Origin: Hyphomonadaceae bacterium TMED5
GTDB lineage: Bacteria > Pseudomonadota > Alphaproteobacteria > Caulobacterales > Hyphomonadaceae
Assembly (NCBI GenBank): GCA_002173095.1
Contig: NHBK01000008.1
Coordinates: forward strand, 310,001-374,000
DNA length: 64,000 bases
Direction: 5' to 3'
The position numbers were made by a program, and so were the translations under genes. The notes under the pieces were generated by a model that was not told the DNA's origin, ran no database searches, and was given only the letters and a program-made list of their open reading frames with translations. Numbering within the stretch: position 1 is the first letter of the stretch; each line of letters starts with the position of its first letter. Of this stretch, positions 1 through 64,000 are shown in pieces.

Positions 1-1
1 G

Positions 2-1972
2 GACCTTCTTTATGCCGGTCCACGCGGTCGTCGCCGCGATCCGGATCCGGGCGTAAAAGACCGCGCACTCTGTGACATTGAAGAAGGCCGCGACGGGCTC
101 TGGCGCGCGCGCATGATCAAGCGCATCGAGACGCGTAAAGACACGCTCATCGGCATTTTCGAGCAGATGAAGCATGGCGGCGGCACGGTTGAAAGCACAT
201 CACGCAAGGACAAGCGCTCTTTCCTCATCTTTCCGGGAGATCAGGGCGAGGCTGTAAATGGCGACCTTGTACGCTGCGAACCGCGCCAGTCACGTGGCCA
301 CGGTCCGAAGCGCGGCAAGATCATTGAAGTTCTGGGCAATGCGGATAATCCAAGGGCTGCGAGCCTCATTGCGATGGCTGCGCATGATATTCCGGACACG
401 TTTGAGCCAGAAGTCATTGCGGCCGCTGAAGCCGCAGAACCGGTCGAATGCCCGCGTGAAGACCTCACTTCAATTCCGCTGATCACGATCGACCCGGCGG
501 ATGCGCGCGACCATGATGACGCCGTGTTTGCAGAGCCGGACCCGGACCCGAAAAACCCGGGCGGCTGGCGGATAATCGTCGCCATCGCTGATGTGTCAGC
601 CTTTGTCCCGTTTAATGGAATTCTGGATAAAGAAGCCTATCGCCGCTCCAACTCGACATACTTCCCGGACCGCGTCGCAAGCATGCTTCCAAAAGCCTTG
701 TCGGCGGGCGAATGCTCTCTGAAAGAAGGCGAGCTGCGCTGCTGCCTCGCCTTTGAAATGTTCTTCTCCAAGGATGGCTCTAAGCTACGTCGCCGCATTC
801 TGCGAGGCATGATGCGTTCAGCTGCAGGTGTCTCTTATGAAGAGGCTCAGGACGCCATTGATGGCAAGCCGGGAGAGAAAGCCGGACCGCTTCTGGAGCC
901 TGTCCTGAAGCCGCTCTGGGCCGCCTGGCATGCACTGGACAAGAAACGTTCAGAGCGCGCGCCGCTCGACCTCGATATCCCGGAGCGCAAAGTCGAACTC
1001 AGCCCTGAAGGCGAAGTCCTTGGCGTTCGCGTGCGAGAGCGTTTCGATGCGCACAAGCTGATCGAAGAAATGATGATTCAGGCAAATGTCTGCGCCGCTG
1101 AAGCGCTGGAGACAAAACGCTCTGACCTTATCTATCGCGTGCACGCTGAACCGTCGGATGAGAAGATTCACGGCCTTTCCACCTTCCTCGATACGCTGGA
1201 ACTGACATGGAGCATGGGCGAGAAGGTCACCCCTGCCCGGTTCAACCGTCTTCTGGCGATTGCGCGCGAAACAGACCGGCATCATGAGATTTCAGAGATT
1301 GTTTTGCGTACGCAGAGCCAGGCGATTTATTCGCCCGATAATCTGGGCCATTTCGGGCTGAACCTGTCTAAGTACGCACACTTCACATCACCGATCCGTC
1401 GCTATTCAGACCTGATCGTGCACCGCGCGCTGATCCGGGCTTACAATTTGGGACCGGACGGCCTGCCGGATGAGCAGCGCGTACGCCTTGAAGAAATCGC
1501 AGGCCATCTGGTCGACCGCGAACGCGCCAGCATGGCCGCTGAACGTGATGCATCGGATCGCTATCTGACAGCCTTTCTCGCTGACCGTGTCGGCGCAGAG
1601 TTTGAAGGCCGCGTAACAGGCGTCGCCAAGTTTGGCCTTTTCGTCCGCCTCGATGAAACAGCCGCTGACGGCTTCATCCCCGCAGCGTCTCTCGGCAATG
1701 AGTTCTGGTACTTTGATGACAGCGCCTCAGCGCTCGTCGCAGACCGGTCAGGCCGCCGATACGAGCTGGGCCAGCCTGTCCGCGTGAAGCTCACTGAGGC
1801 CAACTCTATCGCCGCCAGCCTCGTTCTGGAAATGCTTTCCGATCCTCGCCCTAAGAGGAAAGGTGAAGAGGTGCCATCCAAACACCGCCACAAACGTGTT
1901 ATGATGAACCGCAAACCCGGAATAGGAAGTGGCCCACGCAAAGGGCCGCGAAAAGGCAAACGCAGGCGATGA
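2..1972 (+). CDS. rnr: Ribonuclease R, 3' part (5' end outside window)
   Basis: Processive 3'-5' exoribonuclease that degrades structured RNA in the cytoplasm. The reading frame is open to the left edge of the window, so the N-terminal cold-shock part is missing; about 656 codons remain of a family that is usually 750-800. The RNB catalytic core is evident from DPADARDHDDA, which carries the metal-binding aspartates, and from the later FTSPIRRYSDL segment. A C-terminal S1 domain (VTGVAKFGLFVRL) and a Lys/Arg-rich tail ending GKRRR follow, both typical of RNase R rather than RNase II. Its stop overlaps the start of the NUDIX gene (ATGA), so the two are probably translationally coupled. Confidence 0.95.
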   Translation, partial: DLLYAGPRGRRRDPDPGVKDRALCDIEEGRDGLWRARMIKRIETRKDTLIGIFEQMKHGGGTVESTSRKDKRSFLIFPGDQGEAVNGDLVRCEPRQSRGHGPKRGKIIEVLGNADNPRAASLIAMAAHDIPDTFEPEVIAAAEAAEPVECPREDLTSIPLITIDPADARDHDDAVFAEPDPDPKNPGGWRIIVAIADVSAFVPFNGILDKEAYRRSNSTYFPDRVASMLPKALSAGECSLKEGELRCCLAFEMFFSKDGSKLRRRILRGMMRSAAGVSYEEAQDAIDGKPGEKAGPLLEPVLKPLWAAWHALDKKRSERAPLDLDIPERKVELSPEGEVLGVRVRERFDAHKLIEEMMIQANVCAAEALETKRSDLIYRVHAEPSDEKIHGLSTFLDTLELTWSMGEKVTPARFNRLLAIARETDRHHEISEIVLRTQSQAIYSPDNLGHFGLNLSKYAHFTSPIRRYSDLIVHRALIRAYNLGPDGLPDEQRVRLEEIAGHLVDRERASMAAERDASDRYLTAFLADRVGAEFEGRVTGVAKFGLFVRLDETAADGFIPAASLGNEFWYFDDSASALVADRSGRRYELGQPVRVKLTEANSIAASLVLEMLSDPRPKRKGEEVPSKHRHKRVMMNRKPGIGSGPRKGPRKGKRRR

Positions 1973-2706
1973 GCCAGATAAAAAAACAAAAACAAGCAAA
2001 TGTCTTTGACCGTCTCGAAGACGGCGACATCATCGACCGATCCCAACCATCCGTTCGCCCCAAAGATGCAGCGACGCTGATTCTGATTCGCCGTGACGGC
2101 CCTAAACCGCGAGTGCTGGTCGGCAAACGGTCGAATAAGCATGCCTTTATGCCGGACAAATATGTGTTTCCCGGTGGTCGCGTCGACCCGGAAGACAGCC
2201 GCGCGCCAGCAATCACGGAACTGCGTGCGCCCGTTGAGCAGAAACTCGTGCAGGGTGCGCGCCGCAAACCCCGCGCATTCGGCCTCACAGCCGTACGTGA
2301 GACGTTTGAAGAGACCGGGCTGATCATTGGCCAGCCTGATGCAAACGGCGCCACAGCGCCTCGCAACTGGCAGCCATTTCTGGAAGAAGGCGCACTGCCC
2401 TGTCTTCAACATCTGGAATTCGTCGGCCGAGCGATAACACCGCCCTACCGACCAAAGCGATTTGACGCCCGATTCTTCATTGCCGAAGCAGAAACCGCGC
2501 TGATTGATGAGCGCCCTGCTGCGTCTGGCGCTGAACTTGTGGATGTACGCTGGATTGAACTGGATGACACCAGAGATATCGACCTTCCTCTCGTCACTTT
2601 GCAGATGCTGGACGAGGTCAGACAGCGTTTAGAGGCCCCTAAAGACCCGCATCAACCGTTGTTTTTGAGATATTCTCCGAAAGGTCATCTGGTTGAGAGG
2701 ATATAG
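1969..2706 (+). CDS. NUDIX hydrolase
   Basis: Predicted to hydrolyse a nucleoside diphosphate linked to another moiety; the substrate cannot be read from the sequence. The Nudix box is visible in split form: FPGGRVDPED at about residues 67-76, then RETFEETGL at about 110-118 with the metal-binding glutamates. The long insertion between the glycines and the REXXEE helix resembles the NUDT7/NUDT19 (CoA or acyl-CoA diphosphatase) branch, which is an inference only. At 245 residues it is longer than a minimal Nudix domain. It overlaps the rnr stop by four bases, and rpmG follows after about 75 bases with a possible promoter of its own. Confidence 0.85.
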   Translation: MSQIKKQKQANVFDRLEDGDIIDRSQPSVRPKDAATLILIRRDGPKPRVLVGKRSNKHAFMPDKYVFPGGRVDPEDSRAPAITELRAPVEQKLVQGARRKPRAFGLTAVRETFEETGLIIGQPDANGATAPRNWQPFLEEGALPCLQHLEFVGRAITPPYRPKRFDARFFIAEAETALIDERPAASGAELVDVRWIELDDTRDIDLPLVTLQMLDEVRQRLEAPKDPHQPLFLRYSPKGHLVERI

Positions 2707-2718
2707 GTAAAACCCCTC

Positions 2719-2748
2719 TTGACTTCTCCCCCCAACACGGTGTTTATG
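2719..2748 (+). promoter_or_regulatory. Possible sigma-70 promoter of rpmG
   Basis: TTGACT at 2719-2724 (in the context CTTGAC, common in alphaproteobacteria) is followed after 18 bases by TTTATG at 2743-2748, about 32 bases before the rpmG start. The -35 box is good and the -10 box weak, so this is a suggestion from pattern alone. Confidence 0.4.
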
Positions 2749-2780
2749 CGCGCTTCGAATTCTAACCGAGGTCTGCTGTC

Positions 2781-2948
2781 ATGGCGAAGCCAACCACTAT
2801 CAAAATCCGCCTGAACTCAACTGCAGGCACAGGTTTCTTCTACGTTACGAAGAAAAACCCACGTAACATCACCGAAAAAATGGTGATGCGTAAGTACGAC
2901 CCAGTCGTACGTAAGCACGTCGAGTTCAAAGAAGGCAAAATCAAATAA
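2781..2948 (+). CDS. rpmG: 50S ribosomal protein L33
   Basis: Ribosomal protein of the large subunit, 55 residues, starting [20 protein letters not shown] and ending KEGKIK. The typical L33 core ([10 protein letters not shown], then a Lys/Arg-rich stretch) is present. It has no cysteines, so it is the zinc-independent (C-) form; this is the usual form in alphaproteobacteria. It stands between the NUDIX gene and the convergent pleD and is followed directly by a strong hairpin terminator. The order rnr-NUDIX-rpmG-pleD-divK matches the arrangement I know from Caulobacter relatives. Confidence 0.97.
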
Positions 2949-2970
2949 TCCATTGGATTATCTGAAATCA

Positions 2971-3004
2971 AAAAGGCCAGACGCTTTTCGCTCTGGCCTT
3001 TTTT
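2971..3004. terminator. Bidirectional terminator between rpmG and pleD
   Basis: Perfect 11-bp stem AAAAGGCCAGA (2971-2981) with TCTGGCCTTTT (2992-3002) and a 10-base loop. A T-run follows on the plus strand, and the mirror A-run gives a T-run on the minus strand, so it can end both rpmG and the convergent pleD transcripts. Confidence 0.9.
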
Positions 3005-3032
3005 GTTGTCTGAATTTCTGAAAGTTTCACCC

Positions 3033-4397
3033 TCAGGCCGCGCAGCTACGAACCTGATTGCGGCCTTTTTCCTTGGCTTCATAGAGCGCTTCGTCCGCGC
3101 GCTTTAAGAGATCATCAATTGTCGTCGCATCGCCGGACGAGGTTGCAACGCCAAGGCTGACCGTCACATCCAATTGCTGACGACCACGGTCCACGCGGAA
3201 GGTTTGCCCTGCCACATCGCGGCGCAGACGTTCAGCGACAACGCTTGCCATATCACCAGCGGTTTCCGGCATAATGACAACGAACTCTTCACCGCCCTGC
3301 CGGCACGCAATATCAGCCGGACGCACATTCTCTTTCATGCGCTCAGAGAATTCTTTCAGCACCTCATCGCCAACGTCATGGCCATAAGTGTCGTTCACGC
3401 GTTTGAAGTGATCAATATCCGCAATAAAGACAGAAACAGGCGGCCCGCCTGCATTGGCGCGCTGCAGGAATTGTCCAAGCTGTTTCATCATATGGCGGCG
3501 ATTATAAAGCCCGGTCAGCTGGTCAGTAATGGCCAGCTCCATGCTCTCATCCAGACGACGACGCATCGTGTCGAGATACCGCTTTTTGCGTACCTGTGTT
3601 CTCACACGCGCCGAAAGCTCTTCAGTGTCGATCGGGCGCATAATGATGTCGCTTGCGCCAAGATCCAGCGCTCTCAGCCCTTTCGCCTCTTCTTCGAAAT
3701 CCGCCACAATCAGCACAGGCAGATCGCGTGTGGACTGCTGAGATTTGAAATGCGCGCACAGGCGCAGAGGGTCAAATGTCTTTGCGTCAAGCGACAGCAC
3801 AATCAGATCAATGCCTGACTTTTCTTTTGCCGCCATGCCGCGCGCCTCAGACCAGAGAAGCGGTCTGTGTTCCTGTTTCAGCGCCAGCGCAATACGCCGT
3901 GCCTGACGGTCATTGTCATCAATGATGAGGATACGCGCCGGGTCGATTGGCCCTTTTGCGTCATCACCCTCAATAACGCCGATACGGCGCCCGCTCGCCT
4001 CACGCGAACGCAGCTCATCCATGACTAGCTTGTACTTCGTCAGCGCGCGAATACGCGAAAGGAGTGCAAAATCATCAACCGGCTTGGTCAGAAAGTCATC
4101 CGCACCAGCGGTAAGGCCCTTCAGGCGGTGATCCCGGTCGCCAAGCGCTGTGACCATAACCACAGGAATGTGCTGGGTCGACTGAGTCGATTTTAGAATC
4201 TCGCAAGCCTCAAACCCGTCCATAACGGGCATCATCACGTCGAGCAGAATGATGTCAGGGTGCTGTTCACGCGCCATATCCACGGCTTCCTGGCCGTTGG
4301 AGGCCGTGATCACCTCAAAATATTCATGACTCAGCTTCGCCTGAAGCAGCTTTCGGTTCGCCAGAATATCATCGACTACGAGGACGCGTGCACTCAC
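3033..4397 (-). CDS. pleD: PleD diguanylate cyclase response regulator
   Basis: Makes cyclic di-GMP on phosphorylation; in Caulobacter it drives the swarmer-to-stalked transition at the cell pole. Domains: receiver 1 (residues 1-120, phospho-acceptor D53), receiver 2 (about 155-270) in which the acceptor position is Ser202 rather than Asp, and a GGDEF domain with GGEEF at 368-372. The allosteric inhibitory site RxxD is R359-D362, five residues before GGEEF, so product inhibition should be intact. Length (454) and residue numbering match the Caulobacter protein closely. It overlaps the end of divK by four bases, indicating a divK-pleD operon. Confidence 0.97.
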
Positions 4398-4786
4398 CGA
4401 ATAGTCTCTTTTGACGTCAGCGCCTGCACCTGATTCAGGAATGGCATCATCTGAATAGGCTTAGACATATAGGCTTCGCACCCGGCCTCGCGCACACGAT
4501 CTTCGTCAGAACGCATAGCGAAAGCTGTGACAGCCATGACAGGAATATCTGACAAATCCTCATCATCCTTGATCCAGCGCGTCAGATCGAGACCTGAGAC
4601 TTCTGGCAGATTGATATCCATAATGATGAGAGAGGGTTTGTGCTGACGCGCAATCTCAAGGGCTTTCAGCCCATCGCGAGACTGAACAGGCTCATAGCCG
4701 AACGCGCCCAGAAGGTCGCAGAACAGCTTCATGTTCAGCTCATTGTCCTCAACTACGAGGACTTTTTTGCGAACATCTTCCGACAT
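4394..4786 (-). CDS. divK: DivK single-domain response regulator
   Basis: Stand-alone receiver protein that in Caulobacterales is phosphorylated by DivJ and dephosphorylated by PleC, and that switches off CckA/CtrA signalling through DivL. The 130 residues make one receiver domain: acidic pair E13-D14, phospho-acceptor D57 ([13 protein letters not shown]), conserved Thr in AVTAFAM and Lys in MSKPI. There is no output domain. First gene of a divK-pleD operon, transcribed divergently from dinB. A CtrA-like half-consensus lies in the shared upstream region. Confidence 0.97.
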
Positions 4787-4852
4787 GAGCCTAGAGTGTT
4801 CCCCGCGATTCTAAATTAACTATGTCCAGCACAATGACTAACCCGAATTGTC

Positions 4853-4867
4853 TTAATCCTTGTTTAC
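4853..4867. promoter_or_regulatory. CtrA-like site between divK and dinB
   Basis: TTAA (4853-4856), seven bases, then TTAC (4864-4867): one mismatch from the CtrA consensus TTAA-N7-TTAA. It lies about 67 bases upstream of the divK start and about 35 upstream of the chosen dinB start. In Caulobacter divK is a known CtrA target, which fits, but a single near-match in AT-rich intergenic sequence is weak. Confidence 0.35.
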
Positions 4868-4901
4868 AGAACAGGATCAAACCTCTCATACATCTGTTAA
4901 T

Positions 4902-6266
4902 ATGATGACAATGGCCGACCAGATTCTTCATCCAGCAGGGCAGATGTTGTGTCGATCCTGCGCCCGGATACAGGGCATAGCGAAACGCTGCGCTTTTTGC
5001 GGTTCGGACCATTTTATCCAGCATTCTGAAATCTCTGATCTTTCCATTGCGCATATAGATTGCGACGCCTTCTTCGCCTCCATTGAAAAACGAGATGCGC
5101 CTGAACTGCAAGGTAAGCCGGTCATAATAGGTGGGGGAAAACGCGGCGTTGTTGCGACCTGTTGTTATACAGCGCGCTTGTTTGGCGTTCGCTCTGCCAT
5201 GCCCATGTTCAAGGCATTGCGCGCCTGCCCTCAGGCCGTGGTCATCCCACCTAATTTCGACAAATATAAAACGGCGTCACGGGCCATTCGCGCGCGCATG
5301 GATGACCTCACACCTCTGGTCCAGCAAGTGTCTATAGATGAGGCTTATCTGGACCTTTCCGGTACTGAAAAACTGCACGGTAGGCGCCCGGCAGAACTTC
5401 TGGGCGAATTGCAGAATTCCATTAAAAGTGACATCGGAATAACCGTCTCTATAGGACTGTCTTATAACAAGTTTCTGGCAAAATCAGCGTCCGACCTCGA
5501 CAAGCCAAACGGATTTGCATTGATTGGAAAAGCTGAAGCCCGAACATTTCTTGCCGAACGTCCGGTAGAGTTTGTTCACGGCGTTGGCCCGGCGCTCTCA
5601 AAACAGATATATCGCAAGGGCTATCAGACACTCGGACACATACAACAAGTCGACCTCAAGCGCATGATTGTCGACTTTGGCGAGACCGGCCAATGGCTCC
5701 ATCAAAGAGCAAATGGCATAGACCCGCGCCCCGTTGATCCAAGCTCGGAACGCAAGTCCGTTTCCTCAGAAACCACATTCTTTGAAGACCTTAGCGACAA
5801 AGCGCTGCTGGAAGACCATTTATGGTGGCTCTGTGAAAAGACCTCATTCCGGGCCAAGGAACTGGGCGTTCAGGGTAATGTTCTGACCCTGAAACTGAAG
5901 ACCAGCGACTTCAAATCCCGCACCCGACGCATCACCCTGCATCAGCCAACCCAACTGGCTCAGGTCATGTTCCAGCAAGGCCGCGCACTGCTCACGAAAG
6001 AGTGCGATGGCGCCCGATTCCGCCTTATCGGAATCGGCATCTCTGATTTAGAGCCAGAACAGCCCGATATGGGGGATCTGATCGATCCGAATGCTTTGAA
6101 ACGCGCGCGCGCCGAACGCGCGGCTGATCTTGCGAAAATAAAATTCGGAAATAACGCGATTTCCACGGGACGCGGCATTCGCATTCTGACAGAACGGGAG
6201 AAGCGAAAATCGTCAAACGCCCCCCAGACACCCCCGCAAAACGGGCCAGACAAGAAGGATCAATGA
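4902..6266 (+). CDS. dinB: DNA polymerase IV with N-terminal zinc-ribbon
   Basis: Y-family translesion polymerase. Catalytic motifs are clear: HIDCDAFFASIEKRD, the steric region CCYTARLFGVRSAM, and SIDEAYLDLSG with the second acidic pair; the little-finger part follows. Before the palm there is an extra segment with two CxxC pairs (C17, C20, C30, C33 from this start), probably a zinc ribbon, which I know from other alphaproteobacterial Pol IV proteins. Start choice is uncertain: ATG at 4902, 4905 or 4911 and a TTG at 4860 are all in frame and none has a clear ribosome binding site. No intact alphaproteobacterial LexA box (GTTC-N7-GTTC) was seen upstream. Confidence 0.93.
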   Translation: MMTMADQILHPAGQMLCRSCARIQGIAKRCAFCGSDHFIQHSEISDLSIAHIDCDAFFASIEKRDAPELQGKPVIIGGGKRGVVATCCYTARLFGVRSAMPMFKALRACPQAVVIPPNFDKYKTASRAIRARMDDLTPLVQQVSIDEAYLDLSGTEKLHGRRPAELLGELQNSIKSDIGITVSIGLSYNKFLAKSASDLDKPNGFALIGKAEARTFLAERPVEFVHGVGPALSKQIYRKGYQTLGHIQQVDLKRMIVDFGETGQWLHQRANGIDPRPVDPSSERKSVSSETTFFEDLSDKALLEDHLWWLCEKTSFRAKELGVQGNVLTLKLKTSDFKSRTRRITLHQPTQLAQVMFQQGRALLTKECDGARFRLIGIGISDLEPEQPDMGDLIDPNALKRARAERAADLAKIKFGNNAISTGRGIRILTEREKRKSSNAPQTPPQNGPDKKDQ

Positions 6267-6267
6267 T

Positions 6268-6723
6268 ATGACACCTGAAGAGAAACTCGCAGAACTCGGC
6301 ATCACCCTTCCAGAGCCAGCCGCCGCGGTTGCCAACTATGTTCCCTTCGTAGGTTCGGGAAATATGCTCTTCGTGTCCGGTCAGGTCAGCATGGGCTCGG
6401 ATGGCCTCATCCTCGGACGCCTTGGTGAGAGCATGGAACTGGAAGCCGGCCAGGAAGCGGCACGCCGCTGCGGCATAAACCTGCTTGCTCAGTGCAAGGC
6501 CGCTGTTGGCGAGCTCTCAAATATCGTCCGTGTCGTAAAATTGGGCGGATTCGTTAACGCAGCACCGTCATTTGTTGAGATTCCGCAGGTCATCAATGGC
6601 TGTTCGAACCTCATGGTCGACGTTTTGGGTGACGCAGGTCGCCATGCGCGCTCGGCTGTTGCCTGCCCTACTCTGCCTCTGGGCGTGGCAGTTGAAATCG
6701 ACGGCATTTTTGAAGTCGCGTAA
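6268..6723 (+). CDS. RidA family protein (YjgF/YER057c/UK114)
   Basis: Member of the Rid family, in which the best studied proteins hydrolyse reactive enamine/imine intermediates formed by PLP enzymes. The 151-residue length and segments such as LFVSGQVS and the conserved C-terminal stretch GRHARSAVACPTLPLGVAVE identify the longer YjgF subgroup. The Arg after GRHA is the expected substrate-binding position. It begins two bases after the dinB stop and is followed within five bases by the phosphodiesterase gene, the first in a run of closely packed genes extending to the HIT gene. Confidence 0.88.
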   Translation: MTPEEKLAELGITLPEPAAAVANYVPFVGSGNMLFVSGQVSMGSDGLILGRLGESMELEAGQEAARRCGINLLAQCKAAVGELSNIVRVVKLGGFVNAAPSFVEIPQVINGCSNLMVDVLGDAGRHARSAVACPTLPLGVAVEIDGIFEVA

Positions 6724-6728
6724 AACCG

Positions 6729-7460
6729 ATGCGCGCGTTTCTAGAAGGTCAGGCATTTGCCCATAGAGGGTTTTGGGGCGGTGAAACGCCTGAAAACTCT
6801 CTGGCGGCTTTCCGGCGCGCGCGTGAACTGGGCTTTGGCGCGGAATGTGACGTCCATTTATCATCGGACAAAGTCCCAATGGTGTTTCATGATTTCGACC
6901 TGAAACGCATGTGCGACCAACCCGCCTCAATTGGCGATTGCCCCGCTGACGTGCTCACACAGACCCGATTTATCGGGTCTGATGAGACTATTCCCGCACT
7001 CGCCGCACTGCTCGACGAAACAGACGACCTTCCTGTTCTCATCGAATTGAAAACAGATGAGAGCGAAAACTATATCGAGCTTGGGCGAAAGGTTGCAGAC
7101 CTTGTGCGCCAGTACACGGCGCCGCTCGCCCTGATGAGCTTTGACTATCGCATTGTCCGAATGTGCAAATCTCTTCACCCCGGGATGAAAGTCGGCTTTC
7201 TGCCGGATGAGGGGTTCAGCGCCAGCGCAAAGGATATTCAGCGCGTTCGAAGTCGCTCCATCTATGTTGCAGCGGACTTTCTCGCGGTGAACATTGGCGA
7301 TTTAAGTGCCGGCGCAGAGCTTTCAGAAGAGCTGGGCCTCCCCCTCGCCTGCTGGACCATACGCAATGAAAAAGACTTGCTGGCCTGCATTGATCACAAA
7401 GCCGCACCAATCTTTGAAAATCTGCCGCCAGACCTCGTCAGAAATGCGCTGAGCACCTAA
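6729..7460 (+). CDS. ugpQ: Glycerophosphodiester phosphodiesterase
   Basis: Cleaves glycerophosphodiesters from phospholipid turnover into glycerol-3-phosphate and an alcohol. The family signature is present: AHRGF near the N-terminus, ETPENSLAAF, ECDVHLSSD, and VFHDFDL, supplying the catalytic histidines and the metal-binding Glu/Asp; later ELKTD (about residues 111-115) and the C-terminal CWTIRN segment complete the TIM barrel. At 243 residues with no signal peptide it is the cytoplasmic type. Starts five bases after the RidA stop and precedes the FemAB-like gene by six bases. The symbol is by family resemblance; no ugp transporter genes are near. Confidence 0.87.
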   Translation: MRAFLEGQAFAHRGFWGGETPENSLAAFRRARELGFGAECDVHLSSDKVPMVFHDFDLKRMCDQPASIGDCPADVLTQTRFIGSDETIPALAALLDETDDLPVLIELKTDESENYIELGRKVADLVRQYTAPLALMSFDYRIVRMCKSLHPGMKVGFLPDEGFSASAKDIQRVRSRSIYVAADFLAVNIGDLSAGAELSEELGLPLACWTIRNEKDLLACIDHKAAPIFENLPPDLVRNALST

Positions 7461-7466
7461 ATAGAA

Positions 7467-8633
7467 ATGATGTCAGACTATCAGCTGAAAACGATCTCCG
7501 CCCTGTCAGCTGTATCACGCACTGCGTGGGACGCCGTCGCAAATCCCCCATCTGAAAGCTATGACCCATTCCTGTCCTGGGACTTTCTTGAAGCCATGGA
7601 AAGTTCTGGCGCGGCAAGCACTCAGGAAGGCTGGACGCCAGCTCATATCATCATCGAAGGTGAAAACGGTGAATTGCGCGCCGCAATGCCGCTTTATGCA
7701 AAAACCCATTCTCAGGGCGAATATGTTTTCGACCATTCCTGGGCTGATGCGTATGAACGCGCCGGCGGCGATTACTATCCGAAACTGCTGAGCGCCATTC
7801 CCTTTACCCCGGTGACCGGAAGACGACGCCTGGTGCGCGATGGCGAAATGGACCCGGACGGCCTGCGCGACGCGCTTCTACTCGGCGCGGTTAAACTCGC
7901 TGAGATGAACCAGATATCCAGCCTGCACCTGAATTTCCTGACCGAGAAAGAATATGTAAGCCTCGGCGAAGCCGGGCTTCTACAGCGCACCGACCGCCAG
8001 TTTCACTTTGAAAATGGTGGCTATGCCGACTTTGATGACTTCCTCTCAAAGCTATCCTCGGCCAAGCGGAAAAACCTACGCAAAGAGCGTAAAAAGGCTC
8101 AGGAAGGCCTGACTTTTCTGCACCTGTCAGGTGACGACATTCTACCAGAACACTGGGACCATTTCTTCGAATTCTATATGGATACCGGTAGCCGGAAATG
8201 GGGCTTCCCATATCTGAACCGCGAGACGTTTGAGCTGCTGCATGAGCGAATGCGCGATAAAATGCTGCTCATCTTTGCCTGCGATGACGGGCTTCCCATT
8301 GCCGGAGCGCTGAATTTTATCGGCTCAGACACACTCTATGGCCGCTATTGGGGCCGCCGGGATGAGCGCCCCTTCCTGCATTTCGAGGTCTGCTATTATC
8401 AGGCGATAGACTATGCCATCGCTCATAATCTCAAACGGGTCGAAGCTGGCGCACAAGGCGGGCACAAGCTCGCACGTGGCTATGGCCCGGCGGCAACCTA
8501 TTCAGCGCACTGGATTGGCCATGAAGGACTGCGCTATGCCATTGATCAATATCTTGAACAGGAACGCGCCGCCGTGATCCAGGAACACGAATATCTGGAA
8601 ACGCGCCAACCGTTTAAAAAGACAGGGGAATAA
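7467..8633 (+). CDS. FemAB-like GNAT-fold protein (DUF482 / peptidogalycan-type family)
   Basis: Large cytoplasmic protein of the DUF482 family (PF04339), which has tandem GNAT-like folds distantly related to FemAB aminoacyltransferases; the substrate is unknown. Diagnostic stretches are DPFLSWDFLEAMESSG, HSWADAYERAGGDYYPKL, the SSAKRKNLRKERKK segment, and the C-terminal RVEAGAQGGHKLARGYGP, followed by a helix with many charged residues. The 388 residues match the family length. ATG codons at 7467 and 7470 are both possible. It ends three bases before the HIT gene, and this GNAT-HIT pairing probably reflects an operon. Confidence 0.8.
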   Translation: MMSDYQLKTISALSAVSRTAWDAVANPPSESYDPFLSWDFLEAMESSGAASTQEGWTPAHIIIEGENGELRAAMPLYAKTHSQGEYVFDHSWADAYERAGGDYYPKLLSAIPFTPVTGRRRLVRDGEMDPDGLRDALLLGAVKLAEMNQISSLHLNFLTEKEYVSLGEAGLLQRTDRQFHFENGGYADFDDFLSKLSSAKRKNLRKERKKAQEGLTFLHLSGDDILPEHWDHFFEFYMDTGSRKWGFPYLNRETFELLHERMRDKMLLIFACDDGLPIAGALNFIGSDTLYGRYWGRRDERPFLHFEVCYYQAIDYAIAHNLKRVEAGAQGGHKLARGYGPAATYSAHWIGHEGLRYAIDQYLEQERAAVIQEHEYLETRQPFKKTGE

Positions 8634-8636
8634 GAC

Positions 8637-9071
8637 ATGAGCCTTCACGGTACATATGAAGACGACAATATCTTTGCGAAAATCATCAAGGGAGAAATCC
8701 CATGCGTGAAAGTCTATGAAGATGATGTCGCCCTCGCCTTTATGGACCTCTTCCCGCAATCTGAAGGTCACACGCTCGTTATTCCGAAACAGGCGAAGGC
8801 TCGAAATCTGCTGGAAATGCCGGGCAATCTGCTTGGCTCATACATGCAGCGCGTTCAGAAGGTTGCAAAAGCCGTTGAAGCCGCACTCAAACCCGATGGC
8901 ATTGTGGTGACGCAGTTCAACGGCGCCCCAGCGGGCCAGACGGTTTTCCATCTGCATTTCCACATTATTCCGCGCGCCGAAGGTGAATCGCTTAAAGGCC
9001 ATGGCACTTCAGGTCAGGCCGACCCGGCCGAACTGGAAGCATTGGCGGCGAAAATCCGCGCAGAATTCTGA
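8637..9071 (+). CDS. HIT family nucleotide-binding protein
   Basis: Histidine-triad hydrolase of the HINT type, expected to split AMP-lysine-like or other nucleoside phosphoramidates. The triad H105-x-H107-x-H109 (HLHFHIIPR) and the earlier QSEGHTLVIPK and FNGAPAGQ segments are canonical. The 144-residue length is normal for the alphaproteobacterial form. Last gene of the run 6268-9071. A perfect 10-bp hairpin follows 14 bases after the stop but lacks a T-run. Confidence 0.92.
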   Translation: MSLHGTYEDDNIFAKIIKGEIPCVKVYEDDVALAFMDLFPQSEGHTLVIPKQAKARNLLEMPGNLLGSYMQRVQKVAKAVEAALKPDGIVVTQFNGAPAGQTVFHLHFHIIPRAEGESLKGHGTSGQADPAELEALAAKIRAEF

Positions 9072-9084
9072 TTTCGAATGGCAA

Positions 9085-9111
9085 CGAGAGGCGCGCGGCA
9101 TGCGCCTCTCG
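9085..9111. other. Perfect inverted repeat after the HIT gene
   Basis: CGAGAGGCGC (9085-9094), 7-base loop, GCGCCTCTCG (9102-9111). No T-run follows on either strand, so it may protect the 3' end of the upstream mRNA or act as a weak or factor-dependent terminator. Confidence 0.5.
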
Positions 9112-9172
9112 CAATCTCTCAGAATCCTGCTAATCTGAGCTTAGTTTTCAACAATTGAAAGGAGGTGATCCA

Positions 9173-9253
9173 ATGTCTAGTGAGATCAAACAGGTGAGTT
9201 CAATGCTTGTGAGTGCGGTCTACGGATTGGAGCAGCCTCTGATCCGCGGATAG
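9173..9253 (+). CDS. Candidate 26-residue small protein with extended Shine-Dalgarno
   Basis: ATG at 9173, TAG at 9251-9253, encoding 26 residues that begin MSSEIKQVSS and end EQPLIRG. The reason to take such a short frame seriously is its ribosome binding site: the 16 bases immediately before the ATG region match the full anti-Shine-Dalgarno tail, far beyond the usual 4-6 bases. The spacing is tight, however: if AGGAGG pairs, seven bases separate it from ATG, which is normal. The peptide has no signal sequence and I do not recognise it. The stop codon lies in the loop of a 6-bp hairpin. Confidence 0.4.
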   Translation: MSSEIKQVSSMLVSAVYGLEQPLIRG

Positions 9254-9301
9254 CTGTCCGCGTCTGAATAGACAAAGCATTTGAGACACCAAGTCTCACG
9301 G

Positions 9302-9328
9302 AGGCCGCGCTAATAACGCGGCCTTTTC
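9302..9328 (+). terminator. Terminator of the small transcript
   Basis: AGGCCGCG (9302-9309), loop of seven bases, CGCGGCCT (9317-9324), then TTT. It has a T-run only in the plus direction, so it ends the small transcript rather than the convergent peptidase gene. Confidence 0.8.
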
Positions 9329-9340
9329 CGTGTCTGGCGT

Positions 9341-10597
9341 TTAGTGCTGGCTGAGATAATCCAGTGCTGCATTCATCGGGCCATCCTGCCCGTCTTCGCC
9401 CGGCGCATCGGCATAATTGAAATAGCCGCGCGGACGGAATTGCTCACGCGGCGTGCCATCCACATGGAACAGCTTTTCGGTCGTCAGCTTCACGGTGATA
9501 TCCGTTTCAGGCAGTTTATGGTTTGAGATACCGCCCAGAAGCCGCGCCATATCCGTACCGAAAGTGCCGGCACCGATCGCATCAAAACCAACGGTCAGCC
9601 CCTCACCCATGCTTGCCGTCCAACGCCCGGAGATCACACTCACAGGGCGGTTAAAGGTCCAGCCACGCGGGGTGACTTCCTCATTCCAGGTGCGACGCAC
9701 ACCGAAATCACGCTCATCGCTTGGCAATTCGTGACGCTGATACACGGTCGGCGCAGAGACAAAACGAGAGAGAATCCCACGCGCCACCAGCGCCGTGCCA
9801 CCACCAGCTGTATCGCGCAAATCCAGCACAAGCCCATCAACACCGGACAGCGTGTTCAATGCATAATCAAAGGCCTGTACGGTTTCGTTATATCCAAGGC
9901 TGTCATTGAACCGCATGATCCCGAAACGCCGCCCGAGATGAGACACGCTGCGAACACTGATGAGATTAGTGTCCCTCTTCAGACGCCAGTGATAAAGCGT
10001 TGGCAGCTCTACCGTCCAATGCAGGCCATCGCAGAACAGCCCAATACGGCGGACCCAGCCCTTACGGCCAGCGGCCATAACGCGCGCCGCATAAGCGCGC
10101 CGCTCGTCATTCAGTGCATATGGGTAATAGCCGATAAAATCCGCCACCGCCTGCTCGATAGGCTTACCCTCAAGCGAGGTAATCATTGTTCCCGGCCGAA
10201 TGCCCGCCTGAAGCGCCGGTGAGCCGCGGCGCACATCCATAATCTGATAGCCGGACGGGGTTTTCTCGACCCAAAGATCTGCAAAGCTCGGCACCAGCGC
10301 ATAATCGTCGAGAAGACCGATTTCAGTGATGGAATGGTGGTCAAAGAGCGCATGGAAGGCATTCTGACAGAAGCGCACCAGATCATTGCGCCCCTGAAGA
10401 TAGGGAATTTGCGCCTGAAGCTCTGACCGCACAGGGACAATCCAATTCGGAAATCGTTCTGCATAGGCAAAGCGATTCTCGATCAGATCGAGCAATGCAT
10501 AGGCATCGCTTTGCACACCATACCGATAGCGCTGGTCGGCCTGTGACTGACCCCAGTTCGACATATCATTTGATGATACAAGCGTGAGACCACTCAC
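9341..10597 (-). CDS. S41 family peptidase (tail-specific protease type)
   Basis: C-terminal-processing-type serine peptidase. A PDZ-like segment (RRGSPALQAGIRPGTMITSLEGKPI, cut here at about residues 123-147) precedes the S41 core: GLVLDLRDTAGGG at about 255-267 and the nucleophile region TASMGEGL, with the likely catalytic Ser329. The usual catalytic Lys is not obvious, so activity is not certain. No N-terminal signal peptide or membrane segment is visible, unlike most CtpA proteases, suggesting a cytoplasmic form or a misplaced start. Stands alone, convergent with the small transcript, downstream of the clpA terminator. Confidence 0.8.
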   Translation of the reverse strand: MSGLTLVSSNDMSNWGQSQADQRYRYGVQSDAYALLDLIENRFAYAERFPNWIVPVRSELQAQIPYLQGRNDLVRFCQNAFHALFDHHSITEIGLLDDYALVPSFADLWVEKTPSGYQIMDVRRGSPALQAGIRPGTMITSLEGKPIEQAVADFIGYYPYALNDERRAYAARVMAAGRKGWVRRIGLFCDGLHWTVELPTLYHWRLKRDTNLISVRSVSHLGRRFGIMRFNDSLGYNETVQAFDYALNTLSGVDGLVLDLRDTAGGGTALVARGILSRFVSAPTVYQRHELPSDERDFGVRRTWNEEVTPRGWTFNRPVSVISGRWTASMGEGLTVGFDAIGAGTFGTDMARLLGGISNHKLPETDITVKLTTEKLFHVDGTPREQFRPRGYFNYADAPGEDGQDGPMNAALDYLSQH

Positions 10598-10707
10598 TGC
10601 TCATCTCCCTACCAGACTCACCTGCATCCTTTTGCGGATGCTCGTTTCATCTGAGGAAATTGCGCAGCCAAGTTTAACATTTGGCTAATCATATTTTCCA
10701 GAAACAA

Positions 10708-10734
10708 AAAACGCCCGGCAGAACCGGGCGTTTT
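10708..10734 (-). terminator. clpA terminator
   Basis: Stem CGCCCGG (10712-10718) with CCGGGCG (10724-10730), 5-base loop, flanked by A and T runs. On the minus strand it is followed by six T, just downstream of the clpA stop. Confidence 0.88.
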
Positions 10735-10766
10735 CGAATAAATGCGTTGAAGAATTCAGGCGGCGA

Positions 10767-13121
10767 TTAGTTCACCGGAGCCTTTTCATCAGAACCTGGC
10801 GTTTCGCCATCGTCCTCAATCGTTTCTTCCGTCGGTTCTGGTTTTGGAGCCGCAAAATACTCAAAGGTCAGCGCGCCAGCGCCATTTTCAGCTTCGGCAT
10901 CCAGATCAACTTTCACCGCGCCGCCGTATTTCAGATCACCAAAGAGCAGCTCTTCCGCCATAGGCTTTTTGAGGTGTTCCTGAATGACGCGAGACAGCGG
11001 ACGTGCACCATAATCCGGGTCAAAGCCCTTCTTACCGAGCCAGCCTTTCGCCGCATCCGTCATTTCGATCGTCACGTTACGGTCAGACAGTTGCGCTTCG
11101 AGCTGAAGAACGAATTTCTCAACAACGCGCTCAATGATTGGCTGAGACAGACCCGCAAACGGAATGGTCGCATCCAGACGGTTGCGGAATTCCGGCGTGA
11201 ACAGCTTCTTGATCGCCTCATCGTCCTCGCCTTCGCGCTTACCGCGACCGAAGCCGATAGAGTTTTTAGCCGCTTCAGACGCGCCCGCATTGGTCGTCAT
11301 AATCAGAATGACATTGCGGAAGTCGATCTTCTTACCGTTAGAGTCGGTCAGCGTACCGTTATCCATCACCTGCAGGAGGATGTTGAACAGTTCCGGGTGC
11401 GCTTTCTCGATTTCGTCGAGCAGCAGGACACAATGTGGATGCTGGTCGACACCGTCTGTCAGAAGACCGCCCTGATCATAGCCCACATATCCCGGAGGCG
11501 CGCCGATCAGGCGAGACACAGTGTGTCGTTCCATGTATTCGGACATGTCAAAGCGCAGGAGTTCAACGCCCATTATGGACGAGAGCTGGCGAGCAACTTC
11601 TGTTTTACCAACACCGGTAGGACCGGAGAACAGATAACAGCCAATTGGCTTGTTTGGTTCACGCAGACCTGCACGAGCCAGTTTGATGGCAGAAGAGAGC
11701 GCATCAATAGCATTGTCCTGACCGTAAACGACCCGTTTCAGATCGAGCTCAAGCCCTTTCAGAGCTTCAGCATCGGTCTTCGTAACCTGCTTGGACGGGA
11801 TGCGCGCAATCTTCGCGACAACGGCCTCAATGGTTTCCACATCGATGACCTTTTTGCGCTCATCTTCCGGCAGCAGCCACTGACTTGCACCCGCTTCGTC
11901 GATAACGTCGATCGCCTTATCCGGCAGCTTACGGTCCGTAATATAGCGCGCAGACAGCTCTACAGCTGTTTTAATCGCTTCATCAGAATATTTGATGCCG
12001 TGGAATTCTTCGAAATGCGGACGCAGACCTTTGAGGATCTTGATCGCATCCGGAACCGTTGGCTCAACCACGTCAATTTTCTGGAAACGACGCGCCAAAG
12101 CGCGGTCTTTTTCAAAGTGCTGACGATACTCCTTGAAGGTTGTGGAGCCCATGCAACGCAGACCACCGCTCTGAAGCGCAGGCTTCAGAAGGTTAGACGC
12201 ATCCATTGCGCCGCCAGAGGTCGCGCCGGCACCGATAACCGTGTGAATTTCGTCGATGAACAGGACAGCTTTTTCCTGACCTTCCAGCTCTTTCATCACG
12301 GCTTTGAGGCGTTCCTCAAAATCACCGCGATAGCGCGTGCCCGCAAGCAGAGCGCCCATATCGAGCGAGTAGATCACCGCATCCTTCAGGATTTCAGGGG
12401 CTTCGCCGTCAACAATACGTTTGGCGAGGCCTTCTGCGATCGCTGTTTTACCAACGCCCGGATCACCCACCAGAAGCGGGTTATTCTTACGACGGCGGCA
12501 CAGCACCTGAATGGAACGCTCGACTTCCAGCTGACGACCAATAAGCGGGTCGATCTTGCCTTCGCGAGCCTTCTGATTGAGGTCTACGCAATACGCGTCC
12601 AGCGCTTCGTTTTGCGCCTTTTGAACTTCTTCCTCTTTCTCCCCCGTCGGACGGGTCGGGCGCGGCTTGGACATACCAGGCTTTTTCGCCACACCGTGAG
12701 AAATGAAGTTCACGGCGTCATAGCGGGTCATGTCCTGCTCTTGCAGGAAGTAAGCCGCATGGCTTTCACGCTCAGAGAAAATTGAGACGAGAACGTTTGC
12801 GCCCGTCACTTCATCGCGACCGGAGCTTTCAACATGCAGGATTGCGCGCTGTACGACACGCTGGAATGCAGCGGTCGGGCGCACCTGATCGTCAAGCTCG
12901 TCCACGGCGAGGTTGGACAAATCATCATCAATATAGTCGGTCAGGTCGTCCTGGAGCTTTTCCAGATCAACCTTACAGGCCGACATCACTTCGATGGCGT
13001 CTTCATCATCTGTCAGAGCGAGCAGAAGATGTTCCAGGGTCGCGTACTCGTGATGGCGCTCAGCCGCCAGGGCGAGAGCTTTTTCGAGGGCGCGTTCGAG
13101 GCTGGGAGTCAATGATGGCAT
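10767..13121 (-). CDS. clpA: ATP-dependent Clp protease ATP-binding subunit ClpA
   Basis: Hexameric AAA+ unfoldase that feeds proteins to ClpP, including ClpS-delivered N-degron substrates. Order: two N-terminal Clp repeats (residues 1-145), first AAA+ module with Walker A GDPGVGKT (219-226) and [19 protein letters not shown], second AAA+ module with GPTGVGKT at about 510 and [13 protein letters not shown], and a C-terminal D2-small domain. It lacks the long coiled-coil middle domain of ClpB, so it is ClpA. The acidic tail ([15 protein letters not shown]) is longer than in enterobacteria. Preceded by clpS nine bases upstream, forming the standard clpS-clpA operon. Confidence 0.97.
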
Positions 13122-13130
13122 AGTTGGCCT

Positions 13131-13523
13131 CTAATCTTCTTTTTCCATTGTACACTGCAGCGGGTGTTCATTCCGCCGCGCGAGATCCAGCACCTGTGCG
13201 ACTTTTGTTTCCGCCACTTCAAAGGTGAAAACGCCACACACCCCGACTCCATGATTATGCACATGTAGCATAATTTCAGTCGCCTGTTCGCGGGACTTGT
13301 TAAAGTACCGCTCCAGAACATACACGACGAATTCCATCGGCGTGTAATCATCATTCAACAGCAGCACACGATACATGCTTGGTCGCTTCGTACGTGTGCG
13401 TGCCCGCGTTGCTATGCCCGTTCCCGGATCATCGCCATTCGTTTTGTCGCCCCCCTCCTCATCACTCATCATCGGAGTGAAAAGTACGCGCGGGTCCGAA
13501 AGTATGAAATCCTTGTCGGTCAT
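13131..13523 (-). CDS. clpS: ClpS adaptor protein
   Basis: Adaptor that binds N-terminal Leu, Phe, Tyr or Trp of substrates and hands them to ClpA. The core [24 protein letters not shown], then [13 protein letters not shown] and a C-terminal [10 protein letters not shown], is canonical. The start is uncertain: ATG at 13523 has AGGA just upstream (short spacing) and gives 130 residues; ATG at 13472 gives 113, the usual family length, but lacks a ribosome binding site; the frame is open to 13598. Operon partner of clpA. The window also encodes Bpt, which creates the leucine N-degrons ClpS reads. Confidence 0.95.
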
Positions 13524-13581
13524 GTATCCTAGATAATGTTCTATTTCTGTATCCAAAGCCTGAAGGTAAAATTTCTGCGGT

Positions 13582-14010
13582 TCAAGCATTTTTGACATTC
13601 TGACTCAGCAGATCCAGCCATTGCGCAACACGTTTGCGATTGGTGCCCAGATCAGAATATCCAATGCGCGATCGGGAAAAGACTATCACTCCGGACGTGT
13701 TTTCCCCAAACGGCACAACCTCGATATCCACATCATCTTTAAACCCCAGCACTGCCGTACGTGCGACAAAGCTAGCCCGAAGGCTTTCAATATCCACTGA
13801 CATGCATTCAACGCGAGACAGTTCTGCCCATAAGGCAACCGCTGTTTCGAACAGTTCCTTGGCTGGCATGTCATATACCGGAGAATGTTCGTCGACACTG
13901 GCAGCCGTTTCAACGCCAGACGGCGCAAAAAAAGCTGAGTTCGGCTTAGACGAACGGTGAGCTGAAGTAAGAGAATCCGCAGAGACCATAATCCGAAAAT
14001 AGGAACTCAT
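13582..14010 (-). CDS. DUF1499 domain protein
   Basis: Function unknown. The C-terminal half carries the DUF1499 signature: [13 protein letters not shown] followed by [17 protein letters not shown]. The first 40 residues are low in conservation and polar, with no signal peptide. An ATG at 13989 is an alternative start; the longer reading to 14046 would start inside the phasin terminator and is rejected. If the longest clpS frame were used the genes would overlap by 17 bases, so the two may be cotranscribed. Confidence 0.75.
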
Positions 14011-14031
14011 TCTGCAGAAACAATCTACAAC

Positions 14032-14060
14032 AAAAAAAGCCGGCACTATGGCCGGCTTTT
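14032..14060 (-). terminator. Phasin terminator
   Basis: Perfect 10-bp stem AAAAGCCGGC (14035-14044) / GCCGGCTTTT (14051-14060), 6-base loop. On the minus strand seven T in a row follow, 25 bases past the phasin stop. Confidence 0.9.
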
Positions 14061-14084
14061 AGAACTGTGATGAGCAGACGCTGA

Positions 14085-14525
14085 TTAAGCGGATTTCTGC
14101 ATGATGGAAACGAACTGGCCAGCCTGAGTATTCAGCGGCGCAGAGGCTTCGCGAACGAGTGACGCGAACATGCCGGTCATTGCGTTCAGTTCTTCCAGAT
14201 ACGCTTCGAAAGCGGTCTTGGTGTAGCTTGCCTGAAGCTCCATAGCTTCCTGAACAGACTGAGCGCTGGACATAGATTTAGCAGCTTCAACGCCTTTTTC
14301 GAAAGCTTCGCGGGAGAAGGACGCAGCGCGCGTGCTCAGCTCTTCAACACCTTTGGTGGTGATGCGAGACGATTCAGCAACCGCTTCCATGTTCTTCTTC
14401 TGAAGGTCACCCATCTCGCCCATCATTTCCATGGAGCGATCATATGACTTCTTCATTGTATCATTTGCAGTCGTAGAGAACGTTTCGAATGCAGTTTCAA
14501 AAGTTTTTGCAGCAGATGTGGCCAT
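14085..14525 (-). CDS. Phasin family protein
   Basis: Granule-associated protein that coats polyhydroxyalkanoate inclusions. The 146 residues from MATSAAKTFETAFETF are almost wholly amphipathic helix, rich in Ala, Glu, Lys, Met and Ser and free of Cys and Trp, as in the Phasin_2 family (GVEELSTRAASFSREAFEKG is typical, given here in part at about residues 60-79). The start at 14525 is chosen because AAAGGA lies nine bases upstream; a longer frame to 14570 has no such site. Single gene with its own terminator and two TGC-N-GCA palindromes upstream, consistent with PhaR autoregulated control. No phaC or phaR is in the window. Confidence 0.85.
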   Translation of the reverse strand: MATSAAKTFETAFETFSTTANDTMKKSYDRSMEMMGEMGDLQKKNMEAVAESSRITTKGVEELSTRAASFSREAFEKGVEAAKSMSSAQSVQEAMELQASYTKTAFEAYLEELNAMTGMFASLVREASAPLNTQAGQFVSIMQKSA

Positions 14526-14578
14526 TGGGGTTGTCCTTTGCCGTCTGGGAATGTTTGGCTTAGATAACACCTGTCGTG

Positions 14579-14610
14579 TGCAATTGCAACATTTTTTGTG
14601 CGGTGCACAA
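14579..14610. promoter_or_regulatory. Two TGC-N3/4-GCA palindromes, possible PhaR operators
   Basis: TGCAATTGCA at 14579-14588 and TTGTGC-GGT-GCACAA at 14596-14610 sit 54-85 bases upstream of the phasin start. Both contain the core TGC-N(3-4)-GCA, which I recall as the recognition pattern of the PHA-granule-responsive repressor PhaR in Rhodobacter. The palindromes are seen directly; the assignment to PhaR is inference. Confidence 0.5.
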
Positions 14611-14737
14611 TTTATTCGGCGGTATAGTTAATGAGAAATTCCACAATATCCGTGAGATAAAGGTAGAATCGCATTTCCCTATTAACTTTTAAGCAATCCA
14701 ACCCACGCAAACTCAGGCTTTCTTAGAAGGAGCTTGC

Positions 14738-15703
14738 TTGAATATGGTCACGTCACTTCCAAGAGTTGATTTCAAGTTTTTTTTCGCGTTCGCGCTCCTC
14801 GCACTTGCAGCGCTGATCCTTACCCCGACATCGCGCGCTGATGATCGTTATGCCAGTATCGTGATCGATATGGGGTCTGGTCAGGTTCTTCATGACCGCT
14901 TTGCGGATTCGCCTCGCTATCCCGCATCGCTGACGAAGGTCATGACACTCTATATGGTTTTTGACGCCCTCGAAGAAGGCGAGCTCACACTGGACGAAGA
15001 ACTGCCGGTATCCCGTGCAGCCTCTCAGGCTCCTCCGTCCCGTCTGGGACTTTCGCCTGGCGACACAATCACAGTGCAGGATGCTGTTCTCGCGCTGGTG
15101 ACCAAGTCTGCAAATGATGTCGCCCGCGTGATCGCAGAACGTCTTGGCGGCTCTGAATCCCGTTTCGCAGCACTGATGACCGTTCAGGCCCGCGCCCTCG
15201 GCATGCAGGACACACGCTTCTATAACGCGTCTGGCCTTCCTGATGCCCGTCAGGTGTCTACAGCGCGCGATCTTGCGACACTTGCTCAGCGCATGATGGA
15301 AGATCACCCGGAGCAATATGCCGTATTCGCGACTGAAAATTTCTCATATCGCGGTGGCAACTATCGCAACCATAACCGCCTGCTTGGCGTCGTTCCGGGC
15401 GTAGACGGCATTAAAACCGGCTATACCCGCGCATCTGGTTACAATCTGATGGCGACGGCTGAGCGCGAAGGGAACCGCGTCATTGCCGTTATGCTGGGCG
15501 GCGCAACCTCCCGCGCCCGCAATGCACACGTCACCGACCTGCTGGAAGCGGCTTTCGCTGCGATTGAACTGACAGGCCCAGCTGAACCAGACCTGCGGAC
15601 ACGCCTTGCATTTCAGGCCATTCAATTCCCGGAAGATGGCAATACCGTCACCGCGCTCGCAAACACATTACAGCTGGAACAAGGCTCTGCCGGCGGCGAA
15701 TAG
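14738..15703 (+). CDS. D-alanyl-D-alanine carboxypeptidase (S11 family)
   Basis: Low-molecular-mass penicillin-binding protein that trims the terminal D-Ala from peptidoglycan stems in the periplasm. A hydrophobic signal peptide ends near TSRADDRY (about residue 34). The three active-site motifs are S64-L-T-K67, S124-A-N126 and K226-T-G228. Downstream of KTG it is short (321 residues in total) and lacks the C-terminal beta domain and membrane anchor of E. coli DacA, so it may be soluble. TTG at 14738 is five bases from the strong AGAAGGAG; ATG at 14744 is the alternative. Own terminator follows. Confidence 0.9.
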   Translation: MNMVTSLPRVDFKFFFAFALLALAALILTPTSRADDRYASIVIDMGSGQVLHDRFADSPRYPASLTKVMTLYMVFDALEEGELTLDEELPVSRAASQAPPSRLGLSPGDTITVQDAVLALVTKSANDVARVIAERLGGSESRFAALMTVQARALGMQDTRFYNASGLPDARQVSTARDLATLAQRMMEDHPEQYAVFATENFSYRGGNYRNHNRLLGVVPGVDGIKTGYTRASGYNLMATAEREGNRVIAVMLGGATSRARNAHVTDLLEAAFAAIELTGPAEPDLRTRLAFQAIQFPEDGNTVTALANTLQLEQGSAGGE

Positions 15704-15728
15704 CCAGCGCCTTTCCTTCTTAAGAAAA

Positions 15729-15762
15729 TAAAACCGGAGGCATGCTTGCTTCCGGTTTTTTT
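15729..15762 (+). terminator. Terminator of the carboxypeptidase gene
   Basis: AAAACCGGA (15730-15738) pairs with TCCGGTTTT (15751-15759); a run of T follows on the plus strand. It lies 26 bases after the stop. Confidence 0.85.
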
Positions 15763-15853
15763 GTGTCTGACATTCCGGTGAGCAAACTACGGGGAAGACT
15801 CGCCATAGTGCAGGAGTCACGGCATGCTTTGCGCCAAAAGGCGGAGCGATTCG

Positions 15854-18253
15854 ATGCCAGACACACAAGAAATCCGTTCAGACGGTTCAGAGACACTCCT
15901 TCAGGCCGCAGTTTCACTTCTGTCTCGCGACCCGGAATTTGATGCACACTGCATCAGCGAGTCTCCCGAGTGGGCAGAATATGTTTCTGCGCTATCAGCG
16001 ATAGACCTCACTGATACAGCGCGATCGGACTTGCTGTCAGCTATTCAGAACCGCATCCTGACCCCTCTGGCGGCAACTGAGATGGTTCTTCTGAACTCAG
16101 GCGCGCCCACTGGCACACTTTCCGCGCCAGAACTCGATCAGATCATCTCCGACCGTCTGGCAAAATCACTTCAGGCCGACCTCCTGCGCACTGCGGCGTA
16201 TGACCTTGAAACCCTGGGCCCTGCTCCGCGCGATCCTGAACTCGCTGAGGCGCTTCAACAGGGTATGAGCATTGACCTTCTGGAGCGCGCCCTCGCCCAC
16301 CCGGAAGGCATTCGCGGCGCCGTGAGCGCATTACAAACTGCGATGAATGAGGCAGAGTTTTCCGAAACGCCCTGTCTGGCCGTGACAGAAAGCTCTCCTG
16401 AACTCTTGTCTGAGCTGGACCGCTATCTTCAATCCGGAAACGAAGTTTTGCTGAGCGACGATGGTCCGTTTGCGCTCACGCCAGATGTCGCAATCGCGCT
16501 CAACCTGTCGGCCTGTATTGTAAATAATGGTCTGGATATCGCTCTGGCTGATCGCGGCCTGCGTGCAGCGTCCGCTCTTCTTGGCGCGCTCGACATTCAG
16601 GACGCGCAAATTGTCGTAACCGGACTGGGTGACGCTCTGGTGAAAATGCCAGCTGCCAGCGAAGCCGACCAGAAACATACCGCGCAAAGCCTCGTCTCCG
16701 ACCTGAAAAACCTCGCTGAGACGATCGCAAGTGATACAGGTCTGGACCTTCCTCTTTCGGCAAACCTTGTGTCTCCCGGCTGCATTCAGCATTTCGGCTG
16801 CCTCAGCAACGGCACTAACCGTCCGGTCCTGAACACATCCGCTGCCACGCTGACGCCTTCTGAAATCGAATTGTTCCGAGAAGCTGTTGCCAGCAAGAAC
16901 CCTGCTCTGCTGCCCGCTTATGAACGCATTCTTTCACGGCTTTACACGCTTGAGGGCGCACCGGGCGTTGATAGCGCAAGGCTGCAGGCTCGAGGTCTGT
17001 CAGACAGCACGCTGGAACTCATTGAAGATCATCTCAGCGAAGGCCTGACATTGACGCAGGCAACCTCTCGCTGGATCCTTGGCGATGAGATCATTCTGAA
17101 AGAACTTAAACTCCCTCAGGAGCTTTTGAACGAGGAAGACCCATCCTTATTGAAGAGCATGGGCTTTTCGCGCAAAGACATTGAAACTGCTGAAGAATAT
17201 CTAAAATCAGGCATAGCGCGCGACCTTGCCCCGCTTCTTAGTCAGGCCGGGCTTCGCATTGCGCATACCGCGTTGGAAGAAACCGCATTTGCAAGCGATC
17301 TGGCCAGGAGCCTGACCGATATATCCTTCGGCTATGTGCTGGATTTCTCCAACGCACCATCTTCGGAAGAATTGTCCGCCATTGTTTCTGGCGTGCTGGA
17401 AACTGGCAATCTGAATGTTTCACTCGCCAGCAGCGCAAGCGCACGACGCGAAACAGCCGCCCGACGCATCAATTCGGTTCTGGAACTGGTTGAGGATGCC
17501 CGCGAAGCTGAAGAGTCCTACCGCGTCGATGCCGAGCCTGCTTATGAACCGCAACCGGCTCAGGCCAGCTATGCTCCAACTCAGGGCGAAGCCGACAGGT
17601 CACGCCGCTTCCGTCTTCCAGACCGCCGCAAAGGCTATATTCAGAAGGCGACTGTGGGCGGACACAAAGTCTATCTGCACACGGGTGAGTTCGATAATGG
17701 CGAACTGGGCGAAATCTTCATCGACATGCACAAAGAAGGCGCGGCCTTCCGCTCTCTGATGAACAATTTTGCCATCGCGATTTCGATCGGCCTTCAGTAC
17801 GGCGTGCCATTGGAAGAGTTTGTGGAAGCCTTTGTCTATACGCGTTTCGACCCTGCGGGCGACGTCACGGGCAATGACTCGATTAAACGCGCCACATCTA
17901 TTCTGGATTATATTTTCCGCGAGCTGGCTGTGTCCTATCTCGGCCGTGAAGACCTCGCAGAATTGTCAGAAGGTCAGTCGCATGACGGTCTGGGACGCGG
18001 CATGAAGGATGACGTCTTCCAATTCCCGGCCGAAGCTGCACAGATCGTGTCCAAAGGCTTTAGCCGCGGCCAGCTGCCAGACAATATCGTTATTCTGGAT
18101 AAGCGCCGTAAGACTGCAGAAGAAGCAGAAGAGACCGAAAACTATCTCGGCGACCCCTGCCCGTCCTGCGGTCACTTCACGCTGGTTTCAGACGGCGATG
18201 ACGTCATCTGCGAAGCGTGTGGCACAAAGGCAGAAGACAATCAGACACACTGA
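15854..18253 (+). CDS. Degenerate NrdJ-like protein with intact B12-RNR C-terminal domain
   Basis: The last 210 residues are an almost standard C-terminal domain of adenosylcobalamin-dependent ribonucleotide reductase: [39 protein letters not shown] and [19 protein letters not shown], ending in a zinc-ribbon with C769/C772 and C786/C789. Upstream, residues about 363-380 ([17 protein letters not shown]) and later segments ([20 protein letters not shown]) still resemble NrdJ as I remember it. The first 360 residues are acidic, helical and unrecognisable; no substrate-radical cysteine set or barrel motif can be seen. NrdJ proteins are about 1200 residues, this one 799. ATG 15854 has GGAG eight bases upstream; ATG 15824 is less likely. 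Catalysis is doubtful; a regulatory or accessory role is possible. Confidence 0.75.
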
Positions 18254-18303
18254 TTGTCTTCTGATCGTCTGGACTAGCTAACGCCCCCTCTGCCATGACC
18301 ACG

Positions 18304-18335
18304 AAAAAGCCCGCCATGCCGGGGCATGACGGGCT
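18304..18335 (-). terminator. Terminator of the MarR-type gene
   Basis: Thirteen-pair stem with one mismatch between 18308-18320 and 18323-18335 (AGCCCG-CATGCC type). On the minus strand five T follow. No T-run on the plus strand, so it serves only the MarR gene. Confidence 0.82.
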
Positions 18336-18388
18336 GAATTCGGCTCATCAAATGGGCGTCGGATCGTTAAAACGACCCAACAGCACGA

Positions 18389-18901
18389 TTAGAGGCGGTA
18401 ACGGATCTGGTCAGACCAGAAACGCTCAAGACGTGTTGCTGTGCGATTGAACGCATCAAGATCAGCTGGACGAACGCTTGCAGTTGGCTCAAGCGCATGG
18501 GCCTGACGCTCAAACAGAGCTGCAACTTGTTTACGGACATCCTGACCAGCAGGCGTAAGTTTCAGGCGGACCGTGCGACGGTCATCAGAGCTACGGGTCT
18601 GAACCAGATAGCCACCTTCCTGAAGTTTTTTCACATTGTACGACATAGACGTACCGGCAAAGGCGCCGCGTGCACGCAGTGCAGACGCAGGAGTTTCGCC
18701 ATCACCAATTTCATAAAGCAGAAGCGCCTGGACACCTGTCATAGAACGCTCACCTGAACGCTCAAGGTCATCCTTAACAACATCATGTAGACGACGATGG
18801 ACCTGCTCTAACAGAGACAGGCTTTTCAGGAAGGTTTCTCCTACCGTCGCACCCGCGAAATCATTCTGGCTTTTTGCCTCGATCATCATCACAACACCCA
18901 T
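18389..18901 (-). CDS. MarR family winged-helix regulator, LdtR-like
   Basis: Dimeric transcription regulator. The winged helix spans about residues 45-135: MTGVQALLLYEIGDGETPAS, the recognition helix SMSYNVKKLQEGGYL and the wing RSSDDRRTVRLKLT. The segment LKSLSLLEQVHRRLHDVVKDDLER and the SYNVKKL helix recall the LdtR group, which in Liberibacter and Sinorhizobium controls an L,D-transpeptidase and stress tolerance. The target here is unknown. Monocistronic, with its own terminator and a perfect TTAA-N7-TTAA site about 76-90 bases upstream of the start, suggesting cell-cycle control. Confidence 0.85.
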   Translation of the reverse strand: MGVVMMIEAKSQNDFAGATVGETFLKSLSLLEQVHRRLHDVVKDDLERSGERSMTGVQALLLYEIGDGETPASALRARGAFAGTSMSYNVKKLQEGGYLVQTRSSDDRRTVRLKLTPAGQDVRKQVAALFERQAHALEPTASVRPADLDAFNRTATRLERFWSDQIRYRL

Positions 18902-18976
18902 TCAATTTTTGTTTGGTTTTGATGGGTTTTACATGAGCTATGCTAAGAAATCGCTAATCACGAATCAGGTCTAAAG

Positions 18977-18991
18977 TTAACAGCTCATTAA
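18977..18991. promoter_or_regulatory. Perfect CtrA-type site TTAA-N7-TTAA
   Basis: TTAACAGCTCATTAA at 18977-18991 matches the Caulobacter CtrA consensus exactly, in the 144-base gap upstream of the LdtR-like gene (minus strand) and downstream of the acyl-CoA hydrolase gene. Its only sensible promoter target is the MarR-type gene. Confidence 0.55.
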
Positions 18992-19045
18992 ATTACTTGC
19001 TGTGGTGGTAAAAATACTCAAGAATCTGTACCAAAGCGAAACACT

Positions 19046-20113
19046 CTACTGCAGGCTCAGTTCGTTCTCAGAAATTGTCGAAAAAATTTCATTTAATTGA
19101 TTTTCTGAGACGCTCTCCAGATTCCGCGATGGCCATAAAGGTTTGTGGTCTTTGTCGATGATCACCGCACGCACACCCTCATGGAAATCCGGGTCACGCA
19201 CCTGACGCCATGCAATGCGGTATTCCATCTTCATATTCTCACCGAAATCGGTCATGGCCGCACCTTCTCGAAGCTGTCTATGCGCGATCTTCAAGGTCAG
19301 CGGAGACCGTTCAGACAGAATTTTGATCTGAGCCAACGCCCAGTCAGACCCGTCTGCCTCAAGTCGTTCCATAATCTCTTCAACGCTGTCACCTGCAAAA
19401 CAATGGTTCAGCGTCTTCAGATCATCGGCAAGGAAATGTCCCACCACAGGCTTTCGACGTGGCCCGATAATGCTTTCCAGCATTTGTGGGGCTTCAAATG
19501 TGAAGTCAGCCGATTCAATCTGCGCCACAAGATTTCGCACCAGCTCTACGGGCACATAGTCTGTCGCGACGCCGATCAGCTTAACATCACTCCCGCGGAC
19601 ACGTGCGCCGGTGAGCGCCAGCCACATGCCAATCTCTCCCTTCAGGCGCGGCAGGAACCAGCCCCCACCCACATCAGGGAACAGACCAATACCGCATTCC
19701 GGCATAGCAAAGAGCGTGTTCTCCGTCGCAATCCTATGGCTTCCGTGAACCGAGATGCCGACCCCGCCCCCCATGGTGACGCCATCCATTATAGAGACAT
19801 ACGGCTTAGGGAAGCGTTTGATCAGCGCATTCAGGCGATACTCTGCCGCCAGAAATTTCATCACATCCACGCCATCGCCCTGCCCGGAGGCAGCCATCAT
19901 GCGAATATCACCGCCCGCGCAAAAGCCGCGCGTATCGCGCGCATGATCAACCAATACAAGCCCGATACGATCGTCATTTTCCCAGGACTTCAGCGCCTCA
20001 TACATGGCGAGGCACATCTCTTCGGTCAGCGCATGCAACGCTTCTGGCCGATTTAGTGTTATGCGGCCCACACTTCCTGACGTGCGAATAATCACCGAAG
20101 ACGTTTCAGACAT
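19046..20113 (-). CDS. 3-hydroxyisobutyryl-CoA hydrolase (crotonase fold)
   Basis: Crotonase-superfamily enzyme; most likely hydrolyses 3-hydroxyisobutyryl-CoA in valine breakdown. The oxyanion-hole segments are GFCAGGDIRMM and MGGGVGISVHGSHRIA, and FAMPECGIGLFPDVGGGWFLPRL carries the glutamate and the PDVGG stretch that marks hydrolases of this type rather than enoyl-CoA hydratases. The length (about 355) also fits the hydrolase branch. Start: ATG 20113 has AGGG close upstream; ATG 20131 is the alternative. Single gene, with a 3-hydroxyacid dehydrogenase-like gene of possibly related pathway only 5 kb away, not adjacent. Confidence 0.85.
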   Translation of the reverse strand: MSETSSVIIRTSGSVGRITLNRPEALHALTEEMCLAMYEALKSWENDDRIGLVLVDHARDTRGFCAGGDIRMMAASGQGDGVDVMKFLAAEYRLNALIKRFPKPYVSIMDGVTMGGGVGISVHGSHRIATENTLFAMPECGIGLFPDVGGGWFLPRLKGEIGMWLALTGARVRGSDVKLIGVATDYVPVELVRNLVAQIESADFTFEAPQMLESIIGPRRKPVVGHFLADDLKTLNHCFAGDSVEEIMERLEADGSDWALAQIKILSERSPLTLKIAHRQLREGAAMTDFGENMKMEYRIAWRQVRDPDFHEGVRAVIIDKDHKPLWPSRNLESVSENQLNEIFSTISENELSLQ

Positions 20114-20245
20114 ATACCCTACCATTGTCACCCACCAGCCACGATCAACACCAATCGACGTGGCAGATTCATATCCGAATTGAATTTCAGGAGTGATTGA
20201 ACCAAGGTGACGCTAAGGTCAACGTGGGGACGACTGAGACGATCT

Positions 20246-20860
20246 ATGGATTTACTGGCCGACAAAATCCTCCTACGCCCTGCGCGCATTGAAGAAATTC
20301 CCGTGCTGCAGGATATTGATCTTGCCGCGTCAGCCCTTTTTGAACCAACCGGCCTCATTGATGAAGGCCCGGATGGCCCACAGCCCATACCGGAAAAAAA
20401 TCTCGCGGAAGGCATTAAGAGCCGCAATCTGACACTCGCAGAGTTCACGCCGGAGAACCGCCCCGTTGGGTTTGCGCTATGCAGACAGGTCCGTCCGGAT
20501 TTGTATCTCGATCAGATATCGGTCCACCCTGAATTTGGACGTCGCGGCCTTGGCGCAAGGCTTTTAAATGCCGTCATCAGCCATGGCGATGCGCTATCCC
20601 TGCGCGGCGTTGTCCTGTCCACATTTCGGGACCTTAAATGGAACGGCCCATTCTATGCCGCGCATGGGTTTGAAGAAATCCCGCGCGACCAGATGAAAAC
20701 ATGGATGTTTGACCTGGAAGCGCTACAGGCGGAAAGCATGGATGTGAGCCTGCGCTGTTTCATGCGTCGTCCGGGCAAGGCACACAAAAACTGGCTCCGT
20801 CTGCGCAAACGTGATCAGGGGCGCGACGAAAAACGCATTGCGACACACTCTGATTCATGA
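20246..20860 (+). CDS. GNAT family N-acetyltransferase
   Basis: Acetyl-CoA-dependent acyltransferase of unknown substrate. The acetyl-CoA-binding motif A is DQISVHPEFGRRGLGARLL (residues about 90-108), followed by LSTFRDLKWNGPFYAAHGFEEI, typical of GNAT motif B. The C-terminal 40 residues are basic (RRPGKAHKNWLRLRKRDQGR). An upstream in-frame GTG at 20207 would extend it by 13 residues without a better ribosome binding site. Its end overlaps the hemB start by four bases. Confidence 0.82.
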   Translation: MDLLADKILLRPARIEEIPVLQDIDLAASALFEPTGLIDEGPDGPQPIPEKNLAEGIKSRNLTLAEFTPENRPVGFALCRQVRPDLYLDQISVHPEFGRRGLGARLLNAVISHGDALSLRGVVLSTFRDLKWNGPFYAAHGFEEIPRDQMKTWMFDLEALQAESMDVSLRCFMRRPGKAHKNWLRLRKRDQGRDEKRIATHSDS

Positions 20861-21876
20861 AAACTGCGCGCATGACTCAGATCGTACCTTCAAAATTCCC
20901 GCTCACCCGTATGCGCCGCAACCGTCAGTCCGACTGGAGCCGCCGCCTCACCCGCGAGACGTCGCTGACCACGGATGATCTGGTCTGGGCGCTGATTGTA
21001 CATGATGGCGAAGATCCACGTATTCCGGTCAAATCCATGCCGGGCGTCGACCGCCTCAATATTGATGAAGCCGTGAAGGCAGCAAAGCGCGCTAAAGAGC
21101 TGGGCATTCCTGCCCTCGCGCTCTTCCCGCATATCGACCCGTCTAAAAAGGATGATGTCGGTAGCGAAGCGCTAAATCATACCGGTTTTGTGCCAAACGT
21201 CATTCGCGCCATCAAAGAGGCCGTACCAGAGATTGGCGTCATGTGTGATGTCGCGCTCGACCCATTCACCACGCATGGCCATGACGGCGTGATGAATGAA
21301 AAGAACCAGATTGACAATGACGCCACGCTGGAAAAGCTGGTTCAGCAAAGCCTCGTTCAGGCAGCTGCAGGCGTCGATGTCATCGCTCCGTCTGATATGA
21401 TGGATGGCCGTATCGGCGCCATTCGCGAAGCATTGGAAGCTGGCGGATACAAAGACACGATGATCATGTCGTACTCCGCAAAATATGCGAGCTGCTTCTA
21501 CGGCCCATATCGCGACGCGGTTGGCTCCGGCGCTGTGCTGACAGGCGACAAGAAAACCTATCAAATGGATTTCGGAAATACCGATGAGGCTCTGCGTGAA
21601 ACCGCGCTCGACCTCTCTGAAGGGGCGGACATGGTCATGGTAAAACCGGGCCTGCCCTATCTGGATATCCTCTATCGCGTGTCATCCACCTTCAATGTGC
21701 CGACACTCGTCTTCCAGATTTCCGGCGAGTATGGGCAAATCAAGCTCGCCTCCCGTGAAGGCTGGCTTGATGAAGACAAAGCCATTCTGGAAACGCTTTC
21801 CAGCTTTAAGCGCGCAGGTGCAGACGGCATTGTTACCTATTTCGCAGAGCGCGCAGCAGAGCTTCTGAACGGCTAA
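20857..21876 (+). CDS. hemB: Porphobilinogen synthase (delta-aminolevulinic acid dehydratase)
   Basis: Condenses two 5-aminolevulinate molecules to porphobilinogen in haem and cobalamin synthesis. Both Schiff-base lysines are placed in recognisable segments: MSYSAKYASCFYGPYRDA and MVMVKPGLPYLDI. The metal-site segment reads DVALDPFTTHGHDG, with Asp in place of the zinc-binding cysteines, so this is the magnesium-type enzyme common in alphaproteobacteria and Pseudomonas. The 339 residues include an N-terminal arm (TRMRRNRQSDWSRRL) used in octamer assembly. Overlaps the preceding acetyltransferase gene. Confidence 0.97.
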   Translation: MKTARMTQIVPSKFPLTRMRRNRQSDWSRRLTRETSLTTDDLVWALIVHDGEDPRIPVKSMPGVDRLNIDEAVKAAKRAKELGIPALALFPHIDPSKKDDVGSEALNHTGFVPNVIRAIKEAVPEIGVMCDVALDPFTTHGHDGVMNEKNQIDNDATLEKLVQQSLVQAAAGVDVIAPSDMMDGRIGAIREALEAGGYKDTMIMSYSAKYASCFYGPYRDAVGSGAVLTGDKKTYQMDFGNTDEALRETALDLSEGADMVMVKPGLPYLDILYRVSSTFNVPTLVFQISGEYGQIKLASREGWLDEDKAILETLSSFKRAGADGIVTYFAERAAELLNG

Positions 21877-21879
21877 GGC

Positions 21880-22545
21880 ATGACAGATTTAACGGATTTC
21901 CCACCTCGCCCTCTTCCGGGCGAGGCTATTCTGTCGGGTCGGCTTGTGCGCCTCGAACCATGGAATAAAGATGTTCACGGCGAAGGCATGGCTGCCATTC
22001 TGGCTGGCCCGGACCATGCCCATACCTGGACATTCATGCCTTTCGACTTTCCCGACGTTGCTGACTTTCCGGAAACCTTCACAGCGCGCAGTGCGAAACA
22101 GGGCTGGGCGAGCTATGCTATTCTGGACGCCGCCACGGGCCACCCGCTTGGCATGGCCAGCTATATGCGCCAACGCCCTGAACATGGCAGCCTGGAAGTC
22201 GGATGCGTCGCTTTCAGCGCACAGCTAAAACGTACCGCACATGCAACAGAAGCCATGTATCTGATGGCGGCACATATTTTCGAAGATCTGAAATACCGAC
22301 GCTATGAATGGAAGTGCCATAATGAAAATGGCGCCTCCAAAAAAGCTGCAGAACGGCTGGGCTTTCAGTTCGAAGGCGTCTTTCGCAATGACATGGTCAT
22401 GAAGGGCAAAAACCGCGACACTGCATGGTTTGCCATCACAGATGATGACTGGCCCGCTCTCAAGGCCTCGTTTCAAAGCTGGCTGGCGCCCGAAAACTTC
22501 GATGAAAACGGTCAGCAATTGCGCCGGATATCAGACTTTCGCTGA
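21880..22545 (+). CDS. GNAT acetyltransferase, RimJ/RimL type
   Basis: Likely protein- or small-molecule N-acetyltransferase of the Acetyltransf_3 group. SGRLVRLEPW at the N-terminus, GMASYMRQRPEHGSLEVG, and the C-terminal NENGASKKAAERLGFQFEGVFR (shown in part) are the RimL-type hallmarks. The 221 residues fit yeast YgfF/YIR042-like homologues. Begins four bases after hemB and ends 18 bases before the convergent acuI gene; the small gap holds no clear terminator. Confidence 0.83.
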   Translation: MTDLTDFPPRPLPGEAILSGRLVRLEPWNKDVHGEGMAAILAGPDHAHTWTFMPFDFPDVADFPETFTARSAKQGWASYAILDAATGHPLGMASYMRQRPEHGSLEVGCVAFSAQLKRTAHATEAMYLMAAHIFEDLKYRRYEWKCHNENGASKKAAERLGFQFEGVFRNDMVMKGKNRDTAWFAITDDDWPALKASFQSWLAPENFDENGQQLRRISDFR

Positions 22546-22563
22546 GACCCGGCGCATCGCAAT

Positions 22564-23547
22564 TTAGCCCGCAACCTTCACAAGTGTGCGGCCACGCACC
22601 TTACCTTCCAGAATGGCTTTCGCCGTTTCGGGCACGTCGGCGAGTGCAATTTCGCTTATCGTCGCTTCCAGCTTTGCTGGGTCCAGATCAGACGCCAGAC
22701 GGTTCCACGCCTCAATGCGAACGTCACGTGGAGCGTTGACGGAATCAATGCCCGAAAGCGTCACATTGCGCAGAATGAACGGCGCGACGGAGGCTGGCAG
22801 ATCAAGCCCCTGCGCCAGTCCACAGGCCGCAACAACGCCGCGATATTTGGTCTGCGCCAGAACGTTAGCGAGCGTGTGACTGCCGACAGAATCCACGGCA
22901 CCAACCCATTTTTCAGATCCGATTGGCTTGCCCGGTTCAGAGAGCGTGTTGCGATCGATAATCTCAGATGCGCCCAGTGACTTCAGATACGCCTCTTCTT
23001 CCGCACGACCGGTGGAGGCAATAACCCGATAACCGAGGCCAGACAGAATAGAAATCGCAATAGAGCCAACGCCGCCATTCGCGCCGGTTACCAGAATGTC
23101 GCCGGACGCAGGTGTCAGCCCGCCATGTTCCAGCGCCAATACGCACAGCATGGCCGTATAGCCAGCCGTACCAATCGCCATGGTGTCACGCGCTGAAAAT
23201 GTCTCTGGGATTTTGATCAGCCATTCCGCCGGAATACGAGCCTTGGTCGCATAGCCACCATTATGGGTCTGGCTGAGGCCATAGCCATTCACCAGCACTT
23301 TGTCGCCCGGCTCAAAATTGATGCTGTCAGAGCTTTCGACCGTTCCGGCAAGGTCAATGCCGCCAATCATAGGCGTAGATGCCATGATGCGTTTGCCAGC
23401 CAGCGCCAGCCCGTCTTTATAGTTCACTGTGGACCATTCCACAGAGACGGTAACATCGCCCTCACCCAGATCGGCCTCAGCGACCTCGTTCATCTCAGTG
23501 ACATATCCAGCGTCTGTTTTGTCTGTCACCAGCGCATGAATGCTCAT
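22564..23547 (-). CDS. acuI: Acrylyl-CoA reductase AcuI / YhdH-type quinone oxidoreductase
   Basis: Zinc-independent medium-chain dehydrogenase that reduces acryloyl-CoA with NADPH; it protects against toxic acryloyl-CoA, for example from DMSP or beta-alanine breakdown. Characteristic segments are VEWSTVNYKDGLALAGK, GGIDLAGTVESS, VNGYGLSQTHNGGYATKAR (shown in part) and the nucleotide-binding VTGANGGVGSIAI. The 327-residue length is exact for YhdH/AcuI. Single gene followed upstream by the DUF1801 gene on the same strand, 40 bases apart. Confidence 0.9.
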   Translation of the reverse strand: MSIHALVTDKTDAGYVTEMNEVAEADLGEGDVTVSVEWSTVNYKDGLALAGKRIMASTPMIGGIDLAGTVESSDSINFEPGDKVLVNGYGLSQTHNGGYATKARIPAEWLIKIPETFSARDTMAIGTAGYTAMLCVLALEHGGLTPASGDILVTGANGGVGSIAISILSGLGYRVIASTGRAEEEAYLKSLGASEIIDRNTLSEPGKPIGSEKWVGAVDSVGSHTLANVLAQTKYRGVVAACGLAQGLDLPASVAPFILRNVTLSGIDSVNAPRDVRIEAWNRLASDLDPAKLEATISEIALADVPETAKAILEGKVRGRTLVKVAG

Positions 23548-23587
23548 CGCGTTTCCTCTCTTGCTTTGTTGTATTCCGTCTGGAGCC

Positions 23588-24022
23588 TTAAGCCTTCCAA
23601 TCCGGATATTTGTCTTTCATCTCTGCAAACCCGTCAGAAATAATCTCTTCCAGCACGTCCATATTTATGTCTGCGAGCTTGTTTATGTAGAGACAGGATT
23701 TGCCCATTTTATGCTTGCCGAGCCGCGCCAGCATCTCTGACCGGTCTGTGTATCCGGGCATAATATAGACGACCTGATTCGCCTTGCGCGGCGAAAACCC
23801 GGTCATCATGAAATCACCTTTCCGGCCCGTCTCATATTCATAATGGTACTCACCATAGCCAATCAGGCTGGGGCCCCACATACGCGGACTAAGACCGGTG
23901 ATCTTGCCAAACAGGTCCAATAAGCGTTCTGCATCGGCTTTTCGAACAGGATGCTCCACCTCTGCGACGAAATCAGCCGGAGATATCTCCGTTGGTTTGG
24001 TCTTATTGTCAGAGCCGCTCAT
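23588..24022 (-). CDS. DUF1801 (YdhG-like) domain protein
   Basis: Small cytoplasmic protein of unknown biochemical role. The DUF1801 pattern is clear: ADAERLLDLFGKITGLSPRMWGPSLIGYGEY (in part), FMMTGFSPRKANQVVYIMPGY, and LGKHKMGKSCLYINKL. Start at 24022 is supported by GGGAGAGA just upstream; the frame to 24079 has no such site. It sits between acuI and the HxlR-type gene on the same strand. Confidence 0.8.
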   Translation of the reverse strand: MSGSDNKTKPTEISPADFVAEVEHPVRKADAERLLDLFGKITGLSPRMWGPSLIGYGEYHYEYETGRKGDFMMTGFSPRKANQVVYIMPGYTDRSEMLARLGKHKMGKSCLYINKLADINMDVLEEIISDGFAEMKDKYPDWKA

Positions 24023-24108
24023 TCTCTCTCCCGGACGCGTATCAGCTCCCAGAGTGGAAGCGCGAAGAACCGGCGTCAATCAGCAAAACGGACAATAGAC
24101 CGCCCCGA

Positions 24109-24540
24109 TTACTCGATAAGGCCGTCGAACTTTTCGCGCGCCTGACGAATGTCATCATGATGGTCTTCAGCCCAGCTGGTGAGCTGTGCGATCGGCGCCA
24201 GCACAGACTCCCCTAACAGCGTCAGCGCATATTCAACCGATGGCGGCTTCGTCGGATAAACGGTTCTGGAAATCAGGCCGTCCCGTTCAAGCTGGCGCAA
24301 GGTCTGGGTAAGCATACGCTTGGATATGTCTCCCACCATGCGCTGGAGCTGAGAAAACCGCTTCGGCCCGGAATCCAGAGAGATCAGGATAAGCAGTGTC
24401 CATTTCTGTCCCACCCGATCAAGCACATCACGTACCGGACAAACACCCGGATCGGTTGGCGCGCCTTCGGGAAAGTCAAAACCCCAGACAGCGCCCGACA
24501 GGCTGCGAACGGGGTTACCTTCATGTTCCCTGGTGATCAT
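24109..24540 (-). CDS. HxlR family transcriptional regulator
   Basis: Winged-helix repressor. After a short arm, [22 protein letters not shown] starts the HxlR domain, with the conserved Cys34 that in YodB/HypR senses electrophiles or quinones; [22 protein letters not shown] is the recognition region. The start at 24540 has the ideal AAGGAGG six bases upstream. It is divergent from a QorB-type NmrA reductase 85 bases away, the classic arrangement in which the regulator represses the quinone reductase, and the gap has repeated CGAGACCT elements. Confidence 0.9.
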
Positions 24541-24570
24541 TTTGTGCCTCCTTTTCGGGTCTTCCGACAT

Positions 24571-24606
24571 GGTCTATATCCGAGACCTAGTTATATCACG
24601 AGACCT
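24571..24606. promoter_or_regulatory. Candidate HxlR operator region
   Basis: GGTCT-N7-AGACC (24571-24587) is an inverted repeat, and CGAGACCT occurs twice as a direct repeat at 24581-24588 and 24599-24606, inside the 84-base divergent promoter region. Overlap with both promoters fits a shared operator. Confidence 0.5.
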
Positions 24607-24624
24607 TCTGGGAAAGGAAGTCCA

Positions 24625-25497
24625 ATGTCTGACAACATAAAATACATGGTCACCGGCGCATCCGGCCAATTAGGCGCACTTGTCATCGACAGTCTGCTGG
24701 AAACGCTGCCTGCATCCGAAATCGGTGCGCTTGTCCGCCGTGAAGAGGCGGCAGCACCGCTGCGCGCTAAAGGCATCACCGTACGCCTTGCCAGTTATGA
24801 TGATGAAGCAGCGCTGAGCGAAGCCTTTAAAGGCGTCGACCGTCTGCTGCTCATCTCATCCAGCGAAGTTGGAAAACGCGCGGCTCAGCATGCAAATGTC
24901 ATCTCTGCGGCAAAGTCTGCCGGTGTCGGCTTTATAGCCTACACCTCTCTTCTGCGCGCGGACACCTCTCCGCTGACCTTTCTTGCCGAAGAACACGTCG
25001 CAACCGAGAAAACCCTCAAAGCATCCGGGCTGCATTACGCCATTCTGCGCAATGGCTGGTACACAGAAAACTATGTCATGGGCGCTGCCACGGCGATCGA
25101 ACATGGCGCGCTTTTGGGCGCGGCTGGCGATGGCCGTATTTCAAGTGCGACACGTGAGGATTATGCGCGCGCTGCCGCTACAATTCTTTCCGGCGATCTT
25201 CCAGAAGATAACGCCGTCTACGAACTCGCCGGTGATGACGCCTATACGCTTGCAGAATTTGCATCCGCCATCTCTGAATTCAGCGGCAAGCCCGTCACCT
25301 ACTCACCGCTTTCACAGGACGACTATAAAGCGACACTCGAACAGGTTGGCTTGCCTGCACCCATTGCAGACATGCTTTCAAACAGCGATGCAGGAGCCGC
25401 CAAAGGTGGTCTGTTCAGCGAAGACAATACCCTGTCCCAGCTGATTGGCCGCCCAACGACGCCATGGAAAGAGACGCTGAACGCAGCCCTCGCTTAA
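24625..25497 (+). CDS. NmrA-like NAD(P)H:quinone oxidoreductase (QorB/YtfG type)
   Basis: Atypical short-chain dehydrogenase expected to reduce quinones or other electrophiles with NADPH. The dinucleotide-binding motif VTGASGQLGALV opens the protein; AYTSLLRADTSPL and HYAILRNGWYTENY are typical of the QorB subgroup. 290 residues. The ATG at 24625 has AAAGGAAG four bases upstream; longer in-frame starts would run into the regulator's gene. Divergent from the HxlR gene. Confidence 0.87.
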   Translation: MSDNIKYMVTGASGQLGALVIDSLLETLPASEIGALVRREEAAAPLRAKGITVRLASYDDEAALSEAFKGVDRLLLISSSEVGKRAAQHANVISAAKSAGVGFIAYTSLLRADTSPLTFLAEEHVATEKTLKASGLHYAILRNGWYTENYVMGAATAIEHGALLGAAGDGRISSATREDYARAAATILSGDLPEDNAVYELAGDDAYTLAEFASAISEFSGKPVTYSPLSQDDYKATLEQVGLPAPIADMLSNSDAGAAKGGLFSEDNTLSQLIGRPTTPWKETLNAALA

Positions 25498-25509
25498 GGC
25501 TTACACGCT

Positions 25510-26376
25510 TTATTTTTTAAGGAGTGTAATCAGGCTGGAGGTATCCCAACGATTGCCTCCGGCCGCCTGCACATCGGCGTAGAACTGATCGACCAATGCC
25601 GCGACGGGCAGAGTTGAACCGTTCGCGCGCGCTTCATCCAACGCGATACGCAAATCCTTGCGCATCCAGTCAATCGCGAAGCCATAATCGAATTTGCCCT
25701 CAACCATGGTCTGCCAACGGTTTTCCATCTGCCAGCTTTGCGCGGCACCTTTGGAAATCGCTTCAATCACCTTAGCCGGGTCCAGCCCCGCATTCTGGGC
25801 AAAGGCCAGCCCCTCAGACAAACCCTGCACAATGCCAGCAATACAAATCTGATTGACCATTTTGGCTTGCTGGCCCGCACCCGGACCGCCAATATGCGTG
25901 ATCTGTTTGGCGAAGGCCTGCATGATCGGCTCTGCTTTGGCAAAAGCCGCATCTTCGCCGCCACACATAATGGTCAGCTGACCATTTTCGGCTCCGGCCT
26001 GCCCGCCTGATACCGGCGCATCAACGAACATGGCGCCCTGCGAGGCGAGATCGGCCTGCAAACTCCGCGCAAGTTCTGCACTCGCTGTTGTGTGATCGAT
26101 ATAAACCTGCCCGGCCGTCACCGAAGACATTATGGCTTCATAAACAACCTTCACATCGGGATCGTCTCCCAGACAGGAAAGGACACAGTCGGCACCCGCT
26201 ACTGCTTCAGCAGCACTTTGAGCCATTGAGGCTTTTCCATCGCTATAGCTACTGAGCCATGTTTCAGATTTAGCGGCTGTCCGGTTCCAGACCGTCACCT
26301 CATGGCCCGCTTTCACCAGAAAGCCAGCCATTGGCGCGCCCATGACGCCGAGCCCCAGAAATGTGCATTTTGCCAT
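25510..26376 (-). CDS. NAD(P)-dependent beta-hydroxyacid dehydrogenase (3-hydroxyisobutyrate dehydrogenase / GlxR type)
   Basis: Oxidises a 3-hydroxy acid or reduces a semialdehyde. The Rossmann motif GLGVMGAPMAGFLVKAGH, VDAPVSGGQAGAENGQL and the catalytic-lysine segment GAGQQAKMVNQ (about residues 161-171) are all present; length 288 is standard. Substrate is undetermined: 3-hydroxyisobutyrate, tartronate semialdehyde and succinate semialdehyde are all possible. Just downstream on the same strand as the flavin reductase gene (2-base gap), so probably cotranscribed. Confidence 0.85.
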   Translation of the reverse strand: MAKCTFLGLGVMGAPMAGFLVKAGHEVTVWNRTAAKSETWLSSYSDGKASMAQSAAEAVAGADCVLSCLGDDPDVKVVYEAIMSSVTAGQVYIDHTTASAELARSLQADLASQGAMFVDAPVSGGQAGAENGQLTIMCGGEDAAFAKAEPIMQAFAKQITHIGGPGAGQQAKMVNQICIAGIVQGLSEGLAFAQNAGLDPAKVIEAISKGAAQSWQMENRWQTMVEGKFDYGFAIDWMRKDLRIALDEARANGSTLPVAALVDQFYADVQAAGGNRWDTSSLITLLKK

Positions 26377-26378
26377 GA

Positions 26379-26888
26379 TCAGTTACCTTCAAGACCGTGG
26401 GTGACATACTTGCCGCGGAAAAAGCCCAGCGCATCGCCGTCTTCACACTGAAAATCCAGAACAAAGCCAAAGATCACAACGTGATCGCCCGCTTTCTGGC
26501 GCCAGCTTGTCCGGCAGTAAAACCGCGTCAGCGCACCCGCATAAGCCGGCACACCCTCAACCCCGCGCACAAGCTGCTCATCGCTGAGTTCAGCTTCTTC
26601 ATTCTTCGCGAAGTATCGAGAGATATCCTCTTCACCGGCTTTCAGAATATTCACTGAAAACAGACTGGTTTCGGTGAACATGTGAAATCTGTCCGACTGC
26701 ACATCGATCGACCAGAGCACGATTGGCGGCGCGAGCGAGACACTGGCAAAACTGTTTACCGTTATCGCACGCGCCCGGCCTTCAGAATCATCGGCGGCGA
26801 CGAGACACACGCCAGTCCCGAAGCTTCCCAGCGCATTGCGATACGCCCGTGAATCGAAACCAGATAGATGTGATTTATCAACGCTCAT
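26379..26888 (-). CDS. Flavin reductase family protein
   Basis: FMN-binding split-barrel protein that reduces free flavin for a two-component monooxygenase, or a related enzyme. RAYRNALGSFGTGVCLVA, ARAITVNSFASVSLAPPIVLWSI (in part) and the C-terminal HVVIFGFVLDF are the usual landmarks. 169 residues, no membrane segment. No oxygenase gene is nearby, so the partner is unknown. First gene of a two-gene unit with the dehydrogenase, divergent from motB. Confidence 0.85.
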   Translation of the reverse strand: MSVDKSHLSGFDSRAYRNALGSFGTGVCLVAADDSEGRARAITVNSFASVSLAPPIVLWSIDVQSDRFHMFTETSLFSVNILKAGEEDISRYFAKNEEAELSDEQLVRGVEGVPAYAGALTRFYCRTSWRQKAGDHVVIFGFVLDFQCEDGDALGFFRGKYVTHGLEGN

Positions 26889-26960
26889 GCACTCGGCCTT
26901 AACTATAGGGTGTTAGACACTGTTCTCTACAGGATCTCCAGAAAAGAGACATGTCACACC

Positions 26961-27878
26961 ATGGCGGGCAATCAACCAGTCGTCATCAAAAAGGTCAAAA
27001 AGGTTTCCGGCGGCGGACACCATGGCGGCGCGTGGAAAGTTGCCTATGCCGACTTTGTGACCGCAATGATGGCCTTCTTCCTTCTCATGTGGCTCATCAA
27101 CACGACCAGCCCTGAGCAGAAACGCGGCATTGCCGACTATTTCGCCCCTGCAGCGGTCTCTTCCTCTACATCAGGTACGGGTGGCGTTCTGGGTGGCACG
27201 TCCATTTCAACAGAAGGCTCCCGGTCCCAGGGGTCCCGTTCAATTATCGAACAATTATCCCCTGAAACGCCGCGAACCGTATCTCGCGAAGTTCAGGAGA
27301 TTCGTGATCCCAACCAGCCAATCGAGCGTGTAAATCTGGAAGTCTCCGAATCAGCGCTGGATGCAGCGCTCGCTATTCGTGAACGCGCACAGTTTGAGCG
27401 TGCGGAACAATCGCTGCGTCAGGCGATTGAGAATCTACCCGAAATTGCCGAACTTTCACGCCACCTTCTCGTCGATCAGACGCCTGAAGGCATGCGCATT
27501 CAGCTTGTGGATCAGGAAGGCCGTTCCATGTTCGAACCGGCCTCTGCGCAGCCGAATGCGCGCGCAGTCCGCCTTCTTGAAGCGGTTGCGAGCATTGTCG
27601 ACCGTCTGCCAAACCGGATTTCTATCTCAGGTCACACAGATAGCCGTCCAAGTGGTGATAATGAGTATTCCAACTGGGAGCTTTCGTCTGACCGGGCAAA
27701 CGCTGCCCGCCGGATTTTGTCCCAAAACGGTGTTCGTCCAGACAGAATTGCACTTGTTTCTGGTCGCGCGGGCACAGAACCGCTTTATCCGGATGATCCC
27801 GACTTGCCAGGTAACCGCCGTATCAGCATAGTCCTACTTCGGGAGGCGCCCGTTCTCCCCCCTGATTTTGGACTCTGA
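26961..27878 (+). CDS. motB: Flagellar motor stator protein MotB
   Basis: Stator subunit that couples proton flow to flagellar rotation and anchors the motor to peptidoglycan. One membrane helix near the N-terminus (AYADFVTAMMAFFLLMWLI) carries the proton-accepting Asp31; a plug-like and linker region follows, then a C-terminal OmpA-like peptidoglycan-binding domain (SISGHTDSRPSGDNEYSNWEL, in part; SSDRANAARRIL). ATG at 26961 is chosen; an earlier frame extension is not supported. motA is not adjacent, as in Caulobacter, where the two genes are separate. Confidence 0.95.
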   Translation: MAGNQPVVIKKVKKVSGGGHHGGAWKVAYADFVTAMMAFFLLMWLINTTSPEQKRGIADYFAPAAVSSSTSGTGGVLGGTSISTEGSRSQGSRSIIEQLSPETPRTVSREVQEIRDPNQPIERVNLEVSESALDAALAIRERAQFERAEQSLRQAIENLPEIAELSRHLLVDQTPEGMRIQLVDQEGRSMFEPASAQPNARAVRLLEAVASIVDRLPNRISISGHTDSRPSGDNEYSNWELSSDRANAARRILSQNGVRPDRIALVSGRAGTEPLYPDDPDLPGNRRISIVLLREAPVLPPDFGL

Positions 27879-27923
27879 GAATTGAGTCTTTAAATATCAG
27901 GGTTTTGTAGCCTTGGAGTGTCT

Positions 27924-29777
27924 ATGTTCGCGGACCTGTCAGCCAATTGGCCGATGTATGTCAGCGTGGCGGTCGTTATTGTTGCCATCTTCCTGTATGC
28001 GCGCGACAGCCTGCCAATGGAGCTCGTCTCCGTTGCGGTAATTTCCGGCCTACTGCTTCTGTTCTTTGTAGCGGAGCAATTCGCCCCAGGTGCAACCGGC
28101 GTTACGCCCCAAATGCTACTGTCCGGATTCGGCAACCCCGCCCTGATCACCATCATGGCCTTGCTGGTTGTCGGACAGGGCCTGTTCCAGACAGGCGCGC
28201 TCGACGGACCGACGCGCTTTATGATGGCCTCATATGGCGTGCGTCCTGTGCTGACGCTCATTGCTGCCTTTGCGGCCGTGTTTGCGACGTCTGCCTTCAT
28301 CAACAACACACCTGTCGTGGTGATGTTTCTGCCGATCATGGCCGCTTTCGCAGAAAAGATGGGCGTGTCCCCGTCCAAGCTGATGCAGCCTCTGAGCTTT
28401 GCCTCTGTCTTCGCGGGCATGACCACGCTGATTGGTACCTCCACCAACCTGCTGGCCGCTGATATCTATCGAAGTACCGAGGGTGTCTCGCTTGGCTTTT
28501 TTGAGCTCGCACCGATTGGTCTTGTCCTGTCCGCTGCGGGCTTTCTTTATATGATGGTCGCGTCACGCTTCCTCCTGCCGAACCGCGAAGGCATGGAAGC
28601 TGATCTGGTGTCGCGTTCCGGGCGTCAGTTCATTGCGCAAATCGCCATTACCGAAGGCAATCCGCTGGTTGGCGAAACAGCTGTCGCAGGCATGTTCCCG
28701 GAATTGAAGGGCATGACGGTGCGCATGATCCAGCGTGGTGAAAGCTCATTCCTGCCGCCATTTGAAGATGTGACCCTGCGCGCTGGCGACCTGCTCATCG
28801 TAGCGGCGACACGCAAGACGCTCACTGAAACGCTCGCCTCGCAACCAGACCTTCTGCGCCAGATGTGGCAATCGCGCGAAGGCGCCTCTGACGATGGCTC
28901 TGATGAGGATGGCGGCACGCCGCGGCTCATGCTGGTCGAAGCCGTCGTCGCGCCGGGCTCACGCATGATTGGTCGCGCGATTGAACAATTGGGCTTTCGT
29001 CGTCTCACCAACACGCTCGTTCTGGGCGTCCAGCGCCGCTCTCGAATGATGCGCGCGCGTCTCGGTGAAATCCGCCTGGAAGCAGGTGATACGCTTCTTC
29101 TGTGCGGGTCATCTTCTTCGTTTCAGGACCTTCGCGCCAGCCGCGACCTTCTCCTGCTTGAATGGTCTCAGGTCGAACTCCCAGCGACTGAAAAAAGCTT
29201 GCTTGCACGCTGGATCACGCTCGCCGTTGTCATAGGTGCCGCGACAGGCCTGATCGACATTTTGCACGCCTCAGTTCTCGGTGCAGTCGGCATGATCCTG
29301 ACCGGTTGTCTGAATGTGCGTCAGGCCACACGTTCGCTCGATCTTCGTATTTTCACCCTGATCGCCGCCGCGATCGCCATGGGCACCGCGCTGGAACAGA
29401 CAGGCGCCGCCCTCGCACTGGCGCAGGGAGTTGTCTCCACTTTTGCGCAATTCGGAACGATAGCGATTCTCTCCGCCCTATTTATCGTGGTCGCCATTCT
29501 GACAAACGTGCTTAGTAATTCGGCGACAGCTGTCCTTTTCACGCCCATCGCAATTTCGGCCGCTCACCTTTTGGGGGTCGATCCGAAACCGTTTGTTCTG
29601 GCGGTAATTTACGCCGCAAACTGTTGTTTTGCGACACCTATCGCCTATCAGACTAACCTTCTGGTCATGGGTCCGGGGCATTATAAGTTCGTTGATTACA
29701 TCAGGTTTGGCGGCCCACTCGTCATCCTTATGTGGATTGTCTTCTCTGTGATCGCGCCTTTGCGGTTTGAACTTTGA
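27924..29777 (+). CDS. SLC13-type permease with two TrkA-C domains
   Basis: Integral membrane transporter of the divalent anion:sodium symporter family (YfbS/CitM-like). About five helices precede two cytosolic RCK_C (TrkA-C) domains (residues about 205-310 and 330-420; KGMTVRMIQRGESSFLPPF and GEIRLEAGDTLLLCG are typical), and about five helices follow. The signature INNTPVVVMFLPIM and, near the end, NVLSNSATAVLFTPIAISA form the two ion-binding re-entrant repeats. The substrate (sulfate, dicarboxylate or cation) cannot be read. ATG 27924 is five bases after GGAG; a GTG at 27918 is less likely. Confidence 0.88.
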   Translation: MFADLSANWPMYVSVAVVIVAIFLYARDSLPMELVSVAVISGLLLLFFVAEQFAPGATGVTPQMLLSGFGNPALITIMALLVVGQGLFQTGALDGPTRFMMASYGVRPVLTLIAAFAAVFATSAFINNTPVVVMFLPIMAAFAEKMGVSPSKLMQPLSFASVFAGMTTLIGTSTNLLAADIYRSTEGVSLGFFELAPIGLVLSAAGFLYMMVASRFLLPNREGMEADLVSRSGRQFIAQIAITEGNPLVGETAVAGMFPELKGMTVRMIQRGESSFLPPFEDVTLRAGDLLIVAATRKTLTETLASQPDLLRQMWQSREGASDDGSDEDGGTPRLMLVEAVVAPGSRMIGRAIEQLGFRRLTNTLVLGVQRRSRMMRARLGEIRLEAGDTLLLCGSSSSFQDLRASRDLLLLEWSQVELPATEKSLLARWITLAVVIGAATGLIDILHASVLGAVGMILTGCLNVRQATRSLDLRIFTLIAAAIAMGTALEQTGAALALAQGVVSTFAQFGTIAILSALFIVVAILTNVLSNSATAVLFTPIAISAAHLLGVDPKPFVLAVIYAANCCFATPIAYQTNLLVMGPGHYKFVDYIRFGGPLVILMWIVFSVIAPLRFEL

Positions 29778-29795
29778 ATGTCATAGTCGTGTCTT

Positions 29796-30554
29796 ATGAA
29801 GATCAGTGAGTCTCCAGCGATAAAAGGCCTCGGCGCCCGCCAGTTGCGGTTCTATATGACGAACCCGGCACCCTGCCCCTATCTGGAAAACCAGACCGAA
29901 CGCAAAGTCTTCACAAACCTTGCTGTTCCGGATGCTGATCATCTGCATGATGCGCTGTCTCATGGCGGGTTTCGTCGCTCGCAATCCATTGCGTATCGCC
30001 CCGCCTGCGCGAACTGCAATGCCTGTCGCGCAACCCGCGTTCCGGTTGCGGACTTCACCATGTCCAAGCGCTGGCGCCGGGTATGGAATAAAAACTCAAC
30101 TCTTATCCGCACGCCGCGACGCCCTACGGCAACGCGTGAACAATACCGGCTTCTGAAAACCTATCTGGACGGGCGTCACGCAGATGGCGGCATGGCCCAG
30201 ATGGATCTTCGCGACTATGTCGCCATGGTCGAGGGCTCGCCCGTACCATCGGTCATTTTCGAGTACCGCGAAGGCGATGAAATCGACTCTCCGCTCATCG
30301 CTGCTGCACTTTGCGATGTGCTGAAGGATGGCCTGTCTATGGTCTATTCTTTCTTCAACCCGGACCTGCGCGATCGCGGCATCGGCAATTACATCATTCT
30401 CGATCATATCGCCTATGCGCGAGAGCTGGGCCTGAACTATGTCTATATGGGCTATTGGGTCGATGGCAGTCCCAAAATGGGCTACAAAGCGGACTACAGA
30501 CCACTTGAAGTTCTGGACGGCGATGAGTGGCATATATTAGAAGACCCCAGATAA
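29796..30554 (+). CDS. bpt: Aspartate/glutamate leucyltransferase (Bpt)
   Basis: Transfers Leu from Leu-tRNA to N-terminal Asp or Glu, producing N-degrons read by ClpS. The N-terminal domain has the cysteine cluster: CPYLENQTE and RPACANCNACRATR; the C-terminal GNAT-like part has PDLRDRGIGNYIILDHIAYA and YMGYWVDGSPKMGYKADYRP (in part). 252 residues is the normal bacterial length. It lies 18 bases after the permease stop. ClpS and ClpA, which act after it in the pathway, are encoded 17 kb away in this window. Confidence 0.95.
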   Translation: MKISESPAIKGLGARQLRFYMTNPAPCPYLENQTERKVFTNLAVPDADHLHDALSHGGFRRSQSIAYRPACANCNACRATRVPVADFTMSKRWRRVWNKNSTLIRTPRRPTATREQYRLLKTYLDGRHADGGMAQMDLRDYVAMVEGSPVPSVIFEYREGDEIDSPLIAAALCDVLKDGLSMVYSFFNPDLRDRGIGNYIILDHIAYARELGLNYVYMGYWVDGSPKMGYKADYRPLEVLDGDEWHILEDPR

Positions 30555-30602
30555 TCCGGTAACGGATTAGATAACGGGCAAGCCATTCGGCGGGGAGAAA
30601 TC

Positions 30603-31724
30603 ATGATCAACCGGCGCAACCTTATCGGTGCGGGTCTTCTGGGTGTGGGCGGCGGTGTTGCCGCATTTGCCAACCCTGAACAGGCCGCAAATCTCGCCGC
30701 GCCAGCTATCTCCCGCAATCGTCGACGCCTGAATTTGGTGACCACCTGGCCTCCGGGGTTGCCGGGCCTTGGCACAGCCGCAGAGCGTGTCGCCGAACGC
30801 ATTCAGACAGCCTCTGAAGGCCTGATTGAAGTGAATGTCTATGCGGCTGGTGAGTTTGTACCTGCCTTTGAAGCCTTCGACGCCGTCGCAAACGGCTCGG
30901 CTGATATGTATCACGGCTCTGAATATTACTGGACGTCTAAATCCACCGCCTACCCGTTCTTTACCACAGTCCCGTTCGGAATGACCGCTCAGGAAATGAT
31001 GGGCTGGATCGACTTTGGCGGCGGGCAGGAGCTTTGGGATGAACTTTCTGCCGGCTATGGCGTGAAAGGCATTCAGGCGACGAATACCGGCCACCAGATG
31101 GGCGGATGGTTCCGTCGTGAGATCAACTCACTAGATGATCTGGTTGGGCTTCGCATGCGCATTCCGGGACAGGGCGGCGATGTCTTACGCGCCATTGGCG
31201 GGTCAGCTGTCGCCCTTCCGGGCGGCGAAATTTATCAGGCCCTTCAGACCGGCAATATCGATGCGACCGAATGGGTTGGCCCGTGGAATGACTATTCCCT
31301 CGGCTTTTTCCGTGAGGCGCCATATTATTACGGCCCGGGCTTCCACGAGCCGGGCGCAATGTGCTGCGTTGGCGTCAATCTGAATGTCTGGCAGAGCTTT
31401 AACTCCGGCGAGCAGATGATGATCAAATCCATCTGCGAGAGCGTGAACCACTCCACGCTCGGCGAGTTCAATTATCAGAACGCCATCTATCTCGACAAAC
31501 TCATTCAGGAAGAAGGCGTCCAGCTGCGCTCCTTCCCGGATGATGTCGTCACTGCAATGTATGAAGCAGCGCGTGACGTTCGCGCCGCCTCTGGGCGCGA
31601 TGGTCTGGAACGCCGCATCTATGAAAGCTTTGAAGACAATCTGCGCCGGATGAGAAACTGGGCAAATGTGTCTGATGGTCCGTATTACAGCGCCCGCCAG
31701 CTTGGCGCGGATGCGCAGGGCTGA
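30603..31724 (+). CDS. TRAP transporter substrate-binding protein, TakP-like DctP
   Basis: Periplasmic solute receptor of a tripartite ATP-independent transporter. The N-terminus has NRRNLIGAG followed by a hydrophobic stretch, a probable Tat signal. The core resembles Rhodobacter TakP (2-oxo-acid binding) as I recall it: NTGHQMGGWFRREINSLDDL, GLRMRIPGQGG, and NIDATEWVGPWNDYSLGF. The conserved Arg of the ligand site is in LRMRIPG. 373 residues. First of four linked genes: dctP, dctQ, dctM and the cupin, all within 12 bases of each other. Confidence 0.9.
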   Translation: MINRRNLIGAGLLGVGGGVAAFANPEQAANLAAPAISRNRRRLNLVTTWPPGLPGLGTAAERVAERIQTASEGLIEVNVYAAGEFVPAFEAFDAVANGSADMYHGSEYYWTSKSTAYPFFTTVPFGMTAQEMMGWIDFGGGQELWDELSAGYGVKGIQATNTGHQMGGWFRREINSLDDLVGLRMRIPGQGGDVLRAIGGSAVALPGGEIYQALQTGNIDATEWVGPWNDYSLGFFREAPYYYGPGFHEPGAMCCVGVNLNVWQSFNSGEQMMIKSICESVNHSTLGEFNYQNAIYLDKLIQEEGVQLRSFPDDVVTAMYEAARDVRAASGRDGLERRIYESFEDNLRRMRNWANVSDGPYYSARQLGADAQG

Positions 31725-31735
31725 TCGGAACGCTC

Positions 31736-32401
31736 ATGGACCCGCAAATCTTCATCACGCTTGGCGGATGGCTCGGATGGCTGGGGATTATTCTCCTGCC
31801 GCTTTTCATACTGCCGCTCATCACGCTCATCATTCCGGCCGTGATTGGCAGCTATTCTGAACAGCTGGTACAACTCATTCAAAAAATCACGCATGGCGCG
31901 CTGATGGTGTGCATGGTCGCGACGCTTGCCCTTCTCGCGCTGCAGCTGCTTGTTGTGATTGCTGGTTATGCCTTCGGTCTCTCATGGACATGGCTGTCTG
32001 AAGCAGTGATGTACGCCTTTGCCTGCATGTTCATGATCGGTGCCGCCGTTGCCCTTCGCGATAACGCCCATGTGCGCGTCGACATTCTGCGCCCGCGTTT
32101 TGGTCCGCATGGCCGTGACTGGATCGAACTGGCAGGGCTCTATCTCTTCCTCTTCCCCATTTGCATCCGCATTCTGACGACGGGTGATCAGGGGCTGACC
32201 CGCGCATGGATGATTTTCGAAGGTTCAAGGGAATCTGACGGCCTGCCGCTTATGTTCCTCTTCAAAACGCTGGTGCCGGTCTTTGCTGTTCTCATGCTTT
32301 CACAGGGCCTTGCAGAAGCATTGAAAGCCGCGCTGCGCCTTACAGGCCTCCGCCCGGATATCGAGCACACCCAGTCAGGTGGAGACACCTATGGAGCTTG
32401 A
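31736..32401 (+). CDS. TRAP transporter small permease DctQ
   Basis: Small membrane component. Around six hydrophobic segments are visible: two near the N-terminus (GWLGWLGIILLPLFILPLIT, TLIIPAVIG), which are additional to the four helices of a standard DctQ, then GALMVCMVATLALLALQ and others. The pattern with ALRDNAHVRVDILRPRFG after the third core helix is typical of DctQ. 221 residues, longer than the usual 160-180. Begins 11 bases after dctP and overlaps dctM by 11 bases. Confidence 0.85.
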   Translation: MDPQIFITLGGWLGWLGIILLPLFILPLITLIIPAVIGSYSEQLVQLIQKITHGALMVCMVATLALLALQLLVVIAGYAFGLSWTWLSEAVMYAFACMFMIGAAVALRDNAHVRVDILRPRFGPHGRDWIELAGLYLFLFPICIRILTTGDQGLTRAWMIFEGSRESDGLPLMFLFKTLVPVFAVLMLSQGLAEALKAALRLTGLRPDIEHTQSGGDTYGA

Positions 32402-33971
32402 AATCATCCTCGCGCTTTTAATGTTCGCCGCAGCCATCGGTGGACTTCTAGCTGGCTATCCCGTCGCGCTCACACTAGGCGGCGTTGCCCTGCTTTTCGC
32501 GTTGGTAGGCATTGGCCTTGGCGTCTTTCCTGAGCCGCATTTGCTGGCGCTACCAAGCCGAATTCATGGTGGTTCGGTCATGCAGAATGATAAGCTGATA
32601 CCCGTTCCGCTTTTCATTCTGATGGGCGTAATTCTGGAACGCTCGCGTATTGCAGAAGACCTTCTGCACATTGCCAGCCGCCTGCTCGGCAAGTTGCGCG
32701 GCGGTCTTGGTTTCGCAGTCATTCTGGTTGGTGCGCTTCTGGCCGCCTCCACCGGCATTGTCGGCGCGACGGTCATCACCATGACGCTGATCGCCCTGCC
32801 AAGCATGCTGCGTCAGAACTATAATCCACGCCTTGCCAGCGGAACGATCGCGGCCTCTGGCACGCTGGGCCAGATTGTACCGCCATCTATCGTGTTGATC
32901 CTTCTGGCGGATGCCGTCTCTAACGCAGCGAACCGTGCCGCGACGGAAATGGGCCCCGGCACGTCCTTTGTGGTGTCTGTCGGTGATCTGTTTGCAGGCG
33001 CGCTTCTGCCCGGACTGCTTCTGGTCGGGCTCTATATGGCTTATGTCGCGATGACGGCTCTGCTACGCCCGCAGGACTGCCCGCCGGTGAAAGATGATGG
33101 CTCCGACCCGCTAACGCTGCAGGAAATCCTGTTTGGTCTCGGTGCGCCGCTCTTCCTCATTCTGGCTGTGCTCGGCTCCATGCTGGGCGGCATTGCTTCC
33201 CCCACTCAGGCAGCAGCCATCGGCGCAGCAGGCGCACTCATGCTGGCAGGTCTTCGCCTGTCTGATGGTGAGTTCGGCATCTGGCAGAAACTGATCGTCG
33301 GGGCCTTCTTCTCTATCGTTTTCATCGTTGCTGCAAAGAACCTGCTCGACCTTCGCATGGGTGTTGAGACCATTCACCCCGTGAATATGGTCGCCATCGT
33401 GCTCACCCTGATTGCGAGTGTGATTTTCCTCGCAGGCGTTTTTGCTGGCGGGGATATTCTGCACCAGAAAACACAACTGGTATCAGCGCTGAAAAGCGCA
33501 GTTGAGATCACCTCAATGGTGTTCCTCATCCTCATTGGCGCAAGCCTGTTCAGCCTCGTCTTCCGAGGCTTTGGCGGGGATGACCTTGTCCACGACATGC
33601 TGGCCGTCACGCCGGGTGGCAAATGGGGCGCGCTGATCATCGCCATGCTGGTCATGTTCCTTCTGGGCTTCTTCCTCGACTTTATCGAGATTGTCTTTGT
33701 CGTCGTGCCACTGGTCACGCCGCCTCTGATTATCGCAGGCTTCGACCCAGTCTGGCTGGGCATTCTGATGGCCTTGAACCTGCAGACAAGCTTCCTCACA
33801 CCGCCATTCGGCTTTGCGCTCTTCTATCTGCGGGGCGCAGCGCCCGATGAGTTAAAAACGCTGGATATCTGGCGCGGCGCATTGCCATTTATCGGGCTTC
33901 AGATCCTGATGATCCTGATGGTCGCCACCTTCCCCGCCCTGGCAACCTGGCTGCCGAGCCTGACAAGATAG
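32391..33971 (+). CDS. TRAP transporter large permease DctM
   Basis: Sodium-driven membrane subunit. The DctM features PLFILMGVILERSRI, STGIVGATVITMTLIALPSML, GTIAASGTLGQIVPPSIVLI (in part) and the C-terminal LNLQTSFLTPPFGFALFY are present. It has about 526 residues instead of roughly 430; the excess is an insertion at about 300-365 with two more helices (AFFSIVFIVAAKNLL and VAIVLTLIASVIFLAG). ATG 32391 has GGAG six bases upstream; an earlier GTG at 32379 is unnecessary. Co-transcribed with dctP, dctQ and the cupin gene. Confidence 0.9.
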   Translation: MELEIILALLMFAAAIGGLLAGYPVALTLGGVALLFALVGIGLGVFPEPHLLALPSRIHGGSVMQNDKLIPVPLFILMGVILERSRIAEDLLHIASRLLGKLRGGLGFAVILVGALLAASTGIVGATVITMTLIALPSMLRQNYNPRLASGTIAASGTLGQIVPPSIVLILLADAVSNAANRAATEMGPGTSFVVSVGDLFAGALLPGLLLVGLYMAYVAMTALLRPQDCPPVKDDGSDPLTLQEILFGLGAPLFLILAVLGSMLGGIASPTQAAAIGAAGALMLAGLRLSDGEFGIWQKLIVGAFFSIVFIVAAKNLLDLRMGVETIHPVNMVAIVLTLIASVIFLAGVFAGGDILHQKTQLVSALKSAVEITSMVFLILIGASLFSLVFRGFGGDDLVHDMLAVTPGGKWGALIIAMLVMFLLGFFLDFIEIVFVVVPLVTPPLIIAGFDPVWLGILMALNLQTSFLTPPFGFALFYLRGAAPDELKTLDIWRGALPFIGLQILMILMVATFPALATWLPSLTR

Positions 33972-33980
33972 GACATTCTC

Positions 33981-34529
33981 ATGACGCGCTTTGATCGGGA
34001 TCAATTTGTTCAGGACTGCATAAATGCACGAACAGATACTGACCCGATGGGCGCTGTCCGTGAGGTTCTGAACGAGGCTATGTCCAGCCCATCTGATGTG
34101 TTGCGCGGCATAGGCGAGCCTTGTCAGGCCGGGATGGACATTCTCCACCGGTCCCCCAGCCTCACCATTTTTGCGGCCAGCTGGACACCACGCATGAACC
34201 TCCTGCCGCATGACCATGACATGTGGGCGCTGATCGGCATTTATACCGGCCGCGAGGACAACATCTTCTGGAAAGAAACAGAGGGCGGTCTACAGGCGCG
34301 CGGCGCCAACTGCCTGTTCGAAGGCGATGTCGCAACGCTCGGCAAAGACGCTATCCATTCAGTCACCAATCCGCTTCTGCGCTTTACCGGCGGCATTCAC
34401 ATTTATGGCGGCGACTATTTTGATGCCCATCGCCATCAATGGGACCCGGAAACACTTGAGAAAGAGCCGACCAATGGCGACCGTGTGCGCGCCATGTTCG
34501 CTGCCGAAAACGAGCGACTAAACATCTAG
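33981..34529 (+). CDS. Cupin protein with three-His metal site (cysteine-dioxygenase-like fold)
   Basis: Single-domain beta-barrel protein of 182 residues. H77-x-H79 (LPHDHDMWALIGIY) and H126 (KDAIHSV) form the pattern of a mononuclear iron site with three histidines, as in thiol dioxygenases; the flanking GIYTGREDNIFW and TGGIHIYGGDYF segments resemble the cysteine-dioxygenase-related family in many alphaproteobacteria. The substrate is not known. It follows dctM by nine bases, so its product may act on, or sense, what the TRAP system imports. Confidence 0.7.
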   Translation: MTRFDRDQFVQDCINARTDTDPMGAVREVLNEAMSSPSDVLRGIGEPCQAGMDILHRSPSLTIFAASWTPRMNLLPHDHDMWALIGIYTGREDNIFWKETEGGLQARGANCLFEGDVATLGKDAIHSVTNPLLRFTGGIHIYGGDYFDAHRHQWDPETLEKEPTNGDRVRAMFAAENERLNI

Positions 34530-34663
34530 TCGTTCTGCGCTGAGTGCCGGACGGCTTCTGGACCCGCTGGCCCCAGCTCGCACATTACAAACCCCTTAGA
34601 TTTGGAACTTGGCCCCGCTGGCATGTGTTGCCTTCAGACACTTAGTATCTGACAGGAGCTTTT

Positions 34664-36043
34664 ATGACCGATCTCAAAACGGTAAATCCCGCTACAGGCG
34701 AACCTCTGAACTCTTACGCCATGATGAGCGATGCGGAGGTCACGAAAGCCGTCCAGAACTGCCATGATGCATTCATGTCATGGCGCCTCACCTCGCATGA
34801 GGAGCGCGCTAAAATCATCAGTAAAGTTGCTGAAGTTCTGCGCGATCGCAAAGACGAATTCGCCGAACTGATGACAAAAGAGACCGGCAAACTTCTGGAA
34901 GGCGGTAAGCAGGAAATCGACCTGTGCGCGGCCATTTGTGAATACACCGCGAAGAACGGCCCGGAAGAGCTTTCCGATGAAACACGCGACCATCCAAATG
35001 GCGAGAGCGCGACCATCACCTATTCCCCGATTGGTGTCATTTACGGCATCCAACCCTGGAACTTCCCATGTTATCAGGCCATTCGCTATTCCATCGCCAA
35101 TCTGATGGCGGGCAATGGCGTACTGTTGAAACACGCTGAAGCCTGCACAGGCAGCGGCCTCATGCTGCGCGATGTGTTCGAAGCGGCAGGCCTGCCAAAA
35201 CACCTTTTCACCGTGCTGCTGATTTCCCACGACCAATCAGATAGGGTTATTGAGAATGATCTGGTGCGCGGTGTCACGCTCACAGGCTCAGACAAGGCCG
35301 GCAAGATTGTCGCCAAAAAAGCTGGCGAGATGCTGAAGAAAACCGTTCTGGAGCTGGGCTCTAACGACGCCTTCCTCGTGCTGGATGATGCCGACCTCGA
35401 CCTGGCCGTGAAGACATCTGTCACCGCGCGGATTTTCAACAATGGCCAGACCTGCGTGAACGGTAAGCGCTTCATCGTGACCGAGAAGAATTACGACGCA
35501 TTTGTCGAGCGCTATACCGAAGCCATGAAAGCCATTCAGCCCGGCGACCCTATGAATAGCGACACACAGCTTGGCCCAATGTCGCGTACAGAGCTTCGCG
35601 ATGATCTGCACGAGCAGGTTCAGGAAAGCGTCAAAAAGGGCGCGAAAGTCCTTTGCGGCGGTAAAATTCCGGACACAGACGGTGCCTGGTATCCCGCAAC
35701 CGTTCTGGTAAATGTAGACCCCGGCCAGCCCGCTTATGATGATGAGCTGTTTGGCCCGGTCGCTTCAATCATCCGCGCCAAAGATGATGAAGATGCCATG
35801 CGTATCGCCAATGACAGCCGCTACGGCCTTGGCGGCGGCATCTTCTCTAAAAATGCTGAGCGCGCAGCAGAGCTGGCGAAAAAGCATTTCGACACCGGCA
35901 TGGTCGTCATCAATGGCTATGACATCGCAACGCCTAACCTGCCCTTTGGCGGCGTGAAGGATTCAGGCTTTGGCCGCGAGCATGGCGGTTTCGGCATGAA
36001 GGAATTCGTCAACGCGAAATCCGTGTCTGTGCTCGCCGCATAG
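34664..36043 (+). CDS. NAD(P)-dependent aldehyde dehydrogenase, succinate-semialdehyde type
   Basis: Oxidises an aldehyde to an acid; closest in build to the short Sad/GabD-like succinate semialdehyde dehydrogenases (459 residues). Catalytic residues Glu230 (TVLELGSND) and Cys264 (GQTCVNGKR) are in place, and QPWNFPCYQAIRYS and the C-terminal NLPFGGVKDSGFGREHG match. AGGAG lies six bases before the ATG. It is separated from the cupin gene by 134 bases without a recognised terminator, so it may be a separate transcript; its terminator follows directly. Confidence 0.88.
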   Translation: MTDLKTVNPATGEPLNSYAMMSDAEVTKAVQNCHDAFMSWRLTSHEERAKIISKVAEVLRDRKDEFAELMTKETGKLLEGGKQEIDLCAAICEYTAKNGPEELSDETRDHPNGESATITYSPIGVIYGIQPWNFPCYQAIRYSIANLMAGNGVLLKHAEACTGSGLMLRDVFEAAGLPKHLFTVLLISHDQSDRVIENDLVRGVTLTGSDKAGKIVAKKAGEMLKKTVLELGSNDAFLVLDDADLDLAVKTSVTARIFNNGQTCVNGKRFIVTEKNYDAFVERYTEAMKAIQPGDPMNSDTQLGPMSRTELRDDLHEQVQESVKKGAKVLCGGKIPDTDGAWYPATVLVNVDPGQPAYDDELFGPVASIIRAKDDEDAMRIANDSRYGLGGGIFSKNAERAAELAKKHFDTGMVVINGYDIATPNLPFGGVKDSGFGREHGGFGMKEFVNAKSVSVLAA

Positions 36044-36064
36044 GCCAGCGACACTACCCAAACA

Positions 36065-36097
36065 AAAAGCCCGCCAGACCGGCGGGCTTTTCTTTTT
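36065..36097 (+). terminator. Terminator of the aldehyde dehydrogenase gene
   Basis: AAAGCCCGCC (36066-36075), 5-base loop, GGCGGGCTTT (36081-36090), followed by T-rich TCTTTTTTT. Twenty-two bases after the stop. Confidence 0.92.
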
Positions 36098-36101
36098 TTA
36101 A

Positions 36102-36163
36102 AGCAGCCTTGAGCGCGACCCATCGCGAAAGTGGCGCAAGCCACGAAGCGGGTGGTCAAAGCA
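36102..36163 (+). repeat. Intergenic repeat, copy 1 (GAGCGCGA-CATCGCGAAAG family)
   Basis: A 62-base element shared with 43543-43600 and 43746-43802: CAGCCTTGAGCGCGACCCAT followed by CGCGAAAGTGGC, GCAA, GCCACGAAGCGGG. GTGGC/GCCAC forms a hairpin here, and the other copies have base changes in the same arms. It lies between the aldehyde dehydrogenase terminator and the convergent lemA stop. No coding potential. Confidence 0.75.
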
Positions 36164-36171
36164 AAAGAGCT

Positions 36172-36735
36172 CTAGAACTTCACGTCCGGCACAACAGAGA
36201 GCTGTTCGCGCACTTCATCGCCAAGGTCATAGAAGACCTCAGGCTGGAAGCCGAACATGCTGGCAAACATAGCCGCCGGGAAGGTTTCCCGCGCTGTGTT
36301 GTATTGCGAAACAGCAGAGTTGTAGAAGCGACGCGCTGCAGCCAGCTTGTCTTCAATGACAGACAGCTCTTTTTGCAGCTCAAGGAAGTTGGTGTTGGCT
36401 TTAAGGTCCGGATAGGCCTCAGCCAGCGCGAACAGTTTACCCAGAGACGCGGTCAGCATGCTCTCAGCCGCAGCAGATTCCGCCGGGCTGCCTGCGGAGA
36501 TCGCAGAGTTACGCGCTTCGATAACTGCATCCAGCGTTTCGCGCTCATGGCTCGCATAGCCCTTTACCGTCTCAACGAGGTTCGGAATAAGGTTGCGGCG
36601 CTGTTTCAGCTGAACGTCAACGTCCGCGAACGCCTGACGGCATTGCTGGCGTTTGGCCACAAGGCCGTTGTAAATACCAATGAGCATGACAGCGATGAGC
36701 GCCGCAATGCCCAGAACGATGTAAAAACCGGTCAT
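36172..36735 (-). CDS. lemA: LemA family protein
   Basis: Membrane-anchored helical protein of unclear function (187 residues). One N-terminal helix (FYIVLGIAALIAVMLIGIYN) is followed by the LemA core: FADVDVQLKQRRNLIPNLVETVKGYA (in part), RFYNSAVSQYNTARETFPA and an FGFQPEVFYDL motif near the C-terminus. Start at 36735 is chosen because the family begins at the membrane helix; the frame is open 60 bases further upstream. No htpX or TPM-domain partner is adjacent, unlike many bacteria. Convergent with the repeat and aldehyde dehydrogenase. Confidence 0.9.
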   Translation of the reverse strand: MTGFYIVLGIAALIAVMLIGIYNGLVAKRQQCRQAFADVDVQLKQRRNLIPNLVETVKGYASHERETLDAVIEARNSAISAGSPAESAAAESMLTASLGKLFALAEAYPDLKANTNFLELQKELSVIEDKLAAARRFYNSAVSQYNTARETFPAAMFASMFGFQPEVFYDLGDEVREQLSVVPDVKF

Positions 36736-36826
36736 AGTGTCGATTCCCCCAATGGTGACGCGACGGACGTTACGCAAAGCCTTTCCGCCCGGCAAGCTGG
36801 CATATCAGCCTGATATGCAGAATTGG

Positions 36827-37168
36827 TTACTTCGCCGGTTCTACCTCATCTTCAAGATCAGCTTTCAGTTTACCCAGTTTATCTACAGCACTTGCCGCCA
36901 TGGGCCCGATCCAGCGATCATGTATGGCTTTTATCGGCATGGGGTTCAGATGGTTCCAACGTACCCGCCCCCGTTTAACCGGGATGATGAGGTCCGCCGC
37001 TTCCAGAACACGCATATGTTGCATCACTGTTGTCCGGTCGATCTGACTGAACCTGTCAGCCAGCTCCCCCGTCGTCATCGGGTTATCCCGCAAGGCATCC
37101 ATAATCTCACGGCGCACAGGCGCGGCCAGTGCCTTGAAAATTTTGTTCTCATACGCTTCGCTTAACAT
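36827..37168 (-). CDS. ArsR family winged-helix repressor
   Basis: Compact helix-turn-helix protein of 113 residues. The DNA-binding part is FKALAAPVRREIMDALRDN, TTGELADRF and TTVMQHMRVLEAADLI, followed by a wing with PVKRGRVRWNHLNPMP. It belongs to the metal-independent subgroup that pairs with SRPBCC/AHSA1 proteins: the divergent SRPBCC gene is 75 bases away. Its ATG lies inside a perfect inverted repeat, with no room for a ribosome binding site outside the repeat, so the mRNA may be leaderless or repression may act at the start codon itself. Confidence 0.88.
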   Translation of the reverse strand: MLSEAYENKIFKALAAPVRREIMDALRDNPMTTGELADRFSQIDRTTVMQHMRVLEAADLIIPVKRGRVRWNHLNPMPIKAIHDRWIGPMAASAVDKLGKLKADLEDEVEPAK

Positions 37169-37187
37169 GTTATATTTTTATAACATG
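37166..37187. promoter_or_regulatory. Operator overlapping the arsR start codon
   Basis: CATGTTATA (37166-37174), four T, TATAACATG (37179-37187): a 9-bp perfect inverted repeat. The first arm includes the complementary bases of the ArsR start codon. It lies 57-78 bases before the SRPBCC start, so one dimer could control both genes. Confidence 0.65.
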
Positions 37188-37243
37188 ATTAGAAGACAGT
37201 CAATCGGCCAGTCGCGTATCTGGCGATCAATATGGAGCGGGTT

Positions 37244-37741
37244 ATGGATTTAAAGTTCGAAGTCAGTGCGCGCGTGTCACGCCCCGTCGAAGACGTGTTC
37301 GAGGCCGTCGTCGACCCGGCCAAACTCTCAGCATATTTCACAACGGGCGGCGCTAAAGGGCGGCTGGATACCGGCGCGATCGTCACCTGGGATTTTCACG
37401 ACTTTCCGGGCGCTTTCCCAGTCGAGGTTGTCGAAGTGGAAAAGAACCGCCGCATCATTCTCAAATGGGAGGCCTATGAGCCCAAGCCCGATGCGTCGAC
37501 AGCAGCAGATGATTGCCCGCCAGCAGACAGCACCAACTATATGACGACCGTCACCATGCGGTTTGAACCACTGGATGATAACAGTCGCACGCTCGTCACC
37601 GTCGTTGAAGAGGGATGGCGACCAACCGGTCAGGGGCTGAAGGGGTCATATGGAAATTGCTATGGATGGACGCAGATGCTGTGCGGACTGAAGGTCTGGG
37701 TGGAACACGGCATCAATCTGCGTGACGGCTTTTTCAAGTAA
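37244..37741 (+). CDS. SRPBCC domain protein (AHSA1 / START-like)
   Basis: Hydrophobic-ligand-binding fold of about 165 residues; function unknown. DLKFEVSARVSRPVEDVFEAVVD is the typical N-terminus, followed by GRLDTGAIVTWDFHDFPGAFPV and a C-terminal helix GWTQMLCGLKVWVEHG. ATG 37244 is placed six bases after GGAG; ATG 37232 is the alternative. It is divergent from the arsR-type gene, with the shared operator between them, which suggests regulation by that protein. Followed by 223 bases in which I see no gene or terminator. Confidence 0.83.
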   Translation: MDLKFEVSARVSRPVEDVFEAVVDPAKLSAYFTTGGAKGRLDTGAIVTWDFHDFPGAFPVEVVEVEKNRRIILKWEAYEPKPDASTAADDCPPADSTNYMTTVTMRFEPLDDNSRTLVTVVEEGWRPTGQGLKGSYGNCYGWTQMLCGLKVWVEHGINLRDGFFK

Positions 37742-37964
37742 CGCACATATCCATCAGCCCCCCGCACTCTGTAGCGGTATCAGTTCCGATCGGCACCGCC
37801 TGGATCACAGATGAGTGGTCGCACCGGCTCAGTGGTTTCGTCGGCGCGTGCGCATTTCCCAAGCGGGTGATTTAATCGCAACGGTCAGCATCCAGCTCTT
37901 GTCTCTGACGATTTACACAGGCCCGCTACCCCCGATTTTTTTTGGGGGTGGATTTCAGGCGATA

Positions 37965-40900
37965 CTAATTCTGGATCGCCCCGCCAGGTGTACTGCTAAG
38001 TGGTCGGCTCTGCTCGACCATTTCGCCGGCGCGATTGCACGCGGGAAGCGTGCGACCAACATAGTCTTCCTGCCTCACCCCAGGGCACAAGACCCAGGAC
38101 CTGAACTCATGATTCAACTCACCATCAGTCTGAATGCCGGTATAGCCCGATGAATTATCCTGATACTCTGCATCGGGCTGGCGCGCGAACCGGTCGGTTT
38201 GCAGAATCAACTGCCCGTCAGAACCGCTCCCACCAGAATTATAGCCAGTAGACCCATAGCCAGAGACAGAGCCAGAAGCTCCGTAGCCGGATTGAGTCTG
38301 CGTTCCCTGAGAGAAGAGTGCCAATCCCTGAGCGAGCGCTGCGCTCCAGTCCTGTTCTTGTTGCTGGTTCCGACGCTGCTGATCTGCGCGCTCAGCGGCC
38401 CGGCGGTCTGCGCTGCGTTGCGCCCATTCCTGCCTGCGATTCGCTACATTTTGTTCCATGCGACTGGCATCTTCAGCCGCACGCTGCATGGCTGCGTCGG
38501 AATAAAGGCCATATTCCTGAAGCTGGGTTATCACCCATTGCGCGCGCTCGGCTCGCGCCGGATTATTCAAATCGCGTCCAAGCTCGGTAAAGATACTCGG
38601 GTGATCGATATAATATACCCCGTCTGAGGTCCTGTGCAGGGCGCCAGCCGGCATTTCCACAAAACGGCATGTAGCGCCCGGGTGTGTGCGGTACGGACTA
38701 TTGCGGTCGACCCCGTCAATTTCAAACTGCGTACCCCTTAAAAGCATGTTCATTTTGATCTGTGCTTGCTCGAGTTGTCTCGAGCCATAAGGCGCATCGC
38801 GCAGCGAATAATATACATGCATAATTACAGGACAGGTGTGCTCTGTTGCCCCAAATTCGCGAAAATTATCCTGGCCAAGAAGATAGCTTGGCACTCTCAT
38901 TTCGAAACTACCGGGAAGCTGCAACTCTCCTCTGAACCGGGCTACCTGCAGCCTGACCCAAAACTCGCGGGCATCCCCATAGGCCGCAACCATCGACAAA
39001 TCGAGGTTCCCGTTGAGGTCAGAAACACCATCTCCCATCGCATCCATAATCAGATTGCGAAGATCGAGCTGCTCGCCTTCGTTGAGTACGTTCTGAACTT
39101 CAGGGGTATAAAGACGGAAAAGCGGCAACATACCCGGCGGGTTCGCTGAAGGTGTCCAGACCTGAGACAAGTTCGCTCTGACTTCGGCGACATTCCCCTG
39201 CAATAGAGCTCGGTGAATTGCTGGTTCAGAAGGGTCAATCCATGCGGACCTGAGGTCCGCCTGAAGTGCGGCTCTGGCTTCCTCAAGATCGCGTGTTTCC
39301 TGTATTTGCGCCATCATCGGCCGGACGCGACTTGCTGCGTTTTCAATATCGCTTGAGGTGAAATTTCCGAGCCGGCTGAGAATAGTCAACGCCTCGTCCA
39401 GCACATCCTCACTGTCATAAGCCGCCGTCATGAATAGAAGAAATTCTATTATTCCCAGCTCCTGCCCCGCCAGAGTGTCTAGTTTGCTACCAGAGAAACG
39501 ACATGCAGTTTCAGTTTCTATCAGCTCTGCTGGAAGAATTTCAAAAAGCGAAATGAAATTATGAAGCGACTCGAGGCGACCATTCGTGCCCGAATCTGAA
39601 AATGCCAGCCCTGCGACAACCGCACCAATCGGCGAGCACGAGACGCTTGGCGAAAAGGCAAAAAAACTTATCCTGTCGTCTGGGTTGCCCGACACATCGA
39701 CGACTAGCGGATAATAAGTCGACAAATAATCAGTGCTCAGGCCGCTTGCCTCCCGGTACTCCAGCAGTTGTTCGCGAACGAACTCTGGGGGTGCAAAGGA
39801 CATTATATGCGATGATGTCGCAAAATCCGTTTCCCATCTCCCGTCGCTATTCTGAAACTGGTGCCCTCGAACGGCCATCAACTCACGCAGCATGGTCAAC
39901 CGGGTATCTCTTGGGGCAGCATTTTGTGCCTCAACAGAAAGTATCCGGATAAACGGCGTCATGTTTCGAGGAAAGCGGCTCGGCTGATGCGGGTCGTCCA
40001 TTGCGCGGCGGAAAGCGTTGAGGTCACCTCGCAGGATCGCCTGATGCAGATCGGGTTCGCCGTCCGTCCCACCCCATGGCTCCGAAAGAGTTGCGCGGTT
40101 TCTACTATCCACCATCACACGCATTTCGTTGACGACGGATTGATTCTGAGAATTCAAGCTAGCCCGGCTGGTGCTGGCTGTATTCGAGCTGGCCATTTCT
40201 ACGCCAGAGTTTGCCGTTTGGGTGTTCGCAGCACTGCTGTTTGACGGCCTCAACTGAGTATTTGTGGACTGATCATATATTGTACCGGATACGTCAGGTG
40301 GTGTTTCCCCCCTACGTTCAAAATACCCGGCGAAGCGTTCTAACGCCTGCTCATACTGCGCTTCATCAAAACCGCCATGGTCTGCCAGGAAATGAAAGTC
40401 CATCCATTCGATGGTCTGCGCCAGGCCAGCCTCATTTCCGTGAGCCAAACCAGCAAAGATAAGCCAGTCATAGATCGAAACTTTGCCATCTCTGATATTG
40501 ATACCAAACGGCACACCTGAAAACTGACAAACCTGATTGAGGTCTGTCACACTTGCTCCGAGATAGTCACCATAGGCGACTAGTTTTTCATTCGCTTCGA
40601 AGAAAGAATTCGACCCCGGCTCTGATATGAGCGCGCCCAGCATGATAAGGCCGAGTGGAGAGCAATGAATTTCCGTATGCCCACCCCAGTAAGGCTCGAA
40701 AAAGTCTGATACGCGATGGAATGGAATGCGCCAGTTATAGTCCCCGCTCAGAATAGCTTCCCGTAGGTCACTGCTTTGTTCACTGAGATCAAGTTCAACG
40801 CTCAAGGGCGGGCCATACGTATAGAACGCAGCCTCAAAGTCTTCATAGCCTTCATATCTGAGGTCGGCGCCACCTTCATCGTAAAGCCGCGTAATCAGGT

Positions 40901-41138
40901 CAACCCGGACAGAATCATCAAGCACGCTCGCTGCCTCTGGAGTCAGGAGCCTCATCAACGGGCGAATGCCTTCTGGAGATACGCCCGGCTCGTTGGCCTG
41001 ATCCAGATTATCCCAGATCGCCTGCGCATTGCCGTCAATTATGGCCTGATGAATAGCCGGTTCGCTTTGCGCAAAGGCAGCTTCACAAAGTGCAAAACCC
41101 GCTGCGACCGCAATTCCAAAGCCACCAGATAAACGCAT
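37965..41138 (-). CDS. Secreted protein of three tandem cysteine-containing units, function unknown
   Basis: A 1057-residue protein with a Sec signal peptide (cleavage likely after Ala23). The body consists of three homologous units, residues about 25-285, 360-605 and 636-880. Each opens with a similar segment (SEPAIHQAIIDGNAQA, GEPDLHQAILRGDLNA, SEPAIHRALLQGNVAE), has a following LL/IL-TPEA/VEAQ stretch, and carries two Cys (C159/C204, C501/C546, C769/C824) that could form disulfides. The first helix of each unit looks faintly ankyrin-like. A polar linker (290-350), an Arg/Gln-rich coiled segment (about 895-930) and a Gly/Ser/Tyr-rich tail follow; C1018 and C1034 are near the end. I recognise no family. 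Confidence 0.7.
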   Translation of the reverse strand: MRLSGGFGIAVAAGFALCEAAFAQSEPAIHQAIIDGNAQAIWDNLDQANEPGVSPEGIRPLMRLLTPEAASVLDDSVRVDLITRLYDEGGADLRYEGYEDFEAAFYTYGPPLSVELDLSEQSSDLREAILSGDYNWRIPFHRVSDFFEPYWGGHTEIHCSPLGLIMLGALISEPGSNSFFEANEKLVAYGDYLGASVTDLNQVCQFSGVPFGINIRDGKVSIYDWLIFAGLAHGNEAGLAQTIEWMDFHFLADHGGFDEAQYEQALERFAGYFERRGETPPDVSGTIYDQSTNTQLRPSNSSAANTQTANSGVEMASSNTASTSRASLNSQNQSVVNEMRVMVDSRNRATLSEPWGGTDGEPDLHQAILRGDLNAFRRAMDDPHQPSRFPRNMTPFIRILSVEAQNAAPRDTRLTMLRELMAVRGHQFQNSDGRWETDFATSSHIMSFAPPEFVREQLLEYREASGLSTDYLSTYYPLVVDVSGNPDDRISFFAFSPSVSCSPIGAVVAGLAFSDSGTNGRLESLHNFISLFEILPAELIETETACRFSGSKLDTLAGQELGIIEFLLFMTAAYDSEDVLDEALTILSRLGNFTSSDIENAASRVRPMMAQIQETRDLEEARAALQADLRSAWIDPSEPAIHRALLQGNVAEVRANLSQVWTPSANPPGMLPLFRLYTPEVQNVLNEGEQLDLRNLIMDAMGDGVSDLNGNLDLSMVAAYGDAREFWVRLQVARFRGELQLPGSFEMRVPSYLLGQDNFREFGATEHTCPVIMHVYYSLRDAPYGSRQLEQAQIKMNMLLRGTQFEIDGVDRNSPYRTHPGATCRFVEMPAGALHRTSDGVYYIDHPSIFTELGRDLNNPARAERAQWVITQLQEYGLYSDAAMQRAAEDASRMEQNVANRRQEWAQRSADRRAAERADQQRRNQQQEQDWSAALAQGLALFSQGTQTQSGYGASGSVSGYGSTGYNSGGSGSDGQLILQTDRFARQPDAEYQDNSSGYTGIQTDGELNHEFRSWVLCPGVRQEDYVGRTLPACNRAGEMVEQSRPLSSTPGGAIQN

Positions 41139-41225
41139 GCCCCACTCCGTCCCATGAACCTTTCAGAAGAAGCATAGGGCGTGACATATAGAGGTCAACC
41201 AAACGGCAAAGACGGGCTAAAGGCT

Positions 41226-43460
41226 TTACCCCTGAAACGTGCCATTGCGCGGGAAGCCTCGCGGCGCCATGCGCCCGGCCCCTGCGCGTTTGCCCATCCA
41301 GTCGCGCCAGTCCGCAAAGGTACGCTGACGGCCGGCTGTGTCTGTCACGGCAAACCCGTCTTCAGACTTGAAGATCATGGCATCGGCCATGCCGCCATCT
41401 TTATAGTTCTGCAGCTTCACGCCCTTGCCACGCGGCATTTCCGGCAGGTCCGCCGCATCAAAGATGAGCAGTTTACGGTTCTCACCCACAACAGCTACAA
41501 GGTCGCCCTCAGCCACTTTGGTGATGGTGAGCGGATTACCCGCGCCCGTCGTCACAACCTGCTTACCCGCCTTACGCGCAGACATCAGCTCCGGCTCCGG
41601 ACAGATAAAGCCATAACCAGCTTTAGACGCCATAAAGCGTTTGCCCTCCGGGTTCAGACGGAACATGTCGACAATGGAGTGTTCTTCCTCAAGGTCGATC
41701 TGGAAGCGGATAGGCTCACCCGCCCCGCGCCCGCCCGGCAGTTTATCCCCGCCCAGCGTAAAGGCCCGGCCATCCGATGACATGAGGATAAGCTTGTCGG
41801 TCGTCTCCATCGGACAGGAGAGCAAGAGCCCATCCCCATCCTTGAACTTCACCTTGTCGAGATCGTTATTGTGCCCCCTCAACGCGCGGATCCAGCCCTG
41901 CTCGGACAGAACCACTGTGATTGGCTCACGCACGATCAGCGCTTCAGCCACCATATCGCCCAGGTCTGCGGCCGGTGCATCACCAAACACAGAGCGGCGA
42001 CGGCCAAGCTCAGTTGACGGGTCAAACACTTTGCGGGCTTCCATCAGGCCTTTGCCGACTTCTTTCCACTGTTTGGCCTGGCTGTTGATCAGCGCTTCAA
42101 GGCTGTCGCGCTTCTTCTCGAGTTCGGCATGCTCGCCGCGGATTTCCATCTCTTCCAGCTTACGCAGAGACCGCAAACGCATATTCAGAATAGCCTCAGC
42201 CTGATTTTCCGTCAGGTTGAAGGCTTTCATCAGCTCCGCTTTTGGATGGTCTTCTTCGCGGATAATGCGGATCACCTCATCAAGGTTCAAGAAGGCGACC
42301 AGGTAGCCTTCCAGCACTTCCAGGCGAGCCAGCGTCTTATCCAGCCTGTGCTGTGCAATGCGCAGAACCACTTCGCGGCGATGGTCCAGATAGGCGTTCA
42401 AAACCTCTTTCAGGTTCATCACCTTCGGCGCGCCTCTGTCCAGAACGTTGAGGTTCATGGAGAAACGGCTTTCCAGATCAGAGAGCTTATACAGGCTCTC
42501 CATCAGCATTTCCGGCGCAACCGTCTTGGATTTCGGCTCCAGCACCAAACGAATGTCTTCGGCGCTTTCATCGCGCACATCGCCCAGAAGCGGCACTTTC
42601 TTGGTTTCGATCAGCTCCGCCAGGCGCTCAATCAGCTTGCCCTTCTGAACCTGATACGGAATTTCAGTAACGACGATCTGCCATGTGCCACGGCCAAGCT
42701 CTTCCAGCTCCCATTTCGCACGAATGCGGAAACCGCCCCGCCCTGTCGCATAAGCTTCGCGGATATTCTCCGGGCTTTCCACCAGCGTGCCACCGGTCGG
42801 GAAATCCGGCCCCGGCATCACTTCCAGAAGCTCATCCAGCGCCGCATCGCGATTATCCACCAGCAAGAGGCAGGCATCGATCAGCTCGGCCGCATTATGG
42901 GGCGGAATGCTGGTCGCCATACCCACGGCGATGCCGGTTGCGCCATTCGCAAGAAGGTTCGGGTATGCCGCCGGCAGAACGACAGGCTCAGAATCCTGCT
43001 CATCGTAAGTGTCACGAAAATCGACAGCGTTTTCATCCAGCCCATCCAGAAGCAGCTTGGCGGCGGCTGTCATCCGGCTTTCTGTATAACGCATGGCCGC
43101 GGCGCTATCGCCATCGATATTGCCGAAATTGCCCTGCCCATCCACCAGCGGATAGCGCACAGAAAAGCTCTGCGCCAGACGCACCAGCGTGTCGTAAATC
43201 GCGCTATCGCCGTGCGGGTGATAATTACCCATCACCTCACCGACGATTTTCGCACATTTCCGGTAAGAGGAATCCGGGTTCAGCTTCAGTTCGCGCATCG
43301 CATACAGAATGCGGCGCTGAACGGGCTTCAGGCCATCGCGCACATCAGGCAGCGCACGGCTTGTAATGGTGGACAGAGCATAAGCAAGATAACGCCGCGA
43401 CAGCGCTTCATTCATGCTCTCATCAATGATGTTCTCTTCGCCATCACTTAAGTCGGCCAT
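41226..43460 (-). CDS. parC: DNA topoisomerase IV subunit A
   Basis: Decatenates daughter chromosomes with ParE. Catalytic Tyr125 (AMRYTESRM) and the quinolone-resistance region around [15 protein letters not shown] are clear; the GyrA-type box in the C-terminal barrel is missing, and the C-terminus has ParC-type blades ([19 protein letters not shown], in part). The 744 residues match ParC rather than GyrA, which is about 900. A mostly open frame on the opposite strand (42129-43451) is an artefact of the codon pattern. Upstream lies 540 bases of repeats before the next gene. Confidence 0.95.
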
Positions 43461-43542
43461 GGGTATCCGTCTCCTTGACGGGCTAGATTATATGAGTCGG
43501 CGCGGAAGTCCCGCCAGACCGCGCGAATTTATGGGGAGAAAC

Positions 43543-43698
43543 ACAGCCCTGAGCGCGATCCATCGCGAAAGCAGCATCAGCCGCGAAGCGGGCGATCAAA
43601 ACAGAAATGGTCGTGTGGATAAGCTCGGAATGGTGGGGATATTGGGCCCCTAATTCAGTTCACAGCGAAACAAGCAAGTGCGCAGGCGCAGGTGCTCC
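43543..43698 (+). repeat. Intergenic repeat, copy 2
   Basis: Starts ACAGCCCTGAGCGCGATCCA, continues with CGCGAAAGCAGCATCAGCCG and GGTCGTGTGG, and ends in ACAAGCAAGTGCGCAGGCGCAG (shown in part) and GTGCTCC. It is repeated 203-205 bases downstream with about one change in ten, and its first 60 bases also occur at 36102. Confidence 0.75.
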
Positions 43699-43745
43699 GA
43701 GGAGAAACCGAGGAAACAGCACCGAGCGGTCCTTAAAACACGAGA

Positions 43746-43903
43746 ACAGCCTTGAGCGCGATCCATCGCGAAAGCGGCATCAGACGCGAAGCGGGCGATC
43801 AGAACAAAAATGGTCGTGTGGGTATGTCGGGATTTACTGGGGGTTATCGGGCCATTGCTTCGGTTCACAGCGCCACAAGAAAATGCGCAGGCGTAGCTGC
43901 TCC
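43746..43903 (+). repeat. Intergenic repeat, copy 3
   Basis: Tandem partner of 43543-43698: ACAGCCTTGAGCGCGATCCA, CGCGAAAGCGGCATCAGACG, GGTCGTGTGG, then ACAAGAAAATGCGCAGG and CTGCTCC. The hairpin arms differ (GCGGC and GACGC), so pairing is weaker than in copy 1. Confidence 0.75.
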
Positions 43904-44000
43904 ATTGCGATTAAATTGGAACGGACTTCCCGTATGGTCTGATACTATTTTGCGTACGAGCCAGAAGAAAAACATCTCAATTCAACGCGGCAGGCTTGCT

Positions 44001-44171
44001 TCAACTGCTCTCGAAGCGAATATTTTTATACTTGTCAGTGTCTAGCATTGAGCGCAACTCAAACGAATCCTCTTTTTTTGAAGGATTGTCATAATGTTTC
44101 GCCCAGTCAGAGGGCATCCCTGGAGGGATAGGAGGAGTTTCTTTTTCGTCTTTTTCTGCTTCGTCATCCAT
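44001..44171 (-). CDS. Acidic 56-residue small protein, coupled to the membrane-protein gene
   Basis: A short gene starting MDDEAEKDEKETPPIPPG and ending NIRFESS. Its ATG (44169-44171) overlaps the stop of the upstream membrane protein by 8 bases, and GGAGG lies 8 bases before it, a good ribosome binding site. The N-terminal 12 residues are strongly acidic, the middle has SDWAKHYDNPSKKED, and there is no membrane segment or Cys. Not recognised. Translational coupling suggests that the two proteins work together. Confidence 0.6.
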   Translation of the reverse strand: MDDEAEKDEKETPPIPPGMPSDWAKHYDNPSKKEDSFELRSMLDTDKYKNIRFESS

Positions 44172-44793
44172 GAAACAAACCTCCTGTAAACGCCACGGCT
44201 AAAAGCCAGAAGAGATATTGTAAAAACACCGCGACGATCGCAAAGTTTAACGCAAAAAACATTCTTTTCAACTTTGACTTGTTAGAGTCGTAATTCTCTT
44301 CAATTTTAACTGCAAGGACTGCTAGTGTGACCTCATAACTCCGACTAGCTTTTCCATAAGTGAATTGATTGATGATTCCGACTGGGTGCATTGCAAAATA
44401 CCATTGTTTTGTGGAGAACATCCAAAGGCAAATGATCACCGTTAGCAGCATACACAACAGAGCGCCCCCAATCGCAATTGTCGGGACATCGACACAAAAC
44501 CTAGTTGGATTTTCTGCACATAGCAGTGCAGGAATTTCACCGCATGTAGGCTGTCTAGGACTATTGCTTGCAGCCAGCGCAGCGCGCCCTAAAAAGGTGG
44601 CAGCCAGACCAGAAAGTGCAATTAAAACCGTAGCTCTTTGTCGGACAGTGCGTAGCCTATCTCTCTGATCTGACATCAAATCGAGGCCCTGTTTATAGGC
44701 CAGCTCGTTAATCAAAACCGCATCATTTCTTTCAGCAAGCTCTTTCGATTCAATCGGGTCTTTTTCGCCCATCCCGGCAAAAACCTCCACCAT
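44164..44793 (-). CDS. Membrane protein of unknown function, AT-rich gene
   Basis: A 209-residue protein with an N-terminal acidic helix (residues 1-45), a first hydrophobic segment (VLIALSGLAATFLGRAALAA, about 53-72), a second (IAIGGALLCMLLTVIICLW) and a third near the C-terminus (FFALNFAIVAVFLQYLFWLL). Four Cys lie in the loop between helices 1 and 2 (CGEIPALLCAENPTRFC plus others). The region KQWYFAMHPVGIINQFTYGK may be an amphipathic linker. I do not recognise it. The third-position AT content is higher than in neighbouring genes, suggesting transfer. Start could also be the ATG at 44772. Confidence 0.55.
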   Translation of the reverse strand: MVEVFAGMGEKDPIESKELAERNDAVLINELAYKQGLDLMSDQRDRLRTVRQRATVLIALSGLAATFLGRAALAASNSPRQPTCGEIPALLCAENPTRFCVDVPTIAIGGALLCMLLTVIICLWMFSTKQWYFAMHPVGIINQFTYGKASRSYEVTLAVLAVKIEENYDSNKSKLKRMFFALNFAIVAVFLQYLFWLLAVAFTGGLFHG

Positions 44794-44894
44794 TCAATCC
44801 CAACGTCGCTGCAGGTTAGAATGTAAAAAATATTTTTCAATTTAAAGTTATTGAAATTTATCCTACGCGCCTCGACTGACCCCATAATGCCGAC

Positions 44895-45710
44895 ATGGCC
44901 GAGATTGCGATCAGTCTTGAGGAGAAATTGCGCAGCATGGCAAAACGCCTGCAGCGTTATGGGCGGAGCCTTATCTCCTTAGCCAGCCAGTTCATCGCGC
45001 CGGGCACGCAGGACAGCGCGCCCATGATACAGCAAAGCGCGCTTACCCGTATGCAGAGCCATATTCGCCGCGCTGAATACATGCTGCGGTGTTACATTCT
45101 ATGGATGGCGGCAGAAATGTGTCGCACCGGTCTGCAGCCTGCACCGAAACAAGAGAGGGCTCCACTAGGCGAACAGGTCTCTTCTGTTTCACCCCTCATT
45201 CAGCATCAGGAAAGAGAGCGGATCGCGCTCACTTCTGGCCGCATCCGGATTGGCGGCTTTCGTGTCACCACCCCTGAATTTTCAAACAGGAAATCGACGC
45301 GCCGCAAGCGCGTGTTCAGACTGGCACCTGACCCGTTAAGCGAGGTCGATGCCGGCTATATTCTCGCACGCCTCAATCGCCTGCCACGCATTCTGAAGCG
45401 CGCCGATGTGATAGCTGAAAGGCTCGTCTGGAAAGCGCTCAACTGTCATCCCGGAATGTCGGCAGACATATCCGAAACCAAGCCTCACCCGCTCTATTTT
45501 CGGCCTTTGCAGACCTGGCTTCCACCAGAAGTGATATGGAATAGCGGCGCCGAAGAGGATGAGCGCGCAGATTTAAACAATCTGCATTTAGAGGCGCGTT
45601 GCGCGTTGGAAGAGATTGGCCTTGGTATTCCGCCGCCCGGCCATGCAGATACGCTGCCCGAGCTTGCAGCTTTCAAACCACCACCTCCCCCACAGATACG
45701 ATCTTGCTAA
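44895..45710 (+). CDS. Unrecognised basic 271-residue protein
   Basis: Cytoplasmic protein without signal or membrane segments. The N-terminal half is helical and basic (EEKLRSMAKRLQRYGRSL, MQSHIRRAEYMLRCYILW); the middle is proline- and serine-rich (residues 80-110); then an Arg/Lys-rich patch (KSTRRKRVFRLAP), EVDAGYILARLNRLPRILKRADV and a proline-rich end (PPPPPQIRSC). The ATG at 44895 has no ribosome binding site. I do not know the family; the RRAEYMLR segment recalls uncharacterised alphaproteobacterial proteins. It lies just beyond the AT-rich unit and may belong to the accessory patch. Confidence 0.5.
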   Translation: MAEIAISLEEKLRSMAKRLQRYGRSLISLASQFIAPGTQDSAPMIQQSALTRMQSHIRRAEYMLRCYILWMAAEMCRTGLQPAPKQERAPLGEQVSSVSPLIQHQERERIALTSGRIRIGGFRVTTPEFSNRKSTRRKRVFRLAPDPLSEVDAGYILARLNRLPRILKRADVIAERLVWKALNCHPGMSADISETKPHPLYFRPLQTWLPPEVIWNSGAEEDERADLNNLHLEARCALEEIGLGIPPPGHADTLPELAAFKPPPPPQIRSC

Positions 45711-45927
45711 CCGCCGCCAGCCCCACTGGCGGCTAAAGGCGCAGGCTGAAACTCCGGCCATCCCCATAAAAAAGCGAAAAACGACAAAGCTATACATCAG
45801 AAGGACGGATGGAAATTCGTGCAGCGCGCTAAGGCATTGCTTCTGTTTCGAGCGAAGAAATAAGCTCAACATGTTCAGCTCGCTCAATATGTTTGTCGCA
45901 CGCGGAAACTGGGCGGACGCTTCACAC

Positions 45928-47211
45928 ATGACTGATCTGACCCGCCGTAAGCTCCTCGCCTCATCTGCCAGTGTTATGGCCGGTGCGGCGCTCGCCTCTA
46001 CCTCCAACGCCAATGCTCAGGGGGCAATCCCGCAAGTGACGGCTGGCACCAGCCCGCGCCCGGCCCCGGCCATTATTCAGGGCCTGCCAGATGTTCTGGT
46101 GGTGGGCGGCGGCGCGTTTGGCGCCTGGTCTGCGCTTTCGCTGTTGGAGAAAGGTGCGAAGGTCAAACTGGTTGACGCCTATGGCGTGGGCAATGCGCGC
46201 CAGACCTCTGGCGATGAAACGCGGCAGATCCGTGCGGCCTATGGCGAAGATGAAGTGTATTCGCGCTGGGCGATGCGCGCCTATGACCTTTGGCATCAGC
46301 GTCAGGACGAGTTTGGCCGCGGCATGATTTATGACAATGGCGTGCTCTCGGCGAATGAACCCGAAGATAAGCTCGCAGTGGAGATGGATATCTTCAATCG
46401 GCTTGGCATTCCATATGAAGTAATCCCGCATGACGAACTTGTGCGTCGCTGGCCGCAGGGGCGCTGGGACGATGTTGAGTACGCGCTCTACGAGCCAAAG
46501 GCCGGTACGGTGAAAGCGCGCGAAAGCCTGATCGCGGTGAGTGAGAACTTCCAGGCCAAGGGCGGCGAAGTGGACATGGCCCACGTCATGCCGGGCGCTA
46601 TGTCTGGCGGGACTATGGCCTCTGCTGTGATGAGCAATGGCGAAGATATCACTGCAGGCTCTTACCTGTTTGCCTGTGGGCCGTGGATTGGCGATGTCTT
46701 TCCGGACATTCTGGCCGGGTATATCCGCCTGCGCCGGTCTGAGGTTTATTATGTCGGCTCACCAGCAGGTGACACGCGCTACACCTATCGTGAGTTTCCG
46801 AATATGTGGGAGCCGCATGCGGGCGCCTATGCGATGAGCGACATTGATTATGGCTATAAGGTTGTGCCGCGCTTTGGCATTGGCATTGACCCAACAGATG
46901 ATGACCGCGTGCCATCCTCCTTCCTGATGCTGAAAGTGTATGACTATCTGCGCCAGCGCCTGCCGGGTCTTGTCGATCAGCCGATTGTGGCGTCCCGTGT
47001 GTGTGCGCTCGAGATTTCCAACAACCATCACTACATTATCGACCAGCACCCTGAGGCGTCGAATGTGTGGATAGCCGGCGGCGGCTCTGGTCATGCCTTC
47101 AAAATGGGCCCGATGCTGGGTGAGTATATCTCAGACCGCATGCTGAGCCTTGCTGATGACCCGGAGCTTCGTGACCTCTACGCGATTGCGACGCACGCGC
47201 CTCACGCCTGA
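45928..47211 (+). CDS. Tat-exported FAD-dependent oxidoreductase (DAO / sarcosine-oxidase-like)
   Basis: Flavoprotein that oxidises an amine or amino acid; the substrate is unknown. The N-terminus LTRRKLLASSASVMAGAALA is a twin-arginine signal peptide. The FAD-binding motif VLVVGGGAFGAWSAL follows at about residue 55, and the substrate-side DAO fold includes SDIDYGYKVVPRFG and NVWIAGGGSGHAFKMGPMLG. ATG 45928 is selected because the Tat motif starts there; the frame is open far upstream. About 427 residues. Convergent with recO (3-base gap). Periplasmic amine oxidases of this form are uncommon compared with the cytoplasmic sarcosine oxidases. Confidence 0.85.
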   Translation: MTDLTRRKLLASSASVMAGAALASTSNANAQGAIPQVTAGTSPRPAPAIIQGLPDVLVVGGGAFGAWSALSLLEKGAKVKLVDAYGVGNARQTSGDETRQIRAAYGEDEVYSRWAMRAYDLWHQRQDEFGRGMIYDNGVLSANEPEDKLAVEMDIFNRLGIPYEVIPHDELVRRWPQGRWDDVEYALYEPKAGTVKARESLIAVSENFQAKGGEVDMAHVMPGAMSGGTMASAVMSNGEDITAGSYLFACGPWIGDVFPDILAGYIRLRRSEVYYVGSPAGDTRYTYREFPNMWEPHAGAYAMSDIDYGYKVVPRFGIGIDPTDDDRVPSSFLMLKVYDYLRQRLPGLVDQPIVASRVCALEISNNHHYIIDQHPEASNVWIAGGGSGHAFKMGPMLGEYISDRMLSLADDPELRDLYAIATHAPHA

Positions 47212-47214
47212 GGT

Positions 47215-47958
47215 TTATGCGAAGACGACAAGGCCTAAATCGACCAGCCTGCGGATCATGAGTTCGCGGGCACCGGGCGGCGGGCGATGGGCTTCGGCGT
47301 ATAGGCGGCCCGTAATAAAATGACCGGTCAGGTAAAAGCCCTGCCCGATATCCAATGGCTCGGCATCAGCGTCTGAGCTTGTGAGGAAGGCCGGCAGCGG
47401 CAAAAGCTTGTCGACATATTCCGGCACTTCTTCGCCGCATGCCGCGCGCCCGGTTCGGGGGCTGACATGGGTGAGCTTATCTTTACGGCCGGAGACCGCG
47501 CATTTGGTAAAGTCGAGGCCATAACCAACGGTACGAAGGAAGCCGACTTCCCAGCTCACCATGAGAGCTGGCCAGACCTCTTTTTCAGAGAGGTGATCCA
47601 GCACCGTTTCGGTCGCATCATAAAGCGCCGGATAGGCCTGCCCATCCGGCAGCGAGGTATTGAGGAGAGAGGTGACAGAATTGAGCGCTGTCAGCGCAAG
47701 CCTGGACGAGAGATACATGGCCGCGCGATTGGCGGTCGGTTCGGACAGATTGAAATGGCCGAGCTGGTTTTCCGTCCGCGCGCGCCATTCCAGCTCAAGC
47801 GAGGTGCCGACTTCATAAGAGGCGCGTTTTTTAGAGCTGCCGCCGCCATAAATCATGCCGGACTGACGGCCATGCTCACGCGTGAAGGCATCAAGGATCA
47901 GCCCGTTCTCACCAAACCGGCGGGTGCCAAGAACAATGCCCTGATCGCGCCATTCCAT
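47215..47958 (-). CDS. recO: DNA repair protein RecO
   Basis: Loads RecA onto SSB-coated gaps with RecR. MEWRDQGIVLGTRRFGENGLILDAFT is the standard OB-fold N-terminus (given in part), followed by GRQSGMIYGGGSSKKRA and a helical C-terminal domain. The zinc-finger cysteines of some RecO proteins are reduced here to C172 and C188. 247 residues. It ends the conserved rpoZ-to-recO run, after a 148-base gap from era that contains a repeat motif. Confidence 0.9.
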   Translation of the reverse strand: MEWRDQGIVLGTRRFGENGLILDAFTREHGRQSGMIYGGGSSKKRASYEVGTSLELEWRARTENQLGHFNLSEPTANRAAMYLSSRLALTALNSVTSLLNTSLPDGQAYPALYDATETVLDHLSEKEVWPALMVSWEVGFLRTVGYGLDFTKCAVSGRKDKLTHVSPRTGRAACGEEVPEYVDKLLPLPAFLTSSDADAEPLDIGQGFYLTGHFITGRLYAEAHRPPPGARELMIRRLVDLGLVVFA

Positions 47959-48034
47959 TTAGATGGTGTGCTCGCGCGGTTTCCTCGCAAGCTCGGAAGC
48001 GCTGCGCCCGACCGTTGGTCGTGAAGCGTGCAAC

Positions 48035-48056
48035 ACAAGCGACTGCGTAGGCGCAG
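48035..48056 (+). repeat. ACAAG-N4-TGCG(C/T)AGGCG(C/T)AG motif
   Basis: A 22-base motif in the era-recO gap that matches the 3' parts of the repeats at 43670-43691 and 43875-43896 at all but a few positions. A CGACC/GGTCG hairpin lies just before it (48009-48021). Confidence 0.5.
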
Positions 48057-48106
48057 AATGCCCGAACGCAGTGAGGAATTGCATTCGAGCAGATGGAGCC
48101 AACACC

Positions 48107-49060
48107 TTATACATCAAACTCCAGACCAAACGGGGTGTAGGAATCCCGCTTCTCTGCCCAGTTTTCATCGACTTTGACGAACAGGAAGAGGTGAACCTTG
48201 CGGTCCAGCATCTCTTCAAGTTCTTCGCGTGAGCGCTTGCCGATTTCCTTGATGGTTGCGCCCTGTTTGCCGAGCACCATGCCTTTATGGTTCTCACGGC
48301 CAACAATGACAGCCTGCTGGATTTTTACCGAGCCATCTTTGCGCTCTTCCCAGGTCTCTGTGTCCACCATGAGCTGATATGGCAGCTCCTCATGGAGACG
48401 CAGCATCAGTTTCTCACGGGTGATTTCAGATGCGAGGAGACGCATAGGCAGGTCAGCCGTCATTTCCGGGTCGTAGAGATAAGGACCTTCAGGCAGCTTG
48501 CTGGCCAGATGGGAAATCAGTGGAGAGGTACCGTCGCCATTTGCCGCAGAAATCGGGAAGATTTCCTCGTAAATATCTTCGGCATGAAGCTTCTGAATGA
48601 TTGGCAGGATTTCGGAATGATCGAACTCGTCAATCTTGTTGAGTGCGAGCACAGCTTTGCGACCGAGTTTTTTCAGGTCTTCGATGACGCGGCGATCATC
48701 TTCCATGGATTTCTTCTGCGCGCCCGTCAGCGGGCGACCCAGCGTTTCAGCTACCCAGCCTGTTGCGTCGATGACGTGAAGAATGACGTCAGCATCTTCC
48801 GCGCCGGCAAGCGCCGCTTTCACCATGGCACGGTCGAGGCGGCGGCGGGTTTTGAAAATACCCGGCGTGTCGAGCAGGATGAGCTGCGCACCTTCGTGCA
48901 TAGCAATGCCACGCACCGGGAAACGGGTGGTCTGGACCTTCTGGGTCACAATGGCGACCTTTGAGCCAACCAGTCGGTTCACCAATGTAGACTTACCGGC
49001 GTTTGGCGCACCAATGACGGCAACGAAGCCTGACCGTGAGTTTTCAGTTTCAGGCGTCAT
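48107..49060 (-). CDS. era: GTPase Era
   Basis: Essential GTPase that binds the 3' end of 16S rRNA during 30S maturation. G1 GAPNAGKST, G3 DTPG, G4 NKID and the C-terminal KH domain (LGKQGATIKEIGKRSREELEE, in part) are present. The start is either ATG 49060 (AAGGA ten bases upstream) or ATG 49069; both overlap the rnc gene's end. About 317 residues. Part of the rnc-era pair. Confidence 0.97.
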   Translation of the reverse strand: MTPETENSRSGFVAVIGAPNAGKSTLVNRLVGSKVAIVTQKVQTTRFPVRGIAMHEGAQLILLDTPGIFKTRRRLDRAMVKAALAGAEDADVILHVIDATGWVAETLGRPLTGAQKKSMEDDRRVIEDLKKLGRKAVLALNKIDEFDHSEILPIIQKLHAEDIYEEIFPISAANGDGTSPLISHLASKLPEGPYLYDPEMTADLPMRLLASEITREKLMLRLHEELPYQLMVDTETWEERKDGSVKIQQAVIVGRENHKGMVLGKQGATIKEIGKRSREELEEMLDRKVHLFLFVKVDENWAEKRDSYTPFGLEFDV

Positions 49061-49826
49061 CCGCCACATATCCTTCTATTTCCCGCGCGGCGAGCATAGC
49101 CTTGGCCGCTTCGCGCTGAGCATCTTGTTTTGAATTACCACGTCCTTCGACCGGCGCGAAATCACCGACCAGAACACGTGCTGCAAATTGGGGAGCATGG
49201 TCAGGTCCATCCTGACCGACAATCTCATAAGTTGGGGTTGGGTAGCCTTCGGCCTGCGCCCATTCCTGAAGGGCCGATTTAGGGTCTTTTGGCCGTTTGC
49301 CAACCGTTTTTATCAAAGGCGCCCAATATTGTTCGATAATGGCGACTGCGGGTTTCATCCCGCCATCCAGATACACCGCACCAAGCAGCGCCTCACAAAT
49401 ATCAGCAAGAATGGAAACCTTCTCGCGGCCGCCCGCTTTTTCCTCTGCCGTATCCAGAATGAGGCAGGCATCGAGCTCCATTTTCAAAGAAACAGAGGCA
49501 CAGGCATCGCGATTGACGAGCGCATTCAGTCGGGGCGCAAGACCGCCCTCTGGTTCGCCTTCAAACTTGCGGAACAGAAGATCCGCAATCGTTAGTCCGA
49601 GAACGCGGTCGCCCAGAAATTCCAGACGCTCATAGGAAAAGCGTGAGCTGAACTCCTGAACTGAGCTGGAATGCGTCATAGCGCGATCAAGCAAGGTCCT
49701 GTCGGTGAACCGATAATTGATCCGGTCTTCCAACGCAGACACAGCGTCTTCGCTCAGACGTGGAAGCCTGGCTGTCTGCTTGGCGCGGGCCCGAAGCCGG
49801 GTGCGTTTAGGGCGTGTCGGTTTCAA
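49050..49826 (-). CDS. rnc: Ribonuclease III
   Basis: Double-strand-specific endoribonuclease that processes rRNA and some mRNAs. Signature [13 protein letters not shown] and [15 protein letters not shown] carry the catalytic acidic residues; a C-terminal dsRNA-binding domain ends [17 protein letters not shown] basic N-terminal arm of about 20 residues precedes the fold. It overlaps acpS by four bases at its start and era at its end. Confidence 0.97.
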
Positions 49827-50236
49827 GGATACATGCCCTTCGGAAACGCTTCGATGATTACCATGGCCAATGCGTAGGGATCATCGTCGGTAATGGAGAG
49901 ATGAATATGCGCATCCCAGCCTTCAGGTGTCATTTGCTTCAGACGTTCTGCAGCGCCGCCAGTCAGCTCCATGGTGGGCTTACCGCTTGGCAAATTCACA
50001 ACGCCCATGTGCTTCCAGTGCACGCCGCGACGAGGAACGCCCGTTCCCAGCGCCTTGGCGCACGCTTCTTTGGCCGCAAAGCGTTTGGCATAGGTTTCAG
50101 CGCTGAGCTTTCGACGCTCTGCAAGCGCGATTTCAGTTGGCGTATAGACGCGGTTTTTAAACCGCTCTCCGAACCGCTCCAGCGTTCCGCGGATACGACG
50201 AATATCCGCCATGTCCTGCCCCATGCCTATAATCAT
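49823..50236 (-). CDS. acpS: Holo-[acyl-carrier-protein] synthase
   Basis: Attaches 4'-phosphopantetheine from CoA to acyl carrier protein. The metal-binding Asp in [12 protein letters not shown] and the [16 protein letters not shown] segment with its Glu are canonical. 137 residues. Overlaps pdxJ and rnc by four bases each; in many relatives the signal peptidase gene lepB separates acpS from rnc, but here there is no space for it. Confidence 0.95.
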
Positions 50237-50976
50237 GCACGCGCCTCATCCATCAGGCGGCGCATTTCGCGGATCGCGGCCTCCAGCCCAACAAATACAG
50301 CTTCGCCGATGATAAAATGACCAATATTGAGTTCTGTGAGCTCTGGAATTTCTGCAATCGGCATCACAGTGTCATAGGTCAGACCATGGCCAGCCTGAGG
50401 CTCAATGCCAAGTTCTACCGCCCGCTCTGCACAGGCTTTAATGCGTTCAAGCTCTTCACCGGCGAGCACACCCTCACCTGCCATACATAGCTCAACAAAG
50501 CGGCCTGTATGGAACTCAGTGACGCTTGCGCCGATCTGTTTTGCGGCCGCGAGCTGAACCATGTCTGGCTCGATGAATAGAGAAACCTTGGAGCCATTCT
50601 CGACGAGCTGACGCACAAATGGCGCGAGCAGATTGTGCTGACGCGCAACGTCCAGTCCGCCCTCAGTCGTACGTTCTTCGCGCTTTTCAGGCACGAACAT
50701 CGCGGTTTCAGGTTTGAAAGCCAGGGCGATGTCCAGCATTTCCTCAACGGCTGCCATCTCCAGATTGATTGGCAGACTTGAGGCTTCGCGCACGCGCTGA
50801 AGGTCTTCATCACGAATGTGACGACGGTCTTCACGCAAATGGATGGTCAGGCCGTCACCGCCTGCGCGACTGACAATTTCCGCCGCCCGGAACGGGTCCG
50901 GGTGCAGGCCGCCACGCGCATTACGAATGGTCGCGACATGGTCGATATTGACGCCAAGCCGGATGCGGTCTGCCAT
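50233..50976 (-). CDS. pdxJ: Pyridoxine 5'-phosphate synthase
   Basis: Ring-closing enzyme of the DXP-dependent vitamin B6 pathway. [36 protein letters not shown] and the C-terminal [19 protein letters not shown] are diagnostic of the TIM barrel. 247 residues. Its start overlaps the end of pyrE; cotranscribed with pyrE and acpS. Confidence 0.97.
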
Positions 50977-51560
50977 CAGAATTTTCTCCGACTGCCCGGT
51001 TTAACAGGCTCAAGTGCAGCAAGTTCTGGCGGCAGATCGTTCGGGTCGTAATCCGGGAAATCGACAGCCGCGAGTGAAAGGAGCTTCGTGCCCACATCCG
51101 CCTTGCCATTCGAACGGTCGATAATACACGCACCGCCGATCAGCTCGCCCGGATACTCCTCAAGGGCCGCAACCGTTTCACGGAAAGACTTACCGGTGGT
51201 CACAATATCTTCCATCAGAAGAATGCGATCGCCTTCGTGGAATTCAAAGCCGCGCTTATAGACGAGCACATCATCTTCATTGCGCTCTGCAAACATGGCG
51301 CGCGCACCCAGCTGGCGAGCCATTTCATAGCCAGGAATAATCCCGCCCACAGCCGGGCCGGTCACCACAGTGATCTCACCATATTCAGCGCGGATGCGTT
51401 CAGCGAGCGCTGCACAAAGCTTCTCTGACACGGCAGGCTGCGAGAAAACCAGCGCCTTTTGCAGGAAAACAGGGCTGCGTCGACCAGAGGACAGGATGAA
51501 ATGGCCTTCCAGCAAAGCGTCAGCGTCGCGGAATGCCTGCAATACGTCTTCCGGTGTCAT
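50976..51560 (-). CDS. pyrE: Orotate phosphoribosyltransferase
   Basis: Joins orotate and PRPP in pyrimidine synthesis. The PRPP loop is [19 protein letters not shown] and the [15 protein letters not shown] segment binds substrate. 194 residues, compact alphaproteobacterial type. It starts two bases from the rsh stop and shares its end with the pdxJ start. Confidence 0.95.
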
Positions 51561-51562
51561 GT

Positions 51563-53803
51563 CTAATTCCTTATGCGTTCAGCACGATCCACAGCCGACA
51601 GCGAACGAAGCGAAGCGAGGATCAATGCGAGGTGTTTGAGATCTGCGACTTCGATATCGAACAGAAGGTCCATGAAATCAATTGATCTCTCACCTGAATT
51701 TACGCCCATAATATTGCTGCCGCTTTCGGCAATGGCCGTACAAAGCTCGGCCATCACGCCTGGGCGGTTATGTGCCGTGACCTTGATCCGCCCCAGAGCC
51801 ATCATGCCACCCGGCGGCATGCCAGACCATGAAAGGTCAAACCAACGGGATTCGGCTGCGTCATCATCAGCCAGACGATTACAATCGATCACATGGACCG
51901 TAATCGGCTCACCCTTTTTCTGAATGCCAACAATCCGGTCGCCCAATACAGGCTGGCAGTCCGAACACAGATGCAGCGCGCCACCTGATGGAAGGTCGCG
52001 AATGTCGATCAGACGATTTGCCGTGCTCTCATTCAGACGGATCGCCTCGAATGAGCGTAGAATCTCATGCGCACGCGCCGGAAAGGCCTCCGTCAGCACC
52101 TTGCCAACATCCAGCGACTGACGCCCCAGCGCATCCAGAAGCGCTCCACCATCCTTCAGAGACAGTCGGTGCGCAATCTCGTCCAGATTCACCTGATCAG
52201 GGGTCAGTTGAAGGCTTTCCAGCGCCGCCGCCAGCGTGCGTTGGCCGAGCGCATGATAGCTCTCAATTTCGCGGGATCGGATAAGTCTCCGAATGGCAGA
52301 GCGTGCGCGGCCTGTACGTGTCAGCGCTTCCCAGCCCTGAACCACTTTTTTGTTTTCGCCGCGGATAATATCAACGACGTCGCCATTTTTGAGCTCCGTC
52401 CGCAGAGGACGGGTCTCGCCATTGATACGGCAGCCCGTGCAGCTATCACCCACATTGGTGTGAACCGCATACGCAAAATCGAGTGGCATTGCCCCGTTTG
52501 GAAGAACGATCAGGCGCCCCTTCGGCGTGAAGGCAAAGACGTGATCCATATACATTTCGAGCTTTGCATGCTCGTAGAATTCCTGAGCATCTGCGCCATC
52601 GCCCATCATGTCTGCAAAGGCGATCAGGCTGGCTGCAGGGTCCAGGCCCGCCTCCAGCGCGCCTTCTGCGTCAAAGCCATATTTGGAATTCTTGTAAGAC
52701 CAGTGCGCGGCAATACCTGTCTCAGCGGTGCGGTTCATATCTTCGGTACGGATCTGAAGTTCGATCCGGCGATTACCCGCCGCGCGTACCGTCGTATGAA
52801 TTGAGCGATAGCCGTTTGGCTTCGGCATAGAGATATAATCGCGGAAACGATCCTGCAGGCAGGACCATTTCTGGTGCACCTCACCCAGCATCTGATAGCA
52901 GTCTGCCGGCTCTTTCAGGATCAGACGAAAAGCAAAAATGTCGGCAACATCGCGAAAGGAAATATCCTTACGCTTAAGCTTGCGCCAGATGGAATATGGC
53001 TGTTTCTGACGTCCGACCACGCGGCCTTCGACGCCCGCACGGGAGACCATTTCCTGAAGCTCCACGCCCACACGCTCGACATCGTCTTCACTGCGGGACC
53101 GCAGCTCTTTCAGGCGCAATTGAAGGGCCGAATAGGCTTCAGGGTTTAGCTGTCGGAACGACAAGTCTTCGAGTTCGGCAGCAAATTTATAGACACCGAC
53201 CCGCCGGGCCAGCGGCGCATAGATTTCCATCGTCTCGCGGGAGATGCGCTTGCGCTTCTCTTCCTTCGGAACGAAGTGAATGGTGCGCATATTATGCAGA
53301 CGGTCTGCCAGCTTCACCAAAAGGACACGCAAATCCTGAATGGACGCCAGAATGAACTTCTGGAAGTTCTCGGCCTGTTTGGATTGTTCAGAAGTGTATT
53401 CGAGTTCACTCAGCTTTGTGACACCCGCCACCAGCTCAGCAACCTCTTCACCGAACAGACCTTTGATCTCATCATAGGTCGCATCTGTATCTTCGATCGT
53501 ATCGTGCAGCAGTCCCGCCACAATGCTCGCCTCATCAAGGCGCAGCTCGGTCAGAATGCCCGCAACAGATACAGGGTGGGAATAGTATGGGTCGCCAGAC
53601 GCGCGCTTCTGCGTGCCATGCTTCATCATGGCATACACATAGGCCGCATTGAGCTGGTCTTCAGAGGCCTGAGGCGCATAGGCCTGCACGCGCTCTACCA
53701 GCTCATACTGGCGCAAAAACGTCGCTGGAGCCGCACTCACAGGTGGGCTCAGCAACGGTTTCGTTTCGGTCTGAATTGGTGTCGTATTTCCGTCCGGGGC
53801 CAT
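51563..53803 (-). CDS. rsh: Bifunctional (p)ppGpp synthetase/hydrolase RelA/SpoT (Rsh)
   Basis: Makes and degrades the alarmone (p)ppGpp; in alphaproteobacteria a single Rsh does both. The HD hydrolase domain has [12 protein letters not shown] and LLHDTIEDT intact; the synthetase has [14 protein letters not shown] and [14 protein letters not shown] and C-terminal ACT domains follow. 746 residues with an additional polar N-terminal arm of 27. Upstream is rpoZ and downstream pyrE. The terminal region of the polypeptide ends in the ACT domain, so the full regulatory half is there. Confidence 0.97.
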
Positions 53804-53842
53804 AGTACTGAACTTTATAGCACAGACCGGCGGTAAATCAGC

Positions 53843-54193
53843 CTAGTAGCGATCTTCGCGCGCGGACTCGATTTCCTGCTGATACGCTTTCATGACGTCT
53901 TCCTCAGACGCAGTCGGCGCAGCTTCCAGAGCGCGTTTATCTTCTTCACGCTCAGTTTCTTCGCTTGGACGAACCGTCTGAAGATTTGCGATCAGCGCTT
54001 CCTTGACATTACCAAGGTCGACAGCGTCTTCTGCGATTTCGCGAAGTGCCACAACCGGATCTTTGTCATTGTCACGCTCAATGCCCATAGGAGAGCCTTC
54101 GCGGATCATGCGCGCACGGTGTGCAGCCAGAAGAACGAGTTGAAAGCGATTATCGACCTTATCGAGGCAGTCCTCAACAGTAACGCGAGCCAT
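53843..54193 (-). CDS. rpoZ: RNA polymerase omega subunit
   Basis: Small RNA polymerase subunit, also needed for the ppGpp response. [20 protein letters not shown] opens the protein, followed by LAAHRARMI and [16 protein letters not shown]. 116 residues, with a charged C-terminal tail ending REDRY. ATG 54193 is preferred since the conserved family sequence begins there; the frame is open a further 66 bases. Followed by rsh, a conserved alphaproteobacterial pairing. Confidence 0.95.
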
Positions 54194-54387
54194 TAGACCA
54201 TCCAGTGTTTGGGAAGCAATTCTTCTGTTTAGCCGGAAAATCAAGATAGCACAAGGCACAAGCCGCTCAGTATTTGGGCGTTTACTGAAACGTCACAGCT
54301 TAGTTGCGCTTGCCGCTTGATATTATTGGTCGAATCTCAACGGTGGCGCTCACTACGAATATATTTGTGACAGTTTTGCGAGGATCT

Positions 54388-54960
54388 GTGGCCTTTTATC
54401 AGAATGAACGTATCGCGTTATTTATCGACGGAGCGAATCTTTATTCGGCCGCAAAAACCGTCAATGTCGAAATTGATTATCGCAAATTGCTGGATGAGTT
54501 CCGCAAACGTGGCCGCCTTCTAAGAGCCTATTATTATACCGCGCTCATCGAGAATGATGATTACTCCCCTATCCGCCCTCTCGTCGACTGGCTTCAGTAC
54601 AATGGCTTCAATGTCATCACAAAATCCGCGCGCGAGTTCACTGACCGCGATGGGCGACGCCGGGTCAAAGGCGATATGGATGTGGAAATCACAGTCGACA
54701 TGATGAACCTGGCGCCAAGCCTCGATCATATCGTTCTGTTCTCAGGCGATGGCGATCTGACACGCGTGGTTCAGGCCGTGAAAGATAAAGGTGTACGCGT
54801 CAGCGTCGTTTCTACCGTCAAAAGTCAGCCCGCCATGATCTCTGATGATCTGCGCCGTGCAGCCGACAGTTTCATTGACCTGACCGATCTTGCTAAACTA
54901 ATCGGAAGACCACCGCGTGAAGATGGGGATTCCGATAGCGACTATGGCGACGATGACTAA
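54388..54960 (+). CDS. NYN domain protein (LabA/DUF88 family)
   Basis: PIN-like nuclease-fold protein, 190 residues. The Asp residues of the putative metal site are in IALFIDGANLYSAAKT, KGDMDVEITVDMM and LFSGDGDLTRVV. The acidic end (DGDSDSDYGDDD) is unusual. GTG 54388 is chosen for the AGGA just before it; other starts upstream lack one. RNA degradation or processing is inferred from fold relatives. Divergent from rpoZ and overlapping the UDG gene by 17 bases. Confidence 0.85.
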   Translation: MAFYQNERIALFIDGANLYSAAKTVNVEIDYRKLLDEFRKRGRLLRAYYYTALIENDDYSPIRPLVDWLQYNGFNVITKSAREFTDRDGRRRVKGDMDVEITVDMMNLAPSLDHIVLFSGDGDLTRVVQAVKDKGVRVSVVSTVKSQPAMISDDLRRAADSFIDLTDLAKLIGRPPREDGDSDSDYGDDD

Positions 54961-55612
54961 CAAGACCGCTCCTGCAGAAGCTCCGCTGGACTGCACGCTA
55001 TGCCCTCGCCTCGTGGCGTATCGCGTCGAGAACCAACAAGATGAACCCGGCTGGTTCAACGCACCCGTCCCGAGCTTTGGCGATGAAAATGCCAGACTAT
55101 TAGTTGTCGGGCTCGCGCCTGGCCGAACCGGCGCCAACAAAACCGGCCGCCCGTTCACCGGCGACTGGGCGGGCGATCTTCTCTATTCCACACTCGCCGA
55201 ATTTGGCTTTACCGATGGCGAATACGGCGCACATGCAGATGATGGCCTGAAACTGAACGGCGCTATGATCACAAACGCTGTGCGCTGCGTCCCTCCAGAG
55301 AACAAGCCTGTAGGTAAGGAGATCAATGCCTGCCGGCCTTTTCTCGTCTCACGGCTTGCAGAGCTGAAATCTGTAAAAGCGCTCGTGACACTGGGTAAAA
55401 TTTCACATGACAGTACGCTGCGCGCGCTTGGGCTGAAAGTTTCAGCTCACCCGTTTGGGCATGACGTTCATTATGAAATAGAAAGCCCGTTCGATGGTGC
55501 GCCGCTGCACATCATCTCCAGCTATCATTGCTCAAGATATAATACGAATACCGGACGGCTGACCGAGGCCATGTTCCACGACGTTTTCCGTCGCGCAAAA
55601 TCACTTCTCTGA
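54944..55612 (+). CDS. Uracil-DNA glycosylase, family 5 (UDGb-type)
   Basis: Iron-sulfur glycosylase that excises uracil, and in this family also hypoxanthine and others. Cys17 and Cys20 (CTLCPRLVAYR) and two later Cys (AVRCVPPENKP, NACRPF) form the 4Fe-4S site; the active-site loop GLAPGRTGANKTGRPFTGD is that of family 5. ATG 54944 is the working start; GTG 54917 and ATG 54923 or 54953 are alternatives. It overlaps the NYN gene and abuts the convergent smpB with no gap. Confidence 0.9.
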   Translation: MATMTNKTAPAEAPLDCTLCPRLVAYRVENQQDEPGWFNAPVPSFGDENARLLVVGLAPGRTGANKTGRPFTGDWAGDLLYSTLAEFGFTDGEYGAHADDGLKLNGAMITNAVRCVPPENKPVGKEINACRPFLVSRLAELKSVKALVTLGKISHDSTLRALGLKVSAHPFGHDVHYEIESPFDGAPLHIISSYHCSRYNTNTGRLTEAMFHDVFRRAKSLL

Positions 55613-56071
55613 TCAGCCACGCTCTTTCATGAGACGCTGTTTGTCGCGGTTCCAGTCACGCTGTTTCACAGCATGACGTTTATCGACCGTTTTGCGGCCC
55701 TTCGCGATGCCAAGCTCGAGCTTCGCAATGCCTCGATCATTGAAATAGAGTTTGAGCGGAACAGCTGTACGCCCTTCCCGCTCAATGGAGGCTGAGATTT
55801 TGGAAATCTCGCGCGCATGGACGAGCAATTTACGCTTGCGCTTTGGCTCATGGTTGAACCGGTTCGCAGCGGCATAAATCGGTATATCCGCATTGATCAG
55901 ATAGAGACCACCATCTTCGACACTCGCATAGGATTCGGCGATATTGGCTTTGCCGTTCCTAAGGCTTTTCACCTCGGAGCCGACCAGCACAATACCGGTT
56001 TCCAGCGTGTCTTCGATTTCATAATCGCGCCGCGCACGGCGGTTTTCAGCGATCAGTTTTTTAGCGGCCAT
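55613..56071 (-). CDS. smpB: SsrA-binding protein SmpB
   Basis: Brings tmRNA to stalled ribosomes. [39 protein letters not shown] (in part) and the basic C-terminal tail [20 protein letters not shown] are canonical. 152 residues from the ATG at 56071. It follows dapA by one base. The ssrA gene itself is not in the window. Confidence 0.97.
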
Positions 56072-56072
56072 C

Positions 56073-56948
56073 TCAATCCAACAATCCGGCAACCTTCATG
56101 GCCGCCTCAACTTCTGCCCGGACTGCATCTCCCGGGGTAAGAAGAGGTAGGCGAATTTCTGGCGTACACAAGCCCAGCAAGGACAACGCATATTTGGTTG
56201 GACCGGGACTTGGAGACAGGAAGAGAGCACGGTGTAGTTGATAAACCATCGCTTCCAGCTCGCGTGCTTTCGCGAAATCGCCCGCAAGGCTCGCTGCCTG
56301 AATGTCGGCCATAAGTTTAGGCGCAACGTTTGCAGTGACCGAGATACAGCCCTGACCGCCCATCGCATTATAGCCAATCGCCGACGGGTCATCGCCTGAG
56401 ACCTGAATGAAGCCGTCAGCGCACATATTCAGATGCTTTGTGACGCGCGGCAGATCGCCCGTCGCGTCTTTAATGGCGATAATGTTTGGATGTTTGGACA
56501 AAGCAGCAACCGTTTCAGGCTGGATGTCGCTCGAAGTCCTGGATGGCACGTTATAGAGGAAAAGCGGCAATTCCACATTGTTCGCAATTTCCGTGAAGTG
56601 CGCTTCCAGACCGCGTTGGTCGGGGCGGTTATAATAAGGGCACACCGTCAGCGCAGCATCTGCGCCGACTTCCTTGGCAAACGCCACGAGGCCAATGGCT
56701 TCAGCCGTCGAGTTTGACCCACAGCCTGCGATAACCGGAACATGGCCCGCAACGATTTCCACGCAACGTTTGACCACCGCGCGGTGCTCATCATGAGAGA
56801 GCGTCGCGGATTCGCCCGTTGTGCCGCATGGAACCAGCGCACCAGAGCCTGCTTCGATCTGGCGCTCAACCAATACGTCGAAGGCTTTGAAATCCACGGC
56901 GTTGTCGCGAAACGGAGTAATTAGGGCTGGGATGGAACCTTTGAACAT
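56073..56948 (-). CDS. dapA: 4-hydroxy-tetrahydrodipicolinate synthase
   Basis: Condenses pyruvate and aspartate semialdehyde in lysine and diaminopimelate synthesis. Schiff-base Lys160 ([10 protein letters not shown]), Tyr132 ([10 protein letters not shown]) and the [14 protein letters not shown] loop are in place. 291 residues from ATG 56948; longer forms to 56999 have no ribosome binding site. The gene order dapA-smpB and the divergent transglycosylase gene upstream are conserved in alphaproteobacteria. Confidence 0.97.
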
Positions 56949-57023
56949 AAAAATCACTTCTGAATGATGAGAGCGTTGCGAGAACGCGCAGATATACATA
57001 CCATGTAGAGAAATTCCACTCCA

Positions 57024-59057
57024 ATGCAGAGCCTCTTATTTATGAAGCGTCTTATACTGCTGACCCTAGGTTTCGCCGTAACCCTTACAACGCCGATCGC
57101 ATCTGCCATTGAGGCCCCCTCAAGAAAGCCCAACCCGCCCTATGAATCCAGCGTACTGAACCGCTCGGACACAGAACGGGTGCGTCTTGGACTGGAAGCT
57201 GCACGCAGTGGGCAATGGAGCCGCGTCGATGCGTATCGCGACTCAGTGTCCGACGAGACCGCGCGTCGCCTGCTGCTTTGGCGGACGGCTGATTCCAGCC
57301 TTAGCGGTGCCGACTTTGAAACGCTCAACGATGCTCTGGAAGAACTGGCTGCATGGCCTGCCATGGCGAATATTCGTGTGCGCGCAGAAGAAGCCATCTC
57401 CGAAAGTTCACTTTCACCGGGTGAGCGCATTGAATGGCTGGAAGCTTCCGGCCCAGTCAGCGGCGAAGGCAAAATCGCATTGGCCGAAGCCTATATCGCA
57501 ATCGGACAGCCAGACCGGGCTGATGAACTCATCCGCGATGCGTGGCGCAATCACCCATTCCTCATCAGCCGTCAGCGGGAAATCGCAAACGAATACGCTG
57601 AGACACTGGACGAAGCGGACCATATCCGCCGCGCGGATTATCTGCTCTGGACCTCACAACGCAGCGCGGCGCAGGCCATGAAATCCTATCTGCCGTCTGG
57701 CTGGGATCGTTTGGTCGATGCGCGCATTGCCCTTGCGACGGGCGCAGCTGGTGTTGACGGCCTGATCAATGCCGTCCCGGACAGCCTTCAGCTCAATCCT
57801 GGTCTGCTCTATGAGCGCTCCAAATGGCGTCGCCGCCGTGGCCGTTGGGAAGATTCCCGCCCCTTGCTGCTGGATATCGACCCAACCGACCTTCCGAATG
57901 CCGCACTCCGCAATATCTGGGATGAAAAGAACCTCCATCTGCGCCGCGCCATTCGCGACGACGAATGGCAGGTTGGTTATCAGCTCGCAGCATCTCACGG
58001 CATGACCTCCGGAGGCGATTTTGCCGAAGGTGAATTCTATGCAGGCTGGATCGCGCTTCGCTATCTCGACCGCGCAGACATTGCTGTTACCCATTTTGAA
58101 ACTCTGGAAGCAGGCGTTTCAACGCCGATTAGTCTGTCCCGCGGCCAATACTGGCTCGGTGAAGCATATGCGGCGCTGGGTCAGGAACAGGATGCCTTCA
58201 GCGCGTATTCTCGCGGTGCGGAGTTTCTAACGACATTTTATGGCCAGCGGTCAGCTGAGCGGATCAACCAGACTGAAATTTCTTTGCCGCCAATCGTGAC
58301 ACCATCCGAGGCTGATATCGCTGAATTTGAAGATATGGAGCTTGTTCGTGCGCTTCGTATTCTGGCCGAAGCTGGCGAAGACTATCAGTTCCGTCGCATC
58401 TCCTATCATCTGGATGATGAGCTGACGAATGCGGCGCAGTATGAACTGCTCTTCGACCTCGCCAGCAGTTACCACCTCACCCAAGCCGGTGTGCGTGGTG
58501 CCAAAGGCGGCCTGTCACAGGACATCGTACCGACACGTGCAGCCTATCCACTGTTTCCATTCGAACTGCCAGGCAGCGCATCGCAATCTGCAGAACCTGC
58601 ACTGGTCATCGCGCTTTCGCGTCAGGAGAGCGAACTGAACACGCGCGCGATTTCCAGCGCTCGCGCTTATGGCCTGATGCAAATGCTCAACTCAACTGCG
58701 CGCAGTCAGGCACGCCGCGAAGGTGTATCCTATCGTCAGTCCTGGCTGCTGGATGACCCGCAATACAATGTGACGCTCGGGCGTGCCCATTTGAGCGATC
58801 TGATCGACCAGTTTGACGGCTCATACATTATGGCGATTGCAGCTTACAATGCCGGTGCCTCCCGCCCGACACGATGGATGAGCGAATATGGCGATCCACG
58901 CCGCGGTGAAATCGACCCGATCGACTTCATCGAATCCATCCCATTCTCTGAAACCCGCAACTATGTGCAGCGCGTTCTGGAGAACACACAGGTCTATCGC
59001 TACCGACTGGCAAACGAGCCAACGAACATCGGACTTACTGACGATCTAAACCGCTGA
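57024..59057 (+). CDS. Soluble-type lytic murein transglycosylase
   Basis: Periplasmic peptidoglycan-cleaving enzyme of the Slt70 kind. A signal peptide (LILLTLGFAVTLTTPIASA) is followed by a long alpha-solenoid superhelix (residues about 40-480) and a C-terminal SLT domain with the catalytic Glu in ALSRQESELNTRA, then SARAYGLMQMLNSTAR and AIAAYNAGASRP. 677 residues. ATG 57042 is an alternative start at the signal peptide. The 3' end overlaps the convergent PLP dehydratase gene by 12 bases. Confidence 0.95.
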   Translation: MQSLLFMKRLILLTLGFAVTLTTPIASAIEAPSRKPNPPYESSVLNRSDTERVRLGLEAARSGQWSRVDAYRDSVSDETARRLLLWRTADSSLSGADFETLNDALEELAAWPAMANIRVRAEEAISESSLSPGERIEWLEASGPVSGEGKIALAEAYIAIGQPDRADELIRDAWRNHPFLISRQREIANEYAETLDEADHIRRADYLLWTSQRSAAQAMKSYLPSGWDRLVDARIALATGAAGVDGLINAVPDSLQLNPGLLYERSKWRRRRGRWEDSRPLLLDIDPTDLPNAALRNIWDEKNLHLRRAIRDDEWQVGYQLAASHGMTSGGDFAEGEFYAGWIALRYLDRADIAVTHFETLEAGVSTPISLSRGQYWLGEAYAALGQEQDAFSAYSRGAEFLTTFYGQRSAERINQTEISLPPIVTPSEADIAEFEDMELVRALRILAEAGEDYQFRRISYHLDDELTNAAQYELLFDLASSYHLTQAGVRGAKGGLSQDIVPTRAAYPLFPFELPGSASQSAEPALVIALSRQESELNTRAISSARAYGLMQMLNSTARSQARREGVSYRQSWLLDDPQYNVTLGRAHLSDLIDQFDGSYIMAIAAYNAGASRPTRWMSEYGDPRRGEIDPIDFIESIPFSETRNYVQRVLENTQVYRYRLANEPTNIGLTDDLNR

Positions 59058-60038
59058 TGCGAGAATATCGGCCATCATCTGAGGATCGATATTTCCGCCC
59101 GTCAGAACAATGATGACGGGCTCATCCGGAACCAGATCAACCTTACCGGCCAGCAGAGCCGCAAGCGACACACAGCCGCCCGGCTCTGCGACAACTTTCA
59201 AATGCTTGAATGCGAAGCGAACGGCTTCGCGCGCCTCCTCATCAGTCACCAGTGCTATAGCGCTGAGATGATGTTTATTGACTGCAAAAGTCAGCTCACC
59301 CGGGCTGGGTGACATCAATGCATCGCAAATGGACGTCGCGTCAGCAGGATTGGTTTCACGTTCACCGGTCATCAGAGACCGCGCATGATCATCAGCCGCT
59401 TGCGGCTCAACCCCGACAATCCGGGTTTCTGGCCATTTATCGTGTGCAGCGAGGGAAACACCTGAAATCAGGCCGCCGCCACCAACGCCGCAGATAAGCG
59501 CCTGAGGCGGTGTCTCCAGCGGAAATTGCTGCGTGATTTCAATGCCGCAACTGCCCTGCCCGGACATCACGTAGAAATCATCATAAGATGGAACAACAAC
59601 GCATCCGCGTTTTTCCGCAATGTCTCTGGCAATCTCTTCGCGGCTTTCTTTGAACCGGTCGTAGAACACGATTTCAGCGCCATCGCGTTGCACGCCTTCC
59701 ACTTTTACCTTTGGGGCGTCAGACGGCATGACAATAATGGCTGGAATGGACAGCAGTTTCGCAGCTCGGGCCACGCCCTGCGCATGATTTCCGGAAGAAA
59801 AAGCAACAACGCCGCGCGCTTTCTCCTCATCCGTAAAACGACTGATCCGGTTATAGGCACCACGCATCTTGAAGCTGCCCGTCAGCTGCAATGGCTCTGC
59901 CTTCACATAGACCGGCGCAGCAATGCGCTTATCCAGTTCGTCATTGCGCAATAAAGGTGTACGCACCACGACATCTCTGAGACGTTCATAAGCGTCTTTA
60001 ACGTCGGCGACGGTGGGAATTACACTTCCGGCTGACAT
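59046..60038 (-). CDS. Threonine/serine dehydratase family PLP enzyme
   Basis: Fold-type II PLP enzyme; could be a catabolic threonine dehydratase or a serine racemase/dehydratase. The Schiff-base Lys57 is in LTGSFKMRGAYN and the PLP-phosphate loop is GVGGGGLISG. At 330 residues it lacks the ACT regulatory domain of biosynthetic IlvA. Start chosen at 60038, seven bases after AGGAG; a longer form to 60074 lacks such a site. It overlaps the end of the lipoprotein gene by 19 bases and comes last in the run from the T2SS genes. Confidence 0.9.
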   Translation of the reverse strand: MSAGSVIPTVADVKDAYERLRDVVVRTPLLRNDELDKRIAAPVYVKAEPLQLTGSFKMRGAYNRISRFTDEEKARGVVAFSSGNHAQGVARAAKLLSIPAIIVMPSDAPKVKVEGVQRDGAEIVFYDRFKESREEIARDIAEKRGCVVVPSYDDFYVMSGQGSCGIEITQQFPLETPPQALICGVGGGGLISGVSLAAHDKWPETRIVGVEPQAADDHARSLMTGERETNPADATSICDALMSPSPGELTFAVNKHHLSAIALVTDEEAREAVRFAFKHLKVVAEPGGCVSLAALLAGKVDLVPDEPVIIVLTGGNIDPQMMADILASAV

Positions 60039-60529
60039 GCGGTTACTCCTGCTACGGGGATCATGGTGCGCCACCCTTCAGCGTCGATAATGGTGAGGCT
60101 GGCTTCAGGAATGCGTTGACCACCGACCAGCATCTCGCCCGGCGTCATGCGTAGCTCTGCTGAACGGCCATCAGGCAGGCTGAAATCCTGTTCGGAGAGT
60201 TGCTGACCAAAAATCTGGCCACCTACGGCAATTCGGCTCAGCTCATGGGTCTGCCCTGCATGCCAGAATTTGGCCTGCTCAGTCCCCGCTTTAGAGAAGA
60301 AAACAAATTCCGGTTGTTCGCGGCGTGTCCAGAGAAACAGGCCGCATTCGCCGACAGCAAGTGTCTGCGGGGCCAGTCCTGCACGCGGCGCTTGCGCACG
60401 GGCGATCGCGGGCGGCACATTTGGGCCAGGTGGCGCCTCAGCAGACGTTTGTGCGTTCGTGGTCGTGGAGCTACACGCCATCAGCATCAGGCTGAAGACC
60501 GACACAATAGTCACGTTTCTGACAGTCAT
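60020..60529 (-). CDS. Lipoprotein of unknown function
   Basis: A 169-residue protein with a lipoprotein signal: hydrophobic SVFSLMLMACSS with the lipobox LMAC, lipidated Cys at about position 19. The rest is periplasmic, with GECGLFLWTRREQPEFVFFSK and QDFSLPDGRSAELRMTPGEML segments and a third Cys near the C-terminus, possibly disulfide-bonded. I do not recognise the family. It starts 18 bases after the gspN stop, so it may be a further member of the type II secretion operon. Confidence 0.7.
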   Translation of the reverse strand: MTVRNVTIVSVFSLMLMACSSTTTNAQTSAEAPPGPNVPPAIARAQAPRAGLAPQTLAVGECGLFLWTRREQPEFVFFSKAGTEQAKFWHAGQTHELSRIAVGGQIFGQQLSEQDFSLPDGRSAELRMTPGEMLVGGQRIPEASLTIIDAEGWRTMIPVAGVTACQPEV

Positions 60530-60546
60530 GGCTGCCGCCCCCTCTC

Positions 60547-61290
60547 TTACGAAATTTCGTACCTGTAGGTAAAACCGTTCGCGCCATCAGACACAAAGCC
60601 CAGCACCGTCAATGCATCACCGGTTTCCCGCTGAAGCGTTTCCACATCGGCCGTAAAAACACCCGTCGCATCGAGGCCAATATCCAGTCGCATCGCGACC
60701 TGTTCACCAACCGCATTCTGGCCATTCAATTCCAGAACAATCTGACCGTTCTCGCATCGTACTGGTCCCGTCACTTCCGGCCCCGTCCAGCGATATGTTG
60801 TCTGCAATCTCGAAAGAAGGTCCGTCCAGACCGTACCCTCGGCACTCAGGCACTCGCCATTCCTGATTTCCATGGAATTGAGCACGAGCGTGAACCGTCC
60901 ATTCAGTTCGCGGATTTCATCCTGCAAATTCGCGAGATCCTGCGTTGTGCCTTCAATGCGTACATTCGAGACCCGCATTGTCCCGCCGAGGCCGAAAGAC
61001 GCGCTCGCTTGTCCGCTCAGGCCTGAGCCCGTCAGCTGGAGCTCGTTAGCCAAACGTCCGGCAAACAGCGATGCCCAATGCGTTTTGAAGGTCAGCGTTC
61101 CAATCGGCTGGATGCCGTAATACATGCGGCTCGCACTGCCATTCCAGACAGTTCCACTCGCATTCAGATAGGTGATTGCCGCATCGCGCGCCCGGACCTG
61201 ATCGAGCACAAAGCGCGAAGGCATTGTTGCCAGAGACGCAAACACGGCGACAAGCAGCGTCAGGCCGCCAAAAATCATCCATCGCTTCAT
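60547..61290 (-). CDS. gspN: Type II secretion system protein GspN
   Basis: Accessory inner-membrane protein, 247 residues, with an N-terminal helix (MIFGGLTLLVAVFASLATMP) and a periplasmic beta-rich body (TYLNASGTVWNGSASRMYYG is the typical GspN opening). Two Cys (ECLS and VRCENG) are conserved in the family. Overlaps gspM by four bases. GspN is present in only some T2SS operons; here it closes the J-K-L-M-N series. Confidence 0.87.
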   Translation of the reverse strand: MKRWMIFGGLTLLVAVFASLATMPSRFVLDQVRARDAAITYLNASGTVWNGSASRMYYGIQPIGTLTFKTHWASLFAGRLANELQLTGSGLSGQASASFGLGGTMRVSNVRIEGTTQDLANLQDEIRELNGRFTLVLNSMEIRNGECLSAEGTVWTDLLSRLQTTYRWTGPEVTGPVRCENGQIVLELNGQNAVGEQVAMRLDIGLDATGVFTADVETLQRETGDALTVLGFVSDGANGFTYRYEIS

Positions 61291-61772
61291 TGGCCAGCCT
61301 CCCGGCCAAGCTGAACACTGCCACGCAGAGATGGTTGATCATCCCGTTTACGCAGTTCAGTGCGCGATACGCGAACGCCCTGCTCCATCTCCAGATTGGT
61401 CAGCCATGACATCAGCACCTGCGGATTGGCCTGATCGAACCAGACCGTCAATTGCTGCGTCCCCGATGGCTGAAGCCGCACAATCTGCAATCCGTTTGCC
61501 GCTGCCGTACGGCTGAGCAAAAGCTCCAGACTTTCCGCAGACGTCGCTGTCATAGGACGTTCCGGCAGGTCTATTCTTTGCAGAAGCGCCAGGCCTTCAA
61601 AAACCTGCTGCGCCTCTAGCGACATACGCTGAAATTCACGTTCAGCGCGGGCTTTGCTCTGCACCAGCGGCAGATAGACCAGCGCATATATCCCGATGAG
61701 CAGAGACAGCCCACCAGCGATATAGATCATGCCGCGCTCACGCCCCGTCAGGCCAGACCACCACTCCTTCAT
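61287..61772 (-). CDS. gspM: Type II secretion system protein GspM
   Basis: Bitopic inner-membrane subunit of the secretion platform, 161 residues. WWSGLTGRERGMIYIAGGL leads into one membrane helix, then a coiled-coil (KARAEREFQRMSLEAQQVF) and a ferredoxin-like periplasmic domain. Overlaps gspL and gspN by four bases each. Confidence 0.87.
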   Translation of the reverse strand: MKEWWSGLTGRERGMIYIAGGLSLLIGIYALVYLPLVQSKARAEREFQRMSLEAQQVFEGLALLQRIDLPERPMTATSAESLELLLSRTAAANGLQIVRLQPSGTQQLTVWFDQANPQVLMSWLTNLEMEQGVRVSRTELRKRDDQPSLRGSVQLGREAGQ

Positions 61773-62959
61773 GACCGGCCTCCAATGCTGGCTTCGCCGA
61801 TAATCAGGCCGCTTTCCTGTCGCGCACCGCCCAGCTGCAGATTAATGCCGCGAGCAGAAAATATCTGAACCAGCTCATCGCGATCCTGATAGCTCGAAAA
61901 GAGCAATGTTGCCGTGAGTTGCCCGTTCTGACCGTCATATGAAAGGCCCTGAACTGAAACGCCTTCCACTTCTTCAAGGCCCTCATAGAAAGCCGAGCTT
62001 AACTGAATGAAAGTCGGGCCGGTCAGAGTATTTGTCTGCCCATTCAGGCGCTGTGAAACTTCGCGCACCGGATCAACGACACGCCCTTGCGACGGGAAAG
62101 ACCGTGCATACGCATCTACCATATCGTCATAGAGCGCATCCGATGCACGGTTCAGGCCCATTGTGCTGAAACCGAGACTGATAAACCAGACAAGACAGGC
62201 CGCAGCGGCAAGGCCCATACTGATGCCCCAGCCGCGCACATTGAAAGCCGCGCTTGAGCGGCGAGCAAATTCACCCTGACGTAAATCCAGCCCCTTGCCG
62301 GACAGCAAAGGCCCCGCAAGCAAGCCGTCGAACGAGACTGTTGTCTCGTCAATTGTGCTTGTTTCGGAGAGCGCTATTGATGAGAGCACGGGCGACGCGC
62401 CTTCAATCCGGCGCACGTCTGTCAGCTCCATCTGTTGGGCGAGCGCCGGAACGATATCTGTTGCAAGCGCCGGGTCCACTTCAAAAGCAGTATGCCCTGC
62501 CGCCAGAACGACATGTCCGTCACCATCATAAAGGAATGGCGAAACATCAGCGAACAGGCTGGTCACCGGAATGAACTCGACCTTCTCACGCAGCATGTCC
62601 GGCAAAGAATCGCCCAGTTCCATCCAGACAGGCATGTGTGCGCGATCCACGACAGCGACACGACGAGCCGTGGATTTATCTCCACTGCGATCTGCAATCG
62701 CAATGTGAAGGGCAGAAACCGACTGACTGAGATCATCTTCCAATTGGAAGAGCGCGGCTGTTCGCAGGTCCGACATAGACCGTGTGCTGGCGGTAATTTC
62801 TGCCAGAAACACATCCATGCCTGGCACGATCAGCGCGACACGGTCCGCTCTGACGCGGTCGAGTTCAGACAACTCCAACTGCTCAATATCGTGAGCAGAA
62901 TGCGCCAGATACCAGTCCGGCTGCGCGTCCGCCTTCAGGAGCGCGAATAAAACACTCAT
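61769..62959 (-). CDS. gspL: Type II secretion system protein GspL
   Basis: Inner-membrane subunit that links the GspE ATPase to the pseudopilus machinery. About 235 cytoplasmic residues with an actin-like fold, one membrane helix (GISMGLAAAACLVWFISLG) and a periplasmic ferredoxin-like domain with the SQRLNGQTNTLTGPTFIQL segment. 396 residues. Overlaps gspK by four bases. Confidence 0.88.
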   Translation of the reverse strand: MSVLFALLKADAQPDWYLAHSAHDIEQLELSELDRVRADRVALIVPGMDVFLAEITASTRSMSDLRTAALFQLEDDLSQSVSALHIAIADRSGDKSTARRVAVVDRAHMPVWMELGDSLPDMLREKVEFIPVTSLFADVSPFLYDGDGHVVLAAGHTAFEVDPALATDIVPALAQQMELTDVRRIEGASPVLSSIALSETSTIDETTVSFDGLLAGPLLSGKGLDLRQGEFARRSSAAFNVRGWGISMGLAAAACLVWFISLGFSTMGLNRASDALYDDMVDAYARSFPSQGRVVDPVREVSQRLNGQTNTLTGPTFIQLSSAFYEGLEEVEGVSVQGLSYDGQNGQLTATLLFSSYQDRDELVQIFSARGINLQLGGARQESGLIIGEASIGGRS

Positions 62960-63957
62960 TCATCTACTCCAAGACGTCTGCGAATAAAGCGGACATTGCC
63001 TGTCGTGTCCGTCACAAAGATCGCCTCATAACTCGCCACGGTTTCCTGATAGACCACTTCACCAACAAGACGAAAGTGGTTTGAGGCGACACTCAGAAGA
63101 GTTTCATGTCGAAAATCCTCATGAATGGCCGCAAGGTTCGGATTTGAGAGGAAACTTGCAACATCCGGATGCTCTGTCAGCCCCTGAGCCTGCATAATTC
63201 CAACCATGGATTCACTCGCAATCTGACCGGAGAACACCGCATACATGAGCGGTGCGTGGTTCTGATCCATCGTATTCACGTTAAAAATGCCAATCTCCTC
63301 ATTCGGGAAGGCACAAACATAGGGGGCGATCACGCTATAGATTTCCGGCGTATAACCTCGCACATCCAATAATTCCTCGGGCGTCACCATCGGCCCGTTT
63401 GCTGCACCGCGCGGGCGAGAGAGACTGGCATAATATCCAGATTCTGCCCCGTAAGCGCGCTGAGTGGAGTCCGTATCCACCCAGTCGGCAGCCGTCGACA
63501 TGAGCTGGTTGGCCTGATTGACGGGATAGCCAAGCGCTTCAAGAAGGTCAGTGTAAAAGTCCTGAGGACTGACCAATAGCTCAGTATCCTCCTCCTCAGC
63601 CACCGCCAGACTGTTGAGGTTGAAACAGTTGGAATGGTCTTCCACGCGAGCGAGCAGCGTGCCGCCTTCGACCGGGAAAATGACCTGCTGGTTCAACCCG
63701 GGAGAAAAGCGTGTGATCTCGCCATCAGTCAGCTCTATCAGCTGACTGATCTTCACGGCAGCGAGCGCTTCTGCACCGCGGATGAACCAGCCAATCTGGT
63801 TACGTGATGAAGACACTGTGCTGACCTGAACGGAGCGTGTGACCGTCTGCAGAATGCTGACACTGATCACCGACAAGGTCGCTACGAGCAACAGCACGAC
63901 CAGCAAAGCTGCGCCGGCATCGTCCCGAAGGGTCTGTCGAAGCGTTTTACGGGCCAT
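62956..63957 (-). CDS. gspK: Type II secretion system minor pseudopilin GspK
   Basis: Large pseudopilin that caps the pseudopilus tip. The prepilin signature is DDAGAALLVVLLLVATLSV: a short charged leader ending in Gly, then the hydrophobic helix, without the Glu5 that other pseudopilins have, which is a GspK trait. The large inserted domain shows FNLNSLAV and NVNTMD, as expected. ATG 63957 (333 residues); a GTG one codon upstream also exists. TGATG overlap with gspJ. Confidence 0.9.
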   Translation of the reverse strand: MARKTLRQTLRDDAGAALLVVLLLVATLSVISVSILQTVTRSVQVSTVSSSRNQIGWFIRGAEALAAVKISQLIELTDGEITRFSPGLNQQVIFPVEGGTLLARVEDHSNCFNLNSLAVAEEEDTELLVSPQDFYTDLLEALGYPVNQANQLMSTAADWVDTDSTQRAYGAESGYYASLSRPRGAANGPMVTPEELLDVRGYTPEIYSVIAPYVCAFPNEEIGIFNVNTMDQNHAPLMYAVFSGQIASESMVGIMQAQGLTEHPDVASFLSNPNLAAIHEDFRHETLLSVASNHFRLVGEVVYQETVASYEAIFVTDTTGNVRFIRRRLGVDE

Positions 63958-64000
63958 CACGTCAATGCTCCCGTTGGCGTAAGGAACAACCAGGAGAGAA
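63957..64000 (-). CDS. gspJ: Type II secretion minor pseudopilin GspJ, 3' end only
   Basis: The last 13 codons of a gene entering from the right edge on the minus strand (LSWLFLTPTGALT, stop TGA overlapping the gspK ATG). The Trp-rich, hydrophobic end and the position immediately before gspK suggest GspJ. The call rests mainly on gene order, since nothing more is visible. Confidence 0.5.
   Translation of the reverse strand, partial: LSWLFLTPTGALT

Follow-up and report, generated by a model that had tools for sequence, protein, structure and literature searches.

Pseudo-NrdJ, a widespread descendant of B12-dependent ribonucleotide reductase that lacks the tested catalytic motifs and keeps a strongly conserved TSCPD tail

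The window, that is the whole stretch of 64,000 nucleotides that was analysed, carries a gene that we call pseudo-nrdJ (Table 1), whose product is about 400 residues shorter than the long alphaproteobacterial NrdJ. The first-pass annotation had described it as a B12-dependent ribonucleotide reductase (RNR) descendant without a catalytic core, with an intact frame and a good ribosome binding site. Both of the latter features were confirmed on the forward strand, where the frame runs uninterrupted from either of two candidate start codons (ATG 15824 or 15854) to the stop at 18253 and GGAG stands ahead of each. The terminator that was said to precede the gene is less secure: a terminator-like hairpin is present, but three such sites in the region compare with 2.9 in shuffled sequence, which makes it weak evidence. 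Sampled bacterial families are numbered here as f1, f2 and so on. In family f1, the regions ahead of the gene carry more copies of the GANTC motif seen before the window gene than shuffles lead one to expect (43 sites vs. 19.5 expected, 35 genes); in family f2 they do not (16 vs. 22.2 expected, 44 genes). An RNA family or B12 riboswitch was rejected, as window positions 13000-22000 gave no Rfam match over the gathering scores.

Table 1. Coordinates of pseudo-nrdJ and of associated features in the window.
Feature	Position	Strand	Remarks
Terminator-like hairpin with T run	15730-15759	+	upstream of pseudo-nrdJ
Two GANTC sites	15797..15818	+	directly upstream of first ATG
pseudo-nrdJ gene	15854..18253	+	799 aa plus stop; alternative ATG 15824 gives 809 aa
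Eroded NrdJ body, residues 1-580	15854..17593	+	tested catalytic motifs absent
TSCPD domain region, from residue 581	17594..17970	+	nearly identical to genuine NrdJ; strong purifying selection
Zinc ribbon	18158..18220	+	cysteines 769, 772, 786 and 789 kept; two redox-shuttle cysteines absent

Genomes of the window's own family contain intact homologues of similar length, which argues that the window gene is not a damaged copy. Frameshift, assembly damage and pseudogene formation were rejected, since the frame and the relatives are intact and dN/dS is low. The counter-case named beforehand, a damaged nrdJ that is the only copy in its genome, therefore holds only in part: the locus is the only NrdJ-derived one found, but its frame is not broken. 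In the genome of origin (99.05% complete), profile searches gave no other NrdJ-type match and no NrdJ core. TIGR02504 matched just one other RNR frame, of 650 aa and below the cut-off, which is a class I NrdA (NF006577, 1026 bits vs. 620). The second full-length nrdJ, whose presence the annotation had proposed to check, was thus not found, and class I NrdA was found instead.

The only Pfam domain above its cut-off in the window protein is TSCPD (PF12637, residues 597-692, 44.2 bits vs. a gathering cut-off of 22.8). The model of long NrdJ, NF005736 (1222 positions), matches in three stretches, the best at residues 581-759, and the score of 321.6 bits leaves the whole protein far below the curated cut-off of 1737 for class II RNR (NrdJ, PRK07562). 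Common ancestry with NrdJ extends over body and tail. Residues of about 363-470 are still close to NrdJ, and in global-mode hhalign, where the score comes largely from the tail, the middle segments follow the NrdJ order, as had been noticed for residues from about 363 onwards. Moreover, a profile built from 71 of the shortened homologues, hereafter short forms, matched the solved NrdJ chain 7b9q (925 aa) with an E-value of 7.7e-51; its positions 94-590 align to residues 266-909 of 7b9q, with no matching residues at the NPCSE loop. Much of the part described as unrecognisable, the first 360 residues and the active-site regions, is therefore a recognisable eroded NrdJ barrel at the level of the family profile, although none of the tested catalytic motifs is present. 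The extent of erosion varies, as the body alignable to genuine NrdJ comprises 125 residues in the window protein, 115 in a Caulobacter body and 633 in a Maricaulis body.

For the core we used five patterns that we take to represent the catalytic motifs and their roles, an NPCSE-type finger-loop motif among them. None of the five occurs in the window protein, nor in any of the 92 short forms read by pattern. These include two duplicates (L086 and L089, of L057 and L059) and three proteins truncated at the end of a contig (L080, L087 and L100). The 58 genuine long NrdJ proteins each have at least four of the five; L103, L107 and L119 were set aside in this count. The truncated L087 is also the one row of the count without the zinc ribbon. 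The description in the first-pass annotation is supported to the extent of an intact NrdJ descendant with a dead core, a conserved tail and a clade of relatives. The finger loop is described as carrying the thiyl-radical cysteine in class II RNR in the accessible text of PMC9669993. As judged from its sequence, the window protein is most likely unable to reduce ribonucleotides, since the finger-loop cysteine motif, the other tested core motifs and the electron-shuttle pair are all missing. One locus at a contig edge of a Brevundimonas MAG (L103) joins genuine core motifs to a short-form tail and is probably an assembly chimera, or else an intermediate.

In the tail alignment (compiled without 12 loci and five rows lacking the pattern), all four zinc cysteines are present in 88/88 short tails and in 55/55 genuine tails, and cysteines at the two redox positions occur in none of the 88 short tails vs. 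all 55 genuine ones. The window protein accordingly has four cysteines of the six-cysteine C-terminal array of class II RNR. Eighty columns that are at least 90% conserved hold the identical residue in short and genuine tails, and 65 TSCPD columns conserved to at least 90% share the same residue among short forms, genuine NrdJ and the tails of the more distant family f102. The description of the C-terminus as a near-perfect NrdJ tail therefore applies to the TSCPD domain and the zinc cysteines, but not to the redox pair. In S. nassauensis NrdJ, Cys-920, 923, 936 and 939 are proposed as zinc ligands, three of which were supported by a zinc measurement, and the redox pair is proposed to consist of Cys-933 and 945 (PMC5704485, accessible part). 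The window tail alone matched no solved chain up to an E-value of 1. Long class II C-termini are described as an IscU-like domain plus a zinc finger, and, according to the accessible part of that paper, the IscU-like domain has had no role ascribed to it (PMC9669993). The TSCPD region, likened to this domain by position alone, is probably the same.

Selection acts differently along the protein. Among 17 pairs of short forms, dN/dS was 0-0.05 (maximum 0.051) over the 110 codons of TSCPD and 0.07-0.36 over the body; ten pairs of genuine NrdJ gave 0-0.07 and 0.08-0.20, respectively, and in each of the ten the constraint on TSCPD exceeded that on the body. Estimates are rough for the several pairs in which dS is greater than 1. 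TSCPD is about as constrained in the short forms as in the enzyme. Two proteins of the window's own genus (L003 and L009) have bodies that are 39% identical, and their 110 TSCPD residues are identical. Neither a broken frame nor neutral evolution, as would characterise a pseudogene, is seen with a body dN/dS of up to 0.36 and a TSCPD value of up to 0.051. The purifying selection on the body means that it may also work, and tail conservation could come in part from a slowly evolving fold.

A match to the family was found in 57 of 61 genomes (the own genome and 60 relatives), with only a weak one in G007 (E 2.3e-4). Frames of 755-1056 aa occur in f1, f2 and f3 and frames of 1196-1272 aa in f5, while f4 has some of either class. 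A hand count of 150 genomes of the order, classed from model coverage rather than gene-by-gene reading and with some frames ending at contig edges, gave 106 genomes with the short form only (31/31 f1, 27/30 f2, 30/30 f3, 18/29 f4), 35 with a full-length long NrdJ (30/30 f5, 5/29 f4) and nine with neither (three of f2, six of f4). The curated cut-off was exceeded by 29 of the 35 full-length proteins, and G162 was the only genome of this draw with a stop inside its listed best short-form match. In a separate draw of f2, which is Caulobacteraceae, 54 of 60 genomes matched; Caulobacter, Phenylobacterium and Brevundimonas are among its loci. Maricaulis, Marinicauda, Hyphomonas and Hyphomonadaceae loci carry short forms, and Robiginitomaculum and Euryhalocaulis loci carry genuine long NrdJ, L107 being a broken or partial frame. 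The homologues thus make up a short-form family that spans f1, f2, f3 and part of f4. Judged by the number of matches listed, genomes with the full-length form seem to contain one NrdJ plus NrdA-like pieces, so that the two long forms do not seem to coexist in any of them.

The surroundings of the gene bear on its origin. In flanks of, as a rule, 1.5-4 kb, with some genomes entered twice, tblastn detected an NDUFA12 gene beside the short form in 26/36 rows of f1, 34/54 of f2, 5/5 of f3 and 3/3 of f4, and beside genuine nrdJ in 2/6 rows of f5, 0/4 of f4 and 18/50 others, most of which belong to other orders. The short form is flanked by a pentapeptide-repeat gene in 25/36 (f1), 44/54 (f2), 5/5 (f3) and 2/3 (f4) rows and the genuine gene in 4/4 rows of f4, 5/6 of f5 and 0/50 others. 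Neighbours common to dead and genuine nrdJ fit decay in place rather than a separate paralogue. The search located neither gene within the 64-kb window, nor at the seven loci of its own genus, which implies that the window's copy has moved or that its surroundings have changed. As clues to function the conserved neighbours were rejected, because genuine NrdJ has them too and the own genus lacks them. The pentapeptide-repeat protein looks secreted, and across much of the order its gene lies downstream of the locus in the same orientation (e.g., L088, L105, L042), after genuine and dead nrdJ alike. YjgF/RidA-family genes lie downstream in the two other lineages checked.

A tail tree of 140 rows, drawn without 15 loci (duplicates, contig-edge pieces and L103) and without five genuine rows that the pattern missed, requires two changes and places three genuine rows of f4 among the short forms. 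When the short forms were constrained to one clade, the log-likelihood was 9.7 higher (p-AU 0.677). The simplest reading of these tail sequences would be a single origin of the short forms in the order.

Tails without a core are not confined to this order. In the class, 139 of 240 genomes exceed the long-NrdJ cut-off, and nine of 16 chosen lower-scoring genomes have a tail match. Eight of the nine, from six families (f154, f13, f102, f45, f31 and f104), carry the tail without core motifs and show no NrdJ core over the TIGR02504 cut-off; in the ninth, G277, a tail of the genuine type lies at the edge of a contig, and this genome was left uncounted. One of the genomes concerned, G254, has a second RNR-like frame of 738 aa below that cut-off. 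The motif-less descendants elsewhere include L222 (G254), L223 (G430), L164 (G222), L168 and L169 (G371, G240) and L224 (G313). The proteins of f102, f31, f104 and f45 lack the zinc ribbon, which places it outside the minimal conserved module, and the tails of f31 and f104 are themselves diverged (E about 1e-28 to 1e-30). A frame of the reverse kind, 959 aa in length and covering positions 1-944 of the long-NrdJ model with the tail missing, was seen at G307:C6:91738-94566.

Family f102, which with its small genomes and AT-rich DNA looks like SAR11-type ocean bacteria, has a tail-only protein of about 274 aa in 61 of 64 genomes, the other three having no tail match. The tail is kept in genomes of 1.0-1.5 Mb, with a TSCPD dN/dS of 0-0.03 in eight pairs. 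In its sister family f157, the tail occurs in 48/53 genomes, mostly inside frames of 1180-1218 aa. In one draw of 58 genomes, an NrdJ core over the cut-off was present in 29/30 f157 genomes, for which the match counts leave no NrdA match, and 28/28 f102 genomes had NrdA-like matches only; the two families thus show a switch of RNR class inside a single order. The f102 protein is made up of a strongly conserved N-terminus of 52 residues plus an NrdJ-type TSCPD (L166, L174-L203). This N-terminus was rejected as a clue to a fusion partner, as it has matches in one of 190 genomes of the class, itself of f102. At L166, the tail-only gene adjoins a gene for an aspartyl-type class II tRNA synthetase.

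Erosion has reached different stages in different families, which suggests separate losses: the dead body of G254 still aligns to genuine NrdJ over 946 residues at 37% identity and that of G430 over 346 residues at 26%. A tail tree of 75 rows (no frame was obtained by pattern for L220, L221 and L167) needs six changes. In clade tests that left out the very long-branched or diverged L224, L168 and L169, and for which a quick tree needs five changes, all dead tails as one clade gave a p-AU of 0.157, and the order together with f102 as one clade had a log-likelihood 6.5 higher. The tail trees may thus also be compatible with one origin plus transfer.

The explanation that we favour, and consider rather probable, is that pseudo-NrdJ is an nrdJ which decayed in place while class I NrdAB served the cell, and whose tail was kept as a non-redox docking or oligomerisation module. 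It takes in the computed loss of the motifs, the loss of exactly the redox cysteines, the selection on the tail, its wide retention and its recurrence in other families. With deoxynucleotides supplied by class I NrdAB, the long alphaproteobacterial nrdJ could decay where it stood; ribonucleotide reduction would go with the catalytic motifs and the electron-shuttle pair, and the TSCPD (IscU-like) domain with its structural zinc ribbon would stay. The remaining tail would dock to a cellular partner that the tails of genuine NrdJ also bind, and the inactive protein would have a role apart from dNTP synthesis. The missing redox pair speaks against a delivery of electrons along the known route, and we judge docking or oligomerisation to be the most likely remaining role of the tail. 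Its nearly unchanged retention in most sampled relatives suggests a second job that has not yet been described. This function would be dispensable or replaceable in some bacteria, since nine of 150 genomes have neither form and three of 64 f102 genomes have no tail match. We give about even chances to the wider reading that the TSCPD of alphaproteobacterial NrdJ has an important non-RNR function, exerted already in the genuine enzyme, and was repeatedly kept after a switch to class I, whether still attached to a dead body (as in Caulobacteraceae, Hyphomonadaceae, Maricaulaceae and others) or by itself (SAR11-like f102).

Among known systems, the long alphaproteobacterial NrdJ (NF005736/PRK07562; 7b9q) shares the ancestry of body and tail, a nearly identical tail and, in many genomes, the gene neighbours, but it possesses the tested catalytic motifs and the redox pair and is about 400 residues longer. 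In Pseudomonas aeruginosa, whose class II enzyme is split, NrdJb likewise represents an NrdJ tail encoded apart from the active core; its main function is given as disulfide exchange for NrdJa (accessible part of PMC4520616), whereas the short form lacks the shuttle cysteines. With the redox pair in 0/88 short tails and no NrdJa-type partner found in the own genome (99.05% complete), an electron-delivering NrdJb-like subunit was rejected. The C-terminal domain of S. nassauensis NrdJd has the same cysteine order around the zinc site and is linked to oligomerisation, but it uses six cysteines and transfers electrons, compared with four cysteines in the short form (PMC5704485, as far as accessible).

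The main rival, which we regard as unlikely, is that the short form regulates class I RNR, its tail or the whole protein joining NrdA/NrdB, tuning their oligomeric state or activity and so replacing a missing ATP-cone. Searches of the window's genome yielded no other RNR than class I NrdA, and no ATP-cone was detected in an NrdA- or NrdB-sized frame at an E-value up to 0.001 in 61 genomes; the single ATP-cone match lies in a frame of 127-193 aa, the size of NrdR, in 60 of them, with none in G007. Furthermore, the NrdJ C-terminal domain takes part in the higher oligomers induced by dATP/dGTP in S. nassauensis, according to the available part of PMC5704485. However, cone-less NrdA occurs also in relatives with genuine NrdJ, and four of the nine genomes with neither form were searched (G037, G051, G055, G059) and have an NrdA-like match. 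In addition, an NrdR-box-like site with three mismatches stands at the own nrdA, and the short gene has none better than six. In a crude scan, which used a single consensus and took every frame from its first ATG, sites with up to four mismatches preceded 2/87 short genes vs. 9/56 genuine genes, a weak hint that the short gene has left the RNR regulon.

A sensor of nucleotides or cobalamin that works through the eroded body seems less likely still; the annotation had also imagined a sensing protein of this kind. The body keeps recognisable NrdJ segments under the purifying selection described above, but f102 and f13 have the tail without any NrdJ body, and in L003 and L009 it is the bodies that diverge while TSCPD is unchanged. 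Modulation of genuine NrdJ, or competition for its reductant, was the role first suggested and is now very improbable. The tail does resemble NrdJ tails, and seven of the 61 genomes contain a short form plus a separate NrdJ over the cut-off; such a role is therefore not general, and in the own genome there is no NrdJ core to modulate among the profile matches. Competition for thioredoxin finds no support either, as no aligned short form retains the redox cysteines, so that competition for a reductant through them is not possible, and the S. nassauensis enzyme is described as showing no interaction with thioredoxin or glutaredoxin (PMC5704485, accessible part). A decaying pseudogene or chance persistence, suggested by the eroded core and by the nine genomes with neither form, is hardly credible given 106 of 150 genomes with short-form matches and an internal stop in only one, dN/dS values well below 1 and a tail retained in the reduced genomes of f102.

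A literature search, with subscription papers mostly outside its reach, yielded no publication about a family of catalytically dead NrdJ proteins and nothing on the essentiality of Caulobacter CCNA_01966. This gene is listed as NrdJ in the nucleotide reduction pathway (PMC6538847, accessible part), a label that differs from what the Caulobacter loci lead us to expect: L083, L088 and L093 are all short forms, so CCNA_01966 is probably a short form too. Genes of these families that are labelled as B12-dependent RNR, probably including CCNA_01966, should not be counted as evidence of B12-dependent nucleotide reduction. The dead NrdJ descendants constitute a natural experiment that separates the TSCPD domain from the enzyme.
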